Notes under the pieces: generated by a model
The model's input: only the letters and a program-made list of their open reading frames with translations
The model's database searches: none
Told to the model about the DNA's origin: nothing
NCBI GenBank assembly: GCA_001604045.1
Contig: LVAN01000013.1
Coordinates: 22,179-86,178 of the forward strand
DNA: 64,000 nt
DNA from: Clostridiales bacterium Firm_08
GTDB taxonomy: Bacteria; Bacillota; Clostridia; Oscillospirales; QAKW01
Reading direction: 5' to 3'
Position numbers and translations under genes: made by a program
Shown: in pieces, positions 1 to 64,000 of the stretch
Layout of the letters: each line of letters begins with the position of its first letter
How positions within the stretch are numbered: the first letter of the stretch is position 1

Positions 1-2
1 AG

Positions 3-314
3 CAGGTCGGGATGGTGGACGACGCGGCGCTGTGCGCGAGGCTCGTCGACGTGATGCGCCATACCAAGAGATGGGGGCATCGAAAAGTCCGGTTCGAACT
101 CCGGCGGCGCGGCATTCCGGAGGAAACCGTCCGCGAGGCGCTGGACGACGGGTTCGACGATACCGAAAACGCGGTCTGTCAGATCCGAAAGAAATACGCG
201 GGAGGGGATCTCTCCGATCCCAAAACAAGGGCAAAGATCGCGGCGGGGCTGAACCGCCTCGGTTTTGACTATGACACCGTCCGCGCGGCAATTACAGTGG
301 AGAATTTTGAATGA
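3..314 (+). CDS. recX: Regulatory protein RecX, C-terminal part (5' end outside window)
   Basis: Open frame runs to the window edge; RecX-like motifs (RWGHRKVRFELRRRGI, GLNRLGFDYDTVRAAI); overlaps the next start codon. Confidence 0.75.
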   Translation, partial: QVGMVDDAALCARLVDVMRHTKRWGHRKVRFELRRRGIPEETVREALDDGFDDTENAVCQIRKKYAGGDLSDPKTRAKIAAGLNRLGFDYDTVRAAITVENFE

Positions 315-1630
315 AAGTCGGTTTTATCGGGCTCGGATGCGAGAAAAACGTCGTCAACACCGAGCAGATGATCTTTAAGGCGCGCGCCGCCGGTCATACC
401 ATCGTCGATCAGGCGGAGGGCGCGGACGCGGTGGTCATCAACACCTGCGGATTTATCGAGCCAGCGAAAAAAGAGGCGATCGACACCATTATGGAGATCG
501 CCGAGCTTAAAAAAGAGGGCAAGGTCGGGAAGATCGTTGTCGCCGGGTGCCTTGTGCAGCGGTACAAGGACAGCATCGCCGATGAGATCTATGAGGCGGA
601 CGCCTTTGTGGACGTCGGGTCTTTTGACGATATCGCGGACGTCCTTGCGGACCTTGAAAACAAAGAGACCGTGACGCGGTTTGCCGATCCCGACGCGTCT
701 TCCGTCGAGGGGGAACGCGTCCGCACCACACAGCGGCAGACCGCATATCTTAAAATAGCGGAGGGATGCAGCAACCGCTGCGCCTACTGCGCCATTCCCG
801 CCATCCGGGGCAGATACCGCTCCCGCGAGATGGGAAGCATCCTTGCCGAGGCGCGCGAGATGGCGCGGGAGGGCGTGAAAGAGATCATCCTCATCGCGCA
901 GGACACCACCAATTACGGCGTTGACCTGTACGGAAAGCGGCGGCTCTGCGATCTGTTGCGGGAGATCGCCGCGATCGACGGCGTGCGCTGGATCCGGATG
1001 CTGTATCTGTACGCCGACAAGATCACGCCGGAACTGCTTGAGCTGATGGCGTCGGAGGAAAAGATCCTGCCCTATGTCGAGATGGCGGTACAGCATTCCG
1101 AGGACAAGATCCTGAAGGCAATGCGCCGTCCCGGCGGCAGGCAAAGTCTTTTGCAAACGCTTTCGGACATCCGCGCCGCCCTGCCGGACGCCGTCATCCG
1201 CACCACGCTGATCGCGGGGTTTCCCGGAGAGACGGAAAAGGAGTTCGAGGGGCTTTGTGAGTTCGTAAGGCAGGCGCGGTTTGACAGACTGGGCGTGTTC
1301 CCCTATTCCAGAGAGGAGGGGACGCCCGCCTATGATATGCCGGGGCAGGTCCCGGAGGAGGAAAAACTGCGGCGCGCCGAGGTGCTGGAGGACATCCAGT
1401 CGGACATCGCCCTGCAAAAACTTTCCGCCCGCGTCGGACAAACACTGACCGTTTTGACGGAAGGCTTTGACCGTTACGCGGAGTGCTGGTACGGCAGGAG
1501 TTACGGCGAGGCGCCGGACATCGACGGTAAGATCTTTTTTACCGCCGGAGGGCACGTGAAAAGCGGGGATTTCGTGAAAGTGCGGATCACCGATATACTT
1601 GATTTTGATCTTTTAGGGGAGGAAGCGTAA
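311..1630 (+). CDS. rimO: Ribosomal protein S12 methylthiotransferase RimO (radical SAM)
   Basis: 439 aa; GLGCEKNVVNTE N-terminus, radical SAM CxxxCxxC (CSNRCAYCAIP), C-terminal TRAM-like region. Confidence 0.9.
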   Translation: MKVGFIGLGCEKNVVNTEQMIFKARAAGHTIVDQAEGADAVVINTCGFIEPAKKEAIDTIMEIAELKKEGKVGKIVVAGCLVQRYKDSIADEIYEADAFVDVGSFDDIADVLADLENKETVTRFADPDASSVEGERVRTTQRQTAYLKIAEGCSNRCAYCAIPAIRGRYRSREMGSILAEAREMAREGVKEIILIAQDTTNYGVDLYGKRRLCDLLREIAAIDGVRWIRMLYLYADKITPELLELMASEEKILPYVEMAVQHSEDKILKAMRRPGGRQSLLQTLSDIRAALPDAVIRTTLIAGFPGETEKEFEGLCEFVRQARFDRLGVFPYSREEGTPAYDMPGQVPEEEKLRRAEVLEDIQSDIALQKLSARVGQTLTVLTEGFDRYAECWYGRSYGEAPDIDGKIFFTAGGHVKSGDFVKVRITDILDFDLLGEEA

Positions 1631-2206
1631 ATGAATTTACCCAACAAACTGACGGTGGCGAGGATGATCGCCACCCCCATCTTTATGGCGACGCTGGTGT
1701 TCAGATTTCCCGGGCACTATCTCGTCTCGCTCGTTCTGTTTATCGCCGCGTCGCTGACAGACCTCGCGGACGGCAAGATCGCGCGCAGCCGGGGGCTGGT
1801 GACGGATTTCGGGAAATTTATGGATCCGCTCGCCGATAAGATGCTGACGACCGCCGCCTTTCTCGGTTTTCTGTTGAAAGGCATCGGCTGGCAGATCGTG
1901 TGGGTCACCTTTATCGTGCTGTTCCGGGAGTTTATGGTGTCTTCCATCCGTCTGGTGATGGTCAGCGGGCAGGGTAAGGTCGTTGCCGCCAATATGTGGG
2001 GCAAGAGCAAGACCGTTGTGCAGATGGCGGGCATCATTCTGGCGCTTGCCTGTTACTCTTTGATCGAGGACTTCGGCATCACGGCGATCGGGACGGTCAG
2101 CGACATCGCGATCAGCGTCGTTTTGTGGGCGGGCGCTGTGCTGTGCGTCATCTCGGGCGGCATTTATCTGTGGGACGCGAAAGACGCGATCAACCCGTCA
2201 AAGTAG
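1631..2206 (+). CDS. pgsA: CDP-diacylglycerol--glycerol-3-phosphate 3-phosphatidyltransferase
   Basis: MNLPNKLTVARM start; DLADGKIARSRGLVTDFGKFMDPLADK CDP-alcohol phosphotransferase motif. Confidence 0.92.
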   Translation: MNLPNKLTVARMIATPIFMATLVFRFPGHYLVSLVLFIAASLTDLADGKIARSRGLVTDFGKFMDPLADKMLTTAAFLGFLLKGIGWQIVWVTFIVLFREFMVSSIRLVMVSGQGKVVAANMWGKSKTVVQMAGIILALACYSLIEDFGITAIGTVSDIAISVVLWAGAVLCVISGGIYLWDAKDAINPSK

Positions 2207-2233
2207 ACCCGTCTGCTTCATAAGGAGCGTACT

Positions 2234-2872
2234 ATGTTTCGAAAACTCAAAAACGATCTGCGCGTCGTACGGGAAAACGATCCCGCCGCTCGCGGTAACG
2301 CGGAGATCTTTTTTCTCTATAACGGCTTCAAGGCCGTGCGGAAATACCGCAAAGCGCACTGGTTTTACCGCCGCCGGATGTATTTTATCGCCCGGTGGAT
2401 CTCTCAGCGCGCCAAATTCAGGACGGGTATCGAGATCCACCCCGCCGCGACGCTCGGTGAAGGGCTGTTCATCGATCACGGTACCGGTGTCGTGATCGGA
2501 GAGACGACGGTGATCGGTAAAAACTGCGTTATTTACCAGGGCGTGACGCTGGGCGGCACCGGCAAGGAGACCGGCAAACGCCATCCCACCCTCGGCGACA
2601 ACGTGATGGTCGGCGCGGGCGCCAAGGTGCTGGGTCCCATCAACGTCGGCAATAACGTCAAGATCGCGGCGGGCGCCGTCGTGCTGAACGATATTCCCGA
2701 CAACGCCACCGCCGTCGGCGTGCCCGCGCGCGTCGTGCGGCTGGAGGGCAAAAGGGTGACGCAGGATCTCGATCAGATCCATTTCGCCGATCCCGTCAGT
2801 CAGGCGATCTGTAAACTGCAGATAGAGATCGATCATTTGCAAAAAAGAATCGGGGAGTTAGAGGAAAAATGA
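2234..2872 (+). CDS. cysE: Serine O-acetyltransferase
   Basis: Left-handed beta-helix hexapeptide repeats, GIEIHPAATLGEGLFIDHGTGVVIGE, directly upstream of cysS. Confidence 0.92.
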   Translation: MFRKLKNDLRVVRENDPAARGNAEIFFLYNGFKAVRKYRKAHWFYRRRMYFIARWISQRAKFRTGIEIHPAATLGEGLFIDHGTGVVIGETTVIGKNCVIYQGVTLGGTGKETGKRHPTLGDNVMVGAGAKVLGPINVGNNVKIAAGAVVLNDIPDNATAVGVPARVVRLEGKRVTQDLDQIHFADPVSQAICKLQIEIDHLQKRIGELEEK

Positions 2873-4263
2873 AACTTTTCAATACACTGACGCGGCAAAA
2901 AGAGGAATTCAAGGAACTCAAGGACGGCACGGTCACCATCTATTCCTGCGGGCCGACGGTCTATAATCTGTTCCATATCGGCAACGCGCGGCCCTTCATC
3001 ACCTTCGATCTGCTGCGCCGATACTTCGAATACCGCGGGAAAAAAGTGAGGTTCGTGCAGAATTTTACCGACATCGACGATAAGATGATCCGTCGGGCCA
3101 ACGAGGAAGGCGTCACCGTAAAGGATCTCGGCGACCGTTACATAGAGGAATATTTCACCGACGCCGAGGGGCTCGGCGTCAAAAAGGCGACCGTCCATCC
3201 CCGCGCGACGGAATGCATCGGGGACATCATCAAACTGGTGGAAACGCTGGTGGAAAAGGGATACGCCTACGAGGTGGACGGCGACGTCTACTTCCGCACC
3301 AAAAAATTCCCCGGCTACGGCAAACTGTCCCACCATCCGCTGGATGAACTGGAAAGCGGCGCCCGCGTCGACGTGGATGACCGCAAAGAGGACGCGATGG
3401 ATTTCGCGCTCTGGAAGGCGCAAAAGCCGGGCGAACCCGCCTGGCAGTCCCCCTGGGGCATGGGCCGCCCCGGCTGGCATATCGAATGTTCCGCGATGGC
3501 GAACAAATATCTCGGCAAGACCGTCGACATCCACTGCGGCGGCGTCGATCTGATATTCCCCCATCACGAAAACGAGATCGCGCAGAGCGAAAGCGCCAAC
3601 GGCGTCGAGTTCGCGTGTTATTGGATGCATAACGGCCATATCAACGTGGACAACCGCAAGATGAGCAAATCGCTCGGCAATTTTTTCACCGTCCGCGACG
3701 CGGCGGAGAAATACGGGTATGAGACCATCCGTTTCTTTATGCTGTCCTCTCATTACCGCAGTCCCATCAACTATTCGGCGGACGCGCTGGACGCCGCCGC
3801 CGCGGGACTTGAGAGGCTGTATACCGCGCGGGATAATCTGCGCTTTGAGATCAAAAACGCGAAAGCGCAAAAACCGCTGCCCGGCGAGGATGCCGCCGAC
3901 TTTGACAAATACCGGGATCTGTTCTGCGAAAAAATGGACGACGACCTCAACACCGCCGACGCGATCAGCGTGCTGTTCGATATGGCGCGGCAGATCAACA
4001 CCGCGCTGACAGAGGAGCATTCCGCCGCGTATCTGACGGCGGCGCTGACCGTCTTTGAGGAACTTGCCGGCGTGCTGGGCATCCTCGGCGAGGAAAAACA
4101 GGCGGACGTTCCCGACGACGTCAAAGCGCTGGTCGAACAGCGAGCCGCCGCCCGCGCCGCGAAGGACTGGGCAAAGGCGGACGAGATCCGCGCGAAACTC
4201 GCCGCGATGGGCGTGATCGTTGAGGACACCAAAGACGGCGCCAAGATATTGATGAAAAAATAG
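2869..4263 (+). CDS. cysS: Cysteinyl-tRNA synthetase
   Basis: HIGN motif (FHIGNARPFITFD), KMSKSLGN motif, zinc-binding CSAMANKYLG/HHENEIAQSE. Confidence 0.97.
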   Translation: MKLFNTLTRQKEEFKELKDGTVTIYSCGPTVYNLFHIGNARPFITFDLLRRYFEYRGKKVRFVQNFTDIDDKMIRRANEEGVTVKDLGDRYIEEYFTDAEGLGVKKATVHPRATECIGDIIKLVETLVEKGYAYEVDGDVYFRTKKFPGYGKLSHHPLDELESGARVDVDDRKEDAMDFALWKAQKPGEPAWQSPWGMGRPGWHIECSAMANKYLGKTVDIHCGGVDLIFPHHENEIAQSESANGVEFACYWMHNGHINVDNRKMSKSLGNFFTVRDAAEKYGYETIRFFMLSSHYRSPINYSADALDAAAAGLERLYTARDNLRFEIKNAKAQKPLPGEDAADFDKYRDLFCEKMDDDLNTADAISVLFDMARQINTALTEEHSAAYLTAALTVFEELAGVLGILGEEKQADVPDDVKALVEQRAAARAAKDWAKADEIRAKLAAMGVIVEDTKDGAKILMKK

Positions 4264-4274
4264 ATCCGAATACC

Positions 4275-4312
4275 AAAACCCCCTGCTGTTTAAAACCGGC
4301 AGGGGTTTTTTA
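4275..4312 (+). terminator. Rho-independent terminator after cysS
   Basis: aaccccctgc...gcaggggttttttat hairpin plus T tract. Confidence 0.85.
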
Positions 4313-4398
4313 TATTGGGGGAAAAAGCGGCGCTCCGATCGGATCGATCGGAGCGCCGTGTTTTGTTTGGAGAGATCGCCCGGAAAAGGCGTGCCTCA

Positions 4399-7300
4399 TC
4401 ATTTGAAGTATTTGTAGAAATACATAAAGATGGTGGCGACTTCCGCGCGCGTGGCCTTGCCCTGCGGATTGAAGTATCCGTTCGAGCCCGCGACAAGTTC
4501 GGCGCGCTGACAGGTCGTGACCGCCGATTTGGCCCATTTGGAGATCTTTGCCGCGTCTTTGAAGGTCACCGCTTTGATCCGCGGGTTGAGCGTGATCTTC
4601 TCAAATTTGGAGTAAGTGACGAGGATGGTGCAGATCTGCTCGCGCGTGATCGGATCGTTGGGCATAAACTTGCCGTTCGCGCCGGTAACGATGCCGTTTT
4701 CGCTCGCCCATTTGACGGCGCCGGTGTACCACTGACCGCTCTTGACGTCGGAGAAAGGCGTGGAGACCTTATTGTTGACCTTGACGCCGGAAATGCGGGA
4801 CAGGACGGCGACGAACATCGCGCGGGTCATGGTGCCGTTCGGATCCATCTTGCCGTTCGAGCCTTCCAGAAGTCCGTTGGTATAGGCGAAGGTGATGGCG
4901 CCGTTTTTGACGTACCAGTCCTTATTGCCGAGATCGCTGAATATGCTCGTGACGTCCACCGTGACCTTGGGGATGGCGCGGCTGTCCATCAGGATATTGC
5001 AGTAGAGGCAGTGTTTTTCCTCCCGTCCTTCGGCGGAGGTAGTCGCCTTTTTGACGACGGTCCACGCGCCCGCCTTGTGTCCGGTCGGCGCGATCTCCCG
5101 CGTGGAGAGCACACCGCCGCAGAGTTTACAGAGACGCTGTTCCTCGCCCGCCTCGGTGCATTTCGCCGCTTTTTTGGTCGTCCAGGCGCCGGGCTGATGC
5201 GCGAGTTTCGCGATCGGTTCGGTGTAAACGTCGCCGCAAAGCGCGCAGGTATAGGTCGTCGTGCCTTCCGCGGTGCAGGTCGCCGCCTGGGTGACCCGGG
5301 AGCGGTAGTTGTGACCCGATTCCGGTATCGTCTCGCTTTGGAGGACCTCCTTGCAGTCGAGACAGCGGATGACCTTTTCACCTTCCGCGGTGCAGGTCGC
5401 CGGAATGCTGACGGTCCATGAACCGGGCGTGTGACCTTTCGGCTGGGTGGTCCGCTCATCCATTTTTATGCCGCAGACGACGCATTGCCGTTCCTCTTTG
5501 CCTTCCGCGGTGCAGGTCGCCGCCAGGACGGTCCTCCACTCGCCGGGGATGTGGTCGGCTTTCGGCGTCACGGTGCCGCTGAGCAGTTCGCCGCAGATCG
5601 AGCAGAGCGTGCCGTCATACCCCTCCTGCTGGCAGGTGGCGGTCGTGTGGACCAGTTCGGTCCTGCTGTGGGCGCAGTTTTTGGTAGAGAGATCGGCGGA
5701 GGTGTAGGTATACTCGGAATAGGAGACGGGATGGGTGCCTGTGTACTGCGTCACCGTGTCGTTGACCGTGGCGCCGACCACCGCGCCGCTCTTTTCAAAG
5801 TAGTTGCCGCTGATCGAAACGTTGCTGTGCGCCGCGGCGCCGGTCGCTGTCGTGCTGAACAGATAGGGCAGATCCGCCTCTGTGCTGATCAGTCTGTTTT
5901 TGAGGAAGGTGTAGTTGTCGCCGAGTTCCTTGTCGTACGCCGTGTTGGAGCCGACGCCGTATACGAACGCCGCCGCGGCGGTGCTCGTCGAGCCGTCGCC
6001 CTCATAGATGAGGTTTTCGGAGACGTTCAGGGTGAAATTATCGGTGTCGCTGTTGAGATACAGCACGCCGTTCGTCGCGCCGCCCTTGCCGGCGGAATTT
6101 CTGAACACGTTGCCGGTGAAACTGACGGCGACGTTTTGGTAAGAGGCGATGCTCTTGCAGTAGTTGACGGTCAGCGCGAGCGTGATCATATTGCCCGCCG
6201 CGACAGCGTCAAAGAAGGAGTCTTTCACGGTGTACGCCGCCGTATGGTCGGTCTTGCCGTCCACAACGCCGGGCACACGGTGGTAGTCTATCTGATTGGT
6301 GCCGCTGAAATAACTGTTCTCGACGGTCACGTCGTCGACGGCTGTCGCCATCACGCGGCGGGAGTTGCCGTAGGCGCGCAGGTTTTTCACCAGCAGCGTT
6401 CCGGTGATGGAACGGCTCTGCACGTTGGTGTTTTCACCGACGTTGATCGCGTCGCCGGCGGTGATGGCGGTGATGACGCTGTTGCTCACCGTCACGTTCA
6501 GCGGGGCATCGTTCGCGGTGCGGTTGGTGCGCACACTGCCGCTGCCGGTAAAGGTCACGCCGTCGATCTCGAACGAGGCGCAGCGATCCCGCAGGATCCA
6601 GTCGCCGGTGATGACGGCTTCCTCGCCTGTGACGGAGCGATCGGGGGAGAGCGTCCAGGCGTCCTGCTCGGCAGGACCCTTGACGTTGGGATCGATGCCT
6701 GCTTTGGCGCCGATGACCTTTAGGCTTTTGGTGATGTTATAGTCGCCGCGGTAGGTCCCCGCCGAAAGGATCAGCGTTCCGCCGTCGTTCAGCGTGTCCA
6801 TCGCCTCGTCCACGTCGGTGAACAGATCGTATCCTTTGACGAAGTTGTAGGAAACGCCCTCCACCGTTTTGACCAGCACCCTGCCGGTCGCGGCGTTCAC
6901 CGCGGCGGCGGAGGTGTCCACCATCACGGCGTTTTCCACGGGATACATATTGTCGGGGAAACTGTCGGGCGTACCGCTTGCCGTAAACACGACGCGGTAG
7001 AATTTTGAATTGCCGGCGATGGAACCGGTGATCATCGCGTATACCGTGGCGGTGTCCGTCACGGTGAGGCTTTCAAGATCCTCGCCGCCGAACGTTTCCT
7101 CGGACAGCGACAGCGTGCCCTTCGGCGTTGTCGCCGTGAAGGAAGCGGGCGTGATGACGGTATCCGGCGCGACCCTGGCGTTGATGACATACGGATCCGT
7201 CGCCGTACCCGTGCCGCTTGACGCGGCGTAAGGATATCCGTTGATGTTGGTGATCTTGCGCGCGGTGTTGTTGACAGTGATCTTTACATAGGAAACGTTC

Positions 7301-9546
7301 GCGTTGTAACCGTAATGCGTGCCGCCGGTGCCGCTTTCATTGACGCCGCCCAAAAGATAGTGGACGTTCCACTGATCGCTGTAATAGCCTTTTCCTGAAT
7401 AGGTGGAGCCCACCGCGTAACTGCCGTGGCCCTGGACCAGTTCTTTGGTCTCGCTGACAACGCCGTCGATCGAGAAAGAATAGATATGATCGGAGCATTC
7501 GATCTTATAGGTGTGCGTGCCGCTTGCCGTGCCGCCCGTCCAGGTCTTCCAGAAATAGTCGGTGTACACGGTATCGCGGAAAACGCGCCAGCCTGTCGTG
7601 TTGTAGTAGTAGATGAACATAAAGTCCGGCTTGCCGCCGTCCGAGTTGGCGGTCGCCGCCGCGTCGGAGGAGGAGGCGAGCATGGAACCGCTGGGGGTAT
7701 CCGTCGCGCGCCACTCGATGGAGAAATATTTGCCGTAATCCAGCGTCAGGTCCTCGGACAGCGCGAACGCGCCGGTGCCCAGCCCGCCGTCCACCAGATC
7801 GATGCTGCCGCTCGTCGTGGTGGCGACGCCGTTCTGGAAGGACCAGCTGTACACGTCGTTGCCGCGGGCGGTGAAATCACCGGCGCCGCTGCCGACCACC
7901 CGGATGGTGATGGTGGCAAGCGGAGTGGCGGAATTCGTATAGGAGTAGATCTTCATCTGGCAGCTGCTGCCGGGAGCCGCCGTCTTGCGGATGGCAAAAT
8001 CGTTGACGCCGTTATAGTTCACGATGCTGCCGCCGTCCTCGATGACGATGTTGAAGGGATCGTCGCTGGTGAACGGATAGGCGCGGGTGCAGTAGTTGTA
8101 AAAATCACCGGGTTTGACATAGATGGTCGACCCGTCGGCGTATCCGATCTTGTCGAAATACGCCACGGCGCTCGTCGCGGCTTCCAGGCAGTCGGCGCCG
8201 CGGTAGACCGCCGCCGCCTTGCCTGACGCGGACTGACCGAGATAGTTGCGTCCGATCTGCGAATTGTGCAGGTTGTCGTACCGCAGCGTTCCCTCCGGAT
8301 AGGAGAAGGTCTGATTGACGCGGGTGGCGATGTAGTAGTCGTCGAGATCCTCGGCGAGTTTGAGCTGCGCCGTACGGGTGGACGTCGTCATACCGACGGG
8401 ACGCCAGCCGACGAGGATATCAAAGCAGTAATCAAAGCCCAGCACTTCGGTCATATAGGAATGCCAGGTGTGCGTACTGGCGGCATAGGTCACGCCGCGG
8501 GAGATAAAGGCATTGGTGTTTTTGTTGACCGCGAAGCCGTTGTAATGCACCGTCCAGTTGCTGCTGACCTCCGCCTCGCCCTGTAAGAAGAAATAGGAGC
8601 GGACGCGGATCTCATATTTGTTTTGGAACGCGTTTGCCGACCACAGCGCCTCGGCGCCTTCGAACACCTCGTTGGTGTGCGCCCAGGTGTAGGTCCTCAC
8701 GTCGTCGCCGCAGCCCGGCAGGAACTTGCCGATGCCGGTGCCGGAGATGGCGCCGTTGAGCAGCAGGACTTTTTCGCCCAGTTTGTCATACAGGGTGGAG
8801 GCAAGCGACGGCTCGTTACTGCCGACGTTCGCCGTGCCGTCCGCTTTGGTCATCGGGACGAAATCCGACGGCAGCGTGTACGAGATGGTGTCCTGATTGG
8901 CGGCGAACTGCCAGCCGTAATGCAGGCAGGTGCCGGGTTTGGGCGCGAGCGCCTCGCTCTTGTTGTAGTAGTTGACCGCCGCGTTGGACTGACCGGTCAG
9001 CATCCACACGCCGAGCACCGCCCGGATGGTCTTTGTGATGGTCAGCGTTTCGCTTTGGGCGCCGTTTGTCGCCGTGATGGTGACAGGGCTCGCGCTGACC
9101 CCCGCGATGTGTACGACGCCGGCGCTTGTGACGGTGGCGACCGACGTGTTGCTCGACGTGAAGGACGTCGCCGTGAAAGACGGCGTGAAGGTGTAATAAT
9201 CGTCATATTGCAGGACAAATCCAAGCGAGGGGTCTTTTTCAAACGTCACGGTGACGGTCTTTCCGCCGGTAACGGCGGTCGCCGTCCCGGCAGTCTCCCC
9301 GTCCGCCAGGAAGGCCTGTGTGACGGTGCCGCTTGAGACCTGAAGCTGCGGTACCCTCGGTCTGCCGTCCGGCAGTTTGACGATAAACGCGCCGTCTCCG
9401 GTGTTCTGCGCGGTGACCGTCAGGTCGTCCAGCGTGACGCCGAATTCCTCAAGCGTCTGCGTTTCCGCGAAGGTGAGCGATGCGGCGAAGGTCGCCAGCA
9501 TCAGCACAGCCAGCACAAGACAGACGAGCCGTTTCGCGTTGTTCAT
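4399..9546 (-). CDS. Giant SLH-domain surface protein with sialate O-acetylesterase/SGNH-like region, beta-helix region and CxxC repeats
   Basis: 1715 aa; signal peptide MNNAKRLVCLVLAVLMLATFAASLTFA; GVWMLTGQSNA motif; six CxxC repeats; C-terminal SLH repeats (SDVKSGQWYTGAVKWASENGIVTGANGKFMPNDPITREQI). Confidence 0.85.
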   Translation of the reverse strand: MNNAKRLVCLVLAVLMLATFAASLTFAETQTLEEFGVTLDDLTVTAQNTGDGAFIVKLPDGRPRVPQLQVSSGTVTQAFLADGETAGTATAVTGGKTVTVTFEKDPSLGFVLQYDDYYTFTPSFTATSFTSSNTSVATVTSAGVVHIAGVSASPVTITATNGAQSETLTITKTIRAVLGVWMLTGQSNAAVNYYNKSEALAPKPGTCLHYGWQFAANQDTISYTLPSDFVPMTKADGTANVGSNEPSLASTLYDKLGEKVLLLNGAISGTGIGKFLPGCGDDVRTYTWAHTNEVFEGAEALWSANAFQNKYEIRVRSYFFLQGEAEVSSNWTVHYNGFAVNKNTNAFISRGVTYAASTHTWHSYMTEVLGFDYCFDILVGWRPVGMTTSTRTAQLKLAEDLDDYYIATRVNQTFSYPEGTLRYDNLHNSQIGRNYLGQSASGKAAAVYRGADCLEAATSAVAYFDKIGYADGSTIYVKPGDFYNYCTRAYPFTSDDPFNIVIEDGGSIVNYNGVNDFAIRKTAAPGSSCQMKIYSYTNSATPLATITIRVVGSGAGDFTARGNDVYSWSFQNGVATTTSGSIDLVDGGLGTGAFALSEDLTLDYGKYFSIEWRATDTPSGSMLASSSDAAATANSDGGKPDFMFIYYYNTTGWRVFRDTVYTDYFWKTWTGGTASGTHTYKIECSDHIYSFSIDGVVSETKELVQGHGSYAVGSTYSGKGYYSDQWNVHYLLGGVNESGTGGTHYGYNANVSYVKITVNNTARKITNINGYPYAASSGTGTATDPYVINARVAPDTVITPASFTATTPKGTLSLSEETFGGEDLESLTVTDTATVYAMITGSIAGNSKFYRVVFTASGTPDSFPDNMYPVENAVMVDTSAAAVNAATGRVLVKTVEGVSYNFVKGYDLFTDVDEAMDTLNDGGTLILSAGTYRGDYNITKSLKVIGAKAGIDPNVKGPAEQDAWTLSPDRSVTGEEAVITGDWILRDRCASFEIDGVTFTGSGSVRTNRTANDAPLNVTVSNSVITAITAGDAINVGENTNVQSRSITGTLLVKNLRAYGNSRRVMATAVDDVTVENSYFSGTNQIDYHRVPGVVDGKTDHTAAYTVKDSFFDAVAAGNMITLALTVNYCKSIASYQNVAVSFTGNVFRNSAGKGGATNGVLYLNSDTDNFTLNVSENLIYEGDGSTSTAAAAFVYGVGSNTAYDKELGDNYTFLKNRLISTEADLPYLFSTTATGAAAHSNVSISGNYFEKSGAVVGATVNDTVTQYTGTHPVSYSEYTYTSADLSTKNCAHSRTELVHTTATCQQEGYDGTLCSICGELLSGTVTPKADHIPGEWRTVLAATCTAEGKEERQCVVCGIKMDERTTQPKGHTPGSWTVSIPATCTAEGEKVIRCLDCKEVLQSETIPESGHNYRSRVTQAATCTAEGTTTYTCALCGDVYTEPIAKLAHQPGAWTTKKAAKCTEAGEEQRLCKLCGGVLSTREIAPTGHKAGAWTVVKKATTSAEGREEKHCLYCNILMDSRAIPKVTVDVTSIFSDLGNKDWYVKNGAITFAYTNGLLEGSNGKMDPNGTMTRAMFVAVLSRISGVKVNNKVSTPFSDVKSGQWYTGAVKWASENGIVTGANGKFMPNDPITREQICTILVTYSKFEKITLNPRIKAVTFKDAAKISKWAKSAVTTCQRAELVAGSNGYFNPQGKATRAEVATIFMYFYKYFK

Positions 9547-9760
9547 AATGATCCGCTCCTTTTTATAAAATACTGTTGCATAATAATTATAATATAAAGT
9601 TTCCCGGATTTCTATTATGGAAAGTCACGAAAAAACGACGCTTTTTTTGTGATAAATCAACAAAGACCGCGATACCCTCGGGACAGATCATAAAATAAAC
9701 GCGGCGTGTCAAGCCGTAGCGGTAATTATTCATCGTTTACTTGAGGAGGGGAAAATAAAA

Positions 9761-9797
9761 AGCAGGCGTGTCAAAGAGGTTCTTTGACACGCCTGCT
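9761..9797 (-). terminator. Terminator hairpin downstream of the SDR gene
   Basis: agcaggcgtgtcaaaga-ggt-tctttgacacgcctgct perfect inverted repeat. Confidence 0.8.
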
Positions 9798-9806
9798 GAT
9801 CACCGT

Positions 9807-10574
9807 TTATTTTTCCGGGATGATAGGATAAAGCTGGATCATATTGCCGCCGTCCACCACAAGTTCCGCGCCGGTCGTGTTGCGGCTCTGATCGGAGCCG
9901 AGATACCACGCGGCGTTGGCGATGTCCTCGAAAGAGGCGATGTCCCCGAGGGGCGTGAAGTTGGAGGGAGCGTTGCGGCAGTCGTTATAATTGTTTTCCC
10001 ACCGCTCGGTCTTGATCATACCGGGCAGTACGCAGTTGGAGCGGATGTTGTATTTCCCGAGGTCCAGCGCCAGCGCGCGGCTCATCGCCAGCATGCCGCC
10101 CTTGGAGGCGGAATACGCGCAGCGGGAGGGGATGGCGCGGTAAGCGGTATTGGAATTGATGAACACGACGGCGCCGCCGCCCTTTTCCTTCATTTGAAGC
10201 GCCGCCGCGCGCGCCAGCATAAAGTTCCAGCCGACGTTGGTGTTGATGACATCCATAAAATCTTTGATATCGACGGTAAGGGTATCCTGCCGGATGCCGA
10301 GGTTGGCGGCGTTGCAGACCAGTGTGTCCAGCAGGTAGCCGTTTGCCCGGATATCCTCAAATACCGTCTTGACATCGCCTTCGTCAAACGCCGACAGAGC
10401 GTAGCCTTTGGCAAAACGACCCGTTATCGCGGTGATCTTTTCCGCCGCCGCCTGCGCCGACTCCGCGTGTCTGCTGGTAATGAAAACATCATACCCTTCT
10501 TCCGCAAAACGCTTTGCGATCGCAAATCCCGTTGTGTTTTCCCTGGCGCCCGTAACAAGTACGCTCTTTTTCAT
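9807..10574 (-). CDS. SDR family NAD(P)-dependent oxidoreductase
   Basis: Rossmann VLVTGARENTTGFAIAKRFAEEG; YSASKGGM (YxxxK); C-terminal NTTGAELVVDGGN. Confidence 0.9.
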   Translation of the reverse strand: MKKSVLVTGARENTTGFAIAKRFAEEGYDVFITSRHAESAQAAAEKITAITGRFAKGYALSAFDEGDVKTVFEDIRANGYLLDTLVCNAANLGIRQDTLTVDIKDFMDVINTNVGWNFMLARAAALQMKEKGGGAVVFINSNTAYRAIPSRCAYSASKGGMLAMSRALALDLGKYNIRSNCVLPGMIKTERWENNYNDCRNAPSNFTPLGDIASFEDIANAAWYLGSDQSRNTTGAELVVDGGNMIQLYPIIPEK

Positions 10575-10729
10575 AGTATGATCGTCCTTTCTGTTGTTGT
10601 GTCTTCATTATAACGTCCCCGGCGCGCGGAAAATAAAGGTTTTTTGCTTGTTTTTAAGATTTTTGTTTCGGTTGACGGATCGCCGCCCGTTTGGTATAAT
10701 TAAACCGGAACAAAAAAGGGGGGACGGCT

Positions 10730-11548
10730 ATGATCCGTGTGGAAGAAAAACAGTTGATCGGCAAACGGCCCGATCAGCGGCTGTGCGAGGACGGCATTTT
10801 TGTCGGCGAGCATTTCGCCGCCGTCGTGGACGGCGTGACAAGTAAAGGCGTGCGCCGCTGGCGGGACGGGCTGTCCGGCGGAGGGCTTGCCAAAGAGATC
10901 GTTCTGGAAACGCTCGCCGCGATGCCCGCTGACGTGTCCTGCGAAACGTTTTTCGACAAATTGGACAAAGCGCTTCGCGACGCCTGCGGGGATATCATAT
11001 CGGAAAATGAGCCGCAGGAGCGGCCCCGCGCCTGCGTCGCGGCGTATAGCCGGTACCACCGGGAGATCTGGCTGCTCGGGGACTGCGCGTTCATGGTCAA
11101 CGGCCGCCTGTTCACCAATGGCAAACCGATCGACGACATCTTGTCCGGCCTTCGGGCGATGGTCATCGAGGAAGCGCTCAAAAAGGGGATGACCGAACAG
11201 GAGATCGCGGCGAACGACGTCGGCCGGGCGGCGATCGCGCCCTTTTTCAGAACGCAGTTTTCCTTTGAAAACGATCCGCGTTCTTATTTCGGCTACGGCG
11301 TGCTCAACGGACAGGGGGTCGCGCACGATCTGATCATCCGCCATGCTGTCGCCCCGGGCGATACCGTCGTGCTGGCAAGCGACGGGTATCCGGTGCTTTG
11401 CGACACCCTCGCCGAAAGCGAGGCCAGACTTGCCGAACTTCTCGCGAAGGATCCGCTTTGTTTCCGCGCTAACCGCACGAGCAAGGGTGTTCTGCCCGGC
11501 AACCGCTCTTTTGACGACCGGGCGTATCTGAAGTTTGTTGTGGAATGA
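10730..11548 (+). CDS. PP2C-like protein phosphatase family protein
   Basis: 272 aa; FAAVVDGVTSKG, LLGDCAFMVNG, VVLASDGYPVL resemble PP2C acidic motifs. Confidence 0.5.
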   Translation: MIRVEEKQLIGKRPDQRLCEDGIFVGEHFAAVVDGVTSKGVRRWRDGLSGGGLAKEIVLETLAAMPADVSCETFFDKLDKALRDACGDIISENEPQERPRACVAAYSRYHREIWLLGDCAFMVNGRLFTNGKPIDDILSGLRAMVIEEALKKGMTEQEIAANDVGRAAIAPFFRTQFSFENDPRSYFGYGVLNGQGVAHDLIIRHAVAPGDTVVLASDGYPVLCDTLAESEARLAELLAKDPLCFRANRTSKGVLPGNRSFDDRAYLKFVVE

Positions 11549-11562
11549 TTTTCAGGAAGAAC

Positions 11563-11589
11563 AGCCCCGCAAGCGTCGCTTGCGGGGCT
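11563..11589. terminator. Bidirectional terminator between convergent genes
   Basis: agccccgcaagc-gtc-gcttgcggggct. Confidence 0.8.
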
Positions 11590-11606
11590 TTGCGTTTTCC
11601 GGAGGG

Positions 11607-12968
11607 TTATTTCCAGCCTGTCGCTTTGCTGATCGCGGTCTGCAGCGTTTTCGCCCAGACCTTGTGCCCGGTGATATTGGGATGCCCCAGCGCCTTTTGT
11701 TCGGCGGTGAGTTTTTCGATCTGCACATAAGTCACGTTGTTCATCGAGGCGGCCAGCGTCTTGTAAACGCCCGAATAGTCCGGCGTGTGCGGGTTGAACA
11801 GCAGAAAGATCTGCGCCTTGGGGTATGCCTTGCGGACCTCCGCCAAAAACGCGCCCATCGTCTCTTTCATCTCCGCCTCGGAGACGCCCACCGTGGCGTC
11901 GTTGCCGCCGGCGTTGATGACGACGACGTCCGGCTGGTATTTGGAATAGTCCCATTTGAGGGAGGAATTGTAGATATCGGCGTAGCGGAACATCTGGGGG
12001 ATCGTCTTATTCGAATCGCCGCCGTTGTTGCGGACGATGCCGCGCCCGGACACCGCGACGACCTGCATTTCGGCGTCAAACGCCTCCGCTGTCAGCGCGG
12101 CGAAGGTGACGGTACCGTCCTCGGTCAGCGTGCTCCACTTCGCGGTGGAGGCGTTCGCGATCGCGCCGTAGCCGACGGTCAGCGAGTCGCCGATGAACTC
12201 TATTTTCCGCATTTTCGCGGCGGGCGGCGTCAGTTTTTTGCCGCCTTTCGTCAGCGTCAGCGAATACAGCCCGCAGGATGAGGAGCGCGCGTTGGTCCGC
12301 TTGACGACGCGGATGGTGTGGTCGCCTTTTTTGAGTTTGGACGCGAGCGTGACGGTGGGCATATCATCGGTGATCATAACAGACGTGCCCTTGCCGCCGT
12401 CGACATAGACTTTGATGTACGCCACGTGATCCGCGGCGCTTTCTTTGGAGGCATAATTGTTTTTGGAAACAAAAATGGCTTCCGCGCCTGTGCCGTTGAA
12501 GGAAAACTCAAACCCGGAGGCGGTCATATTGAACCAGTAGGTGTCGTTTTCGACGTAAGTCCGCCCGAACCAGCGCACCTCGCTGCCGAGATCATATTCC
12601 AGTTCGTCCCCCAGCGGCTGCGCCGTTTCTTTTTGTGTCGTTTTCGGAGTCTGCTCGTCGCTTGCGGCGGGATCTTTTTTGTCAGGGACGGACGTATCGG
12701 ACGGCGTTTGCTGTTCCGCCGTTCCGGCGGGCGTTTTGGTATCGCCGGAAGGCGTCTTGCCGGTCGCGCTGTCATCCGACGGCGCGGCCTGTTCCGTCGT
12801 CTGCGCATTTTCCGTTTCCGTCGTCTGCTGCCCGGACTGCTCCGCGCTCTGCGTTTCCGGGACGTTTTTTCGATAGGTGGAGACGAGCTCCTCCTCTTGC
12901 GGCGCGCGGCAAGAGGCAAGCGAAAGGATCAACGCGAGCATCAGCGTCAGCGTTACAAATTGTTTCAT
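11607..12968 (-). CDS. SGNH/GDSL hydrolase lipoprotein (CE2-like esterase)
   Basis: Lipobox LASC; low-complexity T/E/P linker; EFIGDSLTVGYGA (GDS) and NAGGNDA motifs. Confidence 0.85.
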   Translation of the reverse strand: MKQFVTLTLMLALILSLASCRAPQEEELVSTYRKNVPETQSAEQSGQQTTETENAQTTEQAAPSDDSATGKTPSGDTKTPAGTAEQQTPSDTSVPDKKDPAASDEQTPKTTQKETAQPLGDELEYDLGSEVRWFGRTYVENDTYWFNMTASGFEFSFNGTGAEAIFVSKNNYASKESAADHVAYIKVYVDGGKGTSVMITDDMPTVTLASKLKKGDHTIRVVKRTNARSSSCGLYSLTLTKGGKKLTPPAAKMRKIEFIGDSLTVGYGAIANASTAKWSTLTEDGTVTFAALTAEAFDAEMQVVAVSGRGIVRNNGGDSNKTIPQMFRYADIYNSSLKWDYSKYQPDVVVINAGGNDATVGVSEAEMKETMGAFLAEVRKAYPKAQIFLLFNPHTPDYSGVYKTLAASMNNVTYVQIEKLTAEQKALGHPNITGHKVWAKTLQTAISKATGWK

Positions 12969-13076
12969 AAGATCTCCTTCCTGTCAGACTTCAGACAGAG
13001 AAATGAAAAGATGATAAACCATACTATTCTAAAATAATTATATACCTTTTCGTTACAATTGTCAAAGGCAAAAATA

Positions 13077-13112
13077 AAAGGAACCGAAGGCACAAAGCCT
13101 TCGGTTCCTTTT
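13077..13112 (-). terminator. Terminator after pnp
   Basis: aaaaggaaccgaaggc-acaaa-gccttcggttcctttt. Confidence 0.85.
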
Positions 13113-13119
13113 CTCTCTT

Positions 13120-15234
13120 TTATTTATCCTGTTTTTTCTGCATATCCAGCAGGGCGTCTTTGCGGGAGAAGTTGTAGCGGCCTTTGCTGTCGATCTCCAT
13201 AAATTTGACCATGATCTCGTCGCCTTCGGTCAAAAGATCTTCCACGCGCTCGACGCGCTTGGTGTCCAGTTTGGAGATATGCACCAGACCCTGTTTTCCG
13301 GGCGCGATCTCGACGAACGCGCCGATCTCGATGATCTTGACGACCTTGGCGCGGTAGATCTCGCCGGGGACCGGTTCGAACACTATGCCCTCGATGATCG
13401 CCTGCGCGGCGTCGGCGGCGGGTTTCTGGGTGGCGGCGATGAACACCGTACCGTCGTCCTCGATGTCGATCTTGGCGCCGGTGTCGGCGACGATCTTTTG
13501 AATGACCTTGCCGCCCGTGCCGATGACCTCGCGGATCTTGTCGGGATCGATCTTCATAATGGTGATCTTGGGCGCGTGCTCTTTGACGTCGTCACGCGGC
13601 TTGTCGATCGCTTTGAGGATGACGTTGTCGATGATATGATACCGCGCGTCGCGGGTCTTGTGGATGGCTTCCGCGATGATCTCGCGGGTAAGTCCGTCCA
13701 CCTTGATGTCCATCTGGATGGCGGTGATGCCCTTTTTGGTGCCGGCGACCTTGAAGTCCATATCGCCGAAAAAGTCCTCGATGCCCTGGATGTCCACCAT
13801 CGTGACGAAGGAGCCGTCCTCTCTCGTGATCAGACCGCAGGAGATACCGGCGACCGGCGCCTTGATGGGAACGCCGGCGTCCATCAGCGCCAGCGTCGAT
13901 CCGCAGACCGAACCTTGCGAGGTGGAGCCGTTGGAGGTCAGCACGTCGCTGACCAGGCGGATGGTGTAGGGGAACTCCTCGCTCGTCGGGATGACGGGCA
14001 GCAGCGCGCGCTCGGCGAGGGCGCCGTGACCGATCTCACGCCGGCCGGGGGAACGCGCCGGGCGCGCCTCGCCGGTGGTGAAACTCGGCATATTGTAGTG
14101 GTGGATGTAGCGTTTGGAGGTTTCGCTGTCGATGCCGTCGAGGATCTGCTCCTCGCTGATCAGACCCAGCGTGGCAACGGTCAGCACCTGCGTTTTGCCG
14201 CGGGCGAACATACCGCTGCCGTGCGCGGTGGGCAGGATATCCGCCTCGGCGTAGAGTTCCCGCATATCGTCAAGACCTCTGCCGTCAACGCGCTTGCCCT
14301 CTTCCGAGATCCAGGCGCGCACCGTCATCTTTTGAAGTTTGTACATACATTCGTCGATCATCGCGCCCGCTTCGGGGCACTTCTCGTCGAACTCGGCGTG
14401 GACTTTCTTGTAAAGCGCGGCGATGTTCGCGTCTCTCGTGACCTTGTTCGCGTCGTCCAGCGCCGCTTTGAGATCGGTCTCGATGAACGCCTTGATCTCC
14501 TCATAGAGATCGTGATCGACGGCGCAGGAGGTAAAGGTGAATTTCTCTTTGCCGATCTCGGCGACGATGCCGTTGATGAACTCCACGAGTTTGACGTTTT
14601 CCGCGTGACCGGCCATAATGCCCTCGATCATCACGTCCTCGTCGACTTCCTTCGCGCCCGCCTCGATCATCGTGACCTTGGAAGCGGTGGAGGCGACGGT
14701 GACCGCCATCTCGGATACGGCGCGCTGTTCGGCGGTGGGATTAAAGACGTACTTGCCGTCTATCAGGCCGACGCTGACGCCGGCGATGGGGCCGCCGAAC
14801 GGGATGTCGGAAATGGACAGCGCGATGGAGGCGCCGATCATGCCGACGATCTCGGGGATGGAATCCTCATCCACGCTCATAATGGTGAGGGCGACGTTGA
14901 CGTCGTTTCTCATATCCTTGGGGAAAAGCGGGCGGATGGAACGGTCGATGACACGGCCGCTCAGCACCGCTTTCTCGCTCGGTCTGCCCTCTCTCCTGAG
15001 AAAGCCGCCGGGGATCTTGCCCGCGGCGTACATCCGCTCCTCAAAGTCCACGCTGAGCGGGAAAAAGTCGATGCCCTCTCTGGGCTTGGCGGACGCCGTC
15101 GCGGTGGCGAGCACCACGGTGTTGCCGTACCGCACCAGGGCGGATCCGCCGGCAAGCTGCGCGTACTTGCCGGTCTCCACGGTCAGTGTCCTGCCGGCAA
15201 GTTCTGTTTCGAACTTTTTGTAGTTCTCGTACAT
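13120..15234 (-). CDS. pnp: Polyribonucleotide nucleotidyltransferase (PNPase)
   Basis: Two RNase PH domains (KTQVLTVATLG, GRREIGHGALAERAL), KH and S1 domains; start moved to MYENYKKFETELAGRTL. Confidence 0.96.
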   Translation of the reverse strand: MYENYKKFETELAGRTLTVETGKYAQLAGGSALVRYGNTVVLATATASAKPREGIDFFPLSVDFEERMYAAGKIPGGFLRREGRPSEKAVLSGRVIDRSIRPLFPKDMRNDVNVALTIMSVDEDSIPEIVGMIGASIALSISDIPFGGPIAGVSVGLIDGKYVFNPTAEQRAVSEMAVTVASTASKVTMIEAGAKEVDEDVMIEGIMAGHAENVKLVEFINGIVAEIGKEKFTFTSCAVDHDLYEEIKAFIETDLKAALDDANKVTRDANIAALYKKVHAEFDEKCPEAGAMIDECMYKLQKMTVRAWISEEGKRVDGRGLDDMRELYAEADILPTAHGSGMFARGKTQVLTVATLGLISEEQILDGIDSETSKRYIHHYNMPSFTTGEARPARSPGRREIGHGALAERALLPVIPTSEEFPYTIRLVSDVLTSNGSTSQGSVCGSTLALMDAGVPIKAPVAGISCGLITREDGSFVTMVDIQGIEDFFGDMDFKVAGTKKGITAIQMDIKVDGLTREIIAEAIHKTRDARYHIIDNVILKAIDKPRDDVKEHAPKITIMKIDPDKIREVIGTGGKVIQKIVADTGAKIDIEDDGTVFIAATQKPAADAAQAIIEGIVFEPVPGEIYRAKVVKIIEIGAFVEIAPGKQGLVHISKLDTKRVERVEDLLTEGDEIMVKFMEIDSKGRYNFSRKDALLDMQKKQDK

Positions 15235-15355
15235 AAAATTTCCTCCTTTTTGTTTCGGGAGGCAGGATTTTAGCACTTAAATCCGCGCAAAAATCGCGTT
15301 TTTGCGTACATTTAACTGCTAAAAATGCCCGCTTCCCCGTTTTAAAATGTACAAT

Positions 15356-15385
15356 CAGGCACAGAACGGGATCGTTCTGTGCCTG
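15356..15385 (-). terminator. Terminator hairpin after rpsO
   Basis: caggcacagaacg-ggat-cgttctgtgcctg. Confidence 0.75.
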
Positions 15386-15394
15386 AGAGCTGCC

Positions 15395-15661
15395 TTATTT
15401 TCTGATGCCGAGTTTTTCGATGATCGCGCGGTAGCGGTTGATGTCCTTCTTGGTCAGATAGTTGAGAAGGTTACGGCGGTTACCGACCATTTTGAGCAGA
15501 CCTCTGCGCGAATGGTGATCGTGCGGGTGCTGTTTGAGATGCTCGGTAAGCTCCGCGATCCGCCTGGTCAGGATCGCGATCTGGACCTCCGGCGAACCGG
15601 TGTCCGTCTCGTGCAGTCTGTTGTCTTCGATGACTTGTTTTTTCGTCTCTTGCGTAATCAT
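15395..15661 (-). CDS. rpsO: 30S ribosomal protein S15
   Basis: 88 aa; [36 protein letters not shown]. Confidence 0.97.
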
Positions 15662-15798
15662 TTCCTGATTACCACCTTTCTTTTATAATTCGGCCGTATC
15701 ACAGCGGACGGAAGGTGACCCCGATCCCCGTGGTGCGGTCAGATACCGATATATTATACTATACGATTTTCAAAATGTAAAGACTTTTTTAAAAAACT

Positions 15799-17157
15799 TT
15801 ATTTTCCGAGTTCACTGATATCCGGTTTGTCCTCTTCGGTGTAGGGCGCGACGTATTCCTGCGGCACCGCCGCGGCAAGATCCAGACGGGTCTCGAAAAG
15901 CGCGCTCGCGTCTTTGCGTCCGTTGCCGCTCAGGCGTACGGTGCGGTCTCTGCCGAGGATGGCGACGCAGCCGTTGCGGATCGCGATATCGTAGGCGTTT
16001 TCCGCGATCAGGGTGGGGGTGTTGAGGAACGGGGTGTCGTCAGCCACGAGACAGCCCGCGGTGTTTTTGCCCCAGCCGAACACCTTGCCGTCCTCCGTCA
16101 TATAAAGCGCGGTGTCGTCGCTCGCGGCGACCTTGCGCGCGTTCTCCCCGATCTTGACGAACTTCGCCGTGCCGTTGGAGGTGCCGTTGCCGCACTGGCC
16201 GTAGTCGGTGCGCCCGCAGGTGTAGACGTCGCCGTTCTGTGCCATCACGACGGTGAAGTAGTTGCCGACGGCCGCGCCGCCGACGCCGCTCATCACTTTG
16301 ATCGGCGCGGAGGAATTGTTCATCGTGCCGTCGCCGAGCTGGGAGTCGCCGTTATCGCCCGCCGCGTACAGATTGCCGTACGTGTCGATAAACATCGCGT
16401 GTGTCGTGCTGCCGATGGCGGCGGTCATATTTTCCCGGATAAAGACCGGCGAGGTCTTGTGGCGGTTGGAGGTGTCGCCGAGTTGTCCGTACTCGTTGAA
16501 CCCAAAGGCGTACAGATCCTTGTTGTTGGTGATATAATACAGAGAATTGCCGCTGCAGTAAAAGTCGGAAACGCCGGTGGCGATGACGCCGCCGTATTTG
16601 CGGGTGTGACTGTCATATTTCATAAAGGGGAACTGCCCTTCCATATACAGTCTGCCGTCCTCGCCGAGATGGATGTCAAGCACGCTCTCGCCGCCCAGCG
16701 TCGCCTGCGCGGCGCGCAGCGTTTTGCCGTAGCGGAAGGTCCATTTCTGCTCCGTCGTATCCGGCGCCGTCTCTACGGTGTCGAAGGAGAACCATTCGTT
16801 CCTGCCGTTGCGGATGGCGAAGGTATCGCCGTACCGCTGTATCTCCACCGGCAGATAATTATACGCTTTCTGCTCCCCGCCGGACGAGAGGACGGAAGTA
16901 TAGGTCGATTTGAGATCATATCCGCCGTTTTTCATCGCCTTGACGCGCTGTCTGGGCAGGATGTAGGAGGTCAGCAGGAGCGCGCCCGCCGCCAGACAGA
17001 GCAGCGTGAGGATAACGGAATTGCGGCGGCGTTTTTTCAGCAGTTTCCAGGTGCGTGAGGTCTTGACACGCTTCAGATTGGCGCTCATAATGAGCGCGCT
17101 GATAAAGAATACGACGGAAAGGATCAGCAAAAACGCCGCGATAATGATCAGGATCAT
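15799..17157 (-). CDS. RCC1-repeat protein with N-terminal TM segments
   Basis: RCC1-like repeats (LYAFGFNEYGQLGD, LYAAGDNGDSQLGDG, VYTCGRTDYGQCGNG, VFGWGKN). Confidence 0.8.
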   Translation of the reverse strand: MILIIIAAFLLILSVVFFISALIMSANLKRVKTSRTWKLLKKRRRNSVILTLLCLAAGALLLTSYILPRQRVKAMKNGGYDLKSTYTSVLSSGGEQKAYNYLPVEIQRYGDTFAIRNGRNEWFSFDTVETAPDTTEQKWTFRYGKTLRAAQATLGGESVLDIHLGEDGRLYMEGQFPFMKYDSHTRKYGGVIATGVSDFYCSGNSLYYITNNKDLYAFGFNEYGQLGDTSNRHKTSPVFIRENMTAAIGSTTHAMFIDTYGNLYAAGDNGDSQLGDGTMNNSSAPIKVMSGVGGAAVGNYFTVVMAQNGDVYTCGRTDYGQCGNGTSNGTAKFVKIGENARKVAASDDTALYMTEDGKVFGWGKNTAGCLVADDTPFLNTPTLIAENAYDIAIRNGCVAILGRDRTVRLSGNGRKDASALFETRLDLAAAVPQEYVAPYTEEDKPDISELGK

Positions 17158-17168
17158 ACTCTATTGCC

Positions 17169-18524
17169 TCACTTTTTCACGTTGATGTCGGACGTCGGGG
17201 AAAACTCCACCTTGCCCGGCTTTCCGAGCTGTCCGTAAGTGTTGTTGCCGCAGGTATAAAGCTGTCCTTTGGACATCAGCACGAGATGATCATGCGTGGC
17301 GGCGGCGCTGTCGACGCCGCTCATCACCTTCTGCGGCTCGGACTGGTTTTTGGTGTTGCCGATGCCGAGTTGTCCGCAGTGGTTCTGCCCCCAGGCGTAC
17401 AGCGTGTCCTTGTCGTCGATATACCAGCCGAACGCGCCGCCCGCGCCGATCGCTTTGACGCCGGTCGCGACTTCGTAAAAAGAGGAGCCCTTTTGTTTGC
17501 CGGAGACTTTGCGCCCGAGCTGCCCGCAGTTGTTGATGCCGCAGCTTTCCAGGTGGCCGTCCTCTTTGAGGATGAGGGAAAACTCATTGCCCGCGGCGAT
17601 CGCCTTGACGCCCTTCGCGATGATGACGGGCGTGGAGATCTGTGTTTCCGAAGGCCGGGCAAGCGCCCCGGTCTGATTGCTGCCGACGCCGATGACGGTG
17701 CCGTCGGTTTTGAGGATCAGGAGATGGCGGGCGCCCGGCGCCGCGTCTTTGGCGCCGCCGCACAGCCAGAGCGGTTTGTCATTGTTCGCGCTGCTCGCGC
17801 CGCCCATCTGACCGTTGGCGTTGTTGCCCCATACGTACAGATCGCCCGTGGTCTTGATGAATACACCGTAGGTGTCGGTCGCGGCGACCCTGGCGACGTT
17901 TTGCGCGAACTCCGTCTGATTGCCCGCCTCATCCAGTTCGTAGAGTTTGTTGTCCTGTTTGAGAACGTATACTTTTCTGCCGAGCTGCGCCACTTCTTTG
18001 GCGTTGGAGAGCGCCGCGCCCTTATCCTGCTGCGCCAGCGCGAGTTCATTATAGCCCCAGGTGTAGAGATCTCCCGCGGACGTCACGGCATAGGTGGAAT
18101 CCCGGCCGGAAAAGACCGCCGCGAGTTCGCCCTCCACCGTCGCCGGATAGAGCAGCTTGCTCTTGACGCTCGCGCCGATGCTGTTTTCGTAATTGCGGTT
18201 TTCCTGCCACTTGGGCACGCCGTCAATGAAATAGATGACGATCAGCGCGGCCGCGAGGGCCCCGATCAGGATAACGAACAGTTTGCGGGAAAACTTCGGC
18301 AGCGCGTGCACGCCGGAGCGGATGGGGTTGGTCTCCTTGCCGTCCTTGCGGCGGGAGGGCAGGTAGCAGACGAGCAGCATCCCTACCGGGCCGAACAGCA
18401 GACCGAGAAAGCCCCACGCGCCGGAGCGCAGTTTCATCTGCGCGATCCTCGCGCTGAAAAAGGTAAAGAAAACGGCGCAGACCGTCAGGATATATACGGT
18501 GATGATAAAAGGAACTACCGGCAT
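17169..18524 (-). CDS. RCC1-repeat protein with N-terminal TM segments (paralog of neighbor)
   Basis: YTWGYNELALAQQ, LYVWGNNANGQMGG, LYAWGQNHCGQLGIG, LYTCGNNTYGQLG; start moved to MPVVPFIITVYIL. Confidence 0.8.
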   Translation of the reverse strand: MPVVPFIITVYILTVCAVFFTFFSARIAQMKLRSGAWGFLGLLFGPVGMLLVCYLPSRRKDGKETNPIRSGVHALPKFSRKLFVILIGALAAALIVIYFIDGVPKWQENRNYENSIGASVKSKLLYPATVEGELAAVFSGRDSTYAVTSAGDLYTWGYNELALAQQDKGAALSNAKEVAQLGRKVYVLKQDNKLYELDEAGNQTEFAQNVARVAATDTYGVFIKTTGDLYVWGNNANGQMGGASSANNDKPLWLCGGAKDAAPGARHLLILKTDGTVIGVGSNQTGALARPSETQISTPVIIAKGVKAIAAGNEFSLILKEDGHLESCGINNCGQLGRKVSGKQKGSSFYEVATGVKAIGAGGAFGWYIDDKDTLYAWGQNHCGQLGIGNTKNQSEPQKVMSGVDSAAATHDHLVLMSKGQLYTCGNNTYGQLGKPGKVEFSPTSDINVKK

Positions 18525-18678
18525 AAAAAGGGTCTCACCTCTTTGATGAAAATAGTGACAGGTTCTCAAGGCTCTGCGGCAAAGTATGGCGGAAATTTTA
18601 CCTTTCAAAACCGCCTTGTCTTTATCGCGGGGCAGCCTAACATCACTATCTTACTAAATTTTTCCGAAAAAAGCAACC

Positions 18679-20679
18679 TTAAATATTTTTGCAGGTAAAG
18701 AAAAGGATCTGCCGGGTCTCCCCCGCTTTTTTGAGGCAGTCCGCCGCGGCGGCGGAGCGCGCGTCGTCCAGCGACGGGAAGGCGTCGTCTATCAGCAGCG
18801 GCGCGCTCTCCTCGCCCTCCACGATGTCCGCCAGCGACAGCCGCAGCGCGAGATGCGCCGCCGTCACCGTGCCGGAGGAAAAATATCCGAGCGGCCGCAG
18901 CGCGCCGTCCGCCAGGATCGCCAGGCGCATATCCCGGTCGATGGAGACGGTATCGTATTTGCCGCCGGTCAGCGCCGCCATATGCCGCCCGACCGCCTTT
19001 TTCAGGATGGGCGCGTAGTCCTGCTGCATCTGCTGCTGCGCGGCGGCAAGCCCTTCGATCGCGGCGTCCGCGACGTTTTTCCGGAAAGTCATCTCCTCGA
19101 TCTCACCGGCAAGGTCTGTCAGCGTTTCCTCCAGCGCGCGGCGCTGTCCGAGAAGGGTCTCCCGGCGCTGGGTCAGCGCGGCGGTCTCCGCTTTTTCACG
19201 CAGCAGGGAAGTCCTGCGGGCGCGCGCCTGTTCCAGGCGCAGTTCCACTGTTTCTTTCGGCATCTCCGGCGCCGCGGTCGCGACCGCGGCGTCCGTATCC
19301 GCTTTTTGTTCATATTCTTTCAGCCGGGCGGCGCACGCCGCCCGCTGCGCCGTTAGACTCGCGTACTGCGCCCGGGCGCGATACGCCGCGTCCAGCGCCG
19401 CGCGGTCTCTGACGTTTGCCCGCGCCAGCACCGGTTCCGCCCGCTCCCGCGCCTCCCGCAACGCGCGTTCGGCTTGCGCCAGCGCGTCACGGCGCCGGCC
19501 GAGATCTTCGACCTGCCGTTCATACTCCCGCCGATGCGTTTCCGCCGCCGCGAGAAACGCCGCTTTTTTCCGTCCCTCGGCGAGGGCGAGCCAGACGCCG
19601 ACGACGAACAGCGCCGCGGCGCCGACCAGAAACGCGTACGCGCGGAAAATAAAGCAGGCCGCGCCGCCCGCCGCCGCGGCGAGCATCAGCAGCAGTCCCG
19701 CCGCCGTCATACCGCTCCGCGGCGGGGGCGTTTGATCCGGCGCTTCCGGTTCCTCTCCCTCCGCCGCTTCCTTCGCCTGTTCATACCGCGCCTGAGCGCG
19801 GTCGATCTCCGCCAGCCGTTCGGCGGCGTCGGCAAGGGATCTCTCGTCCGCCGCCGGCAGATCGCGCAGGGCGCCGTCCAGTTCCTCGAGCTGTTGTTCC
19901 AGCGCCGCCCGCTTTTGGCGGCGGCGAAAGATCTCATATCCCTTATGCTGTTCCAAAAGGGCGGTCAGCCGTTCGCTTTCCCGCTCGGTCTCCGCGATGG
20001 CGGCGTCGATCTCCGCCTCGCTTTTTCCGGCCATCCCGTCCAGCTGGATCGTCAGCCGCGCGAGATCCTCCCGCGCCGCCGTCTGTTTTTGTTCGGCTTC
20101 ATAGAGTTTGCCGCCTTTGCGGCGAAGCGTGGCGTAGTTGGCGCGCTCTTTGACGAGCGCTTCCATCACTTTTTCAAAGGAGACGTCCTCGCTGCCCGTC
20201 GCGGCGAGATTTTGCATCGCGACCTCCATACGGTCGGTGCGTCCCGGCGCGTCGCCGTTCGCGCGCATGCAGTACACGTTGCGGAAAGTCTCTCCGTCGA
20301 CGCCGAGCAGGTATTCTCCCGGGGTCCCGGTGATCGGGATCTCGCCGTTCACGCCGAGCAGGCGCGCCTCTCCCCGTCCTTTTTCATCGGCGGTGCGCTC
20401 TACGCGGTATTCCGCGCCGTCCGCCGTTTCGACGATCATCGCCGCGGAGAGGCCGTCGTGACTGTCCCACGGCTGATACTTTTTAAGCTCGTCCGTTTCG
20501 ATCGCCGGATCACGGGTCCGTTTCTTTTCAAAGCCGTACAGGCAGAAGCGGATCAGATCCGTGATGGTCGTCTTGCCGTACTCGTTAGGGGCGCTGATGA
20601 CGGAAAGACCGTCCTTGAATTCTATTGTCTCTTTCCGGAACTTTCCGAACCTTTCGATCTCCAGGCGTTTGATATTCAT
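18679..20679 (-). CDS. AAA family ATPase, SbcC/YhaN-like, coiled coil
   Basis: APNEYGKTTITDLI Walker A-like; YFSSGTVTAAHLALRLSLADI signature; LLIDDAFPSLDD Walker B; operonic with an SbcD-like phosphoesterase. Confidence 0.8.
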   Translation of the reverse strand: MNIKRLEIERFGKFRKETIEFKDGLSVISAPNEYGKTTITDLIRFCLYGFEKKRTRDPAIETDELKKYQPWDSHDGLSAAMIVETADGAEYRVERTADEKGRGEARLLGVNGEIPITGTPGEYLLGVDGETFRNVYCMRANGDAPGRTDRMEVAMQNLAATGSEDVSFEKVMEALVKERANYATLRRKGGKLYEAEQKQTAAREDLARLTIQLDGMAGKSEAEIDAAIAETERESERLTALLEQHKGYEIFRRRQKRAALEQQLEELDGALRDLPAADERSLADAAERLAEIDRAQARYEQAKEAAEGEEPEAPDQTPPPRSGMTAAGLLLMLAAAAGGAACFIFRAYAFLVGAAALFVVGVWLALAEGRKKAAFLAAAETHRREYERQVEDLGRRRDALAQAERALREARERAEPVLARANVRDRAALDAAYRARAQYASLTAQRAACAARLKEYEQKADTDAAVATAAPEMPKETVELRLEQARARRTSLLREKAETAALTQRRETLLGQRRALEETLTDLAGEIEEMTFRKNVADAAIEGLAAAQQQMQQDYAPILKKAVGRHMAALTGGKYDTVSIDRDMRLAILADGALRPLGYFSSGTVTAAHLALRLSLADIVEGEESAPLLIDDAFPSLDDARSAAAADCLKKAGETRQILFFTCKNI

Positions 20680-21704
20680 CGGTCGAACGCCTCCCATCCA
20701 AGTTTGAGCGCCGCCTCGCGGACGCGCTTTTCCTCACCGTCCGCGGCGCGGATCTTTTCCAGCATATATTTTGTAAAAAGCCCTTTCAGACCCGGACGGG
20801 CGGCGATCTCCTCCGAGTCGGCGGGCAGGGTGGTCTCGTCGATGATCTCGGCGACATTCGGGTAGTCCTCCACCGCCGCGGGCAGGGGATAGGCGCACGC
20901 CCCGGTCAGGCGGAAGCGGATGACGTCCTTTTCATCGTACGCCGCCGCCGCGCTCGCCAGTTTCGCGCTGAGTTCGGCGTAGGTCAGCCCGCTCGTGTCC
21001 ACGGTCTCCTCCCAAAACCGCGCGGCGCCCGTCTCCACCGGCCGTATCTCCACGGCGCCGCCTTCTATGCTGACGTCAAAGAAATACCGCGCGCCCGTCT
21101 CGTCAAAGCCGTGCGCGTTGGGACTGCCGGGATGCGCCGTCCAGGTGCCGCCGATCCGTTCCGGACCGAACATTTTGTGCAGATGTCCCAGCGCGAGATA
21201 GGAAAGACCGCTGCGTTCGATCCACTCTCTCGTAAGGCAGAGCCGCGGATCGGGATCGCCGATCCTGCCGTGGAAGATCCCCACCGTCGTGCCGGGATGC
21301 CGCGGCATTTCCGCCGGGAGTTCCCCGCCGAAGCCGCAGCCGAAAAATCCGCCGCCCGCCACCGGGAAATATTCCGGCGTTTTGCCGAACAGACGCGCGT
21401 TTTCCGGCAGATCGATATCGGCGTACCGGTCGCCGTCCGGCGCGTCATGATTGCCGCAGATCAACAGAAAGGTGATCTCCGGCGCGTTTTTCATCAGTTC
21501 CGCCACACGGCCCGACACGGCGGCGGAGGGGTGAGGCGTATCGAACAGATCTCCCGCGATGACGATATACCGGATGTCCCGCTCGCGGGCGTAGCGGATC
21601 ATTTCCTCAAAGCCGTCCACCGCGCCGCGCCGCAGCGCCGCGCGGCAGGCAAGCGCCGCCGTTTTCGCGTCCAGATGCAGATCCGCGGTATGTACAAATC
21701 TCAC
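20676..21704 (-). CDS. Metallophosphoesterase / DNA repair exonuclease (SbcD/YhaO-like)
   Basis: FVHTADLHLD, VIAGDLFDT, LLICGNHDAP, LGHLHK phosphoesterase motifs. Confidence 0.88.
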   Translation of the reverse strand: MRFVHTADLHLDAKTAALACRAALRRGAVDGFEEMIRYARERDIRYIVIAGDLFDTPHPSAAVSGRVAELMKNAPEITFLLICGNHDAPDGDRYADIDLPENARLFGKTPEYFPVAGGGFFGCGFGGELPAEMPRHPGTTVGIFHGRIGDPDPRLCLTREWIERSGLSYLALGHLHKMFGPERIGGTWTAHPGSPNAHGFDETGARYFFDVSIEGGAVEIRPVETGAARFWEETVDTSGLTYAELSAKLASAAAAYDEKDVIRFRLTGACAYPLPAAVEDYPNVAEIIDETTLPADSEEIAARPGLKGLFTKYMLEKIRAADGEEKRVREAALKLGWEAFDR

Positions 21705-21836
21705 ATTGATCCCTCCCTTTGTTTTTTCATTTTATCACACCGGCGCGGAAAAATAAACCATTATTTTATTGCAAACAACAAAAAAATACTATATAATGAG
21801 GTTAAACAAACATCAATATGACCTTATGGAGTATTT

Positions 21837-23117
21837 ATGGACGAACGGACAAAAAAATTTACGGCGGTCATCCTCTGCCTTGCTGTGCTGATAACGGTGT
21901 GCGGCTGCTCTTTCAAGGAGTCGAGCATCGAGGATCTGATGCAGCCGCCGCAGCTCACCGCCTCCCGCAAGCAGATCCGCGACGCGCTGACCTCTCTGGT
22001 GGGCAGCGCCTATCAGCTCGTCTCGCCGCAGAGCGGGTCAGGATTTTCCGGCATCAACCTTACCGACCTTGACGGGGACGGGGAGAACGAGGCGGTCTGT
22101 CTGTATACGGCCGGCTCTCCGGCGCTGGTCAATGTCGCGGTGCTGAAAAACGAGGGGAGCGGCTGGGTCAAGATCGGGCACTTCGCCAGTGACGCCACGG
22201 CGGTGGACCGCCTGGAATTCTGTGATCTGGACGGCAGCGGCGTCGACGATATCGTCATAGGGTTCGGGTATCTGACGGGCAGCGACCACGTCCTGCAGAT
22301 CCTGAAACTGGATAACGGATCGCTCGTCTCACTGCACCAGGCGATGTACAACCGGTTCGTCACCGTCGGGGAGGAGACCAAACGGCTGGTGGTGCTGAAC
22401 ACCGCCGGCGCGTCCGCCACACTGCTCGGGATGAAGGAGGGCGCCATCCGCTCTCTTTCCAGTGTGCCGATGGACAGCCGCGCGCAGTCCATCCTCTCCC
22501 TGCAGACGGCGAAAACGTCGGGCGGGCTTGCCGCTGTCTATGTGGACAGCCAGCTTGACAACCAGATGTATACGACAGAGGTGCTGGTGATCAGCGCCGA
22601 CGATTTTCTCGAAAACCGGCTGTTCACCGCCGAGCATATGCTGGGCGACCGTCCCAACGCCGTCAAATGTACGGATATCAACGGCGACGGCGTGCCGGAG
22701 GTGCCGCAGGCGGTCGCGATGACCGATACGGAGAACACCGCTTATTTCACCTATTGGTATTCCTTTGACGGCAGCGGGCTGTCCGAGCCGACCGTCACTT
22801 TCACCAGCGCGTCGGAGCAGTTTTATTTCCTGTATCCCGAAAAGTGGAAAAAGACCGTGATCGTTTCCCGGGATGAGAAAAGTGAGCGGACGATCCGTTT
22901 CGTCAAACGGCGCACCGGGGAGGCTCTCTACTCCCTGCGGGCGTTCACGCCGGCGGAATACGCGGCGCTCACCGAAAACGGATGGCAGACGATCATCAGA
23001 TCGACCGATCGCGTGATCGCCGTGCGGACGGAGCAGGCGGCCCCGGACAGCGCGCTGACCGCCGATGAGTGGAAGGCGGCGCTGCATACATACGGAGAAA
23101 ACGGAGGTAAGGTATGA
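21837..23117 (+). CDS. Lipoprotein, VCBS/FG-GAP-like repeats
   Basis: Lipobox ITVCGC; repeated D-x-D-G-D-x-E motifs (LTDLDGDGENEAV, DLDGSGVDDIV, DINGDGVPEV). Confidence 0.65.
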   Translation: MDERTKKFTAVILCLAVLITVCGCSFKESSIEDLMQPPQLTASRKQIRDALTSLVGSAYQLVSPQSGSGFSGINLTDLDGDGENEAVCLYTAGSPALVNVAVLKNEGSGWVKIGHFASDATAVDRLEFCDLDGSGVDDIVIGFGYLTGSDHVLQILKLDNGSLVSLHQAMYNRFVTVGEETKRLVVLNTAGASATLLGMKEGAIRSLSSVPMDSRAQSILSLQTAKTSGGLAAVYVDSQLDNQMYTTEVLVISADDFLENRLFTAEHMLGDRPNAVKCTDINGDGVPEVPQAVAMTDTENTAYFTYWYSFDGSGLSEPTVTFTSASEQFYFLYPEKWKKTVIVSRDEKSERTIRFVKRRTGEALYSLRAFTPAEYAALTENGWQTIIRSTDRVIAVRTEQAAPDSALTADEWKAALHTYGENGGKV

Positions 23118-23818
23118 AAAAGGTACTTGTACTGGAAGACGAGGAAGCCATCCGCGCATTCGTGGTGCTCAACCTCACCCGCGCCGGATATGATATCATA
23201 GAAGCGGGCACAGGCGAGCAGGCGCTGGAACTTTACGAAGCCAACCCGGACATCGACATCGCGGTGCTGGACGTCATGCTGCCCGGCATCAGCGGCATAG
23301 AGGTCTGCAAAAAACTGCGCGCCACCTCGCAGAAGATCGGCATCATCATGCTGACCGCCAAGGCGCTGGAAAACGACAAGGTGGAAGGGCTGATGAGCGG
23401 CGCGGACGATTACGTCGCGAAGCCTTTTTCTCCGATGGAACTGATCGTGCGGGTGGACTCGCTCTACCGTCGTGTACAGCTTCTCAAAGGGGAGAGTACC
23501 GCGACATCCTCCGAGATCACCTTCGGACCGTTCCGGCTGAACACGTCCGGCAGGATGCTGACCAAAAACGGCGAGAAGATCGAGATCACGCAGGTGGAGT
23601 ATCAGATCCTCAAATATTTTATGACCAACGCGGGCGTTGCCAAAACGCGGGAGGATATCTCCTCCGCTGTGTGGGGCGACGCGTTCACCGGCGACCGGCA
23701 TAAGATCGTTGACGTCAATATCCGCAGACTTCGGATGAAGCTGGAGGACGAACCGAGCAATCCCGTCTATATCCAGACCGTCTGGGGCTTCGGCTACCGC
23801 TGGGGCGACAGCCGATGA
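23114..23818 (+). CDS. OmpR-family response regulator
   Basis: Receiver (VLEDEEAIRA, VLDVMLPGISG, LTAKA) plus winged helix DNA-binding domain (VDVNIRRLRMKLE, VWGFGYRW). Confidence 0.93.
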   Translation: MKKVLVLEDEEAIRAFVVLNLTRAGYDIIEAGTGEQALELYEANPDIDIAVLDVMLPGISGIEVCKKLRATSQKIGIIMLTAKALENDKVEGLMSGADDYVAKPFSPMELIVRVDSLYRRVQLLKGESTATSSEITFGPFRLNTSGRMLTKNGEKIEITQVEYQILKYFMTNAGVAKTREDISSAVWGDAFTGDRHKIVDVNIRRLRMKLEDEPSNPVYIQTVWGFGYRWGDSR

Positions 23819-25314
23819 AACACCGTCATTTCGTGCGCCGCTCGATGCGGCGCGCCGGAGGGGACGTCCGCTTTCTGCGGCGCAATATGTTTTCCGGCAT
23901 CACCTATCGGTGGCTCAAAAACGTGTTCGGCAGCATTTTCCTCGCGACGATCCTGCTGGTGATCCTGTTTTGCGCGTTTGCGAAAAATTCCTATTACAAT
24001 ATGGTGCGCGACCGTCTGCGCGCCGACGCGCAAAACGTCGAGCATTATTACGCGAACTATAATAACGCCGCGTCCTTTTCGTCCGCGGCGCGGCTTCTGG
24101 TGGATGATTTTGAGGACAAGGATCTTTGCGAGATACAGATCATCGACCTGACGGGCGCCGTCGCCGTATCCTCCAGCGGATTTGCCATCACCGAGGTGAC
24201 GGAAACACCGGATCTTACGGCGTCGCGGGAGGACCGCCCGTCCTCCTGGGTGGGGAAATACGCCCCGTCCGATGAAAAGGTGCTTTCTTTTTCCACACCG
24301 CTCTACGACCGCTACGGCAACGTCTGCGGCTCGGCGCGCCTGATCACCGCGCTCGCGCTGACCGACCGGCATCTGTGGCGTCTTTACGGATTTGCCGTTT
24401 TGATCGGTCTGCTGATCGTGCTGATCACCGGATTTTCCGGGCTGTATTTCGTAAAATCCATCGTTGTGCCTGTCGGCAGGATCAATGAAACGGCGAGAGA
24501 ACTTGCCAAGGGCAATCTGACCGGGCGCATCGAAAAGTTTGACCGCAACGACGAGATCGGCACGCTCTGTACCACCATCAACGCGATGGCGGAGGAACTC
24601 AGCGAGACGGAAAAACTCAAAAATGAATTCATCTCCTCCGTCTCTCACGAACTGCGCACGCCGCTGACCGCCATCCGCGGATGGAGCGAGACGATGATCG
24701 CCGCCGATGTGCAGATGGACGACACGGCGCGCCGCGGCATCACCGTTATTTATAAGGAGACCGAGCGGCTGTCCAAACTCGTGGAGGAGCTGCTGGACAC
24801 CACCCGCATCCAGAGCGGCAGGTTCAAACTCGTCGTCACCCCGATGAACGTTGTCGCGGAATTCGAGGACACCGTCTTTATGATGATGGAGCGCGCCAAG
24901 GTGGACGACGTCACCATCGAATACACGCCGGAACTTGACGAGGTCAACATTTTAGGGGATAAAAACCGCCTCAAACAGGTGTTTTTCAACATCATCGACA
25001 ACGCCATCAAACACTCTCACGCGGGCGGCAACATCCGCACCGCGCTCGCGCTGACGGAACAGAATGTTATCATCACGGTCAGCGACAACGGCGAGGGCAT
25101 CTCCGCCGAGGATCTGCCTTACGTTAAAGAAATGTTTTATAAAGGGCACTCGCAGAAGCGCGGCAGCGGCATCGGTCTGGGCGTTTCCGATCAGATCGTG
25201 ACGATGCACGGCGGCACGCTTGACATCGACAGCACGCTGGGCGAGGGCACGACGGTCACCATCACGTTGCCGCTTCCCGCGACGGAAGCGAACGACGCCG
25301 GTTCTCCCGCGTAA
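23815..25314 (+). CDS. Sensor histidine kinase
   Basis: HAMP region, H-box SSVSHELRTPLTAI, N/G boxes (IDNAIKHS, VSDNGEGI, GSGIGLGVS). Confidence 0.94.
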   Translation: MKHRHFVRRSMRRAGGDVRFLRRNMFSGITYRWLKNVFGSIFLATILLVILFCAFAKNSYYNMVRDRLRADAQNVEHYYANYNNAASFSSAARLLVDDFEDKDLCEIQIIDLTGAVAVSSSGFAITEVTETPDLTASREDRPSSWVGKYAPSDEKVLSFSTPLYDRYGNVCGSARLITALALTDRHLWRLYGFAVLIGLLIVLITGFSGLYFVKSIVVPVGRINETARELAKGNLTGRIEKFDRNDEIGTLCTTINAMAEELSETEKLKNEFISSVSHELRTPLTAIRGWSETMIAADVQMDDTARRGITVIYKETERLSKLVEELLDTTRIQSGRFKLVVTPMNVVAEFEDTVFMMMERAKVDDVTIEYTPELDEVNILGDKNRLKQVFFNIIDNAIKHSHAGGNIRTALALTEQNVIITVSDNGEGISAEDLPYVKEMFYKGHSQKRGSGIGLGVSDQIVTMHGGTLDIDSTLGEGTTVTITLPLPATEANDAGSPA

Positions 25315-25350
25315 TAAAAATGATTTTCTTATAAGAGGAAAGGATTTGCC

Positions 25351-26226
25351 ATGGATCTGTCGCTCATCACCTATTTCATAGCGCTGCACGACGTGCCGTT
25401 TCTCGCGAAACTGGCTGAGATCATCACGTTTTTCGCGGAAGATACGGTGATCATCATTGTCGGCGCACTGCTGTATTGGTGCGTTGACAGCAAAAAGGGA
25501 CAGCGGATGGCAACACTTGCCATTGGCGGCGTCTTTTGGACACTGGGACTGAAAAATATTTTGAAGATCCCCCGTCCGTGGGATCTCGGTATTATCAAAA
25601 AGGAACAAGTCCTGCGGGCGGAGACTGCGACCGGTTATTCTTTCCCCAGTGGGCATACCACCGCCGCCGTCAACGTGTATGGCTATCTCGCGCGGTACGC
25701 CAAAAAAGCGGGCAAGATCCTTTTGTGGGCGTTCGTCGGGCTGATCGGACTGTCCCGGATCTTTCTCGGCTGTCACACGTCCTATGACGTGATCGCCGCG
25801 CTGGTCATCAGCGTCCTGTGGCTGTGGCTGGGCGGCAAGGCGTATGACAGCCTGATGGCAAAGGACGAGCGCAACATTTTTTGGTTCGCACTGCCGCTTG
25901 CTTTCGCGGCGCTGACGCTTTTCGGCGGTATCGACGAGGACATCATCAAAATGTGTGCTTTCGGCGGCGCGGCGCTGCTTGGCATTTTTTTGGAAAGAAG
26001 ATATATCCGTTTCACCCCCGCGGGCTCTGTCCCCGTCCGCGCGGCGGAATTTCTGATCGGATTTGCCGCCGTCGTCGCGCTCAAATTCTGGCCGATGCTC
26101 ATCAGTCGGGACATCTACGAACTATTGTGGCTCAAAGGCGTTGACTACGCGCTGATCGCCCTGTGGCTGTCGCTGGTCTACCCGATGATCCTGAAAAAAA
26201 TCAATCAAAAAGGAGAAACGCAATGA
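25351..26226 (+). CDS. PAP2-family membrane phosphatase
   Basis: KNILKIPRPW, SFPSGHTTAAV, SRIFLGCHTSYDVI motifs; multiple TM segments. Confidence 0.88.
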   Translation: MDLSLITYFIALHDVPFLAKLAEIITFFAEDTVIIIVGALLYWCVDSKKGQRMATLAIGGVFWTLGLKNILKIPRPWDLGIIKKEQVLRAETATGYSFPSGHTTAAVNVYGYLARYAKKAGKILLWAFVGLIGLSRIFLGCHTSYDVIAALVISVLWLWLGGKAYDSLMAKDERNIFWFALPLAFAALTLFGGIDEDIIKMCAFGGAALLGIFLERRYIRFTPAGSVPVRAAEFLIGFAAVVALKFWPMLISRDIYELLWLKGVDYALIALWLSLVYPMILKKINQKGETQ

Positions 26227-26909
26227 TAAAAGCAGTGATTTTCGATCTCGACCATACGCTCTATGACCGTCGAAAGACGGTCCTTGCCGCGGCGCCCGTC
26301 TTTCGGCGGCGGCTGGCGGAATTCCTGCGCCCGGATATCACCGACGAGGTGTTCAGTGAAGCGTGGCTCGCCGCCGAGACCAACGAGGAAAACCATGTCA
26401 GGCTCGGCTATCCCGGCATTCTTGACGAGCTGATCGAAAAAGGGATGTTCGCCGTCCCGCCGACCAAAGAGCAGTATCTCGCGGTTTTTTACCCGACGCT
26501 GGCGGAGCATATCGTGATGTGCCCCGACGTCTACGACGCCCTGCGCCGCCTGCGGGAGCAGGGGCACAAGATCGCCCTGCTCACCAACGGGTATGTAAAG
26601 TTTCAAAATCTCAAACTCAGCTATACCGAACTGCGGGACTATATGGACCTTACGATGGTCAGCGAGGAGATCGGTTTCAGCAAACCGGACGGCCGCGCTT
26701 TTCTCACCGCCTGCCGGCGGCTGGGCGTTCGTACCGATGAGGCGGTGTACGTCGGCGACCAGATCTATATCGATATGTGCGGCGCCCGCGGCGCGGGGCT
26801 CAAAACGGTGTGGATCCCCTATGTCGGGACGTGGCCGGACGACCTCACCCCGCCCGATCGTATCATCCATACCTTCGCGGAACTGCCCGCCGCGATCAAA
26901 GATCTATAA
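26223..26909 (+). CDS. HAD-superfamily hydrolase
   Basis: FDLDHTLYD motif I, ALLTNG motif II, FSKPDGRAF and VYVGDQIYID motifs; start reassigned within the ORF. Confidence 0.9.
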   Translation: MIKAVIFDLDHTLYDRRKTVLAAAPVFRRRLAEFLRPDITDEVFSEAWLAAETNEENHVRLGYPGILDELIEKGMFAVPPTKEQYLAVFYPTLAEHIVMCPDVYDALRRLREQGHKIALLTNGYVKFQNLKLSYTELRDYMDLTMVSEEIGFSKPDGRAFLTACRRLGVRTDEAVYVGDQIYIDMCGARGAGLKTVWIPYVGTWPDDLTPPDRIIHTFAELPAAIKDL

Positions 26910-26910
26910 A

Positions 26911-26944
26911 ACCAAAAAGGTTCCCGTCAGGGAACCTTTTTGGT
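26911..26944. terminator. Terminator hairpin, left copy of a 34-bp direct repeat
   Basis: accaaaaaggttccc-gtca-gggaacctttttggt; identical to 27211-27244. Confidence 0.85.
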
Positions 26945-27210
26945 CAGCGTGTCAAAGAACCTCTTTGACACGCTGACAGACTGCAAAAAAGGAAGTTGCA
27001 TTTCGCAGATAGAACTTCGTCGGCGTACGTGGGTACGGTAGAGGTTCTATCTGCGGAAAACAGAGAAAAGCCTTGCGGCGCAAGGCTTCCTTGGATGAGA
27101 ACATTTGTTTTTCTCAGTTTTGATTTCGGGTTTTGAACTTTCCCGAAAACGAAACTATTTAAAACTATGTTTCTGTTTCTCTGTGGTGAAACGACTTTTT
27201 TGACAGTCTG
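26945..27210. mobile_element. Putative non-autonomous structured (RNA) element, copy 1, inserted between duplicated terminator hairpins
   Basis: Same ordered motifs as 50876-51243; flanked by 34-bp perfect direct repeats; terminal stem cagactg/cagtctg; no significant ORF. Confidence 0.65.
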
Positions 27211-27244
27211 ACCAAAAAGGTTCCCGTCAGGGAACCTTTTTGGT
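27211..27244. terminator. Terminator hairpin, right copy of the 34-bp direct repeat
   Basis: Identical to 26911-26944; lies just downstream of trxB (minus strand). Confidence 0.85.
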
Positions 27245-27254
27245 TTCTATAAAC

Positions 27255-28154
27255 TTACGCTTCCAGGTATTTGACCGCGGCGGTGGCGGCGACGGCGCCG
27301 TCCGCCGCGGCGGTGACGAGCTGCCGCACGTCCTTCGTACGGTTGTCCCCCGCGACGAAAACGCCGGGCACGCCGGTGCGGCAGTCCTCCCCGGCGACAG
27401 CGTAGCCCGCGTCGTCCAGCGCGACAAGTTTTTCAAACGCCCGGTTTGCGGGGATCCGCCCCACGGCGACGAACAGTCCGTTTACCGCGAGCGTACGGCT
27501 CTCTCCCGCCCTATCGGTGACGGTCACGCCCTGCAGGCGGCTATCGGCGCTCAGCGCCGTGACGGTGCTGTTCAAAACAAGTTCGATGTTGCCGCGCGCC
27601 CTGATCTTTTCCACGCTGCCGCCGTCCGCGCGGAACGCGTCCCGGCGGTGGATGAGGTAGACCTTTTCGGCGAGATCCGACAGATAGAGCGCGTCCTCCA
27701 GCGCCGTGTTCCCGCCGCCGACGACCGCGACGGTCCTGCCGCGGAAAAAGGCGCCGTCACAGGTGGCGCAGTAGGAGATCCCTTTGCCGACAAGTTCTGT
27801 CTCTCCCTTTACACCGAGTTTGCGCGGCACCGAGCCGGTCGCGAGGATAACAGCGCGGCAGGGATAGACTTCTTTGGAGGTCACGACCTGTTTTTCCGCG
27901 CCGTCCAGAACATCGGTGACTTTTTCAAAGCGGATCTCGGCGCCCAGCGCCTTTGCCTGTTCATACAGTTTTGTGGCGAAGGCAAACCCGGAAATATGCG
28001 GCGCGACGGGATAGTTTTCGATATCCGGCGTGTTGATGATCTGCCCGCCGTATGCCGCCGCTTCCAGCACCAGGACGCTTTTCGCGGCGCGGCAGGCGTA
28101 GATGGCGGCGGTCAGCCCCGCGGGGCCAGCGCCGACGATGATGATGTCATACAT
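27255..28154 (-). CDS. trxB: Thioredoxin-disulfide reductase
   Basis: GAGPAGLTAAIYACRA FAD motif; CATCDG redox motif; GGGNTALEDALYLS NADPH motif. Confidence 0.95.
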   Translation of the reverse strand: MYDIIIVGAGPAGLTAAIYACRAAKSVLVLEAAAYGGQIINTPDIENYPVAPHISGFAFATKLYEQAKALGAEIRFEKVTDVLDGAEKQVVTSKEVYPCRAVILATGSVPRKLGVKGETELVGKGISYCATCDGAFFRGRTVAVVGGGNTALEDALYLSDLAEKVYLIHRRDAFRADGGSVEKIRARGNIELVLNSTVTALSADSRLQGVTVTDRAGESRTLAVNGLFVAVGRIPANRAFEKLVALDDAGYAVAGEDCRTGVPGVFVAGDNRTKDVRQLVTAAADGAVAATAAVKYLEA

Positions 28155-28156
28155 TT

Positions 28157-28465
28157 TTATTCTCCGAGCATCCCTTCGATGTCCTCTTTGGGACGGAAAC
28201 CGACGCTTCTTGCCGCCTCGGCGCCGTTTTTGTACAGCACGAGGCAGGGGATGCTGGAAACGTTGCCCGCCAGCGCCAGATCGATCTCCTCATCGATGTT
28301 GACCGAGACGAACTTGACGTCCTTCTTTTCCTCCGCCAGCGCCTCGATGACCGGCGCGAGCATCTGGCAGGGCCCGCACCAGTCGGCGTTGTAGTCGACC
28401 AGCACCGGTCTGTCCGCTTTCAGAACTTCCGCTTCAAAAGTATCCGTTGTGACTTTGGTGATCAT
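28157..28465 (-). CDS. trxA: Thioredoxin
   Basis: DYNADWCGPCQMLAP active site. Confidence 0.96.
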   Translation of the reverse strand: MITKVTTDTFEAEVLKADRPVLVDYNADWCGPCQMLAPVIEALAEEKKDVKFVSVNIDEEIDLALAGNVSSIPCLVLYKNGAEAARSVGFRPKEDIEGMLGE

Positions 28466-28478
28466 TTTTTTCTCTCCT

Positions 28479-29021
28479 TTACAGTAATTTTACGATATCG
28501 TTTTCTATATCGGCGGGGCGTACCGTCGGCGCGTACCGTCCGACGACGTTCCCTTCCCGATCCACCAGGAATTTCGTGAAATTCCACTTGATGTCTCCCG
28601 CGTCTTTCGTCGTGGGAGAGAGTTTGCCGATCGATTTCATGATGACTTTGTTTTTCAGCCCGCCGATCTCCTCCTCCGGCGCCTCCCGCTTGAGAAAGGC
28701 GTAAAGCGGCGACTGGTTGTCGCCGTTCACCTCGATCTTGGCGAACTGGTCGAACTTCGTATCGTATTTGAGCGTGCAGAACGTGTGGATCTCCTCATCA
28801 CTGCCGGGCGCCTGACTGCCGAACTGGTTGCAGGGGAAGTCCAGCACTTCCAGCCCCTTTTCGTGATATTTTTCGTACAGCGTCTCCAACGCCTCGTATT
28901 GCGGCGTGAACCCGCACCCTGTCGCGGTATTGACGATGAGCATCACTTTGCCCTTGAGGGACGCGAGGTCAAGCTCGCCGCCGTCTCCCCGTCTTGCGAC
29001 TTTGAGATCATAGATCGACAT
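28479..29021 (-). CDS. Glutathione peroxidase family protein (Cys type)
   Basis: LIVNTATGCGFTPQYEALETLY, DFPCNQFGSQAPG, KWNFTKFLVDREG. Confidence 0.93.
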   Translation of the reverse strand: MSIYDLKVARRGDGGELDLASLKGKVMLIVNTATGCGFTPQYEALETLYEKYHEKGLEVLDFPCNQFGSQAPGSDEEIHTFCTLKYDTKFDQFAKIEVNGDNQSPLYAFLKREAPEEEIGGLKNKVIMKSIGKLSPTTKDAGDIKWNFTKFLVDREGNVVGRYAPTVRPADIENDIVKLL

Positions 29022-29172
29022 GATAAGCGCCTCCTTTAAGTTTTGTTCAATTAGATTGTATCAAATCTTTTTTGACTTGTCAAGGTCTTTTGTTGTTATT
29101 ATGCCCTTTTTTTCTTTTTTTCGAAATTTCTATTGCTTTTGGAGAAATAGTATGGTATACTACCATTTGTTC

Positions 29173-29249
29173 GGGGGCTTAGCTCAGTTGGTTAGAGCGT
29201 CTGCTTGACATGCAGGAGGTCACTGGTTCGAGCCCAGCAGTCCCCACCA
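29173..29249 (+). tRNA. tRNA-Val(GAC)
   Basis: 77 nt cloverleaf with encoded CCA; acceptor gggggct/agtcccc; anticodon loop ttGACat; GGTTCGAGCCC T-arm. Confidence 0.93.
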
Positions 29250-29250
29250 G

Positions 29251-29278
29251 AAAAATCCACGCATAAGCGTGGATTTTT
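29251..29278 (+). terminator. Terminator after tRNA-Val
   Basis: aaaatccacgc-ataa-gcgtggattttt. Confidence 0.8.
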
Positions 29279-29540
29279 CAGTTATATTCGCCTTACGGCG
29301 AGTGATATTGCTTCGCAGTGATATTCGGCTGGCGCCGAGTGATATTGCGCTTCGCGCAACTTAAAGGCGAATATAATATAACTTCGCGGCGAAGCCGCGA
29401 AATATCACTATGCCGTAAGGCATAATATCACTGCCGCCAAAGGCGGCAATATAACTCTTTCCGTAAAACGTGATTTTCAGTTATATTCGCTTCGCGAGTG
29501 ATATTGCGCTTCGCGCAACTTAAAGGCGGCAATATCACTA
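29279..29540. repeat. Nested palindromic intergenic repeat array (gtgatatt/aatatcac units separated by mini-hairpins)
   Basis: Several gtgatatt copies alternating with short GC-rich hairpins, then the inverse aatatcac copies; a second shorter unit starts with the same cagttatattcgc. Confidence 0.85.
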
Positions 29541-29584
29541 TTCTTTCAGACAAGCATTTCAATTCAAAAAAGCAGGTACTCACT

Positions 29585-30079
29585 ATGACTTTCGAACCCT
29601 TATCCTCCTCTCCCGAAAAGATCGCGGAAATGTCGCGCATGGCGACGGCGATCCTGCGGGAACATTACGATCCCATCGTCGGAAAGGCGCAAAACGATTA
29701 TATGCTGGTCGTCAACCAGTCCGAGACCGCCATCCGCGGCCAGCTCGCGAAAGGGTACCGCTACTTTTTTGTCAAAGAAGGGGAACGGACGCTCGGTTTT
29801 CTCGCGTTTTTCCCGCGCGGCGGCGCGATGTATCTGAGCAAATTCTACCTATATAAAAAAGAACGCGGTAAAGGCTATGCCCGGGAAATGCTTGCCTTTG
29901 TTACCCGCGCCGCGCGGGCGGAAGGGCTGGCCGCCGTGGAACTCAACGTCAACCGGCATAATGAAACGACGCGCATCTATGAGCGGCTGGGCTTTACCCG
30001 TCTGCGCGAGGAGCGCATCGACATCGGCGGCGGCTTTTTCATCGACGACTACGTCTACCGCCTGCCCTTTAGCGAATAA
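29585..30079 (+). CDS. GNAT family N-acetyltransferase
   Basis: YLSKFYLYKKERGKGYAREML, VELNVNRHNETTRIYERLGF; start moved to MTFEPLSSS. Confidence 0.9.
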   Translation: MTFEPLSSSPEKIAEMSRMATAILREHYDPIVGKAQNDYMLVVNQSETAIRGQLAKGYRYFFVKEGERTLGFLAFFPRGGAMYLSKFYLYKKERGKGYAREMLAFVTRAARAEGLAAVELNVNRHNETTRIYERLGFTRLREERIDIGGGFFIDDYVYRLPFSE

Positions 30080-30082
30080 AAA

Positions 30083-30126
30083 ACCAAAAAAATGCGAGAG
30101 TGTTTTCACACTCTCGCATTTTTTGT
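30083..30126. terminator. Bidirectional terminator
   Basis: aaaaaatgcgagagtg-ttttc-acactctcgcatttttt between convergent genes. Confidence 0.85.
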
Positions 30127-30135
30127 TTTGTGCGG

Positions 30136-33100
30136 TTATCTCGCGATGTTGTGATCGTACAAATTCTTGATCATCTGCGCGACTTCCGAACGGGTGATGG
30201 TCTTGACCGGGGAGAGGGTGGTCTTGGAGGTCCCTTTCAGGACGCCGTAACCGACTGCCCAGGCCATAGCTTTTTCCGCGTAGGGGGACAGCTGATCCAG
30301 ATCCCGGAATTTCTTGTATCTCATATTCTTGATCTTGACAGCGTCCGCGGTCATCGTCGTGTTGTAGTTCATAAACTGCGCGTAGCGGTAAATGATCGCG
30401 ACGATATCCTGGCGGGTGATCGGATCGTTGACGCCAAAGCGGCCGGAGCCGTCTTTGTAGCCGTAGATGATACCGTTGTCGACCGCCCAGGCGACCGCGG
30501 GGGCGTAGTAGGAGCCCTTGACGACGTCGACGAACTGGGAGTCAACATTCTTGTAGGCGGACAGGTCAGCGCCGTTCATCTTGGCGATGACGAGGACGAA
30601 GTCCTGACGCGTCATCTTGTCGTTGACGCCGAAGATCTCCTCGGAGGCGCCGTAACCCTGGAAGTAGCCTCTGTCGCTTACGAAGTTGATCGCGGCGTAG
30701 AACCACTCGTCGTCTCTGACGTCGATGTACTCTCTGCTGGCGACCTGCTTGAAGGTGACAGTCACTTTCGCGTTGGAGGCGGGCATCGTAAACGTATACT
30801 TGGTCACGTAGTTAAGGTTCTGAGAACGGAACGCGACAGGCAGCGCGTTGCCGGCTGCGTCGACGACAGCGATCTTGGAGAAGGCGTACCCGTCGTCGGG
30901 ATCCGCGGTGACTTCAACGATATCGCCGACCTGAGCGGTCGCTTTGTTGACGGTGACGGAGCCGTGGTTACCGGCGGTCGTCGCCTTGGAGACGGTCGTG
31001 ACCTTGTAGTCGCATTTCTCGAATACGATCGCGTACTTCATATCAGTCGCGGGCATCGGGAAGGAAATGGTCTGCGCCGCGCCGTTCGTACCGACCGCGG
31101 GCTTATCACCGGCGAAGGTGTAGGTGTAGCCGTTGGCGGCGTCTTCCGTCGTATTAACGGGAGCGTCCATCGTCGCAACGATAGATTTGACATAATAGCC
31201 CTTATCCGGCGTGGCGGTAATGGTTACGAGCTGCAGATAATCGTATGTGTAGGACGTATCCGTATTGACCGCGCCGTTGACCTCGACCGTACCGTTCTTA
31301 TATCCCGATTTCAGGGAAAGAACATACTCGTCTTTGCAGAATATCACGTCGACCGTCAGATCGTCGGTATTCGCGGCGAAAATGTCGGCCTTATGGATCT
31401 CGGGAATGACGAAGGAGTAACCGGTCTCTGTCTTTTCGACCGGGACAAAGTTGACGGCAACGCCGTCCGCCGCTTTGGAAGTGACCTTCACTTCGTAGAC
31501 GGTGTAGCCCTCGTCGGGCAGCGCGGTGAAGTTGATGACGTCGCCATACTGATAGACGTGGCTCTGCGCCGCCGTCTTGGTGGTGTTGATGGCGATCTCG
31601 TCGTTGTACGCGCAGCCGTTGGTGGTCTTGTTGAACACGACTTTGGTGTTGTCAACTTCGTACACGGCTTCAATGACCGTGGGCTGCCAGACCACGAAGT
31701 CGGTCGGCGTCAGACTCGCCGCGGTGACCTGAGGATCGGTGTCCGCGGAGATCCAACCGACGAAGTGGTAGCCGCTCGGAGCGGCGACAGGCGTCGTGTT
31801 GAGAGTGGCGTTCTCCATGAACTTGATCGCTTCGGTAAAGAGTACGCTGTTTTCCGCGTCTTTGTAGACGACTTCATAAGCGTCCTTGACGTAGTTGACG
31901 GTGATGGTGACCGGGGAGGCGGGCATTACGAACTTGTAAGTGCCGCCGTAGGTGCGGTCGATATCCTTGGTATCAAATACGACGTTGCCGCTGTTGTCAA
32001 CGACCGAGAGGGTTTCAACGATGTAACCGTAGGTCGGGGTGATCGTAAACGTGATCTGGTCGTCGATCTGCTGCAGGGTGGGAGCTTCCAGCGTGCCGGT
32101 GGCGGCGCCGCTCGCGACGATGCTGGTGATCGTGAAGTTGCACTTCTCGTAGGTCACACTATACGTCATATCGGTCGCGGGCATCGGGAAGGAGATGCTC
32201 TCCACGGTGCCGTACACGTCGTTGGCGGGAACGGTACCGGTGTAGGTGTACTTGTGGGTCGCGTCTTCCGTGCTGGTCGCGGAAGGATCGACCATCGTCG
32301 CGACGATAGACTTGACGAAGTAACCCTTATCCGGGGTGGCGGTGATGGTAACGGTGTCCAAATACTCATAGGTATAAGTATCATCGGTAGAAACTTTACC
32401 GTTGACCTCGACCGTACCGTTTTCGCCGATCACGTCTTTGGTCAGGGCGAAGGTGTCCTTCTTGAACGTGACGATAACATCGACGGGAGAGGTGCTGACC
32501 GCGTCGGAAGCGGCTTTGCCGAGCGCGGGGATGATGAAGGAGTAAGTGCCGTCCGCTTCAGAGTAGGTATATTCGATGTTGATGTTCTTGTCAAGGTCTT
32601 TGTGAACGCCGATGACCTTGATCTCGTCGATGATATAGCCCTCGTCGGGAACGATGCTGTATGTGACGGTATCCTGATACTTCTTATTGATGGAGACCGC
32701 ACCGGCAGCAGTCGTTTCGGCGGAATCCGCGGGCGCGACGTAACCGTGCGTCGTCGCGGCGAAGATCACTTCGGTCTGATCTTTCTCGTAAACAGCGGTG
32801 ATGACCGTGTTCTTGACGATCACGAAGTCGTCTGTCGACAGACTCGGCGCGGTGACCTGAGGATCGGTGTCCGCGGAGACCCAGCCGACGAAGTGATAAC
32901 CGTTGGGAACGGAAACGACGTCGGGATACAGGGTCGGATGCTCTTTATATTTGATGGATTCGGAACCGATGTAAGCGTTGTTCGTATCAAGGTACGTCAC
33001 GGTGTACGCGTCCTTGACGAATTTCGCGGTGATCTTGACCTTGGAAGCCGGCATATCAAAGGTATAGTCGGCGCCGTAGGTCTGGTTGATACGGCTCGCG

Positions 33101-36100
33101 ACAGAGGGAATGACTTTACCGGTCGCGACGTTCTCGATCTTGAAGGAATCCAGCACGTAGCCGTATTGGGGCTCCAGCGTGCAGACGACCTGATCGGTGT
33201 AGGTGTTGACGGGCGCGACGGTAATGGTGCCGGTGGTATCGCCGCTGGTGACCTCTGTCTCAACGGTGTAGCGGATCTTTCCGTAGGTAACGGAAACGTC
33301 CACGTCGCACGCCGGCATATTGAACTGAATGCTTCTCACGGTGTCCGCGCCGTCGGTGATCTGCGTGCCGGCGTAGTTGGCGCCGTTCGAGAAGTCAACG
33401 ACGGTCTCGCCGTCCTTGTTGGTGCCGTCTTTCAGCGTGTAGGAGATCGACTCAACAAAGTATCCGGCTTTCGGCGTCGCGGTGACGGTGACAAGTTCCT
33501 TGTAGTCGGCGCTGACTTCTTTTTCACGGAGTCCGTTGATGTTGACTTCGCCCATGATTTCGAATTCGGCGTCGGTATTGTTTTCTTCGCTGTCCGTGAT
33601 CTTGGCGATCTTGTAGGTCTCTTCCACAAAGTAGGCGCGGATCACAACGCTGTCATTGGGCATCGTAAAGTAATAAATGCTGTCTTTCAGCGTGGTCGGG
33701 CAGGTCTTGGTGCCGTCCGCGTAGGTCACGGTGACGCTCGCGAGGTCATAGCCGATGTTCTCGTCGACCTTAAAGCGGATCTCGTCGCCGATGACCGCGT
33801 CGGTGATGTTGCGCGGAAGTACGCAGCTTCTGCTGGGCTCCAGCATGACCCAATCGGTGATCAGGTTGTCGGAAGAATCAAAGAGAGTGACAAGCCCTTT
33901 CGCCGTCTTGGCGGGATCCAGATTTTCTTCCGCGATGTAGTTGAGCGTGTCGTCCCAGACCGGATGATAGGAATCGTCGTTACTGTCGGTGACGTTGACG
34001 CTGTAAACAAACGGCGCGTACTCGATGGTAACGAAAACGTCGGACGAGACCATCGGGAACTGATAGGTCCAGGAGCCGTCCGGGTTGTCGGTCAGCGTGG
34101 CGGCGGGGTGCGCGACGTTGTTGTTCTCGTCAAAGTAGTAGGACGTGACGTCCTTGACGTAGTAGCCCTTTTCGGGGAGAATGTCGATCACGGCCTGCCC
34201 GCCCTGTTTGACGGCGAGATTCGTCGTGTCGACGCCGTTGATGCGGTAGGTGCCGTCGGCGTCTTCATTCTCCGCGACGTTTACAACGTAGGCGTTGGGA
34301 GCGACGTAGACCGCGATCTCAACGTCGGAAATGGGCATCTCGAAGGCAAAGGTGTAGCAGTCGTTGTTCGACGCGTCCTTATACTTTCTGATCAGCGTGG
34401 GCGCGACGACGTATTCGTCGGAGCCGTATTTACGAATGGCGACGCCGGTGATGTTGTACGTCGGGGTCGGCGCGATGTCCAGATGGACCTTATCGCCGGC
34501 TTTGGCGGCAACGTGCGGCGTGACGGAATCGGTCAGATCCTTGTCCTGAATGGAGGATCTTACATACAGATACTCAAGCTCATCGTCGCAGTCATCGGCT
34601 TTGTAGAGGTTGAACTCGTTGCCGATGTAGGTCGCTTTAACGACCAGGTTGCTGAAGATCGGCGTGGCGGCGGTCAGTTCATAGCCGCCGGTCTCGCCGG
34701 AAACGATCCATTTGTCGAACGTGTAGCCGTTCTTGAACGGATCCAGCGGCATATCGGTACCGAGTTTGTTGCCGCGGAGGACGACCTTGGTGGCGTAGTA
34801 GTCGTTGTTTTCATCAAGGAAGACGACCGCGTATTCGTCAATAGAGGTGTTGACGCGGATGATGACGTCTTCCGCGGGCATTTTGAAGGTGTAAATTCCG
34901 GTGGTCTCGTCATAGTGATACGCGTAGTATCCGTTATGCTCGGTGCCCACGACCTCAACGCCGATAATATTCTCGTTGGCGTTGCTGTCACCCACGCGGA
35001 AGGAAACAAGGTTGTTGTACGTCTCGTAGGTGGAACTGATGTTCACGAACGCGTCGCCGCCGACCTGCGAGGTGATGTCGATGCTATACAGGTTGGGGAC
35101 CCACTTGGCGTAGTAGGTGTTGTTGGCGGAGGAAATACCAGTGATAACGGCGCCGGCGTCATACTCCGCGACGTCGCGATACCAGTAGGCGAAGGTAAAT
35201 CCTTCTTTGACGGGAGCGGGCGGCGCGATCAGCGTATCCACTTCCGGATCGAAGTATTTTACATCATAGATCTGCGCGGTGGAATAATCTTTGAAATACA
35301 CAAAGAAACCGGGGATCTTGGTGGTCGTGCGGATCACGACGTCCTCGGCAGGCATCGTAAAGCTGTACGTGCCGGTGGCGCTGTCATAAGAGTACGCGTA
35401 GTAGCCGCTGCCCGTCGTACCTTCCACGGTCACACCGAGGACTTCCTCGTTCGGGTTGGTGTCATCCACTTTGAAGGTGACGACGGCGCCGAACTCGGGG
35501 TTCGTTTGATATCCGTAGATCACGGAGCTTCCGCCGGCAACTGCGGAGACATTATAGGTGTTCGTTGTCCAGTGCGCGTAGAATGTATAATCGGTATTGG
35601 CGGTGACGACGACCGGTGTGTTCGCCGGATAGTTGTCATCGGTGCCGCGATACCAGTAATCGAACGTATATCCCGCTTTGACCGGAACATCGGCGGTCAC
35701 CAGCGTAGAGGTGTTGGGATCCACGAGTTTGACGTCAAAGATCTGGTTGGTCATCGGATCTTTGAAGTACGCGAGATACTTGTTGTACTCGGTCTTGACG
35801 CGGACCAGAACGTTCTGCGCCGGCATCGGGAAGGAATAAAGGCCGGTGGCTTCATCATAGTTATAAGCGATGAACTGACCGTCTTCCTGACCTTCAACGG
35901 TCAGAGCGGTGAGTTTGGCGCCGTTTTGAACGGTGACCTTGAACTTGATGGCGGCGCCGAAGGGCGCGTAGGAGTTGACGATCTCGGGAGAGCTGAACTG
36001 AATGTCGGCGTTGGCGGGAACGCTCTCGTCGATCTTGTAGGTGCGCGCTTCCCAGGCGGCGGTGTAGGTTTTGCCGGCAACGCCGGTAAGAACGTCGCCC

Positions 36101-36909
36101 GGAGCCGCGGTCTCGGCGCCGCAGACCCAGTTCTTAAAGGTATAGCCCTTTTTGGACGGGGCGGCGGGAGCCGTGATCTCGTTTGTCACATAGTCAAGTT
36201 CTTCCACGTGATACAGAGCGCCGGTCTCCGCGTCCTTGAAGTAGACAAGGCCGCCGTCCGTATCGGCGAACAGCGGGGAGTACTCTTTCGCCGAATCCGG
36301 GCAGATCACCGCGCCTTCCGCATAAAGCAGACCCGTGTCAAGGTCTTCCCACGCGACAAAGGTCTGACCCGCCGGGGTGACGCCGTTGAACACGGGAAGC
36401 GTGAACGTGTTGGTGTACTTGATGTAGCTGATACTCTGCGTGGCGTTGTTGATGATCACCCGGTAAAAGGTGTCATACACCGCGCCGTCAACGGTCGCAG
36501 TCCCCAGGGAGTACCCGGAGTAGAACGAAAAGTCGAAAGAGGCAGAGCTCGGAGTGGCAACATTGTAGCCAGCGGCAAGAGAAGTGCCGGAGTAAAATCC
36601 CACGGTACTCTTCCACTGACGGAACTCGTAACGCTCCGAATGGTCGATCTTCTCAAAACTTGCCGGGGCAGTAATACTGCCGTTGTGAAGATCAGAGGCT
36701 GAATAGTATGAATGGGAATACTGGGTGGACTCTATGACTTCCGCGGTCGAATCGGTACCGTTCGTATTCGCGGCGGTGGCTTTATAGGCCTTGATAAGCC
36801 CATTGGTGGCCGCGAACGAAGTGATATCCAAAACCGCGAGCATAGAGAGGACCATGACAAGCGTCAGCACAAATGACAGCAGACGCCTGCCGAGTTTTGA
36901 AGTCTTCAT
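30136..36909 (-). CDS. Giant SLH-domain surface protein with InlB B-like repeats
   Basis: ~2257 aa; signal peptide MKTSKLGRRLLSFVLTLVMVLSMLAVLDITSFA; repeats such as KGYTFKNWVCG...Y.A.W; long Y-x-F-x-MPA(S/E)DV repeats; three C-terminal SLH repeats. Confidence 0.88.
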   Translation of the reverse strand: MKTSKLGRRLLSFVLTLVMVLSMLAVLDITSFAATNGLIKAYKATAANTNGTDSTAEVIESTQYSHSYYSASDLHNGSITAPASFEKIDHSERYEFRQWKSTVGFYSGTSLAAGYNVATPSSASFDFSFYSGYSLGTATVDGAVYDTFYRVIINNATQSISYIKYTNTFTLPVFNGVTPAGQTFVAWEDLDTGLLYAEGAVICPDSAKEYSPLFADTDGGLVYFKDAETGALYHVEELDYVTNEITAPAAPSKKGYTFKNWVCGAETAAPGDVLTGVAGKTYTAAWEARTYKIDESVPANADIQFSSPEIVNSYAPFGAAIKFKVTVQNGAKLTALTVEGQEDGQFIAYNYDEATGLYSFPMPAQNVLVRVKTEYNKYLAYFKDPMTNQIFDVKLVDPNTSTLVTADVPVKAGYTFDYWYRGTDDNYPANTPVVVTANTDYTFYAHWTTNTYNVSAVAGGSSVIYGYQTNPEFGAVVTFKVDDTNPNEEVLGVTVEGTTGSGYYAYSYDSATGTYSFTMPAEDVVIRTTTKIPGFFVYFKDYSTAQIYDVKYFDPEVDTLIAPPAPVKEGFTFAYWYRDVAEYDAGAVITGISSANNTYYAKWVPNLYSIDITSQVGGDAFVNISSTYETYNNLVSFRVGDSNANENIIGVEVVGTEHNGYYAYHYDETTGIYTFKMPAEDVIIRVNTSIDEYAVVFLDENNDYYATKVVLRGNKLGTDMPLDPFKNGYTFDKWIVSGETGGYELTAATPIFSNLVVKATYIGNEFNLYKADDCDDELEYLYVRSSIQDKDLTDSVTPHVAAKAGDKVHLDIAPTPTYNITGVAIRKYGSDEYVVAPTLIRKYKDASNNDCYTFAFEMPISDVEIAVYVAPNAYVVNVAENEDADGTYRINGVDTTNLAVKQGGQAVIDILPEKGYYVKDVTSYYFDENNNVAHPAATLTDNPDGSWTYQFPMVSSDVFVTIEYAPFVYSVNVTDSNDDSYHPVWDDTLNYIAEENLDPAKTAKGLVTLFDSSDNLITDWVMLEPSRSCVLPRNITDAVIGDEIRFKVDENIGYDLASVTVTYADGTKTCPTTLKDSIYYFTMPNDSVVIRAYFVEETYKIAKITDSEENNTDAEFEIMGEVNINGLREKEVSADYKELVTVTATPKAGYFVESISYTLKDGTNKDGETVVDFSNGANYAGTQITDGADTVRSIQFNMPACDVDVSVTYGKIRYTVETEVTSGDTTGTITVAPVNTYTDQVVCTLEPQYGYVLDSFKIENVATGKVIPSVASRINQTYGADYTFDMPASKVKITAKFVKDAYTVTYLDTNNAYIGSESIKYKEHPTLYPDVVSVPNGYHFVGWVSADTDPQVTAPSLSTDDFVIVKNTVITAVYEKDQTEVIFAATTHGYVAPADSAETTAAGAVSINKKYQDTVTYSIVPDEGYIIDEIKVIGVHKDLDKNINIEYTYSEADGTYSFIIPALGKAASDAVSTSPVDVIVTFKKDTFALTKDVIGENGTVEVNGKVSTDDTYTYEYLDTVTITATPDKGYFVKSIVATMVDPSATSTEDATHKYTYTGTVPANDVYGTVESISFPMPATDMTYSVTYEKCNFTITSIVASGAATGTLEAPTLQQIDDQITFTITPTYGYIVETLSVVDNSGNVVFDTKDIDRTYGGTYKFVMPASPVTITVNYVKDAYEVVYKDAENSVLFTEAIKFMENATLNTTPVAAPSGYHFVGWISADTDPQVTAASLTPTDFVVWQPTVIEAVYEVDNTKVVFNKTTNGCAYNDEIAINTTKTAAQSHVYQYGDVINFTALPDEGYTVYEVKVTSKAADGVAVNFVPVEKTETGYSFVIPEIHKADIFAANTDDLTVDVIFCKDEYVLSLKSGYKNGTVEVNGAVNTDTSYTYDYLQLVTITATPDKGYYVKSIVATMDAPVNTTEDAANGYTYTFAGDKPAVGTNGAAQTISFPMPATDMKYAIVFEKCDYKVTTVSKATTAGNHGSVTVNKATAQVGDIVEVTADPDDGYAFSKIAVVDAAGNALPVAFRSQNLNYVTKYTFTMPASNAKVTVTFKQVASREYIDVRDDEWFYAAINFVSDRGYFQGYGASEEIFGVNDKMTRQDFVLVIAKMNGADLSAYKNVDSQFVDVVKGSYYAPAVAWAVDNGIIYGYKDGSGRFGVNDPITRQDIVAIIYRYAQFMNYNTTMTADAVKIKNMRYKKFRDLDQLSPYAEKAMAWAVGYGVLKGTSKTTLSPVKTITRSEVAQMIKNLYDHNIAR

Positions 36910-37108
36910 ATAACTTCCCTCCTTAAAAATATGTGGTCCGCCCGACGGACCGGGATCTATATAACCGGCGGGAAACGATCTGTTGCCGCGACCGTCCCGC
37001 CTATCATATACAAACGGCATACTGCACTTTTAGCGCAAAAACCATTATATATTATATAGAATTAGTCAACTTAAGTCAATACCTAAGGAGGAAAAAATCA
37101 GTTTTTGT

Positions 37109-38875
37109 TCAGTTCCAAAAATTGCCGCTGATCGTCTCGTCCAGCACGAACGCCGTGTCGGACGACCAGGCCTGCAGCAGCGAGCCGTCGTCGCAGTAAG
37201 GCGAAAAATACTCGATGGGCGTGTAGTTCCCCTTTTTCAAATTATAGTCAAACCAGCCGGTCAGCAGATATTTGTATTCCATGCCGAATTTGCGCTTGGC
37301 GTAGGCGTACATCGCCGTGAGATAGGGCCAGTTCGCGCCGTTGTGGTAGTTGTAGGGCTGGCTGGATCTGTGGGACGCGCCGTCGGGATTTGAGTAGAAC
37401 GGATAGACCGACATACAGCCGAACGGTTCGGGGGTGCCGTTGTTTTGCGTTTCGAGAAGCCGTTCCATCGCGGCGAGCATCCGCCGGGCGCGGCCGTCGT
37501 CGGCGATGCCGAATATCGCCGCGAACACCGTGTCGACGGACAGATTGGTCTCGGTGTAGTCCTCGTTTTTGAAGTTTACATAATATCCGAGATCATCGTC
37601 CCACAGGATATCGTTGATCGCCTTTTTGACTTTCTTGAAACGGCGATCATACTCTTTGTAACGGCCGTCGCCTTTCAGGCGGCAGACGCCCGCGGCGGAG
37701 TACAGCGCCCGCGCGTACAGCAGTTCATCATAGGTGACGTAGCCGTAGCGGTTGACTTCATCCGCCCAGTCGCGTTTGTTATATCTGCCGTCTTTATAGA
37801 TGAGACCGGTTTTGTCCGCGTGTGTCGCCAGCGCTTCCAGCGCCATGACCGCTTTTTCGAAAACGGTGGCGTCGCCGAGGGAGACGTCTGTTACGGAAAG
37901 ATCGCCGGTAAAGTTTACATAATCATACAGCATCATCGCGAGGAAAGACGGGCTGTCATAGTGGTCCCCCCAAAACGCCGATCCGTCAAATTTGATCGCC
38001 GACGGGCAGGTGCCGTCCTCTCTGATCCCGCTTGCCAGCGTCAGGATCTGCGCGCGCACTTTGTCGGTGTGACCGGCGTACATCGCCAGCACCGTGAAAT
38101 AGGCATCACGATAATAGGTGCGGACCGGCGAGAGATAATCGCACCCCGCCATAAAGCCTTTGAAGCCGTCAAGTTCTTTGTAGTTTTCCAGCGCGCAGTA
38201 GCAAGAGGAGTAAAACAGCGCCTTTTCCCGCTCATCAAGCCCCGCCGGCAGACGGATGGCGGCAAACTCGTCGCCGAGTTCCCTCGCGTAAGCGTCAAAG
38301 TTATCGACGCATTGCTCCGCCGGAACGGTCTCTTTACCGTAGATCAGCACTGTGTTCCGGCAGGGATCGGCCGCCGTCAGCGTAAAGGCGACCGTCGCGT
38401 TTTCGTCGATATAATCGAACGGTTTGTCGGCGGCGAAAGCCTTTTTGCCGTCCCGCAGCGCTCCGCCTTCCGGCAAGCGGCCTTTGAAGTGATAACCGAC
38501 AAGCCGCATTTCAAGCGCGTCAGCCGCGTGTCCCGTGATGAGACGATAGGAGGCAAAGATCCCGTTTACGTCTTTCGCGAGAAAAAGGGAGATCTCTAAA
38601 AAAGCCCCCTCAAGGTCGATTTTTACCGTCTGTTTTCTGCCGAGCATGGTGACCGACTTTTCGGTCAGAACGTCCATCGTCTTGCCGTTATAGGAATAGT
38701 TGATAAACTTTTTGCGGGCAAAATCCGGGCACGGCTCATTGGCCGGCAGGTAGCGCGAAAATGTCCCGCACCCGTTGAACGTGGCGCCGAACACTGTATT
38801 GGAGACGTCGTAGGCCGCTTTCTCAAAAAGCTTGCCGGCCGCCACGATGGCGCCGTTTTCAAACCCGTACCGCAT
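37109..38875 (-). CDS. Glycoside hydrolase-like (alpha,alpha-toroid, trehalase/amylo-glucosidase type)
   Basis: YYRDAYFTVLAMYAGH, GTCPSAIKFDGSAFWGDHYDSPSFLAMMLYDYV, YNYHNGANWPYLTAMYAYAKRKFG; start reassigned to MRYGFENG with RBS gggagggg. Confidence 0.65.
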   Translation of the reverse strand: MRYGFENGAIVAAGKLFEKAAYDVSNTVFGATFNGCGTFSRYLPANEPCPDFARKKFINYSYNGKTMDVLTEKSVTMLGRKQTVKIDLEGAFLEISLFLAKDVNGIFASYRLITGHAADALEMRLVGYHFKGRLPEGGALRDGKKAFAADKPFDYIDENATVAFTLTAADPCRNTVLIYGKETVPAEQCVDNFDAYARELGDEFAAIRLPAGLDEREKALFYSSCYCALENYKELDGFKGFMAGCDYLSPVRTYYRDAYFTVLAMYAGHTDKVRAQILTLASGIREDGTCPSAIKFDGSAFWGDHYDSPSFLAMMLYDYVNFTGDLSVTDVSLGDATVFEKAVMALEALATHADKTGLIYKDGRYNKRDWADEVNRYGYVTYDELLYARALYSAAGVCRLKGDGRYKEYDRRFKKVKKAINDILWDDDLGYYVNFKNEDYTETNLSVDTVFAAIFGIADDGRARRMLAAMERLLETQNNGTPEPFGCMSVYPFYSNPDGASHRSSQPYNYHNGANWPYLTAMYAYAKRKFGMEYKYLLTGWFDYNLKKGNYTPIEYFSPYCDDGSLLQAWSSDTAFVLDETISGNFWN

Positions 38876-38959
38876 AACAGCCCCTCCCTTTTTTGATGGA
38901 GATTTACAAGCAAAGTGTATCACGTTCTCCCGAAAAGTCAAGCGCCCGGAATAAGAAAA

Positions 38960-39075
38960 ACCACCGGCACAGCCGGTGGTATCCAAAAGCCTTAGCGATG
39001 AGTGGCGGCGAATTCCTAAAACTCCATATGGCACCTTCGCTTTTATCAAAGTGAAGTCTCGGAAATTCGACTTGA
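38960..39075. mobile_element. Possible remnant or end of an IS200/IS605-like element
   Basis: ccaccggc-aca-gccggtgg hairpin followed by cttcgcttt...caaagtgaag hairpin; no transposase ORF nearby. Confidence 0.25.
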
Positions 39076-39214
39076 TTTGGATTTAAAAATGAAAACCGGT
39101 GTTGTGCAATGCGTATTGTATAGACTGAAATTGTAAAATTGGTACTATCAATTCTTCAAAAACTATGCTACAATTAAACAGTAATTACAAAAAACAGTCG
39201 GAGGAAAAAACCGT

Positions 39215-39781
39215 ATGCTTACGATCGAAAGAGCGAAAGAACTGAACGATTCACAAGTGACCGAACACCATCTGATCCTGCACGCGAAAAACGTGATGTA
39301 CGCGATGGGCGCGATGGCGGATCACTTCGGAGAGGATCGGGAACACTGGATGGCGGTCGCCTATTTACACGACTACGACTATGAAAAGTATCCCGACGAG
39401 CACCTGCGACATACTGAAAAAGAACTGCTCGCGGAGGGCGTCGATCCCGCCGACGTGCGCGCGATCCTCAGCCACGGCTACGGCATTTGTACCGACGTCG
39501 CGCCCGAAACAAACCTGGAAAAGAGTCTGTTCACCGTGGATGAACTGACCGGCATCATCCAGGCGTGCGCCCGTATGCGACCGCTGGGGATCACCGATCT
39601 GGAAGTCAAAAGTTTTATGAAAAAGTTCAAGGATAAAAAGTTCGCCGCCAAATGTGACCGGGAACTGATCCGGCGCGGCTGCGAGATGCTCGGTATGGAT
39701 GTCGCCGCCGTCGCGGCGATCTGCATTGAAGGTATGAAACCATACGCCGAAGACATAGAACTGCTCGGCACTCAGGCATAA
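39215..39781 (+). CDS. HD-domain hydrolase
   Basis: LHAKNVMYAMGAMADHFGED.EHWMAVAYLHDYDYEKYPDEH. Confidence 0.85.
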   Translation: MLTIERAKELNDSQVTEHHLILHAKNVMYAMGAMADHFGEDREHWMAVAYLHDYDYEKYPDEHLRHTEKELLAEGVDPADVRAILSHGYGICTDVAPETNLEKSLFTVDELTGIIQACARMRPLGITDLEVKSFMKKFKDKKFAAKCDRELIRRGCEMLGMDVAAVAAICIEGMKPYAEDIELLGTQA

Positions 39782-39843
39782 TTTGGCCATTCACAGTACC
39801 CGCAAAAGATCAGGGTTTTCTTTGAAAGGCGAGGGAAAAAGAT

Positions 39844-39981
39844 ATGAAACCATACAAAAAAGAGGCAAATGAGCGGTGGGGAAAAACCGAGGCATGGAGC
39901 GAATACGAGAAAAAGGCGTCCTCACACTCATCAGCAGAGCGGAAAACCGCAACGGACGGCCTGACGGCGATCTACTGATGA
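39844..39981 (+). pseudogene. Short TipAS-like fragment (decayed MerR effector domain)
   Basis: MKPYKKEANERWGKTEAWSEYEKK resembles the TipAS start; only 45 codons, no MerR domain. Confidence 0.45.
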
Positions 39982-40197
39982 GAATGGGCGATAACATGGC
40001 GATGGATATGGATACCGGTGATATTCACATCATATCATCGTGGTCCAACGATGACGAAGTCGGCAAAAACATTGCCGCATCGTATGAAGACAAGAAATAA
40101 TCGAATGGCAAGTAGTGCTGCGCACTCGCAGACTCGAAATTAGAATTAGACTGATACCCTGTGGGTTCGATTAAATAAAATAAGCGAGGGAGAAAAA

Positions 40198-42024
40198 ATG
40201 ATAAGAGCAGATATTATTTCTACAATTGGACGCGATTGCCTTACAAGCAATATAGAAAACGATGAATTCAGTTATCCGAAGGCATATTCTCAAGCGTCGC
40301 TTACATTTACGCCCATAAGGAATAGATCTGGACGCGCATTTGAAAAGCTTGACATCAGATTTGTTAATGATAATGTGACTGTTTTGGTTGAAACAAAACA
40401 AAACTTTCATACAGGGCTTGACGATGCGAAAGAACAACTGTCTGCCTATGTGGAATATGAAAAAGCGTTAACCGGCAATAGAATCATTGCCATTTTAGCC
40501 AACACGACTAACGACGATGTTATGGTGTGGCGCGGTGTCGTATCGGATGGGGATTTTATGCCCAAGGAAACCGCATTGAGAACTATAAATGAGTATGTGG
40601 ATTTCTACACTTCGAAAATCAACGATAAAGAAAAGGTGATGCAAAACACCTATAAGCTGAACGAGCTGCTTCATCGTCATAGTATTCCAGAAAAACTGCG
40701 CAGTCAATTTGTAGGTACTTGTCTTCTTGCACTCAAAAATGGTCTCGACTACTCTACACCTACACTTACTCCCGCACAGATCAGAACGAGAATTAAAGAA
40801 GTCCTTGAAAGTCTGCTCAATTCAGACATTAACAAAGCGGAAAAACTCGCATTGCTTAACAGAAACGTATTAGACGATCAATATGTGCGCCAGATGAATA
40901 TCGCCGCTTTTAGAGAAATTCTGACATTTATTGAGACAAACATACTCCCGTTTATCAACGATAAAAGCACGTCCGGTCAAGATTTACTGAACCTGTTCTT
41001 CGTTACATTCAACAAGTACGTTGGAAAGTCAGACAAAAACCAAGCGTTTACACCAGACCACATCACCGATTTTATGGCTAAGGTTGTAGGCGTTAATAAA
41101 CGATCGGTCGTCCTCGATCCATGTTGCGGCAGCGGTTCGTTCTTGGTGCGTGCAATGACGCAAGCTCTGGATGATTGTGCTACTGCCGCCGAGCAAGAAA
41201 AGGTGAAAAAGAAGCAAATATTCGGTATTGAATTTGATGAGAATATATACGGTCTTGCCACAACAAATATGCTGATCCATTCAGATGGTAATTCAAATAT
41301 TCGGCGCGGCAGTTGTTTTGCTCTTGCGGACTGGATAAAAGAGGCAAAGCCGAATGCTGTACTAATGAATCCGCCGTATAACGGGCAAAGAATTCACTTG
41401 CCTGAAAAGTATGTAAAAACTTGGCCAAAAGACAAAAAAGAAGATCCTTCTAAAGGTTTCTATTTTGTCAAATACATAGCAGAGCTTCTAAACTCCGAGA
41501 ACATTACAGCCACGCTTGCAGTTCTTCTTCCGGTAGCGTGTGCAATAGGGACAAGCGGAGAAATAGCCAGAATTAAGGAAGAAATTTTGAAAGAAAACAC
41601 TCTGAAGGCGGTGTTTACGCTACCGAATGAAATATTCTATCCCGGTGCAAGCGCATCTGCTTGTTGTATGGTGTTCGAAATAGGGAAAAAGCACGAAGAC
41701 AATCCGTTTACGTTCTTTGGATATTATAAAGATGACGGCTTCAAAAAGAAAAAGAATCTTGGCCGTGTGGAACAGATTGACATAGACACAGGCAAAAGCA
41801 GATGGATAGAAATTGAGCAAAAATGGTTAGATGCATACAAGCGGAACGAAGTGAATGATGGCTTTTCTGCTGTGCAAAAGGTTTCGGGAACTGACGAATG
41901 GCTTTGCGAAGCATATATGAAAACAGATTACAGCAAATTGACAGAACAAGACTTTCAAAATACAATCAATGAGTATCTTGCTTATCTTGTAAAGGAGGGC
42001 TTTGTTTATGAATCTAACGATTGA
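40198..42024 (+). CDS. Fused restriction nuclease / N6-adenine methyltransferase (BcgI/HsdM-like)
   Basis: N-terminal KLDIRFVND.VTVLVETKQ (PD-(D/E)xK-like); SAM motif VVLDPCCGSGSFL; NPPY motif AVLMNPPYNG. Confidence 0.85.
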   Translation: MIRADIISTIGRDCLTSNIENDEFSYPKAYSQASLTFTPIRNRSGRAFEKLDIRFVNDNVTVLVETKQNFHTGLDDAKEQLSAYVEYEKALTGNRIIAILANTTNDDVMVWRGVVSDGDFMPKETALRTINEYVDFYTSKINDKEKVMQNTYKLNELLHRHSIPEKLRSQFVGTCLLALKNGLDYSTPTLTPAQIRTRIKEVLESLLNSDINKAEKLALLNRNVLDDQYVRQMNIAAFREILTFIETNILPFINDKSTSGQDLLNLFFVTFNKYVGKSDKNQAFTPDHITDFMAKVVGVNKRSVVLDPCCGSGSFLVRAMTQALDDCATAAEQEKVKKKQIFGIEFDENIYGLATTNMLIHSDGNSNIRRGSCFALADWIKEAKPNAVLMNPPYNGQRIHLPEKYVKTWPKDKKEDPSKGFYFVKYIAELLNSENITATLAVLLPVACAIGTSGEIARIKEEILKENTLKAVFTLPNEIFYPGASASACCMVFEIGKKHEDNPFTFFGYYKDDGFKKKKNLGRVEQIDIDTGKSRWIEIEQKWLDAYKRNEVNDGFSAVQKVSGTDEWLCEAYMKTDYSKLTEQDFQNTINEYLAYLVKEGFVYESND

Positions 42025-43027
42025 TTCTTGGAAACCATTTTTGGTTTCTGACATTTTCGATATTTTCAACGGAAGTGGAATTACAAAAGAAGAGATAGAA
42101 TGCAATCCCGGCGATTTTTCTGCAATCCAAAGTGGAGAAGAAAACAACGGTTGTATCGGTAAAATTGATAAAAATTATTGTGTTTCTATGAATTATACTT
42201 ATACAGAAGAGCCTTGTTTGACAGTTGCACGAACTGGTTCCGCTGGATATGTAGCGTTTCAACCATTTGGATGCGTCGTTGGCGATTCCGCGAAAATACT
42301 CTTGTTGAAAAATAACGAAGCAAAAAGCACTTTGGTATATTTGTTTCTTAAGACCATTTTAATGGCAAACCAATACAAATACACTTATGGGCGAAAAGTT
42401 ACCGAGAGCAAATATATGGCAGAAATCATTATGCTTCCCTCAACACCAGATGGAAAGCCAGATTGGGACTATATGGAGTCATTTATAAAATCCTTAAATC
42501 ACAAGCCGTTAGCGACAGCTAACCAGGGGGGGCGCGCATCACCTACACTTGGTGTTGAATCGTGGCAAGAATTCGTAATTGGTGATTATTTTGAAGTTAA
42601 AAAGGGGAAACGGCTAACTTCGGAAGATCAAACGGAAGGTTCAACGTTATATATCGGTGCGATTGATTCCAATAACGGTGTCGCAAATAAAATCGGACAA
42701 GAACCTATTCACGATGGGAATACGATTTCGCTCAGTTACAACGGCTCAGTTGGAGAAGCGTTTTATCAGCCGGAACCCTTTTGGGCAACCGATGATGTGA
42801 ATGTCCTGTATTTCCGACCTGAAAACGGGATACAGTTTAACAAATATATAGCCCTGTTTGTGTGCGCCGTTCTTCGACAAGAAAAATATCGATATTCTTA
42901 TGGTCGTAAATGGATTTTAGATAATATGAAATCAACCGTCATTAAATTACCTTCAAAAGCAGAAAAACCCGACTGGCTTTTTATGGAAAGTTATATGAAA
43001 GCTCTACCCTATGGAGACAGAATATAA
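42002..43027 (+). CDS. Specificity (S) subunit with two target recognition domains
   Basis: Internal duplication: YKYTYGRK...PDWDYMESFIKSL and YRYSYGRK...PDWLFMESYMKAL; overlaps the methylase end. Confidence 0.85.
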   Translation: MFMNLTIDSWKPFLVSDIFDIFNGSGITKEEIECNPGDFSAIQSGEENNGCIGKIDKNYCVSMNYTYTEEPCLTVARTGSAGYVAFQPFGCVVGDSAKILLLKNNEAKSTLVYLFLKTILMANQYKYTYGRKVTESKYMAEIIMLPSTPDGKPDWDYMESFIKSLNHKPLATANQGGRASPTLGVESWQEFVIGDYFEVKKGKRLTSEDQTEGSTLYIGAIDSNNGVANKIGQEPIHDGNTISLSYNGSVGEAFYQPEPFWATDDVNVLYFRPENGIQFNKYIALFVCAVLRQEKYRYSYGRKWILDNMKSTVIKLPSKAEKPDWLFMESYMKALPYGDRI

Positions 43028-43048
43028 AAATATAAAGGAGATAGAATT

Positions 43049-44209
43049 ATGGATAATACTGTTCAGAAAGATACCGCTTTACTTTCAGAAGAAGATCGCG
43101 AAGATGAAGTGTTGCAACTCGCAGAAAATGAGAATATTGAACAAGATCAAAAAGAAGCGGTAGATAATGAGTTTGCCAAAAAAAGAGCGTTGCTTCAAAA
43201 AACTAAAATTGTGCGACAAACCTGGTCTATTTCTGAAATCTATCAGAAAATAAAGGACAAAAAACTAATCCTTGACCCTGATTATCAAAGACGGGAAATA
43301 TGGAATAATGAGAAAAAAACTGCGTTTATTGAATCTCTCTATATGGAAATAATGATTCCGCCGATTTACGTTGTCGAGATACCGGGTGAAGACATTCTTG
43401 ACGAAACAAGATATGAAGTAGTTGACGGCAAACAACGTCTAACGGCAATTATGGATTTCATTAAAGGTTCGCTTAGACTCAATGAGAGAAATCTTGAATA
43501 CTATTCGGACATTTTTGGTGGAAAAACCTTTTCTGAAATACGTGAAATCGATTCTGAAAAGACATCTCAAATGCTTTCTTCAATACTTGATATATATGTT
43601 ATTACTGCAAATTCTCCGGAGTTTACAAAGTACGATATCTTTGCCCGTTTAAATCGTGGTGCCGAAAAACTCAAAGTAAACGAGATAAGAAGGGCAATTT
43701 ATAAGTCAAAGATACTAGGATGGATTACGGAATATGTTGATAACCAGCTAAAGAATCACAAAGAATCATATGCGTCTATTTTCTCTAAAAACGATATAAA
43801 GAGATATGAGGATTATGGACGTATGTATAGGTCTCTTGCTTTTTTCATACGCTCAAACGTTGAAGATGAAATAGTAGATGGATACAATTCAAGGCCTCGT
43901 GATATGATAAATACCGTTTTGCAAGAGATTCAACGTGGGAAAGTCACCATTGAAAAAGATAAGCTAATGCTTATTCTTGATAAAACTATACAGTTGATGA
44001 GAGCATTTGCGGGAGCACCAAACGGTGATTATGTAATTGATTCTATTATCCCATTTGTGAATCAATTTGACGGAGTATGCGACGAAAAAATTGCTAAGGA
44101 GATCTTCGAAAACGAGGAAATAAAGAAAACTCTTGAAAAATCACCAGCTACAACGAGCAATGTAAACAAACGGTTTGCTCTTGTCAAACAGCTCATAATG
44201 GAGAAATAA
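43049..44209 (+). CDS. DUF262 domain-containing protein
   Basis: LILDPDYQRREIWNNEKKTAFIESLYMEIMIPPIYV and YEVVDGKQRLTAIMDF, ParB-like DGQQR-type motif. Confidence 0.88.
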   Translation: MDNTVQKDTALLSEEDREDEVLQLAENENIEQDQKEAVDNEFAKKRALLQKTKIVRQTWSISEIYQKIKDKKLILDPDYQRREIWNNEKKTAFIESLYMEIMIPPIYVVEIPGEDILDETRYEVVDGKQRLTAIMDFIKGSLRLNERNLEYYSDIFGGKTFSEIREIDSEKTSQMLSSILDIYVITANSPEFTKYDIFARLNRGAEKLKVNEIRRAIYKSKILGWITEYVDNQLKNHKESYASIFSKNDIKRYEDYGRMYRSLAFFIRSNVEDEIVDGYNSRPRDMINTVLQEIQRGKVTIEKDKLMLILDKTIQLMRAFAGAPNGDYVIDSIIPFVNQFDGVCDEKIAKEIFENEEIKKTLEKSPATTSNVNKRFALVKQLIMEK

Positions 44210-44210
44210 A

Positions 44211-44810
44211 ATGGGAACAATTACGGGAATAGATCAGGAAACACTGTCTCTTCAAATCCGATCTCTTATGGTGTATGGCTTTCTTGACGAATACAACCGG
44301 CTCGAAAGAACGATACGAAACGTATTTGAAGATAGTATTGAAGTTTTGCCAGCAAATTTCAAGCAACAACTTTATTTTTATTACGGTGGAAAAATCGGAA
44401 CATATATTGAATATGAGTCTCAAAGTATAAAAATAAAGGAATTGAACTATACCGAGAAGGAGAATTTTAAGGATTTTTCAATAAATCAAATAATTAAGAT
44501 ATTCAAAAACAACAAGAGTTTGGAGCGTTTCAATTTTTCAATAGAATCGATCCAACGACCAACAATTATTTTTCCTTTTTATGATTGTATTATTCGATTA
44601 CTTAATATGCGAAACAAATTGGCACACGAAGTAGCCGAGTTGAATTTTAAGGATGGTGATCTCGTTGAACTTCTATCGCCTGAACAAATAGCTCAAGAAC
44701 CATTTGTTTTGCTTCAGAGTTATGATCTGCTAAAAATGGATGAGATGACACAGTATATAGCGAGTAATATAATATATATACGTAAAATCATTACAATGTT
44801 AGCAAATTGA
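44211..44810 (+). CDS. HEPN-like domain protein (Rx4H motif)
   Basis: 199 aa helical protein with MRNKLAHEV (RNKLAH), 1-nt gap from the DUF262 gene. Confidence 0.55.
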   Translation: MGTITGIDQETLSLQIRSLMVYGFLDEYNRLERTIRNVFEDSIEVLPANFKQQLYFYYGGKIGTYIEYESQSIKIKELNYTEKENFKDFSINQIIKIFKNNKSLERFNFSIESIQRPTIIFPFYDCIIRLLNMRNKLAHEVAELNFKDGDLVELLSPEQIAQEPFVLLQSYDLLKMDEMTQYIASNIIYIRKIITMLAN

Positions 44811-44817
44811 CAAGGTT

Positions 44818-44852
44818 AGAGCGGTAGCTGGTGTTTCCCAGCCGCCGCTCGT
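44818..44852. terminator. Hairpin between HEPN-like gene and TnpV ORF
   Basis: gagcggtagctgg...cccagccgccgctc inverted repeat. Confidence 0.55.
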
Positions 44853-44855
44853 CTG

Positions 44856-45152
44856 TTATGCAAGGACGATCTCATTTAAAACGATCTCGTTGACCCGGTC
44901 GCGGATGGAGTTCATCGCGCCGACCCACGCCATCTGGTCGCGGCGTTTCAGTTCTTCGGTGACGCCTTCTTGTTTAGCAAGTTGCTTCACCAACTGAAAA
45001 CACATCTCATCCGCTTGCTCGTCTACACTTTGAAGATAGGGGATGAGATTCCCGTTCATCCGCATCACGCCGATTACGGATGGTTTGGTTGCTTTCAGGT
45101 GTTCATAGTGTCTTTGTCCCCAGATTCCTACGCCTTTTAAGTAGTCTTTCAT
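44856..45152 (-). CDS. TnpV-like transposon-encoded protein
   Basis: IGVMRMNGNLIPYLQSVDEQADEM...QEGVTEELKRRDQMAWVGAMNSIRDRVNEIVLNEIV matches my recollection of TnpV. Confidence 0.75.
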   Translation of the reverse strand: MKDYLKGVGIWGQRHYEHLKATKPSVIGVMRMNGNLIPYLQSVDEQADEMCFQLVKQLAKQEGVTEELKRRDQMAWVGAMNSIRDRVNEIVLNEIVLA

Positions 45153-45227
45153 AGTGCAATACCTCCTTTGCGATCTCATTGTATCGAAAAAGAAGCGAAA
45201 AGAAAAATGTGCGATTTTCTAAACGAC

Positions 45228-45263
45228 AAAAAGCCCGGCTCGATCGGATAACCGAAAGAGTCG
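45228..45263 (-). terminator. Terminator downstream of tail-peptide copy A
   Basis: aaaaagcccggctc...gagtcgggcttt. Confidence 0.7.
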
Positions 45264-45274
45264 GGCTTTAGTGC

Positions 45275-45418
45275 TTAGATCAAGATATCGATTCGGATAT
45301 CTTTCCACTGGCTGACTTTGAAGTGGTGGACGCTCGGTGCGGTTTTGATAAACTCGCGGGCGTACGCCTCATCAATGGTCAATTCAGCGATTTTTAAGGG
45401 CGTTTTGGTTTCGTTATT
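45275..45418 (-). other. Tail-peptide copy A: NNETKTPLKIAELTIDEAYAREFIKTAPSVHHFKVSQWKDIRIDILI*, no ATG
   Basis: Similar to copies at 55335-55465 and 58920-59037; follows the TAATAA stop of the SLH gene. Confidence 0.6.
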
Positions 45419-48400
45419 ATGCTAAATTCCTGGCATTGTAGAGGAACTGCACGATCTGGGAGCGGGTGCATTTTTTCGTCGGACTGAAGTGCGTGGCGTC
45501 CGTGCCTTTGGTAATGTTGTTTTCGACCGCCCAGAGCACCGCGCCGTAGAACCAGTCGCTGCTCTTCACGTCGACGAACGGATTGACCTTGGACTTGGCC
45601 GGAGTGTTGCCCTTGGTGTTCCAGATAAACTGCACCACTTCCGTGCGGGTACAGGCCTTGCTTGGGCTGAAATGGGTCGCATCCGTGCCGGCGGTGATGT
45701 TGTTTTCGACCGCCCAGAGCACCGCTTTATAGTACCAGTCGCTGCTCTTTACGTCTACAAACGGATTGGTCGAGCTCTTCGGCGCGGGGTTGCCAGCCGC
45801 ATTATAGAGGAACTGCACCACTTGTGCGCGGCTGCAATCGAGGTACGGGCTGAAATGAGTTGCGTCCGTGCCGCTGGTGATCGGGGGATGCTGATTTACG
45901 GCCCAGAGCACCGCGTCGTAGAACCAGTCGCTGCTCTTTACGTCGACGAACGGATTTTCCGGTTTTTCCACCGGCGGATTCACCGCGGGCTGTTCGATCA
46001 GCTCGGGAACGCGGGGATCACCGATCTCCACGCCCTCGGCGAGCGTCGTGCCGTTGGCTTGGTAAACGCCGTCCGCTTTCATCACGCCGTCCGCCGGGGT
46101 GATCAGCGAGCAGTCGGTGAGGGTGAAGCTCTTGAAGCCGGTGATATGACCGTCGACCTCCACCTCACTGTTCTTGATGATCAGGCGGTGGTTGCTGCCT
46201 AAAAACGATCCGATGATGCCGCAGCCGACCGTTTTGATCCTGGCGGATTCGATCGTGACCGTTTCACCGGTGCCGTACGCCAGAATTCCGGAGGTCTGAG
46301 TGCTGTTCAGCGTGAGGGTGCCGGGGCCGGTGATGGTAATATTCTTACTGGTAGCGATCGTGTTGTCGCTGGTGCGGAGGGTGCTGTCACCCGCCACATA
46401 GATCGTGAGATCGGGAATGCTGTTCCAGATCGTAATATTCTCCGCCGTAGAGCAGTTGCCGTTCACGGTGAGAACGTTCTTTTCAGGATCGTAGGAGAAA
46501 ACGCCGTTGCGCAGCACGTCGGGCGCATTCTGGACGTCTACCTGGGTATTGGCGATCGAAAGCGAGTATTTCTTCACGTTGCCGATCACGACCTTCTTCG
46601 CCGCATCGCCGGTATGATCGTTATAAAGCATACCGCCGGTAAAGGTGGTGGAAGCCGGCTCGGTGATCTCGCAGTTTTCAAGCGTCAAACCGCCGGAAAG
46701 ATCGGAAACGGCTTCGGTATCGACGTCGATCAGCACCTTGCTGCCCTTCACGATGACTTTTTCATCTTTTCCGCTGGGAGCATAGCCGCTGATGCCGTAC
46801 GAGCCGCGGATCTCCACGTTCGCGCGATCGATGGTAACGGTGGCGCCGTTTTCGATGGAGAGAGTGGTAAAATCTTCATTCTCGTTGACCATCGTGATCT
46901 TATAGGTGCCGGTGATGGTGAGATCCTCCGTCGCTTCAAGCACCGACCATTTTTTGGTGGTCAGCGTAACGTCTTTATCCGCCGTGATCGTAAGGCCGGG
47001 ATCCTCGGAGCGGATAAGGGTCGAGTTGCTATCGATTGCATAGTCGTCCTTCACGTGGAGCGTATTCGTCTTTACGTCGTAGGAGAAGACGCCGTTGCCA
47101 AGAACATCCCAGGCGTTGCTGCTCGAAACGCTGTTGCCGTTGATCCAGATCCCGTAGCTCGTATACTCCGGCGCGCCGATGGTGACCTCTTTGGCGTCCG
47201 CGCCTCCCGTTTCCACGATCGCGCCGTTTTTGACCTTCGCGCCCGCGGGCTCGTTGATCTCGCAGTTGAAGAAGGTGAGCCCTTTATCAAAGCCGTAGAC
47301 CGCTTTGTTCTGGCTCGCAATGCGGATCGTGCTGTTGCGGATATTGAGTCCGGCGTGATTCAAGCCGTAAATACCCTGATTACCGCTGATTTCGAGATTT
47401 GCGTTTTCGATATTCAGCGTGGCGCCGTCGTAGACCAGAATGCCGTTGACCGAGCTGCTCGCCAGCGTGAGCTTGCCGGGGCCGGTGAGCGTCATATCCG
47501 CGTCGGTGGCGATCACGTTGTCGCTTGTGGAAAGGGTACGCGCGTAGCGGTTATAGACGGTAAGGCCGGGGATATGGTTCCAGATGATGATCCCTTCCGC
47601 GCGCTCGCAATAACCCTGCACGGTCAGTTTGTTTTCCGCGGCGTCGTAAATGAAGTTCCCGTCGCCCAGGATATCGGGCGCGTTCGCGCTCGTTACCCGT
47701 ACGCCGGCAACACGAAGGTCGTATTTCAAAACGTCAATGGCTACGCTTGCGGCAAGCGTCGAACCGTTGGATTCATAGATACTGCCGTTTTTATTGACCG
47801 CATTATTCGGCACGGAGATCGTGCAGCCGGTGATGGTGATGCTTTTGAAGTTTTCAACGTTTCCGTCCACGTGCACTTCGCTGGTATTGACGATCAGAGC
47901 CGGCTGACCTCCCGCCAGGGCGCCGATATCGCATCCGATCGTTTCTATGACGGCGTGGTCGATGGTCACCGTTGCGCCGTTATACACCGTGATGCCGTTC
48001 GTGGCGGTGCTGTTCAGCGTAAGTTTCCCCGGACCGGTGATCGTCATATTCTTACCGGCGGCGATCGTGTTATCGCTGGTGGTGAAACGGCTGTCTTCCG
48101 CCACGTAAAGGGTAAGACCGGAAATGTTGTTCCAGACCGTAATATGCTCCGCCGTGGTGCAGTTGCCGCTCACGGTGAGTTTATTCTCCGTAGGATCGTA
48201 AGAGAACACGCCGTCGCCCCGGATGTCCGAGGCATTGGCGCAGGTCACCTGCGTGCCCGCGATCTCAAGGTCATAATTCTGATCGATCGTTACGTCGTTG
48301 GCGACGGTGCTGTCGTTTTTCAGCACGGCGCCGCCCTGGATCTTTGCGTCCGCCGGTTTGGTGATGCGGCAGTTCTGCAGATCGATCGAGGCAAAGCCGC

Positions 48401-50729
48401 TGATCGCGGCGGTCGAGTCTCCGTGCACCTTCACGGCGCTTTCGCGGATGACCAGCTTATCGGGACCGTGGCCTACAATGCCGTAGTTATTGCCGCTCAC
48501 GTCGAGCCGGGCGTTTTCAAGCGTAACGGTTGCGCCCTGCTCCACGTAGAACGCGGCGTTCGTGCTTCTCAGGGTGAGCTTGCCCGGGCCGGTGATCCGG
48601 ATATTTTTATTTGTATGGATCGTGGAGAAGGTGGAAACGAGCCTTGCATCCCACTTCACGTAAACGGTAAGATCGGGGATGCGGTTGGCGATCATATACT
48701 GATTCCCGCATTCAGCGTCGTCTTCCACGGTCAGGGTATTGGTTTCGGGATCGTAGGAGAACGCGCCGTCGCCCAGGATATCAAAAGCGTTTGCGGTCGT
48801 TACCTTTGTGCCGGCGATATAAAGCTCGTATTCCTCCGGCACGTCGATCAGGATCTCGGGAGCGGTTTTTCCGCTCTTATTCTTAACGGTGCCTTCAACG
48901 ACTTTGCCGCCGGCGGGCGTAAAGAACGCGCAGCCCTCCAGCGTGATGCCGCCGTAGAAGCCTTGAACCCCGCCGGATTCGAACACCTGGGGATTGCCGT
49001 TCGCGGCGTGTACGCGGCTGTTACGGACCGTCAGCTTGCTCGTGGAGCCGGAAGAGCCATGGATACCGGCGAAGTAGCCCGTCGCATCCAGATCAGCGCC
49101 GTCGACCGTTACGGCGGCGCCGGTGTCCGCAAAAATACCGTACTGGTCGCGGCTGCGGAGCGTAAGCTTGCCGGAACCGGTGATCTTCATATCGGCCGAA
49201 GTGAGGATCACGGACTGGTGGGCGCTGAGCGTGACGCTTTTCGCCGCGCGGACCGTGAGCCCTTTGATCTTATTCTTGATAACGTTGACGTAGCCCTCGG
49301 CGGAGCAGTCGCCGTTTACCGTGAGGGTATTGGACGACTGGTTGTAGGCGAAAACGCCGTCGCCCAGAATATCGTCCTGATTTCCGCCCGTCACCTGCAC
49401 GTCTTTGACCCAGAGATCGTATTCTTCCCGCTCGATGTGGACCTTGTTGGCAACAGTGCCGCCCGCTTCCACGATCTTGCCGCCCTGGATCTTGCCGCCC
49501 TCCGGCTTTCTTATCGAGCAGTTCTGCAGAGTGATCCCGCCGTTAAAGTTGGCGATCGAATCTTTTTCGGTAACAAGATAGACACGGCTGCCGCGTATGA
49601 CGAGTTTTTCACCGGTATTGCTGCCGGAAAGCCCGTAATAGGTATTTTCGATAACAATGTTTTCGACTCTGCCGTTATCGACGGTCAGCGTAGCGCCGTT
49701 CGTCATCTTTACAGCGCATGCGCAGTCTCCGGGACTATACGTACCGGGGCCGGTAAGTGTAAGATTCTTGCTGGAGAGGATCGCGGGGGCGCCGTCGCCG
49801 GTGTCCCATCCGGTTCCTCTGAGGTAACATAAACGTACGAACCGGATCGTAAGACCGGGGATCTCGTTCCGGACCGCGCTGTACCCGCCCGGGTTCATCC
49901 ATTGAACGCCGATTTCGTCAAACGTGAGCGTTTTCGTTGCGTCGTCGTAGCAAGCCACGCCGTCGCCCAGAATATCGTTCCGGTTTCTGCCGTTGACGCG
50001 AACGCCGCAGACCCAAAGATCATAAGGATTTGCCGGGGTGGTGGGCTGGATCAGGGCCTGCTCCGCCACGTTGCCCTTCGCGTCTTTGATATATCCGCCG
50101 CCGACCACGCCGCCGACCGGATCGGAGATCCCCACGTCATAGAACACGATCCCTTTGGTGAAGTTTGAGATCGCGCCGTTGGATTTGCTCTTTTTGGCAA
50201 AAACCATACTGTTTGTAATGACCAGCTGGGAGCCGCTCTTATGGGCGACAATGCCGCCGTTCGTGCCGTACGCTTCCACAAAAGCGTCCCGGATATGCAG
50301 CGATGCGCCGTTCGTCAGCCAGATGCCGCAGCCGAAGTCTCCCCGGGTGTACAGCCGGCCGGGGCCGGTGATCGTAAGATCCGCAGTGGATATGATCCCG
50401 CTCGGATTGGAGGAGAGATTCTTGTAGCGCCATCCGTTCACGGAGGAATAGCTTTTCACGTAGATCGTCAGCCCGGGGATACCGTTGGCGATCGCGTCGG
50501 CGTCCGTCAGCGAGATGTGCGCATCGTCAAGCGTCAGCTTGTTTTCCGCGGGGTCGAACGAAACGGTTGCTCTTTCTTGCCCCAATATGTTCGTTCGGTT
50601 CTCGCTTGTGACCTGTACACCTTCAACAAATAGGTTGTACCTCGTGACCGCGGCGACCGCGGGCACCGCCGGCAGCAGTGAAAGCAGCATTGCCAGCACA
50701 AGTACCAGAGACAGGATCCTTTTTTTCAT
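45417..50729 (-). CDS. Giant SLH-domain surface protein with eight ~190-aa beta-helix-like repeats
   Basis: 1770 aa; signal peptide MKKRILSLVLVLAMLLSLLPAVPAVAA; eight Y(D/E)L.(I/V).G..V...NA.DILGDGVFSYD...N.LTV repeats; three SLH repeats (NPFVDVKSSDWFYDAVLWAV). Confidence 0.88.
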   Translation of the reverse strand: MKKRILSLVLVLAMLLSLLPAVPAVAAVTRYNLFVEGVQVTSENRTNILGQERATVSFDPAENKLTLDDAHISLTDADAIANGIPGLTIYVKSYSSVNGWRYKNLSSNPSGIISTADLTITGPGRLYTRGDFGCGIWLTNGASLHIRDAFVEAYGTNGGIVAHKSGSQLVITNSMVFAKKSKSNGAISNFTKGIVFYDVGISDPVGGVVGGGYIKDAKGNVAEQALIQPTTPANPYDLWVCGVRVNGRNRNDILGDGVACYDDATKTLTFDEIGVQWMNPGGYSAVRNEIPGLTIRFVRLCYLRGTGWDTGDGAPAILSSKNLTLTGPGTYSPGDCACAVKMTNGATLTVDNGRVENIVIENTYYGLSGSNTGEKLVIRGSRVYLVTEKDSIANFNGGITLQNCSIRKPEGGKIQGGKIVEAGGTVANKVHIEREEYDLWVKDVQVTGGNQDDILGDGVFAYNQSSNTLTVNGDCSAEGYVNVIKNKIKGLTVRAAKSVTLSAHQSVILTSADMKITGSGKLTLRSRDQYGIFADTGAAVTVDGADLDATGYFAGIHGSSGSTSKLTVRNSRVHAANGNPQVFESGGVQGFYGGITLEGCAFFTPAGGKVVEGTVKNKSGKTAPEILIDVPEEYELYIAGTKVTTANAFDILGDGAFSYDPETNTLTVEDDAECGNQYMIANRIPDLTVYVKWDARLVSTFSTIHTNKNIRITGPGKLTLRSTNAAFYVEQGATVTLENARLDVSGNNYGIVGHGPDKLVIRESAVKVHGDSTAAISGFASIDLQNCRITKPADAKIQGGAVLKNDSTVANDVTIDQNYDLEIAGTQVTCANASDIRGDGVFSYDPTENKLTVSGNCTTAEHITVWNNISGLTLYVAEDSRFTTSDNTIAAGKNMTITGPGKLTLNSTATNGITVYNGATVTIDHAVIETIGCDIGALAGGQPALIVNTSEVHVDGNVENFKSITITGCTISVPNNAVNKNGSIYESNGSTLAASVAIDVLKYDLRVAGVRVTSANAPDILGDGNFIYDAAENKLTVQGYCERAEGIIIWNHIPGLTVYNRYARTLSTSDNVIATDADMTLTGPGKLTLASSSVNGILVYDGATLNIENANLEISGNQGIYGLNHAGLNIRNSTIRIASQNKAVYGFDKGLTFFNCEINEPAGAKVKNGAIVETGGADAKEVTIGAPEYTSYGIWINGNSVSSSNAWDVLGNGVFSYDVKTNTLHVKDDYAIDSNSTLIRSEDPGLTITADKDVTLTTKKWSVLEATEDLTITGTYKITMVNENEDFTTLSIENGATVTIDRANVEIRGSYGISGYAPSGKDEKVIVKGSKVLIDVDTEAVSDLSGGLTLENCEITEPASTTFTGGMLYNDHTGDAAKKVVIGNVKKYSLSIANTQVDVQNAPDVLRNGVFSYDPEKNVLTVNGNCSTAENITIWNSIPDLTIYVAGDSTLRTSDNTIATSKNITITGPGTLTLNSTQTSGILAYGTGETVTIESARIKTVGCGIIGSFLGSNHRLIIKNSEVEVDGHITGFKSFTLTDCSLITPADGVMKADGVYQANGTTLAEGVEIGDPRVPELIEQPAVNPPVEKPENPFVDVKSSDWFYDAVLWAVNQHPPITSGTDATHFSPYLDCSRAQVVQFLYNAAGNPAPKSSTNPFVDVKSSDWYYKAVLWAVENNITAGTDATHFSPSKACTRTEVVQFIWNTKGNTPAKSKVNPFVDVKSSDWFYGAVLWAVENNITKGTDATHFSPTKKCTRSQIVQFLYNARNLA

Positions 50730-50813
50730 ACTTCTGACCTCTCCTTTTTTCTGTTTTTTTATCAGGGTATAGTTATACCTATCATAATTATAACGTTTGT
50801 TTTTCGTTTGCGC

Positions 50814-50831
50814 ATCAACCGAACGGTTGAT
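50814..50831. promoter_or_regulatory. Palindromic candidate regulator site ATCAACCG-AA-CGGTTGAT upstream of SLH gene
   Basis: 8+2+8 inverted repeat, identical to 51992-52009; minus strand has TATAAT 21 nt downstream. Confidence 0.7.
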
Positions 50832-50856
50832 ATTTCGGCAGTTTTGCGTAAAAAAA

Positions 50857-50874
50857 GCCTCCCTGCCGGGAGGC
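50857..50874 (-). terminator. Terminator hairpin, one of two near-identical copies flanking element copy 2
   Basis: gcctccctgccgggaggc, preceded on + by aaaaaaa (U tract on minus). Confidence 0.75.
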
Positions 50875-50875
50875 G

Positions 50876-51243
50876 CAGCGTGTCAAAAAACCTTTTTGAC
50901 ACGCTGGCAGACTGCAAAAAAGGAAGTTGCATTTCGTCGAACCGTTCTCGTCGGCGTACATCCCACCCGAAAAAAATGACTATTTTTTTCGGAAGAGGAG
51001 ATGCAAAGTCGCAAAGCGATAGGCTTTTTTGTAAAAAAGCCTGCGCTCATCGGCTTTTGCATCGACGAACGGTAGAGAGCGGTTCGGCGGAAAACAGAGA
51101 AAAGCCTTGCATCGCAAGGCTTCCAAAGATTAGATTATTGTTTTTGACTATAATGGGTATATATTGTGTTCTGTTCTGTAAACGGAACTTTTTTATCTTA
51201 TATTTGATTTTCTCTGTGGTGAAACGACTTTTTTGACAGTCTG
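50876..51243. mobile_element. Putative non-autonomous structured (RNA) element, copy 2
   Basis: Same hairpin B, P1, P2 and P3 helices and conserved blocks as 26945-27210, plus a ~103-nt expansion of the P2 loop. Confidence 0.65.
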
Positions 51244-51244
51244 A

Positions 51245-51262
51245 GCCTCTCTGCCGGGAGGC
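51245..51262 (-). terminator. Terminator hairpin, second copy flanking element copy 2
   Basis: gcctctctgccgggaggc, one mismatch to 50857-50874; lies downstream of the NarL-type regulator. Confidence 0.65.
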
Positions 51263-51300
51263 GATTTGCGTTTTTTATGCGGAAATGCCGTTTGAAAAGG

Positions 51301-51936
51301 TCACTTTCTTTCCTTCGGCTTGATCACGATGCCGAGCCCCCGCGCTTCCGAGACCAGCTCGGTGCGCGTTTTGAAACCGGTTTTTTCCATCAGGTGCAGG
51401 ATATGGCTTTTCACCGTGGCGATGGAAACGCCGAGCCGCGCGGCGATCTCCGCGTTGGTATCTCCGGTGATGAGTTCTTTCAGCACGTCCAGCTCCCGCT
51501 CGGTAAACGCCCGGTTGGTGGTGTTGCCGATGCGGATCAGCGGCGTTTCGTCCGGGTAGATATGCTCGCCCGCCATCGTGCGTTCCATCACGTCCAGAAT
51601 GCTCTCCTTGTGCCCATCCTTATACCAGAAGGATTCCACGCCGATCTCCCTTGCCCGCGCGAGCCAGGAATACTCGGGCATAGAGGTGACGATGATGATC
51701 CTGATCCCGGGAAACTGCCGTTTGATCTCCTCCGCGGCGTCCAGCCCGCTGTGATCCAGCTCGGTCATCACGTCCATCAGGATCAGATCCACCCGGTTGC
51801 TTTTGCAGACCGAAAGCGCCGCCGAAGCGTTGGAAATGGAAAGAAGGTGACGGAACCGGTCGCCGGCGTTGACATAAATCTCAAAAAGTTCCCGCGGGAT
51901 ATCCTGATCCTCTACGATCAAAACGTTATACGCCAC
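51301..51936 (-). CDS. NarL/LuxR-family response regulator (GTG start)
   Basis: Receiver VLIVEDQDIPRELF; LuxR HTH FTERELDVLKELITGDTNAEIAARLGVSIATVKSHILHLMEKTG. Confidence 0.9.
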   Translation of the reverse strand: MAYNVLIVEDQDIPRELFEIYVNAGDRFRHLLSISNASAALSVCKSNRVDLILMDVMTELDHSGLDAAEEIKRQFPGIRIIIVTSMPEYSWLARAREIGVESFWYKDGHKESILDVMERTMAGEHIYPDETPLIRIGNTTNRAFTERELDVLKELITGDTNAEIAARLGVSIATVKSHILHLMEKTGFKTRTELVSEARGLGIVIKPKERK

Positions 51937-51991
51937 AGGCGCCGCCTCCTTTCCTTTCTATTATATTTTACCGCCGCAAACGGCGCCGCGC

Positions 51992-52009
51992 ATCAACCGA
52001 ACGGTTGAT
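51992..52009. promoter_or_regulatory. Palindromic candidate regulator site ATCAACCG-AA-CGGTTGAT upstream of NarL-type regulator
   Basis: Identical to 50814-50831; minus strand has TAAAAT at the same 21-nt distance. Confidence 0.7.
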
Positions 52010-52012
52010 TTT

Positions 52013-53251
52013 TCAGGAATCCCGGGGAAAGATCAGGAAAAGCGCAAAGGTCTTACCGCATTGTACGGAAAGGCGAGCATTCTGTTTTTCCGCAAGGCGG
52101 GAAAGGTTGGCAAGCCCGCCCGCAAAACGCACCTCGCCGTCGGGAAGTCTGCCGTCGTTTCGGAACACACAGCAAACCGAGGCGGCGGTCTCCTCAAAAG
52201 AGATCTCTATCGTTTTGGCGCCGGCGTGCTTCGCGGCGTTGGCGATCGCCTCCTGCGCGGCGGAATAAAACAAATTTCGCTGCTTTTCGGTCAGCGCCGT
52301 CGGCAAGGCGTCCTGCCAGATCAGGCGGATCTTCAGCGCCGCGGCAAGCTTTTCGATCCGGAACGTCGCCTTTGTGTCGGCGACCTCGTCCGCCTCCATA
52401 CACAAAAGCAGGGCGTTCCGCTCCCACAGCGAAAAGATCTGATCCAGCGCCGCCGTATCCCCGCTTTCCGCCGCCATCGTGGAAAGCATCAGGCGGTTCA
52501 TTTCATCGTGGATATTCACCTTCGCCTGTAATATTTCCTTCCTTCGGACGGTCTCGTCGATACCGAGGGCATATTCCCGAAGCTCCCGGTTCAGCCGGGA
52601 AAGCTCTGCTTTGTCTTTTTCAAGCGCCTGCGTTCTGGCGTACTCGGCCGTGATATCCGAAGCGATCATTTCGTGCAGCCGGTCGCCGTTGAAATCAAGA
52701 TCCCGGCATATAAAGCGCCAGCGCTTTCCATCGACCTCTGGGATCCCGCCCTTTACCGCATCGCGGAAATGATTTCCGTTGAGCGGCGGGCCTCCCGTTA
52801 CAGCAGCGCACAGGCGGTTCATACAGTTATTGGAAAACAGCAGTCTTCCGTTATCCCGCCAGCAGCACACGCCGCAGGGTATCTGATCCAGACAGTGTTT
52901 GACCGCAGTGGGCGTGATGCTTCGCTTTTCGTAGCGAATGACGTAGACCAGCAAAAACAGCGCCGCCGGTGTGAGCGCGCCGAAAAACGCAAGCCAGACG
53001 ATCCAGGGCAGGACGCCGAGCGCCCGGCTGACGGCGACCGCTTCTTTGCCGACGCCGAACAGGTGAAGATCAAAAAGCACCTGGCCTGCAAAATAACTGC
53101 ACCCGAACGGCAGCAGGGCAAGCGCCGCGCAGCGGTACTGTTTTTGCGCCGCGGCGAGAACGCCGATGAAAATGCCGATCACCGAAAGCAGCAGTGCCCA
53201 GAGCGAAAACAACGACCGCGCAAGCTCAGAAAGCTCAAAAAGGGGCGTCAT
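52013..53251 (-). CDS. NarX/DesK-like sensor histidine kinase
   Basis: TM N-terminus; VNIHDEMNRLMLS (H region); AAQEAIANAAKHAGAKTIEI N-box. Confidence 0.75.
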   Translation of the reverse strand: MTPLFELSELARSLFSLWALLLSVIGIFIGVLAAAQKQYRCAALALLPFGCSYFAGQVLFDLHLFGVGKEAVAVSRALGVLPWIVWLAFFGALTPAALFLLVYVIRYEKRSITPTAVKHCLDQIPCGVCCWRDNGRLLFSNNCMNRLCAAVTGGPPLNGNHFRDAVKGGIPEVDGKRWRFICRDLDFNGDRLHEMIASDITAEYARTQALEKDKAELSRLNRELREYALGIDETVRRKEILQAKVNIHDEMNRLMLSTMAAESGDTAALDQIFSLWERNALLLCMEADEVADTKATFRIEKLAAALKIRLIWQDALPTALTEKQRNLFYSAAQEAIANAAKHAGAKTIEISFEETAASVCCVFRNDGRLPDGEVRFAGGLANLSRLAEKQNARLSVQCGKTFALFLIFPRDS

Positions 53252-54915
53252 ACGCCGTCCCCCCTTTCCGGCAGCATAAGGCTGATATAGGTGACCTCAT
53301 CCTCGCGGACGATCTCCGTGCCGACGCCGGCGCGGGTAAGCGCCCCGCGCGCCTCTTCGGACAAAGAGGTCTGCAGATTTTCAAGCGTCAGCTTGCATAC
53401 CGCGCGTCCGTTCGTCGAAAGGTTGACGAACACACCGCGAAGAACCGAAAGATTTTCCGTCAGCAGCGTTCCGAACGCTTCAAATACCGCAAGCGCCGCC
53501 CCGGCGTCCGTCCGGCCTTCCGCCGTATTGACAAGCTCCGCCGGGATCCCCGAAAAGTTCAGATAACGGAGCACTTCCGAAAACGAAAGCCCCAGCTCGC
53601 CCGTTTCGATCGTCTTGCCCTCATACGACAGCAGCATCAGGTTCGCATAGCGTTTCATATAAGAGGCCAGCAGGGTGATATGACTGCGGCACTTTTCCCG
53701 GACCGCCGTATCGGCTGATCTCCGCGCTTCTTCCGCAAGCGTTGAGATCTCCTGCGACTGCCGCCAGGTGCGCCTGGCGATCGTATCGTACATCGCGGTC
53801 CGCTGTTCGATCTTGGTCTGCTTTTCCCTCAGCTCGTTTTGCAGGCGGTTCAGCTCCGCTTCCTGCGCCAGCGCTTCTTTCGCCTCCGCCAGCTCTTCAT
53901 TCAGGCGGTCAAGCTCCGTCAGATCATCCTGCCAGAAACCGAAGCCGCCGGGGACTTCCATTTTGTGAAGGACCGTATGCTCGCCGATCCGCGCGCCGTC
54001 CGGCGCGGCAAACTGACCCGCCGTCAGAGGAACGGCGGAGCGGGATAGATAGACCGGCTCTCCCTTTTGATCCGTGATCTGCGCGGAAAGGGAAACGATG
54101 CCGAACAGCCTCCCGTATCCCTTATTGGTCGGGATCAGACCAAGCTGCATACAGCATTCCAGCACCCCCGCCACCATTAAGATCAGCGTTTCCGGAAACT
54201 CGATGATATATGAGCCGTTGAGCCTCGGCATCTTTTCCGTCATCAAAAGCACACTCATAGCGATGCCGACGGAAAACGGGATCAGGGTCAGCCAGGCGTT
54301 TTTCCGGGAACTGCCGATGCGGCACTTGATCACCAGGATGAGGATCGCCGCCGGATAGAGCATATACTGCCAGGCGGTGATCACGTAAAAAAGCCAGCCG
54401 CGGGCGTACTCGCTGTCCCAGTTCAAAAAGCCGGGCTGAAAACGGAACACCAGGCCGTGCAGATCGTTTGTCAAAACCAGCAGGATGAAAACGGCGGTGA
54501 GCGCCGCCGGCCAATACCATTTTTTGGGAAGCCGCATTTCCCCTTTCGGCGAGATCAGCAGAGAAATATAAAAGAAAAACAGCGGAAGCAGAAGCATCGG
54601 CACGTAATAAAGATACCAGGTATGACGCGCCAGGCCCGCCACTCCCGCGAAAGCGCTGTATTTGACGCCGCGAAGCAGAAGCAGAAGAAACGCCATCCGG
54701 GAAAGCGATTTCATCATAAACGAAAGACTCCCCGGACTCAGCACGCGGTAGGAATAGTAGCGTATGAGACAAGCGGAAAGGATCAGAAGATAGAGTGTGG
54801 AAAGATTCCGCGTGGGAAACCGATCCGGAATAACGCTCGCGCACGGAAGAATATTGACTGCCAGCAAGGCGTAATACAGCGCCAGCCGACCGAGCGTTGT
54901 TTTCACCACGTTCAT
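53248..54915 (-). CDS. Membrane sensor protein (multi-TM N-terminus, coiled coil, kinase-related C-terminus)
   Basis: Multiple TM segments followed by LNEELAEAKEALAQEAELNRLQNELREKQTKIEQRTAMYDTIARRTWRQ; overlaps the kinase gene by 4 nt; start reassigned to MNVVKTTLGR. Confidence 0.65.
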   Translation of the reverse strand: MNVVKTTLGRLALYYALLAVNILPCASVIPDRFPTRNLSTLYLLILSACLIRYYSYRVLSPGSLSFMMKSLSRMAFLLLLLRGVKYSAFAGVAGLARHTWYLYYVPMLLLPLFFFYISLLISPKGEMRLPKKWYWPAALTAVFILLVLTNDLHGLVFRFQPGFLNWDSEYARGWLFYVITAWQYMLYPAAILILVIKCRIGSSRKNAWLTLIPFSVGIAMSVLLMTEKMPRLNGSYIIEFPETLILMVAGVLECCMQLGLIPTNKGYGRLFGIVSLSAQITDQKGEPVYLSRSAVPLTAGQFAAPDGARIGEHTVLHKMEVPGGFGFWQDDLTELDRLNEELAEAKEALAQEAELNRLQNELREKQTKIEQRTAMYDTIARRTWRQSQEISTLAEEARRSADTAVREKCRSHITLLASYMKRYANLMLLSYEGKTIETGELGLSFSEVLRYLNFSGIPAELVNTAEGRTDAGAALAVFEAFGTLLTENLSVLRGVFVNLSTNGRAVCKLTLENLQTSLSEEARGALTRAGVGTEIVREDEVTYISLMLPERGDGV

Positions 54916-55293
54916 TTTCGCATTCCTCCCTTCCGTTTTGCCGGCCGATTGCCGCCGGCTGCCGAAAACCCGCCCGGCAGGGCAGATATCACTCAAAAAA
55001 GAGACGTTTTGCCAGTGATAGCCGAAACAACAAGTCTCGGTAATATAACGCAACAGTCTCTTGAACATAATATAGCACCGTTCAAAAAAGAAGTCAATGC
55101 TTTTCGGAAAAAGAATAAAGGATCACGAAGGCCAAAACCGCAATACGGCGAAAACGCATCAAATCAAACGTTGATCACAGAACCGCTTTCTGATTGCGTT
55201 AATCGATCGCCATCTTGTCTCCCTCTGAAGAGGGAACTGTCGGACGGTATGCACAGGTTAACGAGGACGACGATTAAAACCACACTACACTAT

Positions 55294-55334
55294 AAAAATC
55301 CCTCTGCCGGTTTCCCGACAGAGGGATTTTTTTT
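55294..55334 (-). terminator. Terminator downstream of tail-peptide copy B
   Basis: aaaaatccctctgccgg...gacagagggatttttttt. Confidence 0.8.
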
Positions 55335-55490
55335 AGATATACAGCGCTGCTTTTACGTCCTTCCACCTATGCACTCTGTGCTTGGTGGAGTCGGCGTACA
55401 GATATTTCTGTGCGTCGGCTTTGGTGAGCGTAAAGTCAGCAAACTTAAAGGGCGCGAAACTTATTACTTGCCTTCCTTGATCGCGGCCTG
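55335..55490 (-). other. ppdK 3'-end remnant (QAAIKEGK*) plus tail-peptide copy B (FAPFKFADFTLTKADAQKYLYADSTKHRVHRWKDVKAALYI*)
   Basis: The remnant mimics the QAAIKESGK* end of ppdK at 59034; the tail resembles copies A and C. Confidence 0.6.
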
Positions 55491-55608
55491 TATTACCATT
55501 CACGAAACGCACCGATCAAAATTTGTCGAAAATTATTGCATTAATGACTAATTTGCAAAATGTTAGTGCCAAACCAATTGAATATAATGCATAGGGGAAA
55601 TTTTTATG

Positions 55609-55637
55609 TTGCTTTTTTGCCTTTTAAGTGATATAAT
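55609..55637 (+). promoter_or_regulatory. Sigma-70-type promoter for R-M island 2
   Basis: TTGCTT, 17 nt spacer, TATAAT upstream of the XRE regulator. Confidence 0.65.
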
Positions 55638-55644
55638 AATAAAG

Positions 55645-55666
55645 TAGTTAGTTTACTTACTTACTA
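55645..55666. promoter_or_regulatory. Candidate controller-protein operator
   Basis: tagttagtttacttacttacta imperfect palindrome with direct tta(c/g) repeats, just after the -10. Confidence 0.45.
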
Positions 55667-55681
55667 TACGGAGGTGATTAG

Positions 55682-56008
55682 GTGGCAAAAAAAGAATATG
55701 CTGAGGGAAGTTTCGGCGCATTTTTCGTCAAGCTTATTAAAGAGCATGATTATTCACAAGCGAGATTTGCTTCGGACCTGGGCGTTTCTAAAACCTATCT
55801 GTTCGATGTGTTCAATGGTCGAGTTAAACCACCCACCCCTGAAATGCAAGACCGTATTATTGAACTTTTGCAGCTTTCTGATGACGAGAAGGCACTGTTT
55901 TACAGCAAAGCTGCGGATGGACGTCATGAACTTCCAAAAGATGTTGTCGAATTTCTGAAAAATAATCAAACTGAGATAAACAAACTTAGAGAAAGAATGA
56001 GGGCGTAA
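55682..56008 (+). CDS. XRE-family HTH regulator, candidate R-M controller protein (GTG start)
   Basis: YSQARFASDLGVSKTYLFDVFNGRVKPPTPEMQDRIIELLQ. Confidence 0.8.
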   Translation: MAKKEYAEGSFGAFFVKLIKEHDYSQARFASDLGVSKTYLFDVFNGRVKPPTPEMQDRIIELLQLSDDEKALFYSKAADGRHELPKDVVEFLKNNQTEINKLRERMRA

Positions 56009-56010
56009 TT

Positions 56011-57873
56011 ATGGCAAACGAAACAAAAACATATGCTATTTTCCGAGATATGCTTAGGGGCAAAGGCTATTATGACGATAAAGATATCGTTGTTGAAGAG
56101 CAAAAAAGCGATAATGCAAAAATCGACAAATTGTTAAAAAACGCCTCTAAAAAGGGGAACAAAAACGGATATCCCGACTTTATTCTGTATTCAAAAGCTT
56201 ATCCTGAATTGATAATTGTTGTAGAAGCTAAAGCAGATATAAATAAACACGAGAGTGAAACACGAGATAATTACGCTGACTATGCGGTTGACGGAGCATT
56301 GTTATACGCCTCCTTCTTGTCAAAAGAGTTCGATGTACTTGCAATAGGCATTAGCGGAGAGGAAGAACACCGATTTAAGATGTCCCATTATCTTCACCTT
56401 AAAGAAGATAAAAAAGCAAATCCAATATTTGATGATATTCTATTAACTGTAAACGAGTATTTTGATGGCATCAATCAGAGCAACTATAAATTCAATCAGG
56501 ATTATGCAAAATTAATTGCTTATACGAAAACTCTAAACGAGACACTTCATGCAAAGAAAATCAAGGAATCTCAACGTGCCCTGCTCATAAGCGGAATTTT
56601 GATTGCGTTGAAAGACAGAGCTTTTAGAGACGGATATAAAAAACACGAAAAAGTAACACAACTGGTTAAGTCTCTATATACCGCTATAGAAGGACAACTT
56701 TCAAGTGGTGATATTCCTCAAAAGAAAATAGATGTTCTAACACAGGCATTCAGTTTTGTTAAGACAAATCCTACGTTGACTGATGCCAAAACAGGAAAAA
56801 AGTTTCTTGAAGACCTTATTGACGAGATTGACCGTGAAATTAACGGTTTTATGGTTACACATCAGTATGTAGATACTGTCAGTCAATTTTACATAGAGTT
56901 TTTAAGATATGCCAATAATGATAAAGGTCTTGGTATTGTATTAACTCCACCTCATATTACAGATTTATTTGCAGAATTAGCTGATGTCGATAAAAGCAGT
57001 GTAGTATTGGATAACTGTTGCGGAACAGGTGGCTTCTTGATTAGCGCTATGAAGCGCATGTTAATTGATGCCAAGGGCGACCAAGCAAAAGAAAAAGACA
57101 TCAAGGGAAAACAGTTGATTGGCATTGAATTCCAAGATGATATTTATACTCTTCTCATTTCAAATATGATTATTCATCGAGATGGCAGAACAAATATTTA
57201 TTGGGGAGACTGTTTCAAAGAAATCGATGACGTTAAGAAAAATTTCAAGCCAACTGTTGGCCTTTTGAATCCGCCATATAAAACTAAGGCTGCAGACATT
57301 GAGGAGTTTGAGTACATCCTAAATAACCTTGATGCATTGGAACCGGGTGGTACATGTATAGCTATTATTCCTATCAGTTGTGTTATTGAAAAGACAACTA
57401 TTGCGGAAAACCTCAGAAAGAGAGTTTTAGAAAAACATACTCTCGAAGCTGTGCTTTCTATGCCCGAAGAACTTTTCCATAATTCAAAAGTTAACACGGT
57501 TACCTGTGCTGTAATTATAACCTCCCACAAGCCTCACCCAAAAGGCAAGAAAACATGGTTTGCGTATTGCCGTGATGACGGATTTATTAAAATGAAAAAC
57601 AAAGGACGTATTGATGCTAATCATACATGGAACGACATTCGGGATAGATGGGTTTCGGCGTTTAGAAATCGTGAGATAATTGACAAATTCAGTCTAATGC
57701 GCGAGGTAAGTGAAAAAGATGAATGGTGCGTAGAAGCTTATCTTGAAACAAATTATGATGAATTCTCTTTTCAGGATTACGAAACTACAGTTAAGAAATA
57801 CCTTATGTTTAACTTTATGGATATGACTGATATATCAAGAGGTGACGAGCAAGATGAAGACATGCAAGATTAG
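56011..57873 (+). CDS. Fused restriction nuclease / N6-adenine methyltransferase (BcgI/HsdM-like)
   Basis: N-terminal GYPDFILYSKAYPELIIVVEAKAD (PD-ExK); VVLDNCCGTGGFL; GLLNPPYKTK. Confidence 0.87.
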   Translation: MANETKTYAIFRDMLRGKGYYDDKDIVVEEQKSDNAKIDKLLKNASKKGNKNGYPDFILYSKAYPELIIVVEAKADINKHESETRDNYADYAVDGALLYASFLSKEFDVLAIGISGEEEHRFKMSHYLHLKEDKKANPIFDDILLTVNEYFDGINQSNYKFNQDYAKLIAYTKTLNETLHAKKIKESQRALLISGILIALKDRAFRDGYKKHEKVTQLVKSLYTAIEGQLSSGDIPQKKIDVLTQAFSFVKTNPTLTDAKTGKKFLEDLIDEIDREINGFMVTHQYVDTVSQFYIEFLRYANNDKGLGIVLTPPHITDLFAELADVDKSSVVLDNCCGTGGFLISAMKRMLIDAKGDQAKEKDIKGKQLIGIEFQDDIYTLLISNMIIHRDGRTNIYWGDCFKEIDDVKKNFKPTVGLLNPPYKTKAADIEEFEYILNNLDALEPGGTCIAIIPISCVIEKTTIAENLRKRVLEKHTLEAVLSMPEELFHNSKVNTVTCAVIITSHKPHPKGKKTWFAYCRDDGFIKMKNKGRIDANHTWNDIRDRWVSAFRNREIIDKFSLMREVSEKDEWCVEAYLETNYDEFSFQDYETTVKKYLMFNFMDMTDISRGDEQDEDMQD

Positions 57874-58840
57874 TGATTTGTTTTTAGTTGATTACGGAGT
57901 AGACCTTGAATTGAATGCATTAGAAAAAGATATTAATGGCATCAATTTTGTGTCTCGAACCTCTAAAAACAATGGTGTTTCTGCGAAGGTTAAGCAGATA
58001 GCAAGTATTGAACCACTTCCGGCAGGAACAATTACTGTTGCGTGTGGTGGGTCTGTAATGGAAGCGTTTTTGCAAATGTCTCCATATTATTCAGGAAGAG
58101 ATTTGTACTATCTAAGACCAAAATCGGATATGAGCAACGAAATTAAACTTTATTATTGTCATTGCCTTCGTTCAAATAAATATAAATACTCATACGGGCG
58201 GCAGGCCAATGTCACATTACCAGACTTACTCGTTCCAACTCTAGACAGCATACCTGATTATGTTTTCGCAATGTCTTTAAAATACTACGGCGAAACTTTA
58301 ATAAAGCAAACCGAATTTCCCAGAGATAATTCAAATTATCCGCCAAACGCAAAGTCTGTTCCTTTGGAAAAATTATTTGTTGTTGAGAACGGAATAGCCT
58401 CGTCGCAAGTCGTAAGAAGCGAAGAAAAAGAAAGCGAAAACTGGGTTCCATATATCAGACCGTCATATAGACAAGAAACCAGCATAGATGCCTTTGTTAA
58501 TAAAAAACTTGTTTCCGAAGACAAACTATTCCCCGCTGGAACTCTTTATGTTTCGACCGACGGTCAAGGCAGTCACACTTTTTCCTATGTTTCCACATTT
58601 GAATTTGTTCCTAATAGCAATGTTTCCGTTTTGATACCTCGTCGAAAGATGAGTTTGCAGGAAAAACTGTATTATGCTCAATGCATAACTAACAATAGAT
58701 ATAAGTTTTCCTATGGAAGAAAACCTAAAGGTGACAGACTAAAAAAAGTGCGTTTGCCCGAATACCCACCAAAATATGTAACAGATTATACTATTGATAA
58801 AGTGGTAAGTAGTTTTTTTGAGGTTTTGAATATCGTGTAA
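57842..58840 (+). CDS. Specificity (S) subunit
   Basis: Two TRD-like halves ending YKYSYGRQ and YKFSYGRK; overlaps the methylase end. Confidence 0.82.
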   Translation: MTSKMKTCKISDLFLVDYGVDLELNALEKDINGINFVSRTSKNNGVSAKVKQIASIEPLPAGTITVACGGSVMEAFLQMSPYYSGRDLYYLRPKSDMSNEIKLYYCHCLRSNKYKYSYGRQANVTLPDLLVPTLDSIPDYVFAMSLKYYGETLIKQTEFPRDNSNYPPNAKSVPLEKLFVVENGIASSQVVRSEEKESENWVPYIRPSYRQETSIDAFVNKKLVSEDKLFPAGTLYVSTDGQGSHTFSYVSTFEFVPNSNVSVLIPRRKMSLQEKLYYAQCITNNRYKFSYGRKPKGDRLKKVRLPEYPPKYVTDYTIDKVVSSFFEVLNIV

Positions 58841-58865
58841 ATTAAGATAACACTCACGTAGATAC

Positions 58866-58908
58866 AAAAACCGCCCTGTGACTTTTTAGGTCACAGGGCG
58901 GTTCTCTC
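58866..58908. terminator. Terminator between S gene and tail-peptide copy C
   Basis: aaccgccctgtgac-tttttag-gtcacagggcggtt. Confidence 0.8.
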
Positions 58909-58919
58909 ATACATAGAGA

Positions 58920-59037
58920 TTGACGTTTAAGTCTTTCTACCTGTAAATGCGATGTTTCGTACTGTCTTTATACAGGTATGCTTTCGCCTCATCTATATTC
59001 AGCACAAATTCCGCAACTTTGGTGAATGGGTCATTAT
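58920..59037 (-). other. Tail-peptide copy C after ppdK: NNDPFTKVAEFVLNIDEAKAYLYKDSTKHRIYR[TAG]KDLNVNLYV*
   Basis: Shares DSTKHR(I/V) and KD(L/V)...LY with copy B; TAG sits where copies A and B have TGG (W). Confidence 0.6.
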
Positions 59038-61667
59038 TTCCCACTTTCCTTAATTGCGGCCTGGGCGGCGGCGAGGCGGGCGATGGGCACGCGGAAGGGC
59101 GAGCAGGAGACGTAGTCAAGGCCGATGGTGTGGCAGAATTCCACGGACACCGGGTCGCCGCCGTGCTCACCGCAGATGCCGCAGTGCATTTCGGGGCGGA
59201 CCTTTTTGCCGAGGGAGACGGCGAGTTCCATCAGTTTGCCGACGCCGGTCTGATCGAGTTTCGCGAACGGATCGTTCTCGTAGATCTTGGTGTCGTAATA
59301 GGCGTCGAGGAACTTGCCGGCGTCGTCACGGCTGAAGCCGAAGGTCATCTGCGTCAGATCGTTGGTGCCGAAGCAGAAGAACTCCGCCTCTTTGGCGATC
59401 TCGTCGGCGGTCAGCGCCGCTCTGGGGATCTCGATCATGGTGCCGACTTCGTATTTGAGGTCGGCGCCGGCGGCCTTGATCTCCTCGTCGGCGGTCTTGA
59501 CGACGACGTCTTTGACGAATTTCAGCTCTTTGACTTCACCGACCAGCGGGATCATGATCTCGGGAACGATGTTCCAGTCGGGATGAGCTTTCTTGACGTT
59601 GATGGCGGCGCGGATGACAGCCTTGGTCTGCATCACGGCGATCTCGGGATAGGTGACGGTCAGACGGCAGCCGCGGTGGCCCATCATCGGGTTGAACTCA
59701 TGCAGCGAGGAAATGACCTGTTTGATATATTCCACGCTCTTGCCCTGGGTCTTGGCGAGGGCTTCGATGTCCGCCTCTTCGGTGGGGACGAACTCATGCA
59801 GCGGGGGATCGAGGAAACGGATGGTGACAGGGTTGCCTTCCAGCGCTTCGTAGATCTTCTCGAAGTCACCCTGCTGATAGGGCAGGATCTTGTCAAGCGC
59901 CGCTTCTCTTTCTTCCTTGGTCTCGGCACAGATCATCTCGCGGAACGCGCCGATGCGCTCGGCTTCAAAGAACATATGCTCGGTACGGCAGAGACCGATA
60001 CCCTCGGCGCCGAGTTCTCTCGCCTTTTTGGCGTCGGCGGGGGTGTCGGCGTTGGTGCGGACCTTCAGGACGCGGAACTTGTCCGCCCACTCCATGATGC
60101 GGCCGAACTCGCCGGCGATCTCAGCGTCGACGGTGGGGATGACGCCGTCATAGATGTTACCGGTGGAACCGTCGATGGAGATGAAATCGCCCTCATGGAA
60201 GGTCTTGCCGGCCAGGTCGAATTTCTTATTCTCCTCGTCCATCTTAATGTCGCCGCAGCCGGAGACACAGCAGGTGCCCATACCGCGGGCAACGACGGCC
60301 GCGTGAGAGGTCATACCGCCGCGCACGGTCAGGATGCCCTGGGAGGCCTTCATACCGGTGATGTCCTCGGGGGAGGTCTCAAGTCTTACAAGAACGACTT
60401 TCTCGCCTCTGGCGTTCCACGCCTCGGCGTCCTCGGCGGTGAATACGATCTTACCGCAGGCGGCGCCCGGAGAAGCTCCGAGGCCCTTGCCGGCGGGGGT
60501 CGCCGCTTTCAGCGCCTTCGCGTCGAACTGCGGGTGAAGCAGAGTGTCAAGATTTCTCGGGTCGATCATCGCGACGGCTTTTTTCTCGTCGATCATACCT
60601 TCGTCCACCAGGTCGCAGGCGATCTTGAGCGCCGCTTTCGCGGTGCGCTTGCCGTTACGGGTCTGCAGCATGAACAGTTCGCCCTTCTCGACGGTGAACT
60701 CCATATCCTGCATATCTCTGTAATGATCCTCGAGAATGGCGCAAACTTTCTGGAATTTGGCGAACGCTTCGGGGAATTTCTCCGCCATCTGCGCGATGGG
60801 CATCGGGGTGCGGACACCGGCGACGACGTCCTCGCCCTGCGCGTTGGTCAGGAACTCGCCCATCAGGCCTTTTTCGCCGGTCGCGGGATCGCGGGTAAAG
60901 GCGACGCCGGTACCGCAGTCGTCACCCATATTGCCGAACGCCATCATCTGGACGTTGACGGCGGTGCCCCAGGAATAGGGGATGTCGTTGTCGCGGCGAT
61001 AGACGTTGGCGCGGGGGTTGTCCCAGGAACGGAACACCGCTTCCACGGCGCCTTTGAGCTGTGCTTTCGGATCGGTCGGGAAGTCCGCGCCGATCTTGGA
61101 TTTATATTCCGCTTTGAACTGCTCGGCGAGTTCTTTGAGATCGTCCGCCGTCAGATCGACGTCCTGCGTGACGCCGCGGTTTTCCTTCATCTCATCGATG
61201 AGTTGCTCAAAATATTTTTTACCGACTTCCATAACGACGTCGGAATACATCTGGATAAATCTTCTGTAGCAGTCATACGCCCAGCGGGGATTGCCGGATT
61301 TGGCGGCCATGACCTCGACGACCTGCTCATTGAGACCCAGGTTGAGGATGGTGTCCATCATACCGGGCATGGAAGCGCGCGCGCCGGAACGGACCGATAC
61401 GAGCAGCGGGTTTTCCGCGTCACCGAACTTTTTGCCGGTGATCTCTTCCATCTTGACGATATACTCGTCGATCTGACCCATGATCTCGTCGTTGATCTTT
61501 CTGCCGTCCTCATAGTACTGCGTGCAGGCTTCGGTGGTGACGGTGAAGCCCTGCGGCACGGGAAGACCGATGTTGGTCATCTCGGCGAGGTTGGCGCCTT
61601 TTCCGCCCAGCAGCTCACGCATATTGGCGTTGCCTTCACTGAAAAGGTACACGTACTTTTTGCTCAT
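59034..61667 (-). CDS. ppdK: Pyruvate, phosphate dikinase
   Basis: 877 aa; LFSEGNANMRELLGGKGANLAEM, GGMTSHAAVVARGMGTCCVSG, CGEHGGDP. Confidence 0.97.
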   Translation of the reverse strand: MSKKYVYLFSEGNANMRELLGGKGANLAEMTNIGLPVPQGFTVTTEACTQYYEDGRKINDEIMGQIDEYIVKMEEITGKKFGDAENPLLVSVRSGARASMPGMMDTILNLGLNEQVVEVMAAKSGNPRWAYDCYRRFIQMYSDVVMEVGKKYFEQLIDEMKENRGVTQDVDLTADDLKELAEQFKAEYKSKIGADFPTDPKAQLKGAVEAVFRSWDNPRANVYRRDNDIPYSWGTAVNVQMMAFGNMGDDCGTGVAFTRDPATGEKGLMGEFLTNAQGEDVVAGVRTPMPIAQMAEKFPEAFAKFQKVCAILEDHYRDMQDMEFTVEKGELFMLQTRNGKRTAKAALKIACDLVDEGMIDEKKAVAMIDPRNLDTLLHPQFDAKALKAATPAGKGLGASPGAACGKIVFTAEDAEAWNARGEKVVLVRLETSPEDITGMKASQGILTVRGGMTSHAAVVARGMGTCCVSGCGDIKMDEENKKFDLAGKTFHEGDFISIDGSTGNIYDGVIPTVDAEIAGEFGRIMEWADKFRVLKVRTNADTPADAKKARELGAEGIGLCRTEHMFFEAERIGAFREMICAETKEEREAALDKILPYQQGDFEKIYEALEGNPVTIRFLDPPLHEFVPTEEADIEALAKTQGKSVEYIKQVISSLHEFNPMMGHRGCRLTVTYPEIAVMQTKAVIRAAINVKKAHPDWNIVPEIMIPLVGEVKELKFVKDVVVKTADEEIKAAGADLKYEVGTMIEIPRAALTADEIAKEAEFFCFGTNDLTQMTFGFSRDDAGKFLDAYYDTKIYENDPFAKLDQTGVGKLMELAVSLGKKVRPEMHCGICGEHGGDPVSVEFCHTIGLDYVSCSPFRVPIARLAAAQAAIKESGK

Positions 61668-61763
61668 AATGCTATTCCTCCATATAATAAAATTTTTTTA
61701 TAAACGTATTAAACCATCAAACGATATTGTAACATCTTTTTTCCGGTTTGTCTATATTTTTTT

Positions 61764-62879
61764 CTATTTTCTTGAAAAGTAAACTCTCGGGACCCGCACG
61801 CCGATATCACAGACCAGTTCGTAGTGCAGTCTGTCGCTGAGCCGCGCCAGCGTTTCGGCGTCGACGCCGTCGCCCATCAGCGTGACCTCGTCGCCGCGAC
61901 GGACGTCCGGGATGTTTGTTACGTCGACCATACACTGATCCATACAGACACGCCCGAGGATGGGGGCTTTTTCACCGCGGATCATCACGTAGCCCTTGTT
62001 GGAAAGAGAACGCGGGTAGCCGTCGGCGTATCCGATGGGGATGGTGGCGATGACGGTCTCCCGGTCGGTGACAAAGGTGCCGCCGTAACTGACCGGTGTT
62101 CCGGCGGGCACCGTTTTGACGTAGGTGACGCGGGCGTGCATGGACATTGCCGGTTTCAGGCGGATGAGATCTCTATCGACCTCCTCCGACGGATACAATC
62201 CGTACGTCGCGATGCCGCACCGTACGAGATCGAAGCGCGCCTCCGGCACCTCGGTGATGCCGGCGGAATTGCACATATGGCGGCAGGGGATGGCGACGCC
62301 CTCGGCTTTGAGCCGTTCCGTAAACCGTTCAAACGCGGCGAGTTGTTCGCGCGCGGAGGTCTTGTCCGTCTCATCCGCCCGCGCGAAGTGAGAAAAGATC
62401 CCGCCGATCACCAGGTTCGGCAGCGCGGCGATACGCCTGACGATCCCGACGCTTTCGTTGTTCGGCATCAGCCCGATCCGGCTCATACCGGTGTCGATCT
62501 TGATATGGATATTGACGGTCTTTCCCAGCCGGACGGCAAGGTCAGACAGCGTTTCCGCCGTCTCATAGTCGAACACCGTCAGGGAGATATCCTCCATAAT
62601 GAGCGCCTCACTGACCCCGGGAAAGATATATCCGAGGATGAGGATGGGATTGCGGATGCCCGCTTCCCGCAGGGACAGCGCTTCCTCGGCGGTGGCGACG
62701 CCGAACGAGCGCACCTTATTTTTTAATACGCGCGCTACCGGTATGGCGCCGTGTCCGTAGGCGTTCGCCTTGATGATCGCCATCAGCCCGACGCCGGGAC
62801 CGACGATGCGCTGCATCTCATCCACGTTGTCGCAGATCGCGTCCAGATCGATCCGCGCGTATACTCTACTCGGCAGCAT
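61764..62879 (-). CDS. alr: Alanine racemase
   Basis: AIIKANAYGHGAIPVA PLP-lysine motif; RVCMDQCMVDVT. Confidence 0.95.
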   Translation of the reverse strand: MLPSRVYARIDLDAICDNVDEMQRIVGPGVGLMAIIKANAYGHGAIPVARVLKNKVRSFGVATAEEALSLREAGIRNPILILGYIFPGVSEALIMEDISLTVFDYETAETLSDLAVRLGKTVNIHIKIDTGMSRIGLMPNNESVGIVRRIAALPNLVIGGIFSHFARADETDKTSAREQLAAFERFTERLKAEGVAIPCRHMCNSAGITEVPEARFDLVRCGIATYGLYPSEEVDRDLIRLKPAMSMHARVTYVKTVPAGTPVSYGGTFVTDRETVIATIPIGYADGYPRSLSNKGYVMIRGEKAPILGRVCMDQCMVDVTNIPDVRRGDEVTLMGDGVDAETLARLSDRLHYELVCDIGVRVPRVYFSRK

Positions 62880-63813
62880 TTGACCACTCCCTTATCTTAC
62901 CGATTTCCAGTGCCTTTCCGTTCGCGTCGTACAGGATCGCGTCTTCGGCGGTGCCGCCGCGTATGATAGCGGCGGTGGCGAACACGTCCGCCAGCCCCGC
63001 GTCCTCACAGACGACGCTGGCCTGTATGACGCCGCTATCCGCGGGATAGCCGCCCGAAAGGTCGATGATATGATGATATTTTTTGCCTTCGTACACGAAA
63101 TACCGCTGATCGGTGCCGGCGGTGGCGAGCGCCCTGTCTTTGAGCGTTATCACGCGGTCGTATCCTCCGTTTTTCGGATCGGCGATGCCGATCGTCGCGT
63201 CGTCTCCGACGGAGACGACGGAGGATGTGGCGCTGAGTACGCCGCGAAATCCATCGGCGCGCAACTCGTCCGCCACCCGCTGCAGGGCGTATCCTTTGGC
63301 GAATGCCCCGACGTCCAGCGCGGCGTCGGGATCGGTGAGGCAGGCGGTGCCGTTGACGCGGTCGATGACGAGTTTTTCGACGCCGACGTGGCGCAGCGCC
63401 GTATCGATCGTCTCTTTGGAGGGCGGCGTTTCGGTATCTTTCCACAGCCGGGTGAGCGCGCCGCACGTCAGATCGACGGCGCCGTCCGTTTTTCCGTACG
63501 CCTCGACGCCGAAGGTCAGCAGATCCAGCAGTTTCTCATCGGTTTTGACCGGCTTTCCGGCGTTTTTGTTGATCTCGTAAACGCCTGTCACGCCCTCATA
63601 GGCGTGGTAGGCGTCGGTCAGTTTATGCCACGTCTCCAGTTTTTCCCGCGCGGCGGCGGTCCAGCGGTCTGTCTCCGCCCGCGGCAGGGAGGTGATCACC
63701 TCGATCACCGTGTCGAACGTGCCGTAGATCTCCCCCCGCCGGCGGGGCGTATTCCCGCAGGCCGAGAGCAGCAGGACGGCGGCGCAGAGCGCGGCGCAAA
63801 CCCTCTTTTTCAT
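62866..63813 (-). CDS. apbE: FAD:protein FMN transferase (ApbE), lipoprotein
   Basis: Lipobox LLSACG; DVGAFAKGYALQRVADEL; HHIIDLSGGYPAD. Confidence 0.92.
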   Translation of the reverse strand: MKKRVCAALCAAVLLLSACGNTPRRRGEIYGTFDTVIEVITSLPRAETDRWTAAAREKLETWHKLTDAYHAYEGVTGVYEINKNAGKPVKTDEKLLDLLTFGVEAYGKTDGAVDLTCGALTRLWKDTETPPSKETIDTALRHVGVEKLVIDRVNGTACLTDPDAALDVGAFAKGYALQRVADELRADGFRGVLSATSSVVSVGDDATIGIADPKNGGYDRVITLKDRALATAGTDQRYFVYEGKKYHHIIDLSGGYPADSGVIQASVVCEDAGLADVFATAAIIRGGTAEDAILYDANGKALEIGKIREWSNAAE

Positions 63814-63862
63814 AATTTACACCTTGTTTACATTCTCTTAACAAAAAAAGAGTTCAATATGT

Positions 63863-63969
63863 TATAATATGATCACACGGTGATGTGAGCGATCATCGTG
63901 GGTGCGTGAGCACCGTTTTTTCATCATTCTCCTATTTTGGAAAAGGGAAGCCCTCGCGGCTTCCTTTTT
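63863..63969 (+). ncRNA. Possible short non-coding transcript or leader ending in two terminator-like hairpins
   Basis: TATAAT at 63863; ggtgc-gtga-gcaccgtttttt and ggaagcc-ctcgc-ggcttccttttt; no ORF. Confidence 0.3.
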
Positions 63970-64000
63970 CTATTATAAAATATAAAAATCGCTTTGTAAA

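Follow-up and report, generated by a model that had tools for sequence, protein, structure and literature searches.

In BcgI-type (type IIB/IIG) restriction-modification (RM) systems, which methylate their site and cut on either side of it, a subunit in which nuclease and methylase are fused is accompanied by a separate specificity (S) subunit. The HEPN superfamily is marked by an Rx4-6H motif within an all-helical fold and by metal-independent endoRNase activity. PD-T4-2 is said to be an E. coli system, from the work of Vassallo in 2022. It is entered under both DUF262 and HEPN, and the DUF262 proteins of PD-T4-2, Menshen, and Dazbog have been tied to phage defense (PMC10952713). Toxins are common among HEPN proteins, RM systems are linked to at least 16 HEPN clades, with PrrC as precedent (PMC3710099, section 10), and the family MAE_28990 is described as lying "in operon with a ParB nuclease and DNA methylase genes" (Anantharaman 2013, PMC3710099, Table 1). 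The locus described here likewise appears to combine, within a single operon, a DNA methylase, a DUF262/ParB-fold protein, and a HEPN-like protein, but the last has no PF18737 match and the RM component consists of a BcgI-like fusion plus a dedicated S gene. As with EcoprrI-PrrC, a predicted HEPN RNase accompanies an RM system and may provide a second line; PrrC, however, is an ABC-ATPase-HEPN fusion at a type IC locus, whereas here separate DUF262 and HEPN-like proteins occupy what appears to be an exchangeable slot.

The locus lies in a 64,000-nucleotide stretch of DNA from Clostridiales bacterium Firm_08 (the window) and comprises four genes (Table 1). An initial annotation had described four co-directional, closely packed genes in an AT-rich island, lacking a separate HsdR. 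The open reading frame (ORF) list of the window confirmed all four ORFs and their coordinates, contained no HsdR-type ORF within or adjoining the cluster, and G+C dropped from ~0.55 to 0.36-0.41 over the cluster. The "22-nt overlap or near" proposed for genes 1 and 2 held as an overlap but not in size, which was 17 nt from ATG starts or 23 nt with the TTG start of gene 2; the gaps of 21 nt (gene 2 to gene 3) and 1 nt (gene 3 to gene 4) were as described. The domains that had been read by eye, namely, a PD-(D/E)xK-like N terminus and adenine methylase in gene 1, two target recognition domains (TRDs) in gene 2, DUF262 with a DGKQR motif in gene 3, and an Rx4H HEPN motif in gene 4, were likewise recovered, as given below.

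Table 1. Features of the four-gene locus, in positions of the window
Feature	Positions	Strand	Basis or remark
Gene 1, 608-aa predicted fusion of a PD-(D/E)xK nuclease with an N6-adenine methylase	40198..42024	+	PF02384, PADLOC REase_MTase_IIG
Gene 1 nuclease motif D52...E65-x-K67	40351..40398	+	Residue positions from alignment
Gene 1 methylase motif IV NPPY (N391-Y394)	41368..41379	+	Sequence
Gene 2, predicted S subunit, two TRDs, C terminus LPYGDRI	42008..43027	+	Alternative TTG start at 42002
S/cargo junction, 21 nt, contains aaggag	43028..43048	+	Relatives change to other cargo here
Gene 3, DUF262 (GmrSD_N) protein, without HNH/DUF1524	43049..44209	+	PF03235, PADLOC NsnA / PD-T4-2_A
VDGKQR, DUF262 nucleotide-pocket motif, gene 3 residues 125-130	43421..43438	+	Sequence
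Gene 4, 199-aa HEPN-like protein and probable RNase partner of gene 3	44211..44810	+	Rx4H, position after DUF262, AF2 model
RNKLAH (Rx4H), HEPN catalytic-type motif, gene 4 residues 134-139	44610..44627	+	Sequence

Gene 1 matched PF02384 (N6_Mtase, 3.5e-34) and PADLOC REase_MTase_IIG (5.9e-49). Residues D52, E65, and K67 were kept in all 22 aligned gene 1 sequences, and NPPY was conserved in aligned relatives, truncated or divergent rows excepted. Gene 2 matched PF01420 (Methylase_S, 1.5e-35) in two stretches and PADLOC Specificity_II (1.6e-48), and its C-terminal LPYGDRI motif was common to relatives. Judged from sequence, genes 1 and 2 are thus predicted to form a BcgI-like fused nuclease-methylase with a two-TRD S subunit. 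This likeness comes from the gene layout and the matching PADLOC models. Unlike BcgI-type systems, the present unit carries defense cargo directly after S.

Gene 3 matched PF03235 (DUF262/GmrSD_N) at 7.8e-25 over residues 61-218, with ParB_N below threshold, and its VDGKQR motif aligned with IDGQQR and LDGQQR in relatives. In PADLOC, the NsnA model (9.8e-50) fitted better than PD-T4-2_A (1.3e-23); no account of the origin of NsnA was recognized in the literature searched, and no match to gene 3 was found among solved structures. The (I/V)DGxQR-type motif of the DUF262 domain is shared with the type IV restriction systems GmrSD and BrxU, but the partner of gene 3 is HEPN-like, and a Pfam search found DUF1524 (HNH) in neither gene, so identity with GmrSD was rejected. 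Gene 4 passed no Pfam (including HEPN) or PADLOC cut-off and had no match to PF18735 or PF18737 at E <= 0.1. No relative of it was found in plasmids, phages, viral contigs, or the other 294 genomes sampled from the order. Because of RNKLAH, which lined up with R...AH in the proteins that partner DUF262, the position behind a DUF262 gene, and a modest fold model, gene 4 is probably a HEPN-like RNase partner of gene 3. The AF2 model, from an input alignment that contained HEPN proteins, was all-helical like the HEPN superfamily (mean pLDDT, 63.6). In VIA, its six best matches had Z values from 8.9 down to 7.1, short of the value of 13 recommended for helical bundles; they were HEPN toxins, which took the top rows (Z, 8.9-8.6), and two further proteins of HEPN fold.

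The DUF262-HEPN arrangement was widespread. An Rx4H protein followed relatives of gene 3 in 63 of 75 partners, versus 30 of 488 control ORFs, and PF18735 scored above the Pfam cut-off in 7 of 8 DUF262 partners tested (L036 fell below). A tight co-directional upstream ORF of any kind was present at only 18 of 79 DUF262-HEPN loci. Fourteen of these 18 genes were scanned, the short ORFs of L004, L023, L026, and L081 being left out, and half (7/14) were RM genes: N6_N4 methylase (L014, L032, and L044), DpnII (L036), Eco57I (L049), and type I S (L015 and L059). Genes 3 and 4 therefore appear to be an autonomous two-gene module of known layout. They resemble PD-T4-2 in pairing DUF262 and HEPN proteins but differ in that gene 4 agrees with the HEPN partner only in motif, position, and modeled fold, and in that the pair adjoins an RM operon.

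The position behind S was then compared across 22 full-length gene 1 loci, the window included. L130 and L131 (partial gene 1) were left out; L125 and L126, with match statistics near-identical to those of L128, were counted with it once; and L112, L113, L120, and L121, in which gene 1 aligned only from residue ~142-154, were excluded as lying outside the full-length clade. Among these excluded loci, L113 carried a 355-aa ORF without a confident family 164 nt past S, and L121 carried an unscanned 338-aa ORF 53 nt past the gene. A complete gene 1-gene 2 unit without cargo was found in 15 of the 22 loci. The other seven carried cargo, always co-directional and 9-29 nt after S: the DUF262-HEPN pair of the window, Kiwa (KwaA/KwaB, L105), Gabija (GajA/GajB, L111), Dodola twice (DolA/DolB, L110 and L141, the latter assigned by 95-97% identity to L110 and not by HMM), a PHP/ATPase cargo (L142/143), and an uncatalogued pair (L107). 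The cargo of L143 had a Pfam scan only (AAA_21, 0.0015, below cut-off), and from the look of its sequence we presume it to be a TrlF-like PHP plus ATPase. The L107 pair encodes proteins of 319 aa and 392 aa, the latter with C-terminal membrane segments; the 319-aa protein was rejected as KwaB, having no similarity to KwaB of L105. Since different antivirus systems occur at the same position in relatives, this site resembles a socket into which modules are plugged. L110 and L111 were 96.7% identical in gene 1 DNA and 94.9% identical in the 3' half of S, and their match stopped 7 nt (L110) or 4 nt (L111) short of where the S stop codon ends, after which Dodola faced Gabija. The match between the window and L105 stopped at 43023, the S stop codon ending at 43027. 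The first slot gene was PADLOC-positive in 5 of 7 loci, compared with no more than 4 of the 63 genes in the flanks (Fisher, 2e-4); when all 22 loci were counted, enrichment was weak (5/22 versus 4/63; P = 0.046). A terminator was predicted after S in 6 of 15 cargo-free loci versus one weak call in 7 cargo loci, a difference that was not significant (Fisher P = 0.24). GajA of L111 had no plasmid match at 1e-100, and searches of viral contigs with single proteins gave no match. No description of an exchangeable slot behind S was recognized in a titles-level literature search.

In one subclade, a conserved right-hand element (RE) of ~135 nt lay to the right of the cargo. A search found one match in each of four genomes; three of these lay where the cargo ends, and the fourth was partial (42 nt) and elsewhere in G474, so the RE was rejected as a dispersed repeat. 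It was also rejected as a structured RNA: of 36 predicted pairs only 4 changed on both sides, and the covariation term was unfavorable. Rfam gave no match at the RE, and the element was found neither in plasmids nor in the window.

The initial annotation had proposed a composite defense system of all four genes. Its parts stood, as a BcgI-like RM unit with S and an operon-like DUF262-HEPN pair, and the PADLOC models REase_MTase_IIG, Specificity_II, NsnA, and PD-T4-2_A were matched, with none for gene 4. The neighborhood search that it had suggested, however, found genes 3 and 4 behind S in 0 of 21 other full-length gene 1 loci and no relative of gene 4. The four-gene order thus recurred at no other locus, an outcome that the annotation had itself named as refuting its proposal. 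This is not a co-conserved four-gene system, and its second-line DUF262/HEPN arm survives only as one occupant of a slot that holds other antiphage systems in relatives. A dedicated system in which RM status directly controls the DUF262-HEPN arm, in the way that EcoprrI gates PrrC, is thus improbable despite the tight gene spacing, the PrrC and RM-linked HEPN precedents (PMC3710099), and the occurrence of DUF262-HEPN behind several RM types, since other cargo also follows the same RM family. Moreover, four of the seven loci with cargo had a broken gene 1, by a frameshift in L105 (possibly from assembly), by inserts with an integrase-core Pfam domain in L110 and L111, and by a large insertion in L142/143. 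We take the L110 insert to be IS3-type and the L111 insert to be IS30-type. Because cargo is kept without a working first layer, RM-cargo coupling need not be functional.

This persistence, the scarcity of RM genes directly upstream of most DUF262-HEPN modules, and a second RM pair ~11 kb from the cluster in the same window would also fit plain defense-island clustering, with RM genes and DUF262-HEPN side by side and no operon or functional link. We consider that rather unlikely, since the flanks are poor in defense genes, all seven cargoes keep the direction and close spacing to S, and replacement at the S end occurred in two independent comparisons (L110/L111 and window/L105). Genes 3 and 4 might instead form a toxin-antitoxin-like addiction module that stabilizes the RM unit and has no part in phage defense; two small genes, one of a superfamily rich in toxins (PMC3710099), would suit it, but the same slot holds the catalogued phage defense systems Kiwa, Gabija, and Dodola and DUF262 is itself tied to phage defense (PMC10952713), making this improbable. 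The reading that we favor, and regard as probable, is a two-layer defense operon of two autonomous modules, an RM unit and an exchangeable second-line slot behind S, which may be cotranscribed. In the first layer, S would select the site, gene 1 would methylate host DNA at adenine, and cleavage of unmodified DNA would fall to its PD-(D/E)xK domain. In the second, a module of PD-T4-2 layout in the slot directly after S, where this RM family carries interchangeable antiphage modules, the DUF262 protein would use its nucleotide pocket to detect infection, perhaps by way of modified phage DNA that escapes the first layer, and would release the HEPN protein, which would then cleave RNA.

We further advance, tentatively and with some doubt, the possibility that this RM family is a docking platform, with cassettes swapped between the S 3' end (the LPYGDRI codons) and, in one subclade, the ~135-nt RE, and coexpressed with RM as a matched second line. 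Defense genes are usually discovered by guilt of association across whole islands. A much sharper discovery rule would follow if one RM gene family had a precise slot behind it with complete Kiwa, Gabija, Dodola, or DUF262-HEPN modules. If so, cargo such as the L107 pair would represent undescribed defense systems, discoverable by reading the slot, and the same RM with different cargo would provide natural pairs for testing cooperation between RM and a second line.

The four open reading frames described at 40198-44810 of the window are all present at those positions, in an AT-rich island (G+C of 0.36 to 0.41 across the cluster versus about 0.55 in the surroundings). Gene 1 is a fused nuclease-methylase with an N6 adenine methylase domain, and the PD-(D/E)xK-like N-terminus read from it by the initial annotation was borne out by D52-x12-E65-x-K67 in 22 of 22 aligned gene-1 sequences. 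Gene 2 is indeed an S subunit with two TRDs, and gene 3 a DUF262 protein with DUF262 as its sole recognised domain; HMM scans of the four genes assigned no family to gene 4. Directly past gene 4, on the opposite strand, a TnpV transposon-encoded protein (PF14198, 1.2e-28) suggests a mobile-element edge. A second AT-rich island in the window encodes an HTH regulator, a fused REase-methylase (REase_MTase_IIG of the PADLOC defence-gene HMM collection, 4.5e-193; 30% identity to gene 1 over about 500 residues) and an S subunit (Specificity_II, 2.2e-79), without cargo.

Relatives of gene 1 were found in 10/391 genomes of the class at 1e-40 (own genome counted), 6/398 of the phylum at 1e-60 and 1/32 of the family of G654; with gene 1 of locus L110 as the query at 1e-100, 2/188 genomes in the order of G508 and 6/239 in that of G474 matched. 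Two plasmid records and eight viral-contig loci also carried relatives, and none was found in phages. We kept 22 distinct loci in which gene 1 aligned from residue 1 (window, L105-L111, L118, L119, L122-L124, L127-L129, L141, L142/143 and L144-L147); S is fused to gene 1 in L106 and L123. In 7 of the 22, a co-directional ORF follows 9 to 29 nt past the S stop codon, in a position termed the slot. The other 15 had no co-directional ORF of at least 150 aa within 60 nt of S; a dehydrogenase lies 114 nt off in L118. The first slot gene was PADLOC-positive in 5/7 loci (window, L105, L110 and L111 by HMM, L141 by identity to L110), L107 being negative and L143 outside the scan but counted among the seven. 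Genes flanking the RM units (up to two before gene 1 and one after the unit) bore a PADLOC name at 1e-10 in about 4/63 cases (AbiEii, mad2, Csa3 and PDC-M28B, counted by name, one member per model). The slot differed from the flanks by Fisher test (p = 2e-4; 1e-3 with Dodola taken once, 4/6; 0.046 with all 22 loci in the denominator).

Coordinates, spacings and neighbours of the features compared
Feature	Locus	Position	Remarks
Gene 1	window	40198-42024	PF02384, 3.5e-34; best PADLOC model REase_MTase_IIG, 5.9e-49
TnpV	window	44856-45179 (-)	
Second island	window	55682-58840	
Slot, DUF262-HEPN	window		21 nt
Slot, KwaA/KwaB (Kiwa), then 382-aa protein	L105		12 nt
382-aa protein	L105	5027-6175	
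Slot, 319-aa and 392-aa proteins	L107		26 nt; no family
L107 pair	L107	10055-12185	soluble protein and protein with C-terminal membrane segments
Related pair	L150	5989-8186	
Slot, DolA/DolB (Dodola)	L110, L141		29 nt
Slot, GajA/GajB (Gabija)	L111		9 nt
Slot, ~770-aa ATPase	L143		16 nt, from second ATG
SpR18_sRNA	L110	7605-7735	
SpR18_sRNA	L141	7185-7317	
~135-nt element	L110	14625-14764	
~135-nt element	L141	12800-12939	
~135-nt element	L143	5064-5203 (-)	
~135-nt element	L107	~12213-12360	
~135-nt element	L151, L152		
DUF6414 protein	L037	584-1450	
Tight upstream of DUF262	L014, L032, L044		N6_N4 methylase
Tight upstream of DUF262	L036		DpnII
Tight upstream of DUF262	L049		Eco57I
Tight upstream of DUF262	L015, L059		type I S

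Loci L110 and L111 come from different families, yet 1276 nt of their gene 1 DNA align at 96.7% identity and the 3' half of S at 94.9%. The likeness stops in the final few nucleotides of S, with Dodola beyond it in L110 and Gabija in L111. Likewise, the window and L105 are 73-74% identical in DNA up to 4 nt short of the end of the S stop codon; from there on their cargo differs. Between L141 and L110, gene 1 DNA is 93% identical and the S proteins 33%, and the stretch running from the S end across the entire Dodola pair is 95.6% identical in DNA; this divergent S between alike gene 1 and Dodola indicates that recognition domains and cargo are exchanged independently. A ~135-nt element lies 3' of the cargo in L110, L141 and L143 (87-92% identical), with a diverged copy after that of L107; it gave one match per genome tested (in G474 a 42-nt partial match only, elsewhere), contains no ORF or Rfam family that we found, and is absent from the window. 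On viral contig L152 a type III Res-like ORF comes first, then an OLD-like ATPase, which aligns with the L111 GajA at 2e-9, together with a UvrD-like ORF, and the element after these (names by reading). In L143, an earlier in-frame ATG of the ATPase overlaps S. Both Dodola-carrying loci have the Rfam SpR18_sRNA (RF02446) a few hundred nucleotides upstream of the RM unit. The 382-aa protein shortly past KwaB in L105 has an RRTVAHG motif, HEPN-like by eye; neither Pfam nor PADLOC gave it a family.

A Staphylococcus epidermidis plasmid carries the L107 pair again. There the first protein is 29% identical over 87%, and the second is only weakly similar (E 0.005) but shares the C-terminal hydrophobic segments; genes annotated as a methyltransferase and a DEAD/DEAH helicase lie next to the pair. 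We regard the L107 pair as a good candidate for a two-gene system not yet described or catalogued.

Against functional coupling of cargo and RM unit stands the state of gene 1, which is intact in the window, L107 and L141 and broken in L105 (by a frameshift, possibly an assembly error) and in L110 and L111 (by inserts with integrase-core domains). In L142/143 (G1405) gene 1 breaks off near codon 335 and resumes about 90 kb away on the same contig, which has the look of a large insertion, and S is frameshifted too. Judged by HMM coverage, the cargo in L105, L110 and L111 appears full length, so cargo can outlast the RM unit.

The DUF262-HEPN module is older than the window locus. A scan of genome contigs returned 80 gene-3 relatives in many phyla, and Rhodococcus opacus pROB02 has a full-length relative with a cytosine methylase gene on one side and an annotated HEPN gene on the other, next to a NaeI-type system. 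A co-directional ORF lay at most 60 nt upstream of DUF262 in 18 of the 79 loci having an upstream ORF. Fourteen of these 18 upstream genes were scanned; 7 encode RM proteins of several types, and the others a topoisomerase, DUF6414, ORF6N, BrxL, a PAPS-reductase-like protein and two without a match. By this raw count, coupling of the module to modification systems is therefore recurrent and not confined to one RM type. In L044 the DUF262 ORF is short and the ORF downstream lacks the Rx4H-type motif. In a Blautia genome, a DUF6414 protein overlaps the start of a DUF262-HEPN pair; this Pfam family also matches DolA of L110. Such coupling was anticipated in the literature: PMC3710099 places HEPN families in operons alongside ParB-type nucleases and methylases and draws on PrrC as an analogue to propose multi-pronged defence. 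PD-T4-2 is entered under DUF262 as well as HEPN (PMC10952713), its deletion raises T4 plaquing (PMC9519451), and PrrC and GmrSD are described (PMC12707154).

For gene 4, the RNKLAH motif was confirmed at residues 134-139. No close relative was found: 1/295 genomes of the order sample matched, its own, and plasmids, phages and viral contigs yielded none. Where a locus had both a full-length DUF262 gene and a called partner, an Rx4H-type motif was present in 63/75 partners versus 30/488 control ORFs (140-400 aa, same loci). The PF18735 cut-off was passed by 7 of the 8 partners that were scanned (L005, L006, L014, L015, L032, L049 and L059), that of L036 falling under it. The AF2 model is all-helical (mean pLDDT 63.6, pTM 0.48); no Foldseek match reached E <= 0.001, and VIA placed HEPN toxin chains at the top (Z 8.9, rmsd 4.5, 136 aligned), followed by HI0074 and YutE, which we take to be HEPN-fold. 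Because HEPN proteins were included in the AF2 input alignment and a VIA Z below 13 is weak for helical bundles, the HEPN-like reading of gene 4 in the initial annotation is probable rather than proven.

The anatomy of the locus, the conserved catalytic residues and the replacement of cargo are direct observations. Mechanistically, genes 1 and 2 would restrict unmodified DNA, and genes 3 and 4 would act once this restriction fails, with the DUF262 nucleotide pocket (VDGKQR) as a putative switch, on analogy with BrxU and SspE, for which PMC10952713 gives such a role, and with the HEPN protein predicted to cut RNA. The two layers are probably linked by being expressed and transferred together, not by direct gating.

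Follow-up and report, generated by a model that had tools for sequence, protein, structure and literature searches.

The window analysed here, a 64,000-nucleotide stretch of Clostridiales bacterium Firm_08 within which all positions are counted, carries two copies of a short mobile element. Sequence comparison indicates that it is very probably a non-autonomous member (MITE) of the IS1182 family of insertion sequences, one in which an RNA core is conserved. Judging by its flanks, it enters terminator hairpins and copies each of them in full, so that a copy of the element comes to lie between two terminators. The first-pass annotation had recognised a repeated, structurally constrained element; that it is mobile was a point absent from that account.

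The element and its copies

All the parts listed at first pass for the second copy are present, the P2 arms included (Table 1). The span then reported, 50857-51262, comprises the element and its flanking target duplications; with these excluded, the element proper is 50876-51243, or 368 nt, and copy 1 is a short form of the same element. The blocks described as conserved do not differ between the copies, the P2 loop indeed measures 6 nt in copy 1 and 109 nt in copy 2, and the hairpin called 'B' has a G-C pair in copy 1 where copy 2 has A-U. When the chance of the long conserved blocks recurring exactly was gauged, none of 100 shuffles yielded two matches, and the RNA folds of copies 1 and 2 reach z = -11.6 and -11.9 against dinucleotide shuffles, with no shuffle as good. 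The pair of copies seen in the window belongs to a genome total of about 14, counted by BLAST as 13 copies that are complete or nearly so, together with two fragments, in an assembly of 1.72 Mb in 70 contigs that is 86% complete.

Table 1. Features of the two element copies in the window
Feature	Positions	Strand	Remarks
Copy 1 left target-site duplication	26911-26944	none	34-bp terminator hairpin
Copy 1	26945-27210	+	short form, 266 nt
Copy 1 right target-site duplication	27211-27244	none	same sequence as left
Copy 2 left target-site duplication	50857-50874	none	terminator hairpin gcctccctgccgggaggc; T-run on minus strand, 50850-50856
Hairpin A	50876-50906	+	left transposon end CAGCGTGTCAAAA, then its inverted copy
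P1 5' strand	50908-50922	+	CAGACTGcAAAAAAG, inner copy of terminal repeat
P2 5' arm	50935-50946	+	
Conserved P2 tip, 5' side	50949-50959	+	CGTCGGCGTAC
Long-form P2-tip insert	50960-51068	+	two hairpins flanking purine linker AAGAGGA; G005 architecture similar
Conserved P2 tip, 3' side	51069-51077	+	ACGGTAGAG
P2 3' arm	51078-51089	+	
P3 5' strand	51094-51102	+	ACAGAGAAA
Hairpin C	51104-51120	+	GCCTTGC/GCAAGGC, within P3
P3 3' strand	51209-51217	+	TTTCTCTGT
P1 3' strand and right transposon end	51228-51243	+	CTTTTTTGACAGTCTG
Copy 2 right target-site duplication	51245-51262	none	terminator hairpin gcctctctgccgggaggc

Copies in this genome fall into two length classes, one of about 266-270 nt with a P2 loop of 4-6 nt and one of about 370 nt with an insert of about 105 nt in that loop; across all loci, elements range from 228 to 394 nt. 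Since copy 2 (C27b) and the copy C19 are 98% and 95% identical over the two flanks outside the loop and yet belong to different length classes, the P2 loop appears to be a module that can be exchanged. In the relative G005 the long form has a layout similar to that of copy 2 (a hairpin, the linker AAAAGGAG, a second hairpin, then GACGCACGGTAGAG), which suggests that the long P2-tip insert is an old alternative module. Within the long tip, a match to the c-di-GMP-I-UAU riboswitch (50993-51054; E 0.08, 20.6 bits against a gathering threshold of 65.9) was rejected because the long tips of G005 have a different hairpin at that place.

Insertion into terminator hairpins

The first-pass annotation was right that near-identical terminators flank copy 2, the two differing by one base; it missed their identity as target-site duplications. 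Exact flanking repeats of at least 12 bp (12-38 bp) surround 57 of the 68 elements for which both ends and flanks were in hand, and most of the remainder are still bounded by hairpins on both sides. In the window's genome, all complete copies are preceded on the left by a hairpin belonging to their locus, and for nearly all there is a second on the right; most of these pairs are direct duplicates. Among 147 sites from the fetched loci, 67 have direct repeats of at least 14 bp, nearly all of them complete hairpins, and a blind scan of 1.4 Mb for palindromic direct repeats returned chiefly these elements. The loci are unrelated to one another and the duplicated hairpins are specific to each. With the end-hairpin pattern as many as 27 copies are counted in a relative, and none with the reversed control pattern. 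A search of relatives with the window's flanks for an orthologous empty site found none, the matches being mostly to the element itself.

Two observations concern the history of individual insertions. Locus L053 has on its right flank the hairpin that bounds L070 on the left within one genome, and some mismatched flanking pairs of this kind look like products of recombination between copies. At L161 (4479, minus strand), 3' of the motif, a second, divergent element with the tip CCGAAGGCGTAC..GTACGTCGAGAG lies nested in hairpin C of a main-type element.

A probable IS1182-family partner

The element ends read CAGCGTGTC(A/G)AAA.../...TTT(T/C)GACAGTCTG. A search of relatives for the DDE_Tnp_1_6 domain led to three autonomous insertion-sequence loci, L261, L257 and L260, which have CAG..TGTC(A/G)AA ends in common with the elements. 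Two of them are bounded by a whole-hairpin duplication, L261 as hairpin, CAGTCTGTCGAAAAAG...CTCGACAGGCTGa, hairpin and L257 as hairpin, CAGCCTGTCAAAGAAG...TTTTTTGACAGACTGa, hairpin; L260 has the same ends and adjoins a hairpin, the locus running to the edge of the fetched piece. The L261 protein is an IS1182-family transposase (NF033551, E 1.4e-120; DUF772 and DDE_Tnp_1_6). The element thus has terminal repeats together with the target and duplication of the autonomous element, and within it no transposase reading frame was found; neither was an ORF-bearing copy, nor an ORF-bearing version of the same core within 5 kb of elements. Because autonomous IS1182 relatives share both its ends and its hairpin duplications, we read the element as an ORF-less MITE of the IS1182 type, an assignment based on the shared ends and the shared, unusual target. 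The IS1182 transposase domain was not found in the incomplete genome of the window or in most element-rich relatives, many of which are incomplete MAGs; among 22 other hosts, seven have IS1182-domain matches, several of them fragments and two near matching ends (G203, G204).

A quite different origin for these loci, in which a regulatory riboswitch or sRNA of the host underwent duplication as a terminator cassette, would fit the strong conservation across genera and the absence from Rfam. We regard it as very improbable, given the unrelated loci with their locus-specific hairpin duplications, the IS1182-type ends, a nested insertion, and a position that is mostly between convergent genes rather than in 5' UTRs.

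A conserved RNA core

Between the ends lies a P1-P2-P3 three-way junction that covaries. In an alignment of 39 diverse elements the covariation is 0.492, compared with 0.154 +/- 0.009 for shuffles and 0.08-0.11 for shifted partners, with two-sided changes in 12 of 13 P2 pairs and 7 of 8 P3 pairs. Across 107 distinct P2 arm pairs, each position is paired in about 80-96%, and most positions show 4-6 pair types. The loss of P2 in homologues, named at first pass as an outcome that would tell against selection on the fold, is not what is seen; P2 is maintained. Among about 1050 P2 cells, G-U occurs 89 times and A-C only 4, an asymmetry which indicates that the written strand acts single-stranded. 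Together with the covariation it bears out the selection on single-stranded structure first claimed from two copies; most simply, the folding strand would act as RNA. The bias is weak in the outer P1 stem (G-U 21, A-C 10) and in hairpin A (8 and 3), as would suit ends that act as DNA. The outer hairpin and P1 are transposon ends, a point missed at first pass, and pairing there need not reflect RNA function.

Two other explanations of the paired changes deserve attention. The fold might matter as single-stranded DNA, one strand transposing or recombining in folded form with P1-P2-P3 as the recognition structure: the target is itself a DNA hairpin, the ends form hairpins, a strand-specific tolerance of G-T would equally fit one strand of DNA, and a simple scan found no promoter within the element. 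We consider this unlikely, since G-T is as common in P2 as is typical of RNA, and since the scanned autonomous loci share ends and target without the core, which is therefore not needed for IS1182 transposition as such. (The sole strong match to the core among scanned IS1182 loci, at L287, is a separate MITE.) Alternatively, template switching could have matched the arms of a DNA palindrome with no selection on RNA, and the flanking terminators of copies C6b and C2 do show inverted or matched changes. Such correction is very improbable here, as P3 strands more than 100 nt apart covary, the P2 arms differ greatly around fixed, unpaired tip blocks, and G-U so far exceeds A-C.

The P2 tip is nearly invariant across elements, in part by ascertainment, because the main search pattern required it. 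The core also occurs with unrelated ends, at L083 (GGGGCTGTCGCATTTA), L113, L109, L115 and L191, which mostly fold as P1-P2-P3. Conversely, L209, L236-L249 and L062 have the same ends with another class of P2 tip (CGAAGGTGTATATGTATACTCCGAGAGG), and the relative G055 has 23 end hairpins of the kind found with that tip class. Against Rfam 15 no family rises above its gathering threshold; sub-threshold matches vary from copy to copy, and an odd match to a eukaryotic IRES occurs on one locus only (L080). The 5' end of the G183 element, ggggtagctcagttagatgcag, was considered as a sign of tRNA origin and set aside: the segment forms P1 with the 3' end and resembles an IS end. Class-b elements L058, L072, L113 and L179 begin with a string like a tRNA D-arm, ggggtagctcagttaga, which is probably chance within an IS-like end.

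Genomic setting and spread

Convergent genes flank 17 of 52 elements, the most frequent setting, and only 2 of the 52 have co-directional genes on both sides. Where a single gene reads toward the element, it is antisense in 18 cases and sense in 7 (p = 0.04), and the T-runs show no orientation bias (22 vs 19). The convergent setting and the antisense excess do not favour read-through expression of the folding strand, and expression from an upstream gene was rejected on the lack of T-run bias and the slight preponderance of antisense. A cis-regulatory riboswitch was likewise rejected, a sense position upstream of genes not being what these settings show.

By a model of P2, the RNA is present in 27 of the 292 genomes sampled and 22 of 181 genera, in the same class, often with at least 10 copies each. 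Copies also occur in a cultured host, Ructibacterium gallinarum DSM 107454. The tip pattern CGTCGGCGTAC N{3,12} GTACGGTAGA occurs in at least 118 stretches of the public genome set, all of them Clostridia by title among the matches listed. No element match was found in phage and plasmid collections, and an exact scan of viral contigs for the conserved blocks gave none. By the tip pattern, two IMG/VR viral contigs (L197, L198) carry element copies.

Proposed mechanism and role

IS1272, of the IS1182 family, targets hairpins including terminators, and in a published model duplication of a whole stem-loop is one pathway, in which the 3' ends of the element attack the 5' feet of the stem-loop (PMC5678879, PMC4923244). 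On this pattern, and with good support, an IS1182-family DDE transposase would act in trans on the element and join its 3' ends to the 5' feet of the hairpin extruded at the target, after which long-stagger repair would copy the hairpin to both sides. One full hairpin with its T-run would stay at the outer edge, where incoming transcription would still be terminated; insertions would then be nearly harmless.

What the RNA does is a more tentative matter. The element might be transcribed and its P2 tip bound by a widespread protein of host or transposon, in the element's own interest, whether stability or mobility; a protein-binding RNA acting for the element is, we hold with little confidence, the most likely role. 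A bolder proposal, which we judge quite unlikely, makes the core a self-standing selfish RNA module, captured by or recruiting several unrelated IS1182-type end sets and promoting its own mobilisation, the RNA for example binding the transposase or, through the P1 duplex of terminal repeats, keeping the two ends together. Were it true, a DDE transposon would need a non-coding RNA in order to move.

Other features of the window

Elsewhere the window holds a tRNA-Val with a Gut-1 RNA immediately after it (Rfam RF01706; 29173-29350), a protein matching the PADLOC model NsnA (43049-44209; E 1e-49) with a small partner gene (44211-44810), and a Type IIG-like restriction-methyltransferase with its specificity subunit (56011-58840), adjoined by a small HTH-like protein (55682-56008). 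A 1770-aa repeat protein on the minus strand (45417-50729) adjoins copy 2; its C-terminus looks like surface-layer-type repeats.

Relation to known systems

The closest relatives are the IS1182-family insertion sequences (IS1272, TnSha1 and the loci L261, L257 and L260), with the last three of which the element shares its type of terminal repeat. Common to the family and the element is a structural target, palindromes that are often terminators, entered in both orientations. The element differs in having no transposase gene and in its conserved RNA core, which was not found in the scanned IS loci; it also duplicates the whole hairpin, where for IS1272 deletion or replacement of the hairpin is reported, with no duplication. 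Group IIC introns use terminator hairpins as insertion sites and rely on folded RNA. The element resembles them in both respects and is set apart by its DDE-type ends and target duplication; no Rfam intron-domain match was found, and a reverse transcriptase as mobiliser was rejected, RVT_1 not being found in the element-rich genomes G000 (that of the window), G001 and G055.

Pneumococcal BOX, a MITE, going by its published description (PMC3049150), likewise has IS-like ends, a modular middle and terminal repeats that pair in the RNA fold, and is in excess between convergent genes. BOX, RUP and SPRITE are, in that source, found almost only in S. pneumoniae and S. mitis, whereas the present element has a near-invariant internal-loop tip and occurs in many genera; its duplication of a whole terminator has no counterpart in the passages on BOX that were consulted.

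If our reading is correct, an uncatalogued and widespread RNA fold is tied to a transposon family whose hairpin targeting is known and little studied, the whole-stem-loop-duplication pathway is in natural use, and the terminators found in pairs around many short repeats in genomes of gut Clostridia are accounted for. Hundreds of natural variants are at hand for asking why a MITE keeps an RNA fold over long evolutionary spans. Hairpin targeting by IS1182/IS1272 was already known, as were RNA-folding MITEs such as BOX (PMC3049150). The combination of shared core, class-wide spread and terminator duplication was not found in the literature searched. What appears to be new, then, is one RNA core under several unrelated end sets, spread class-wide and joined to the duplication of whole terminators.
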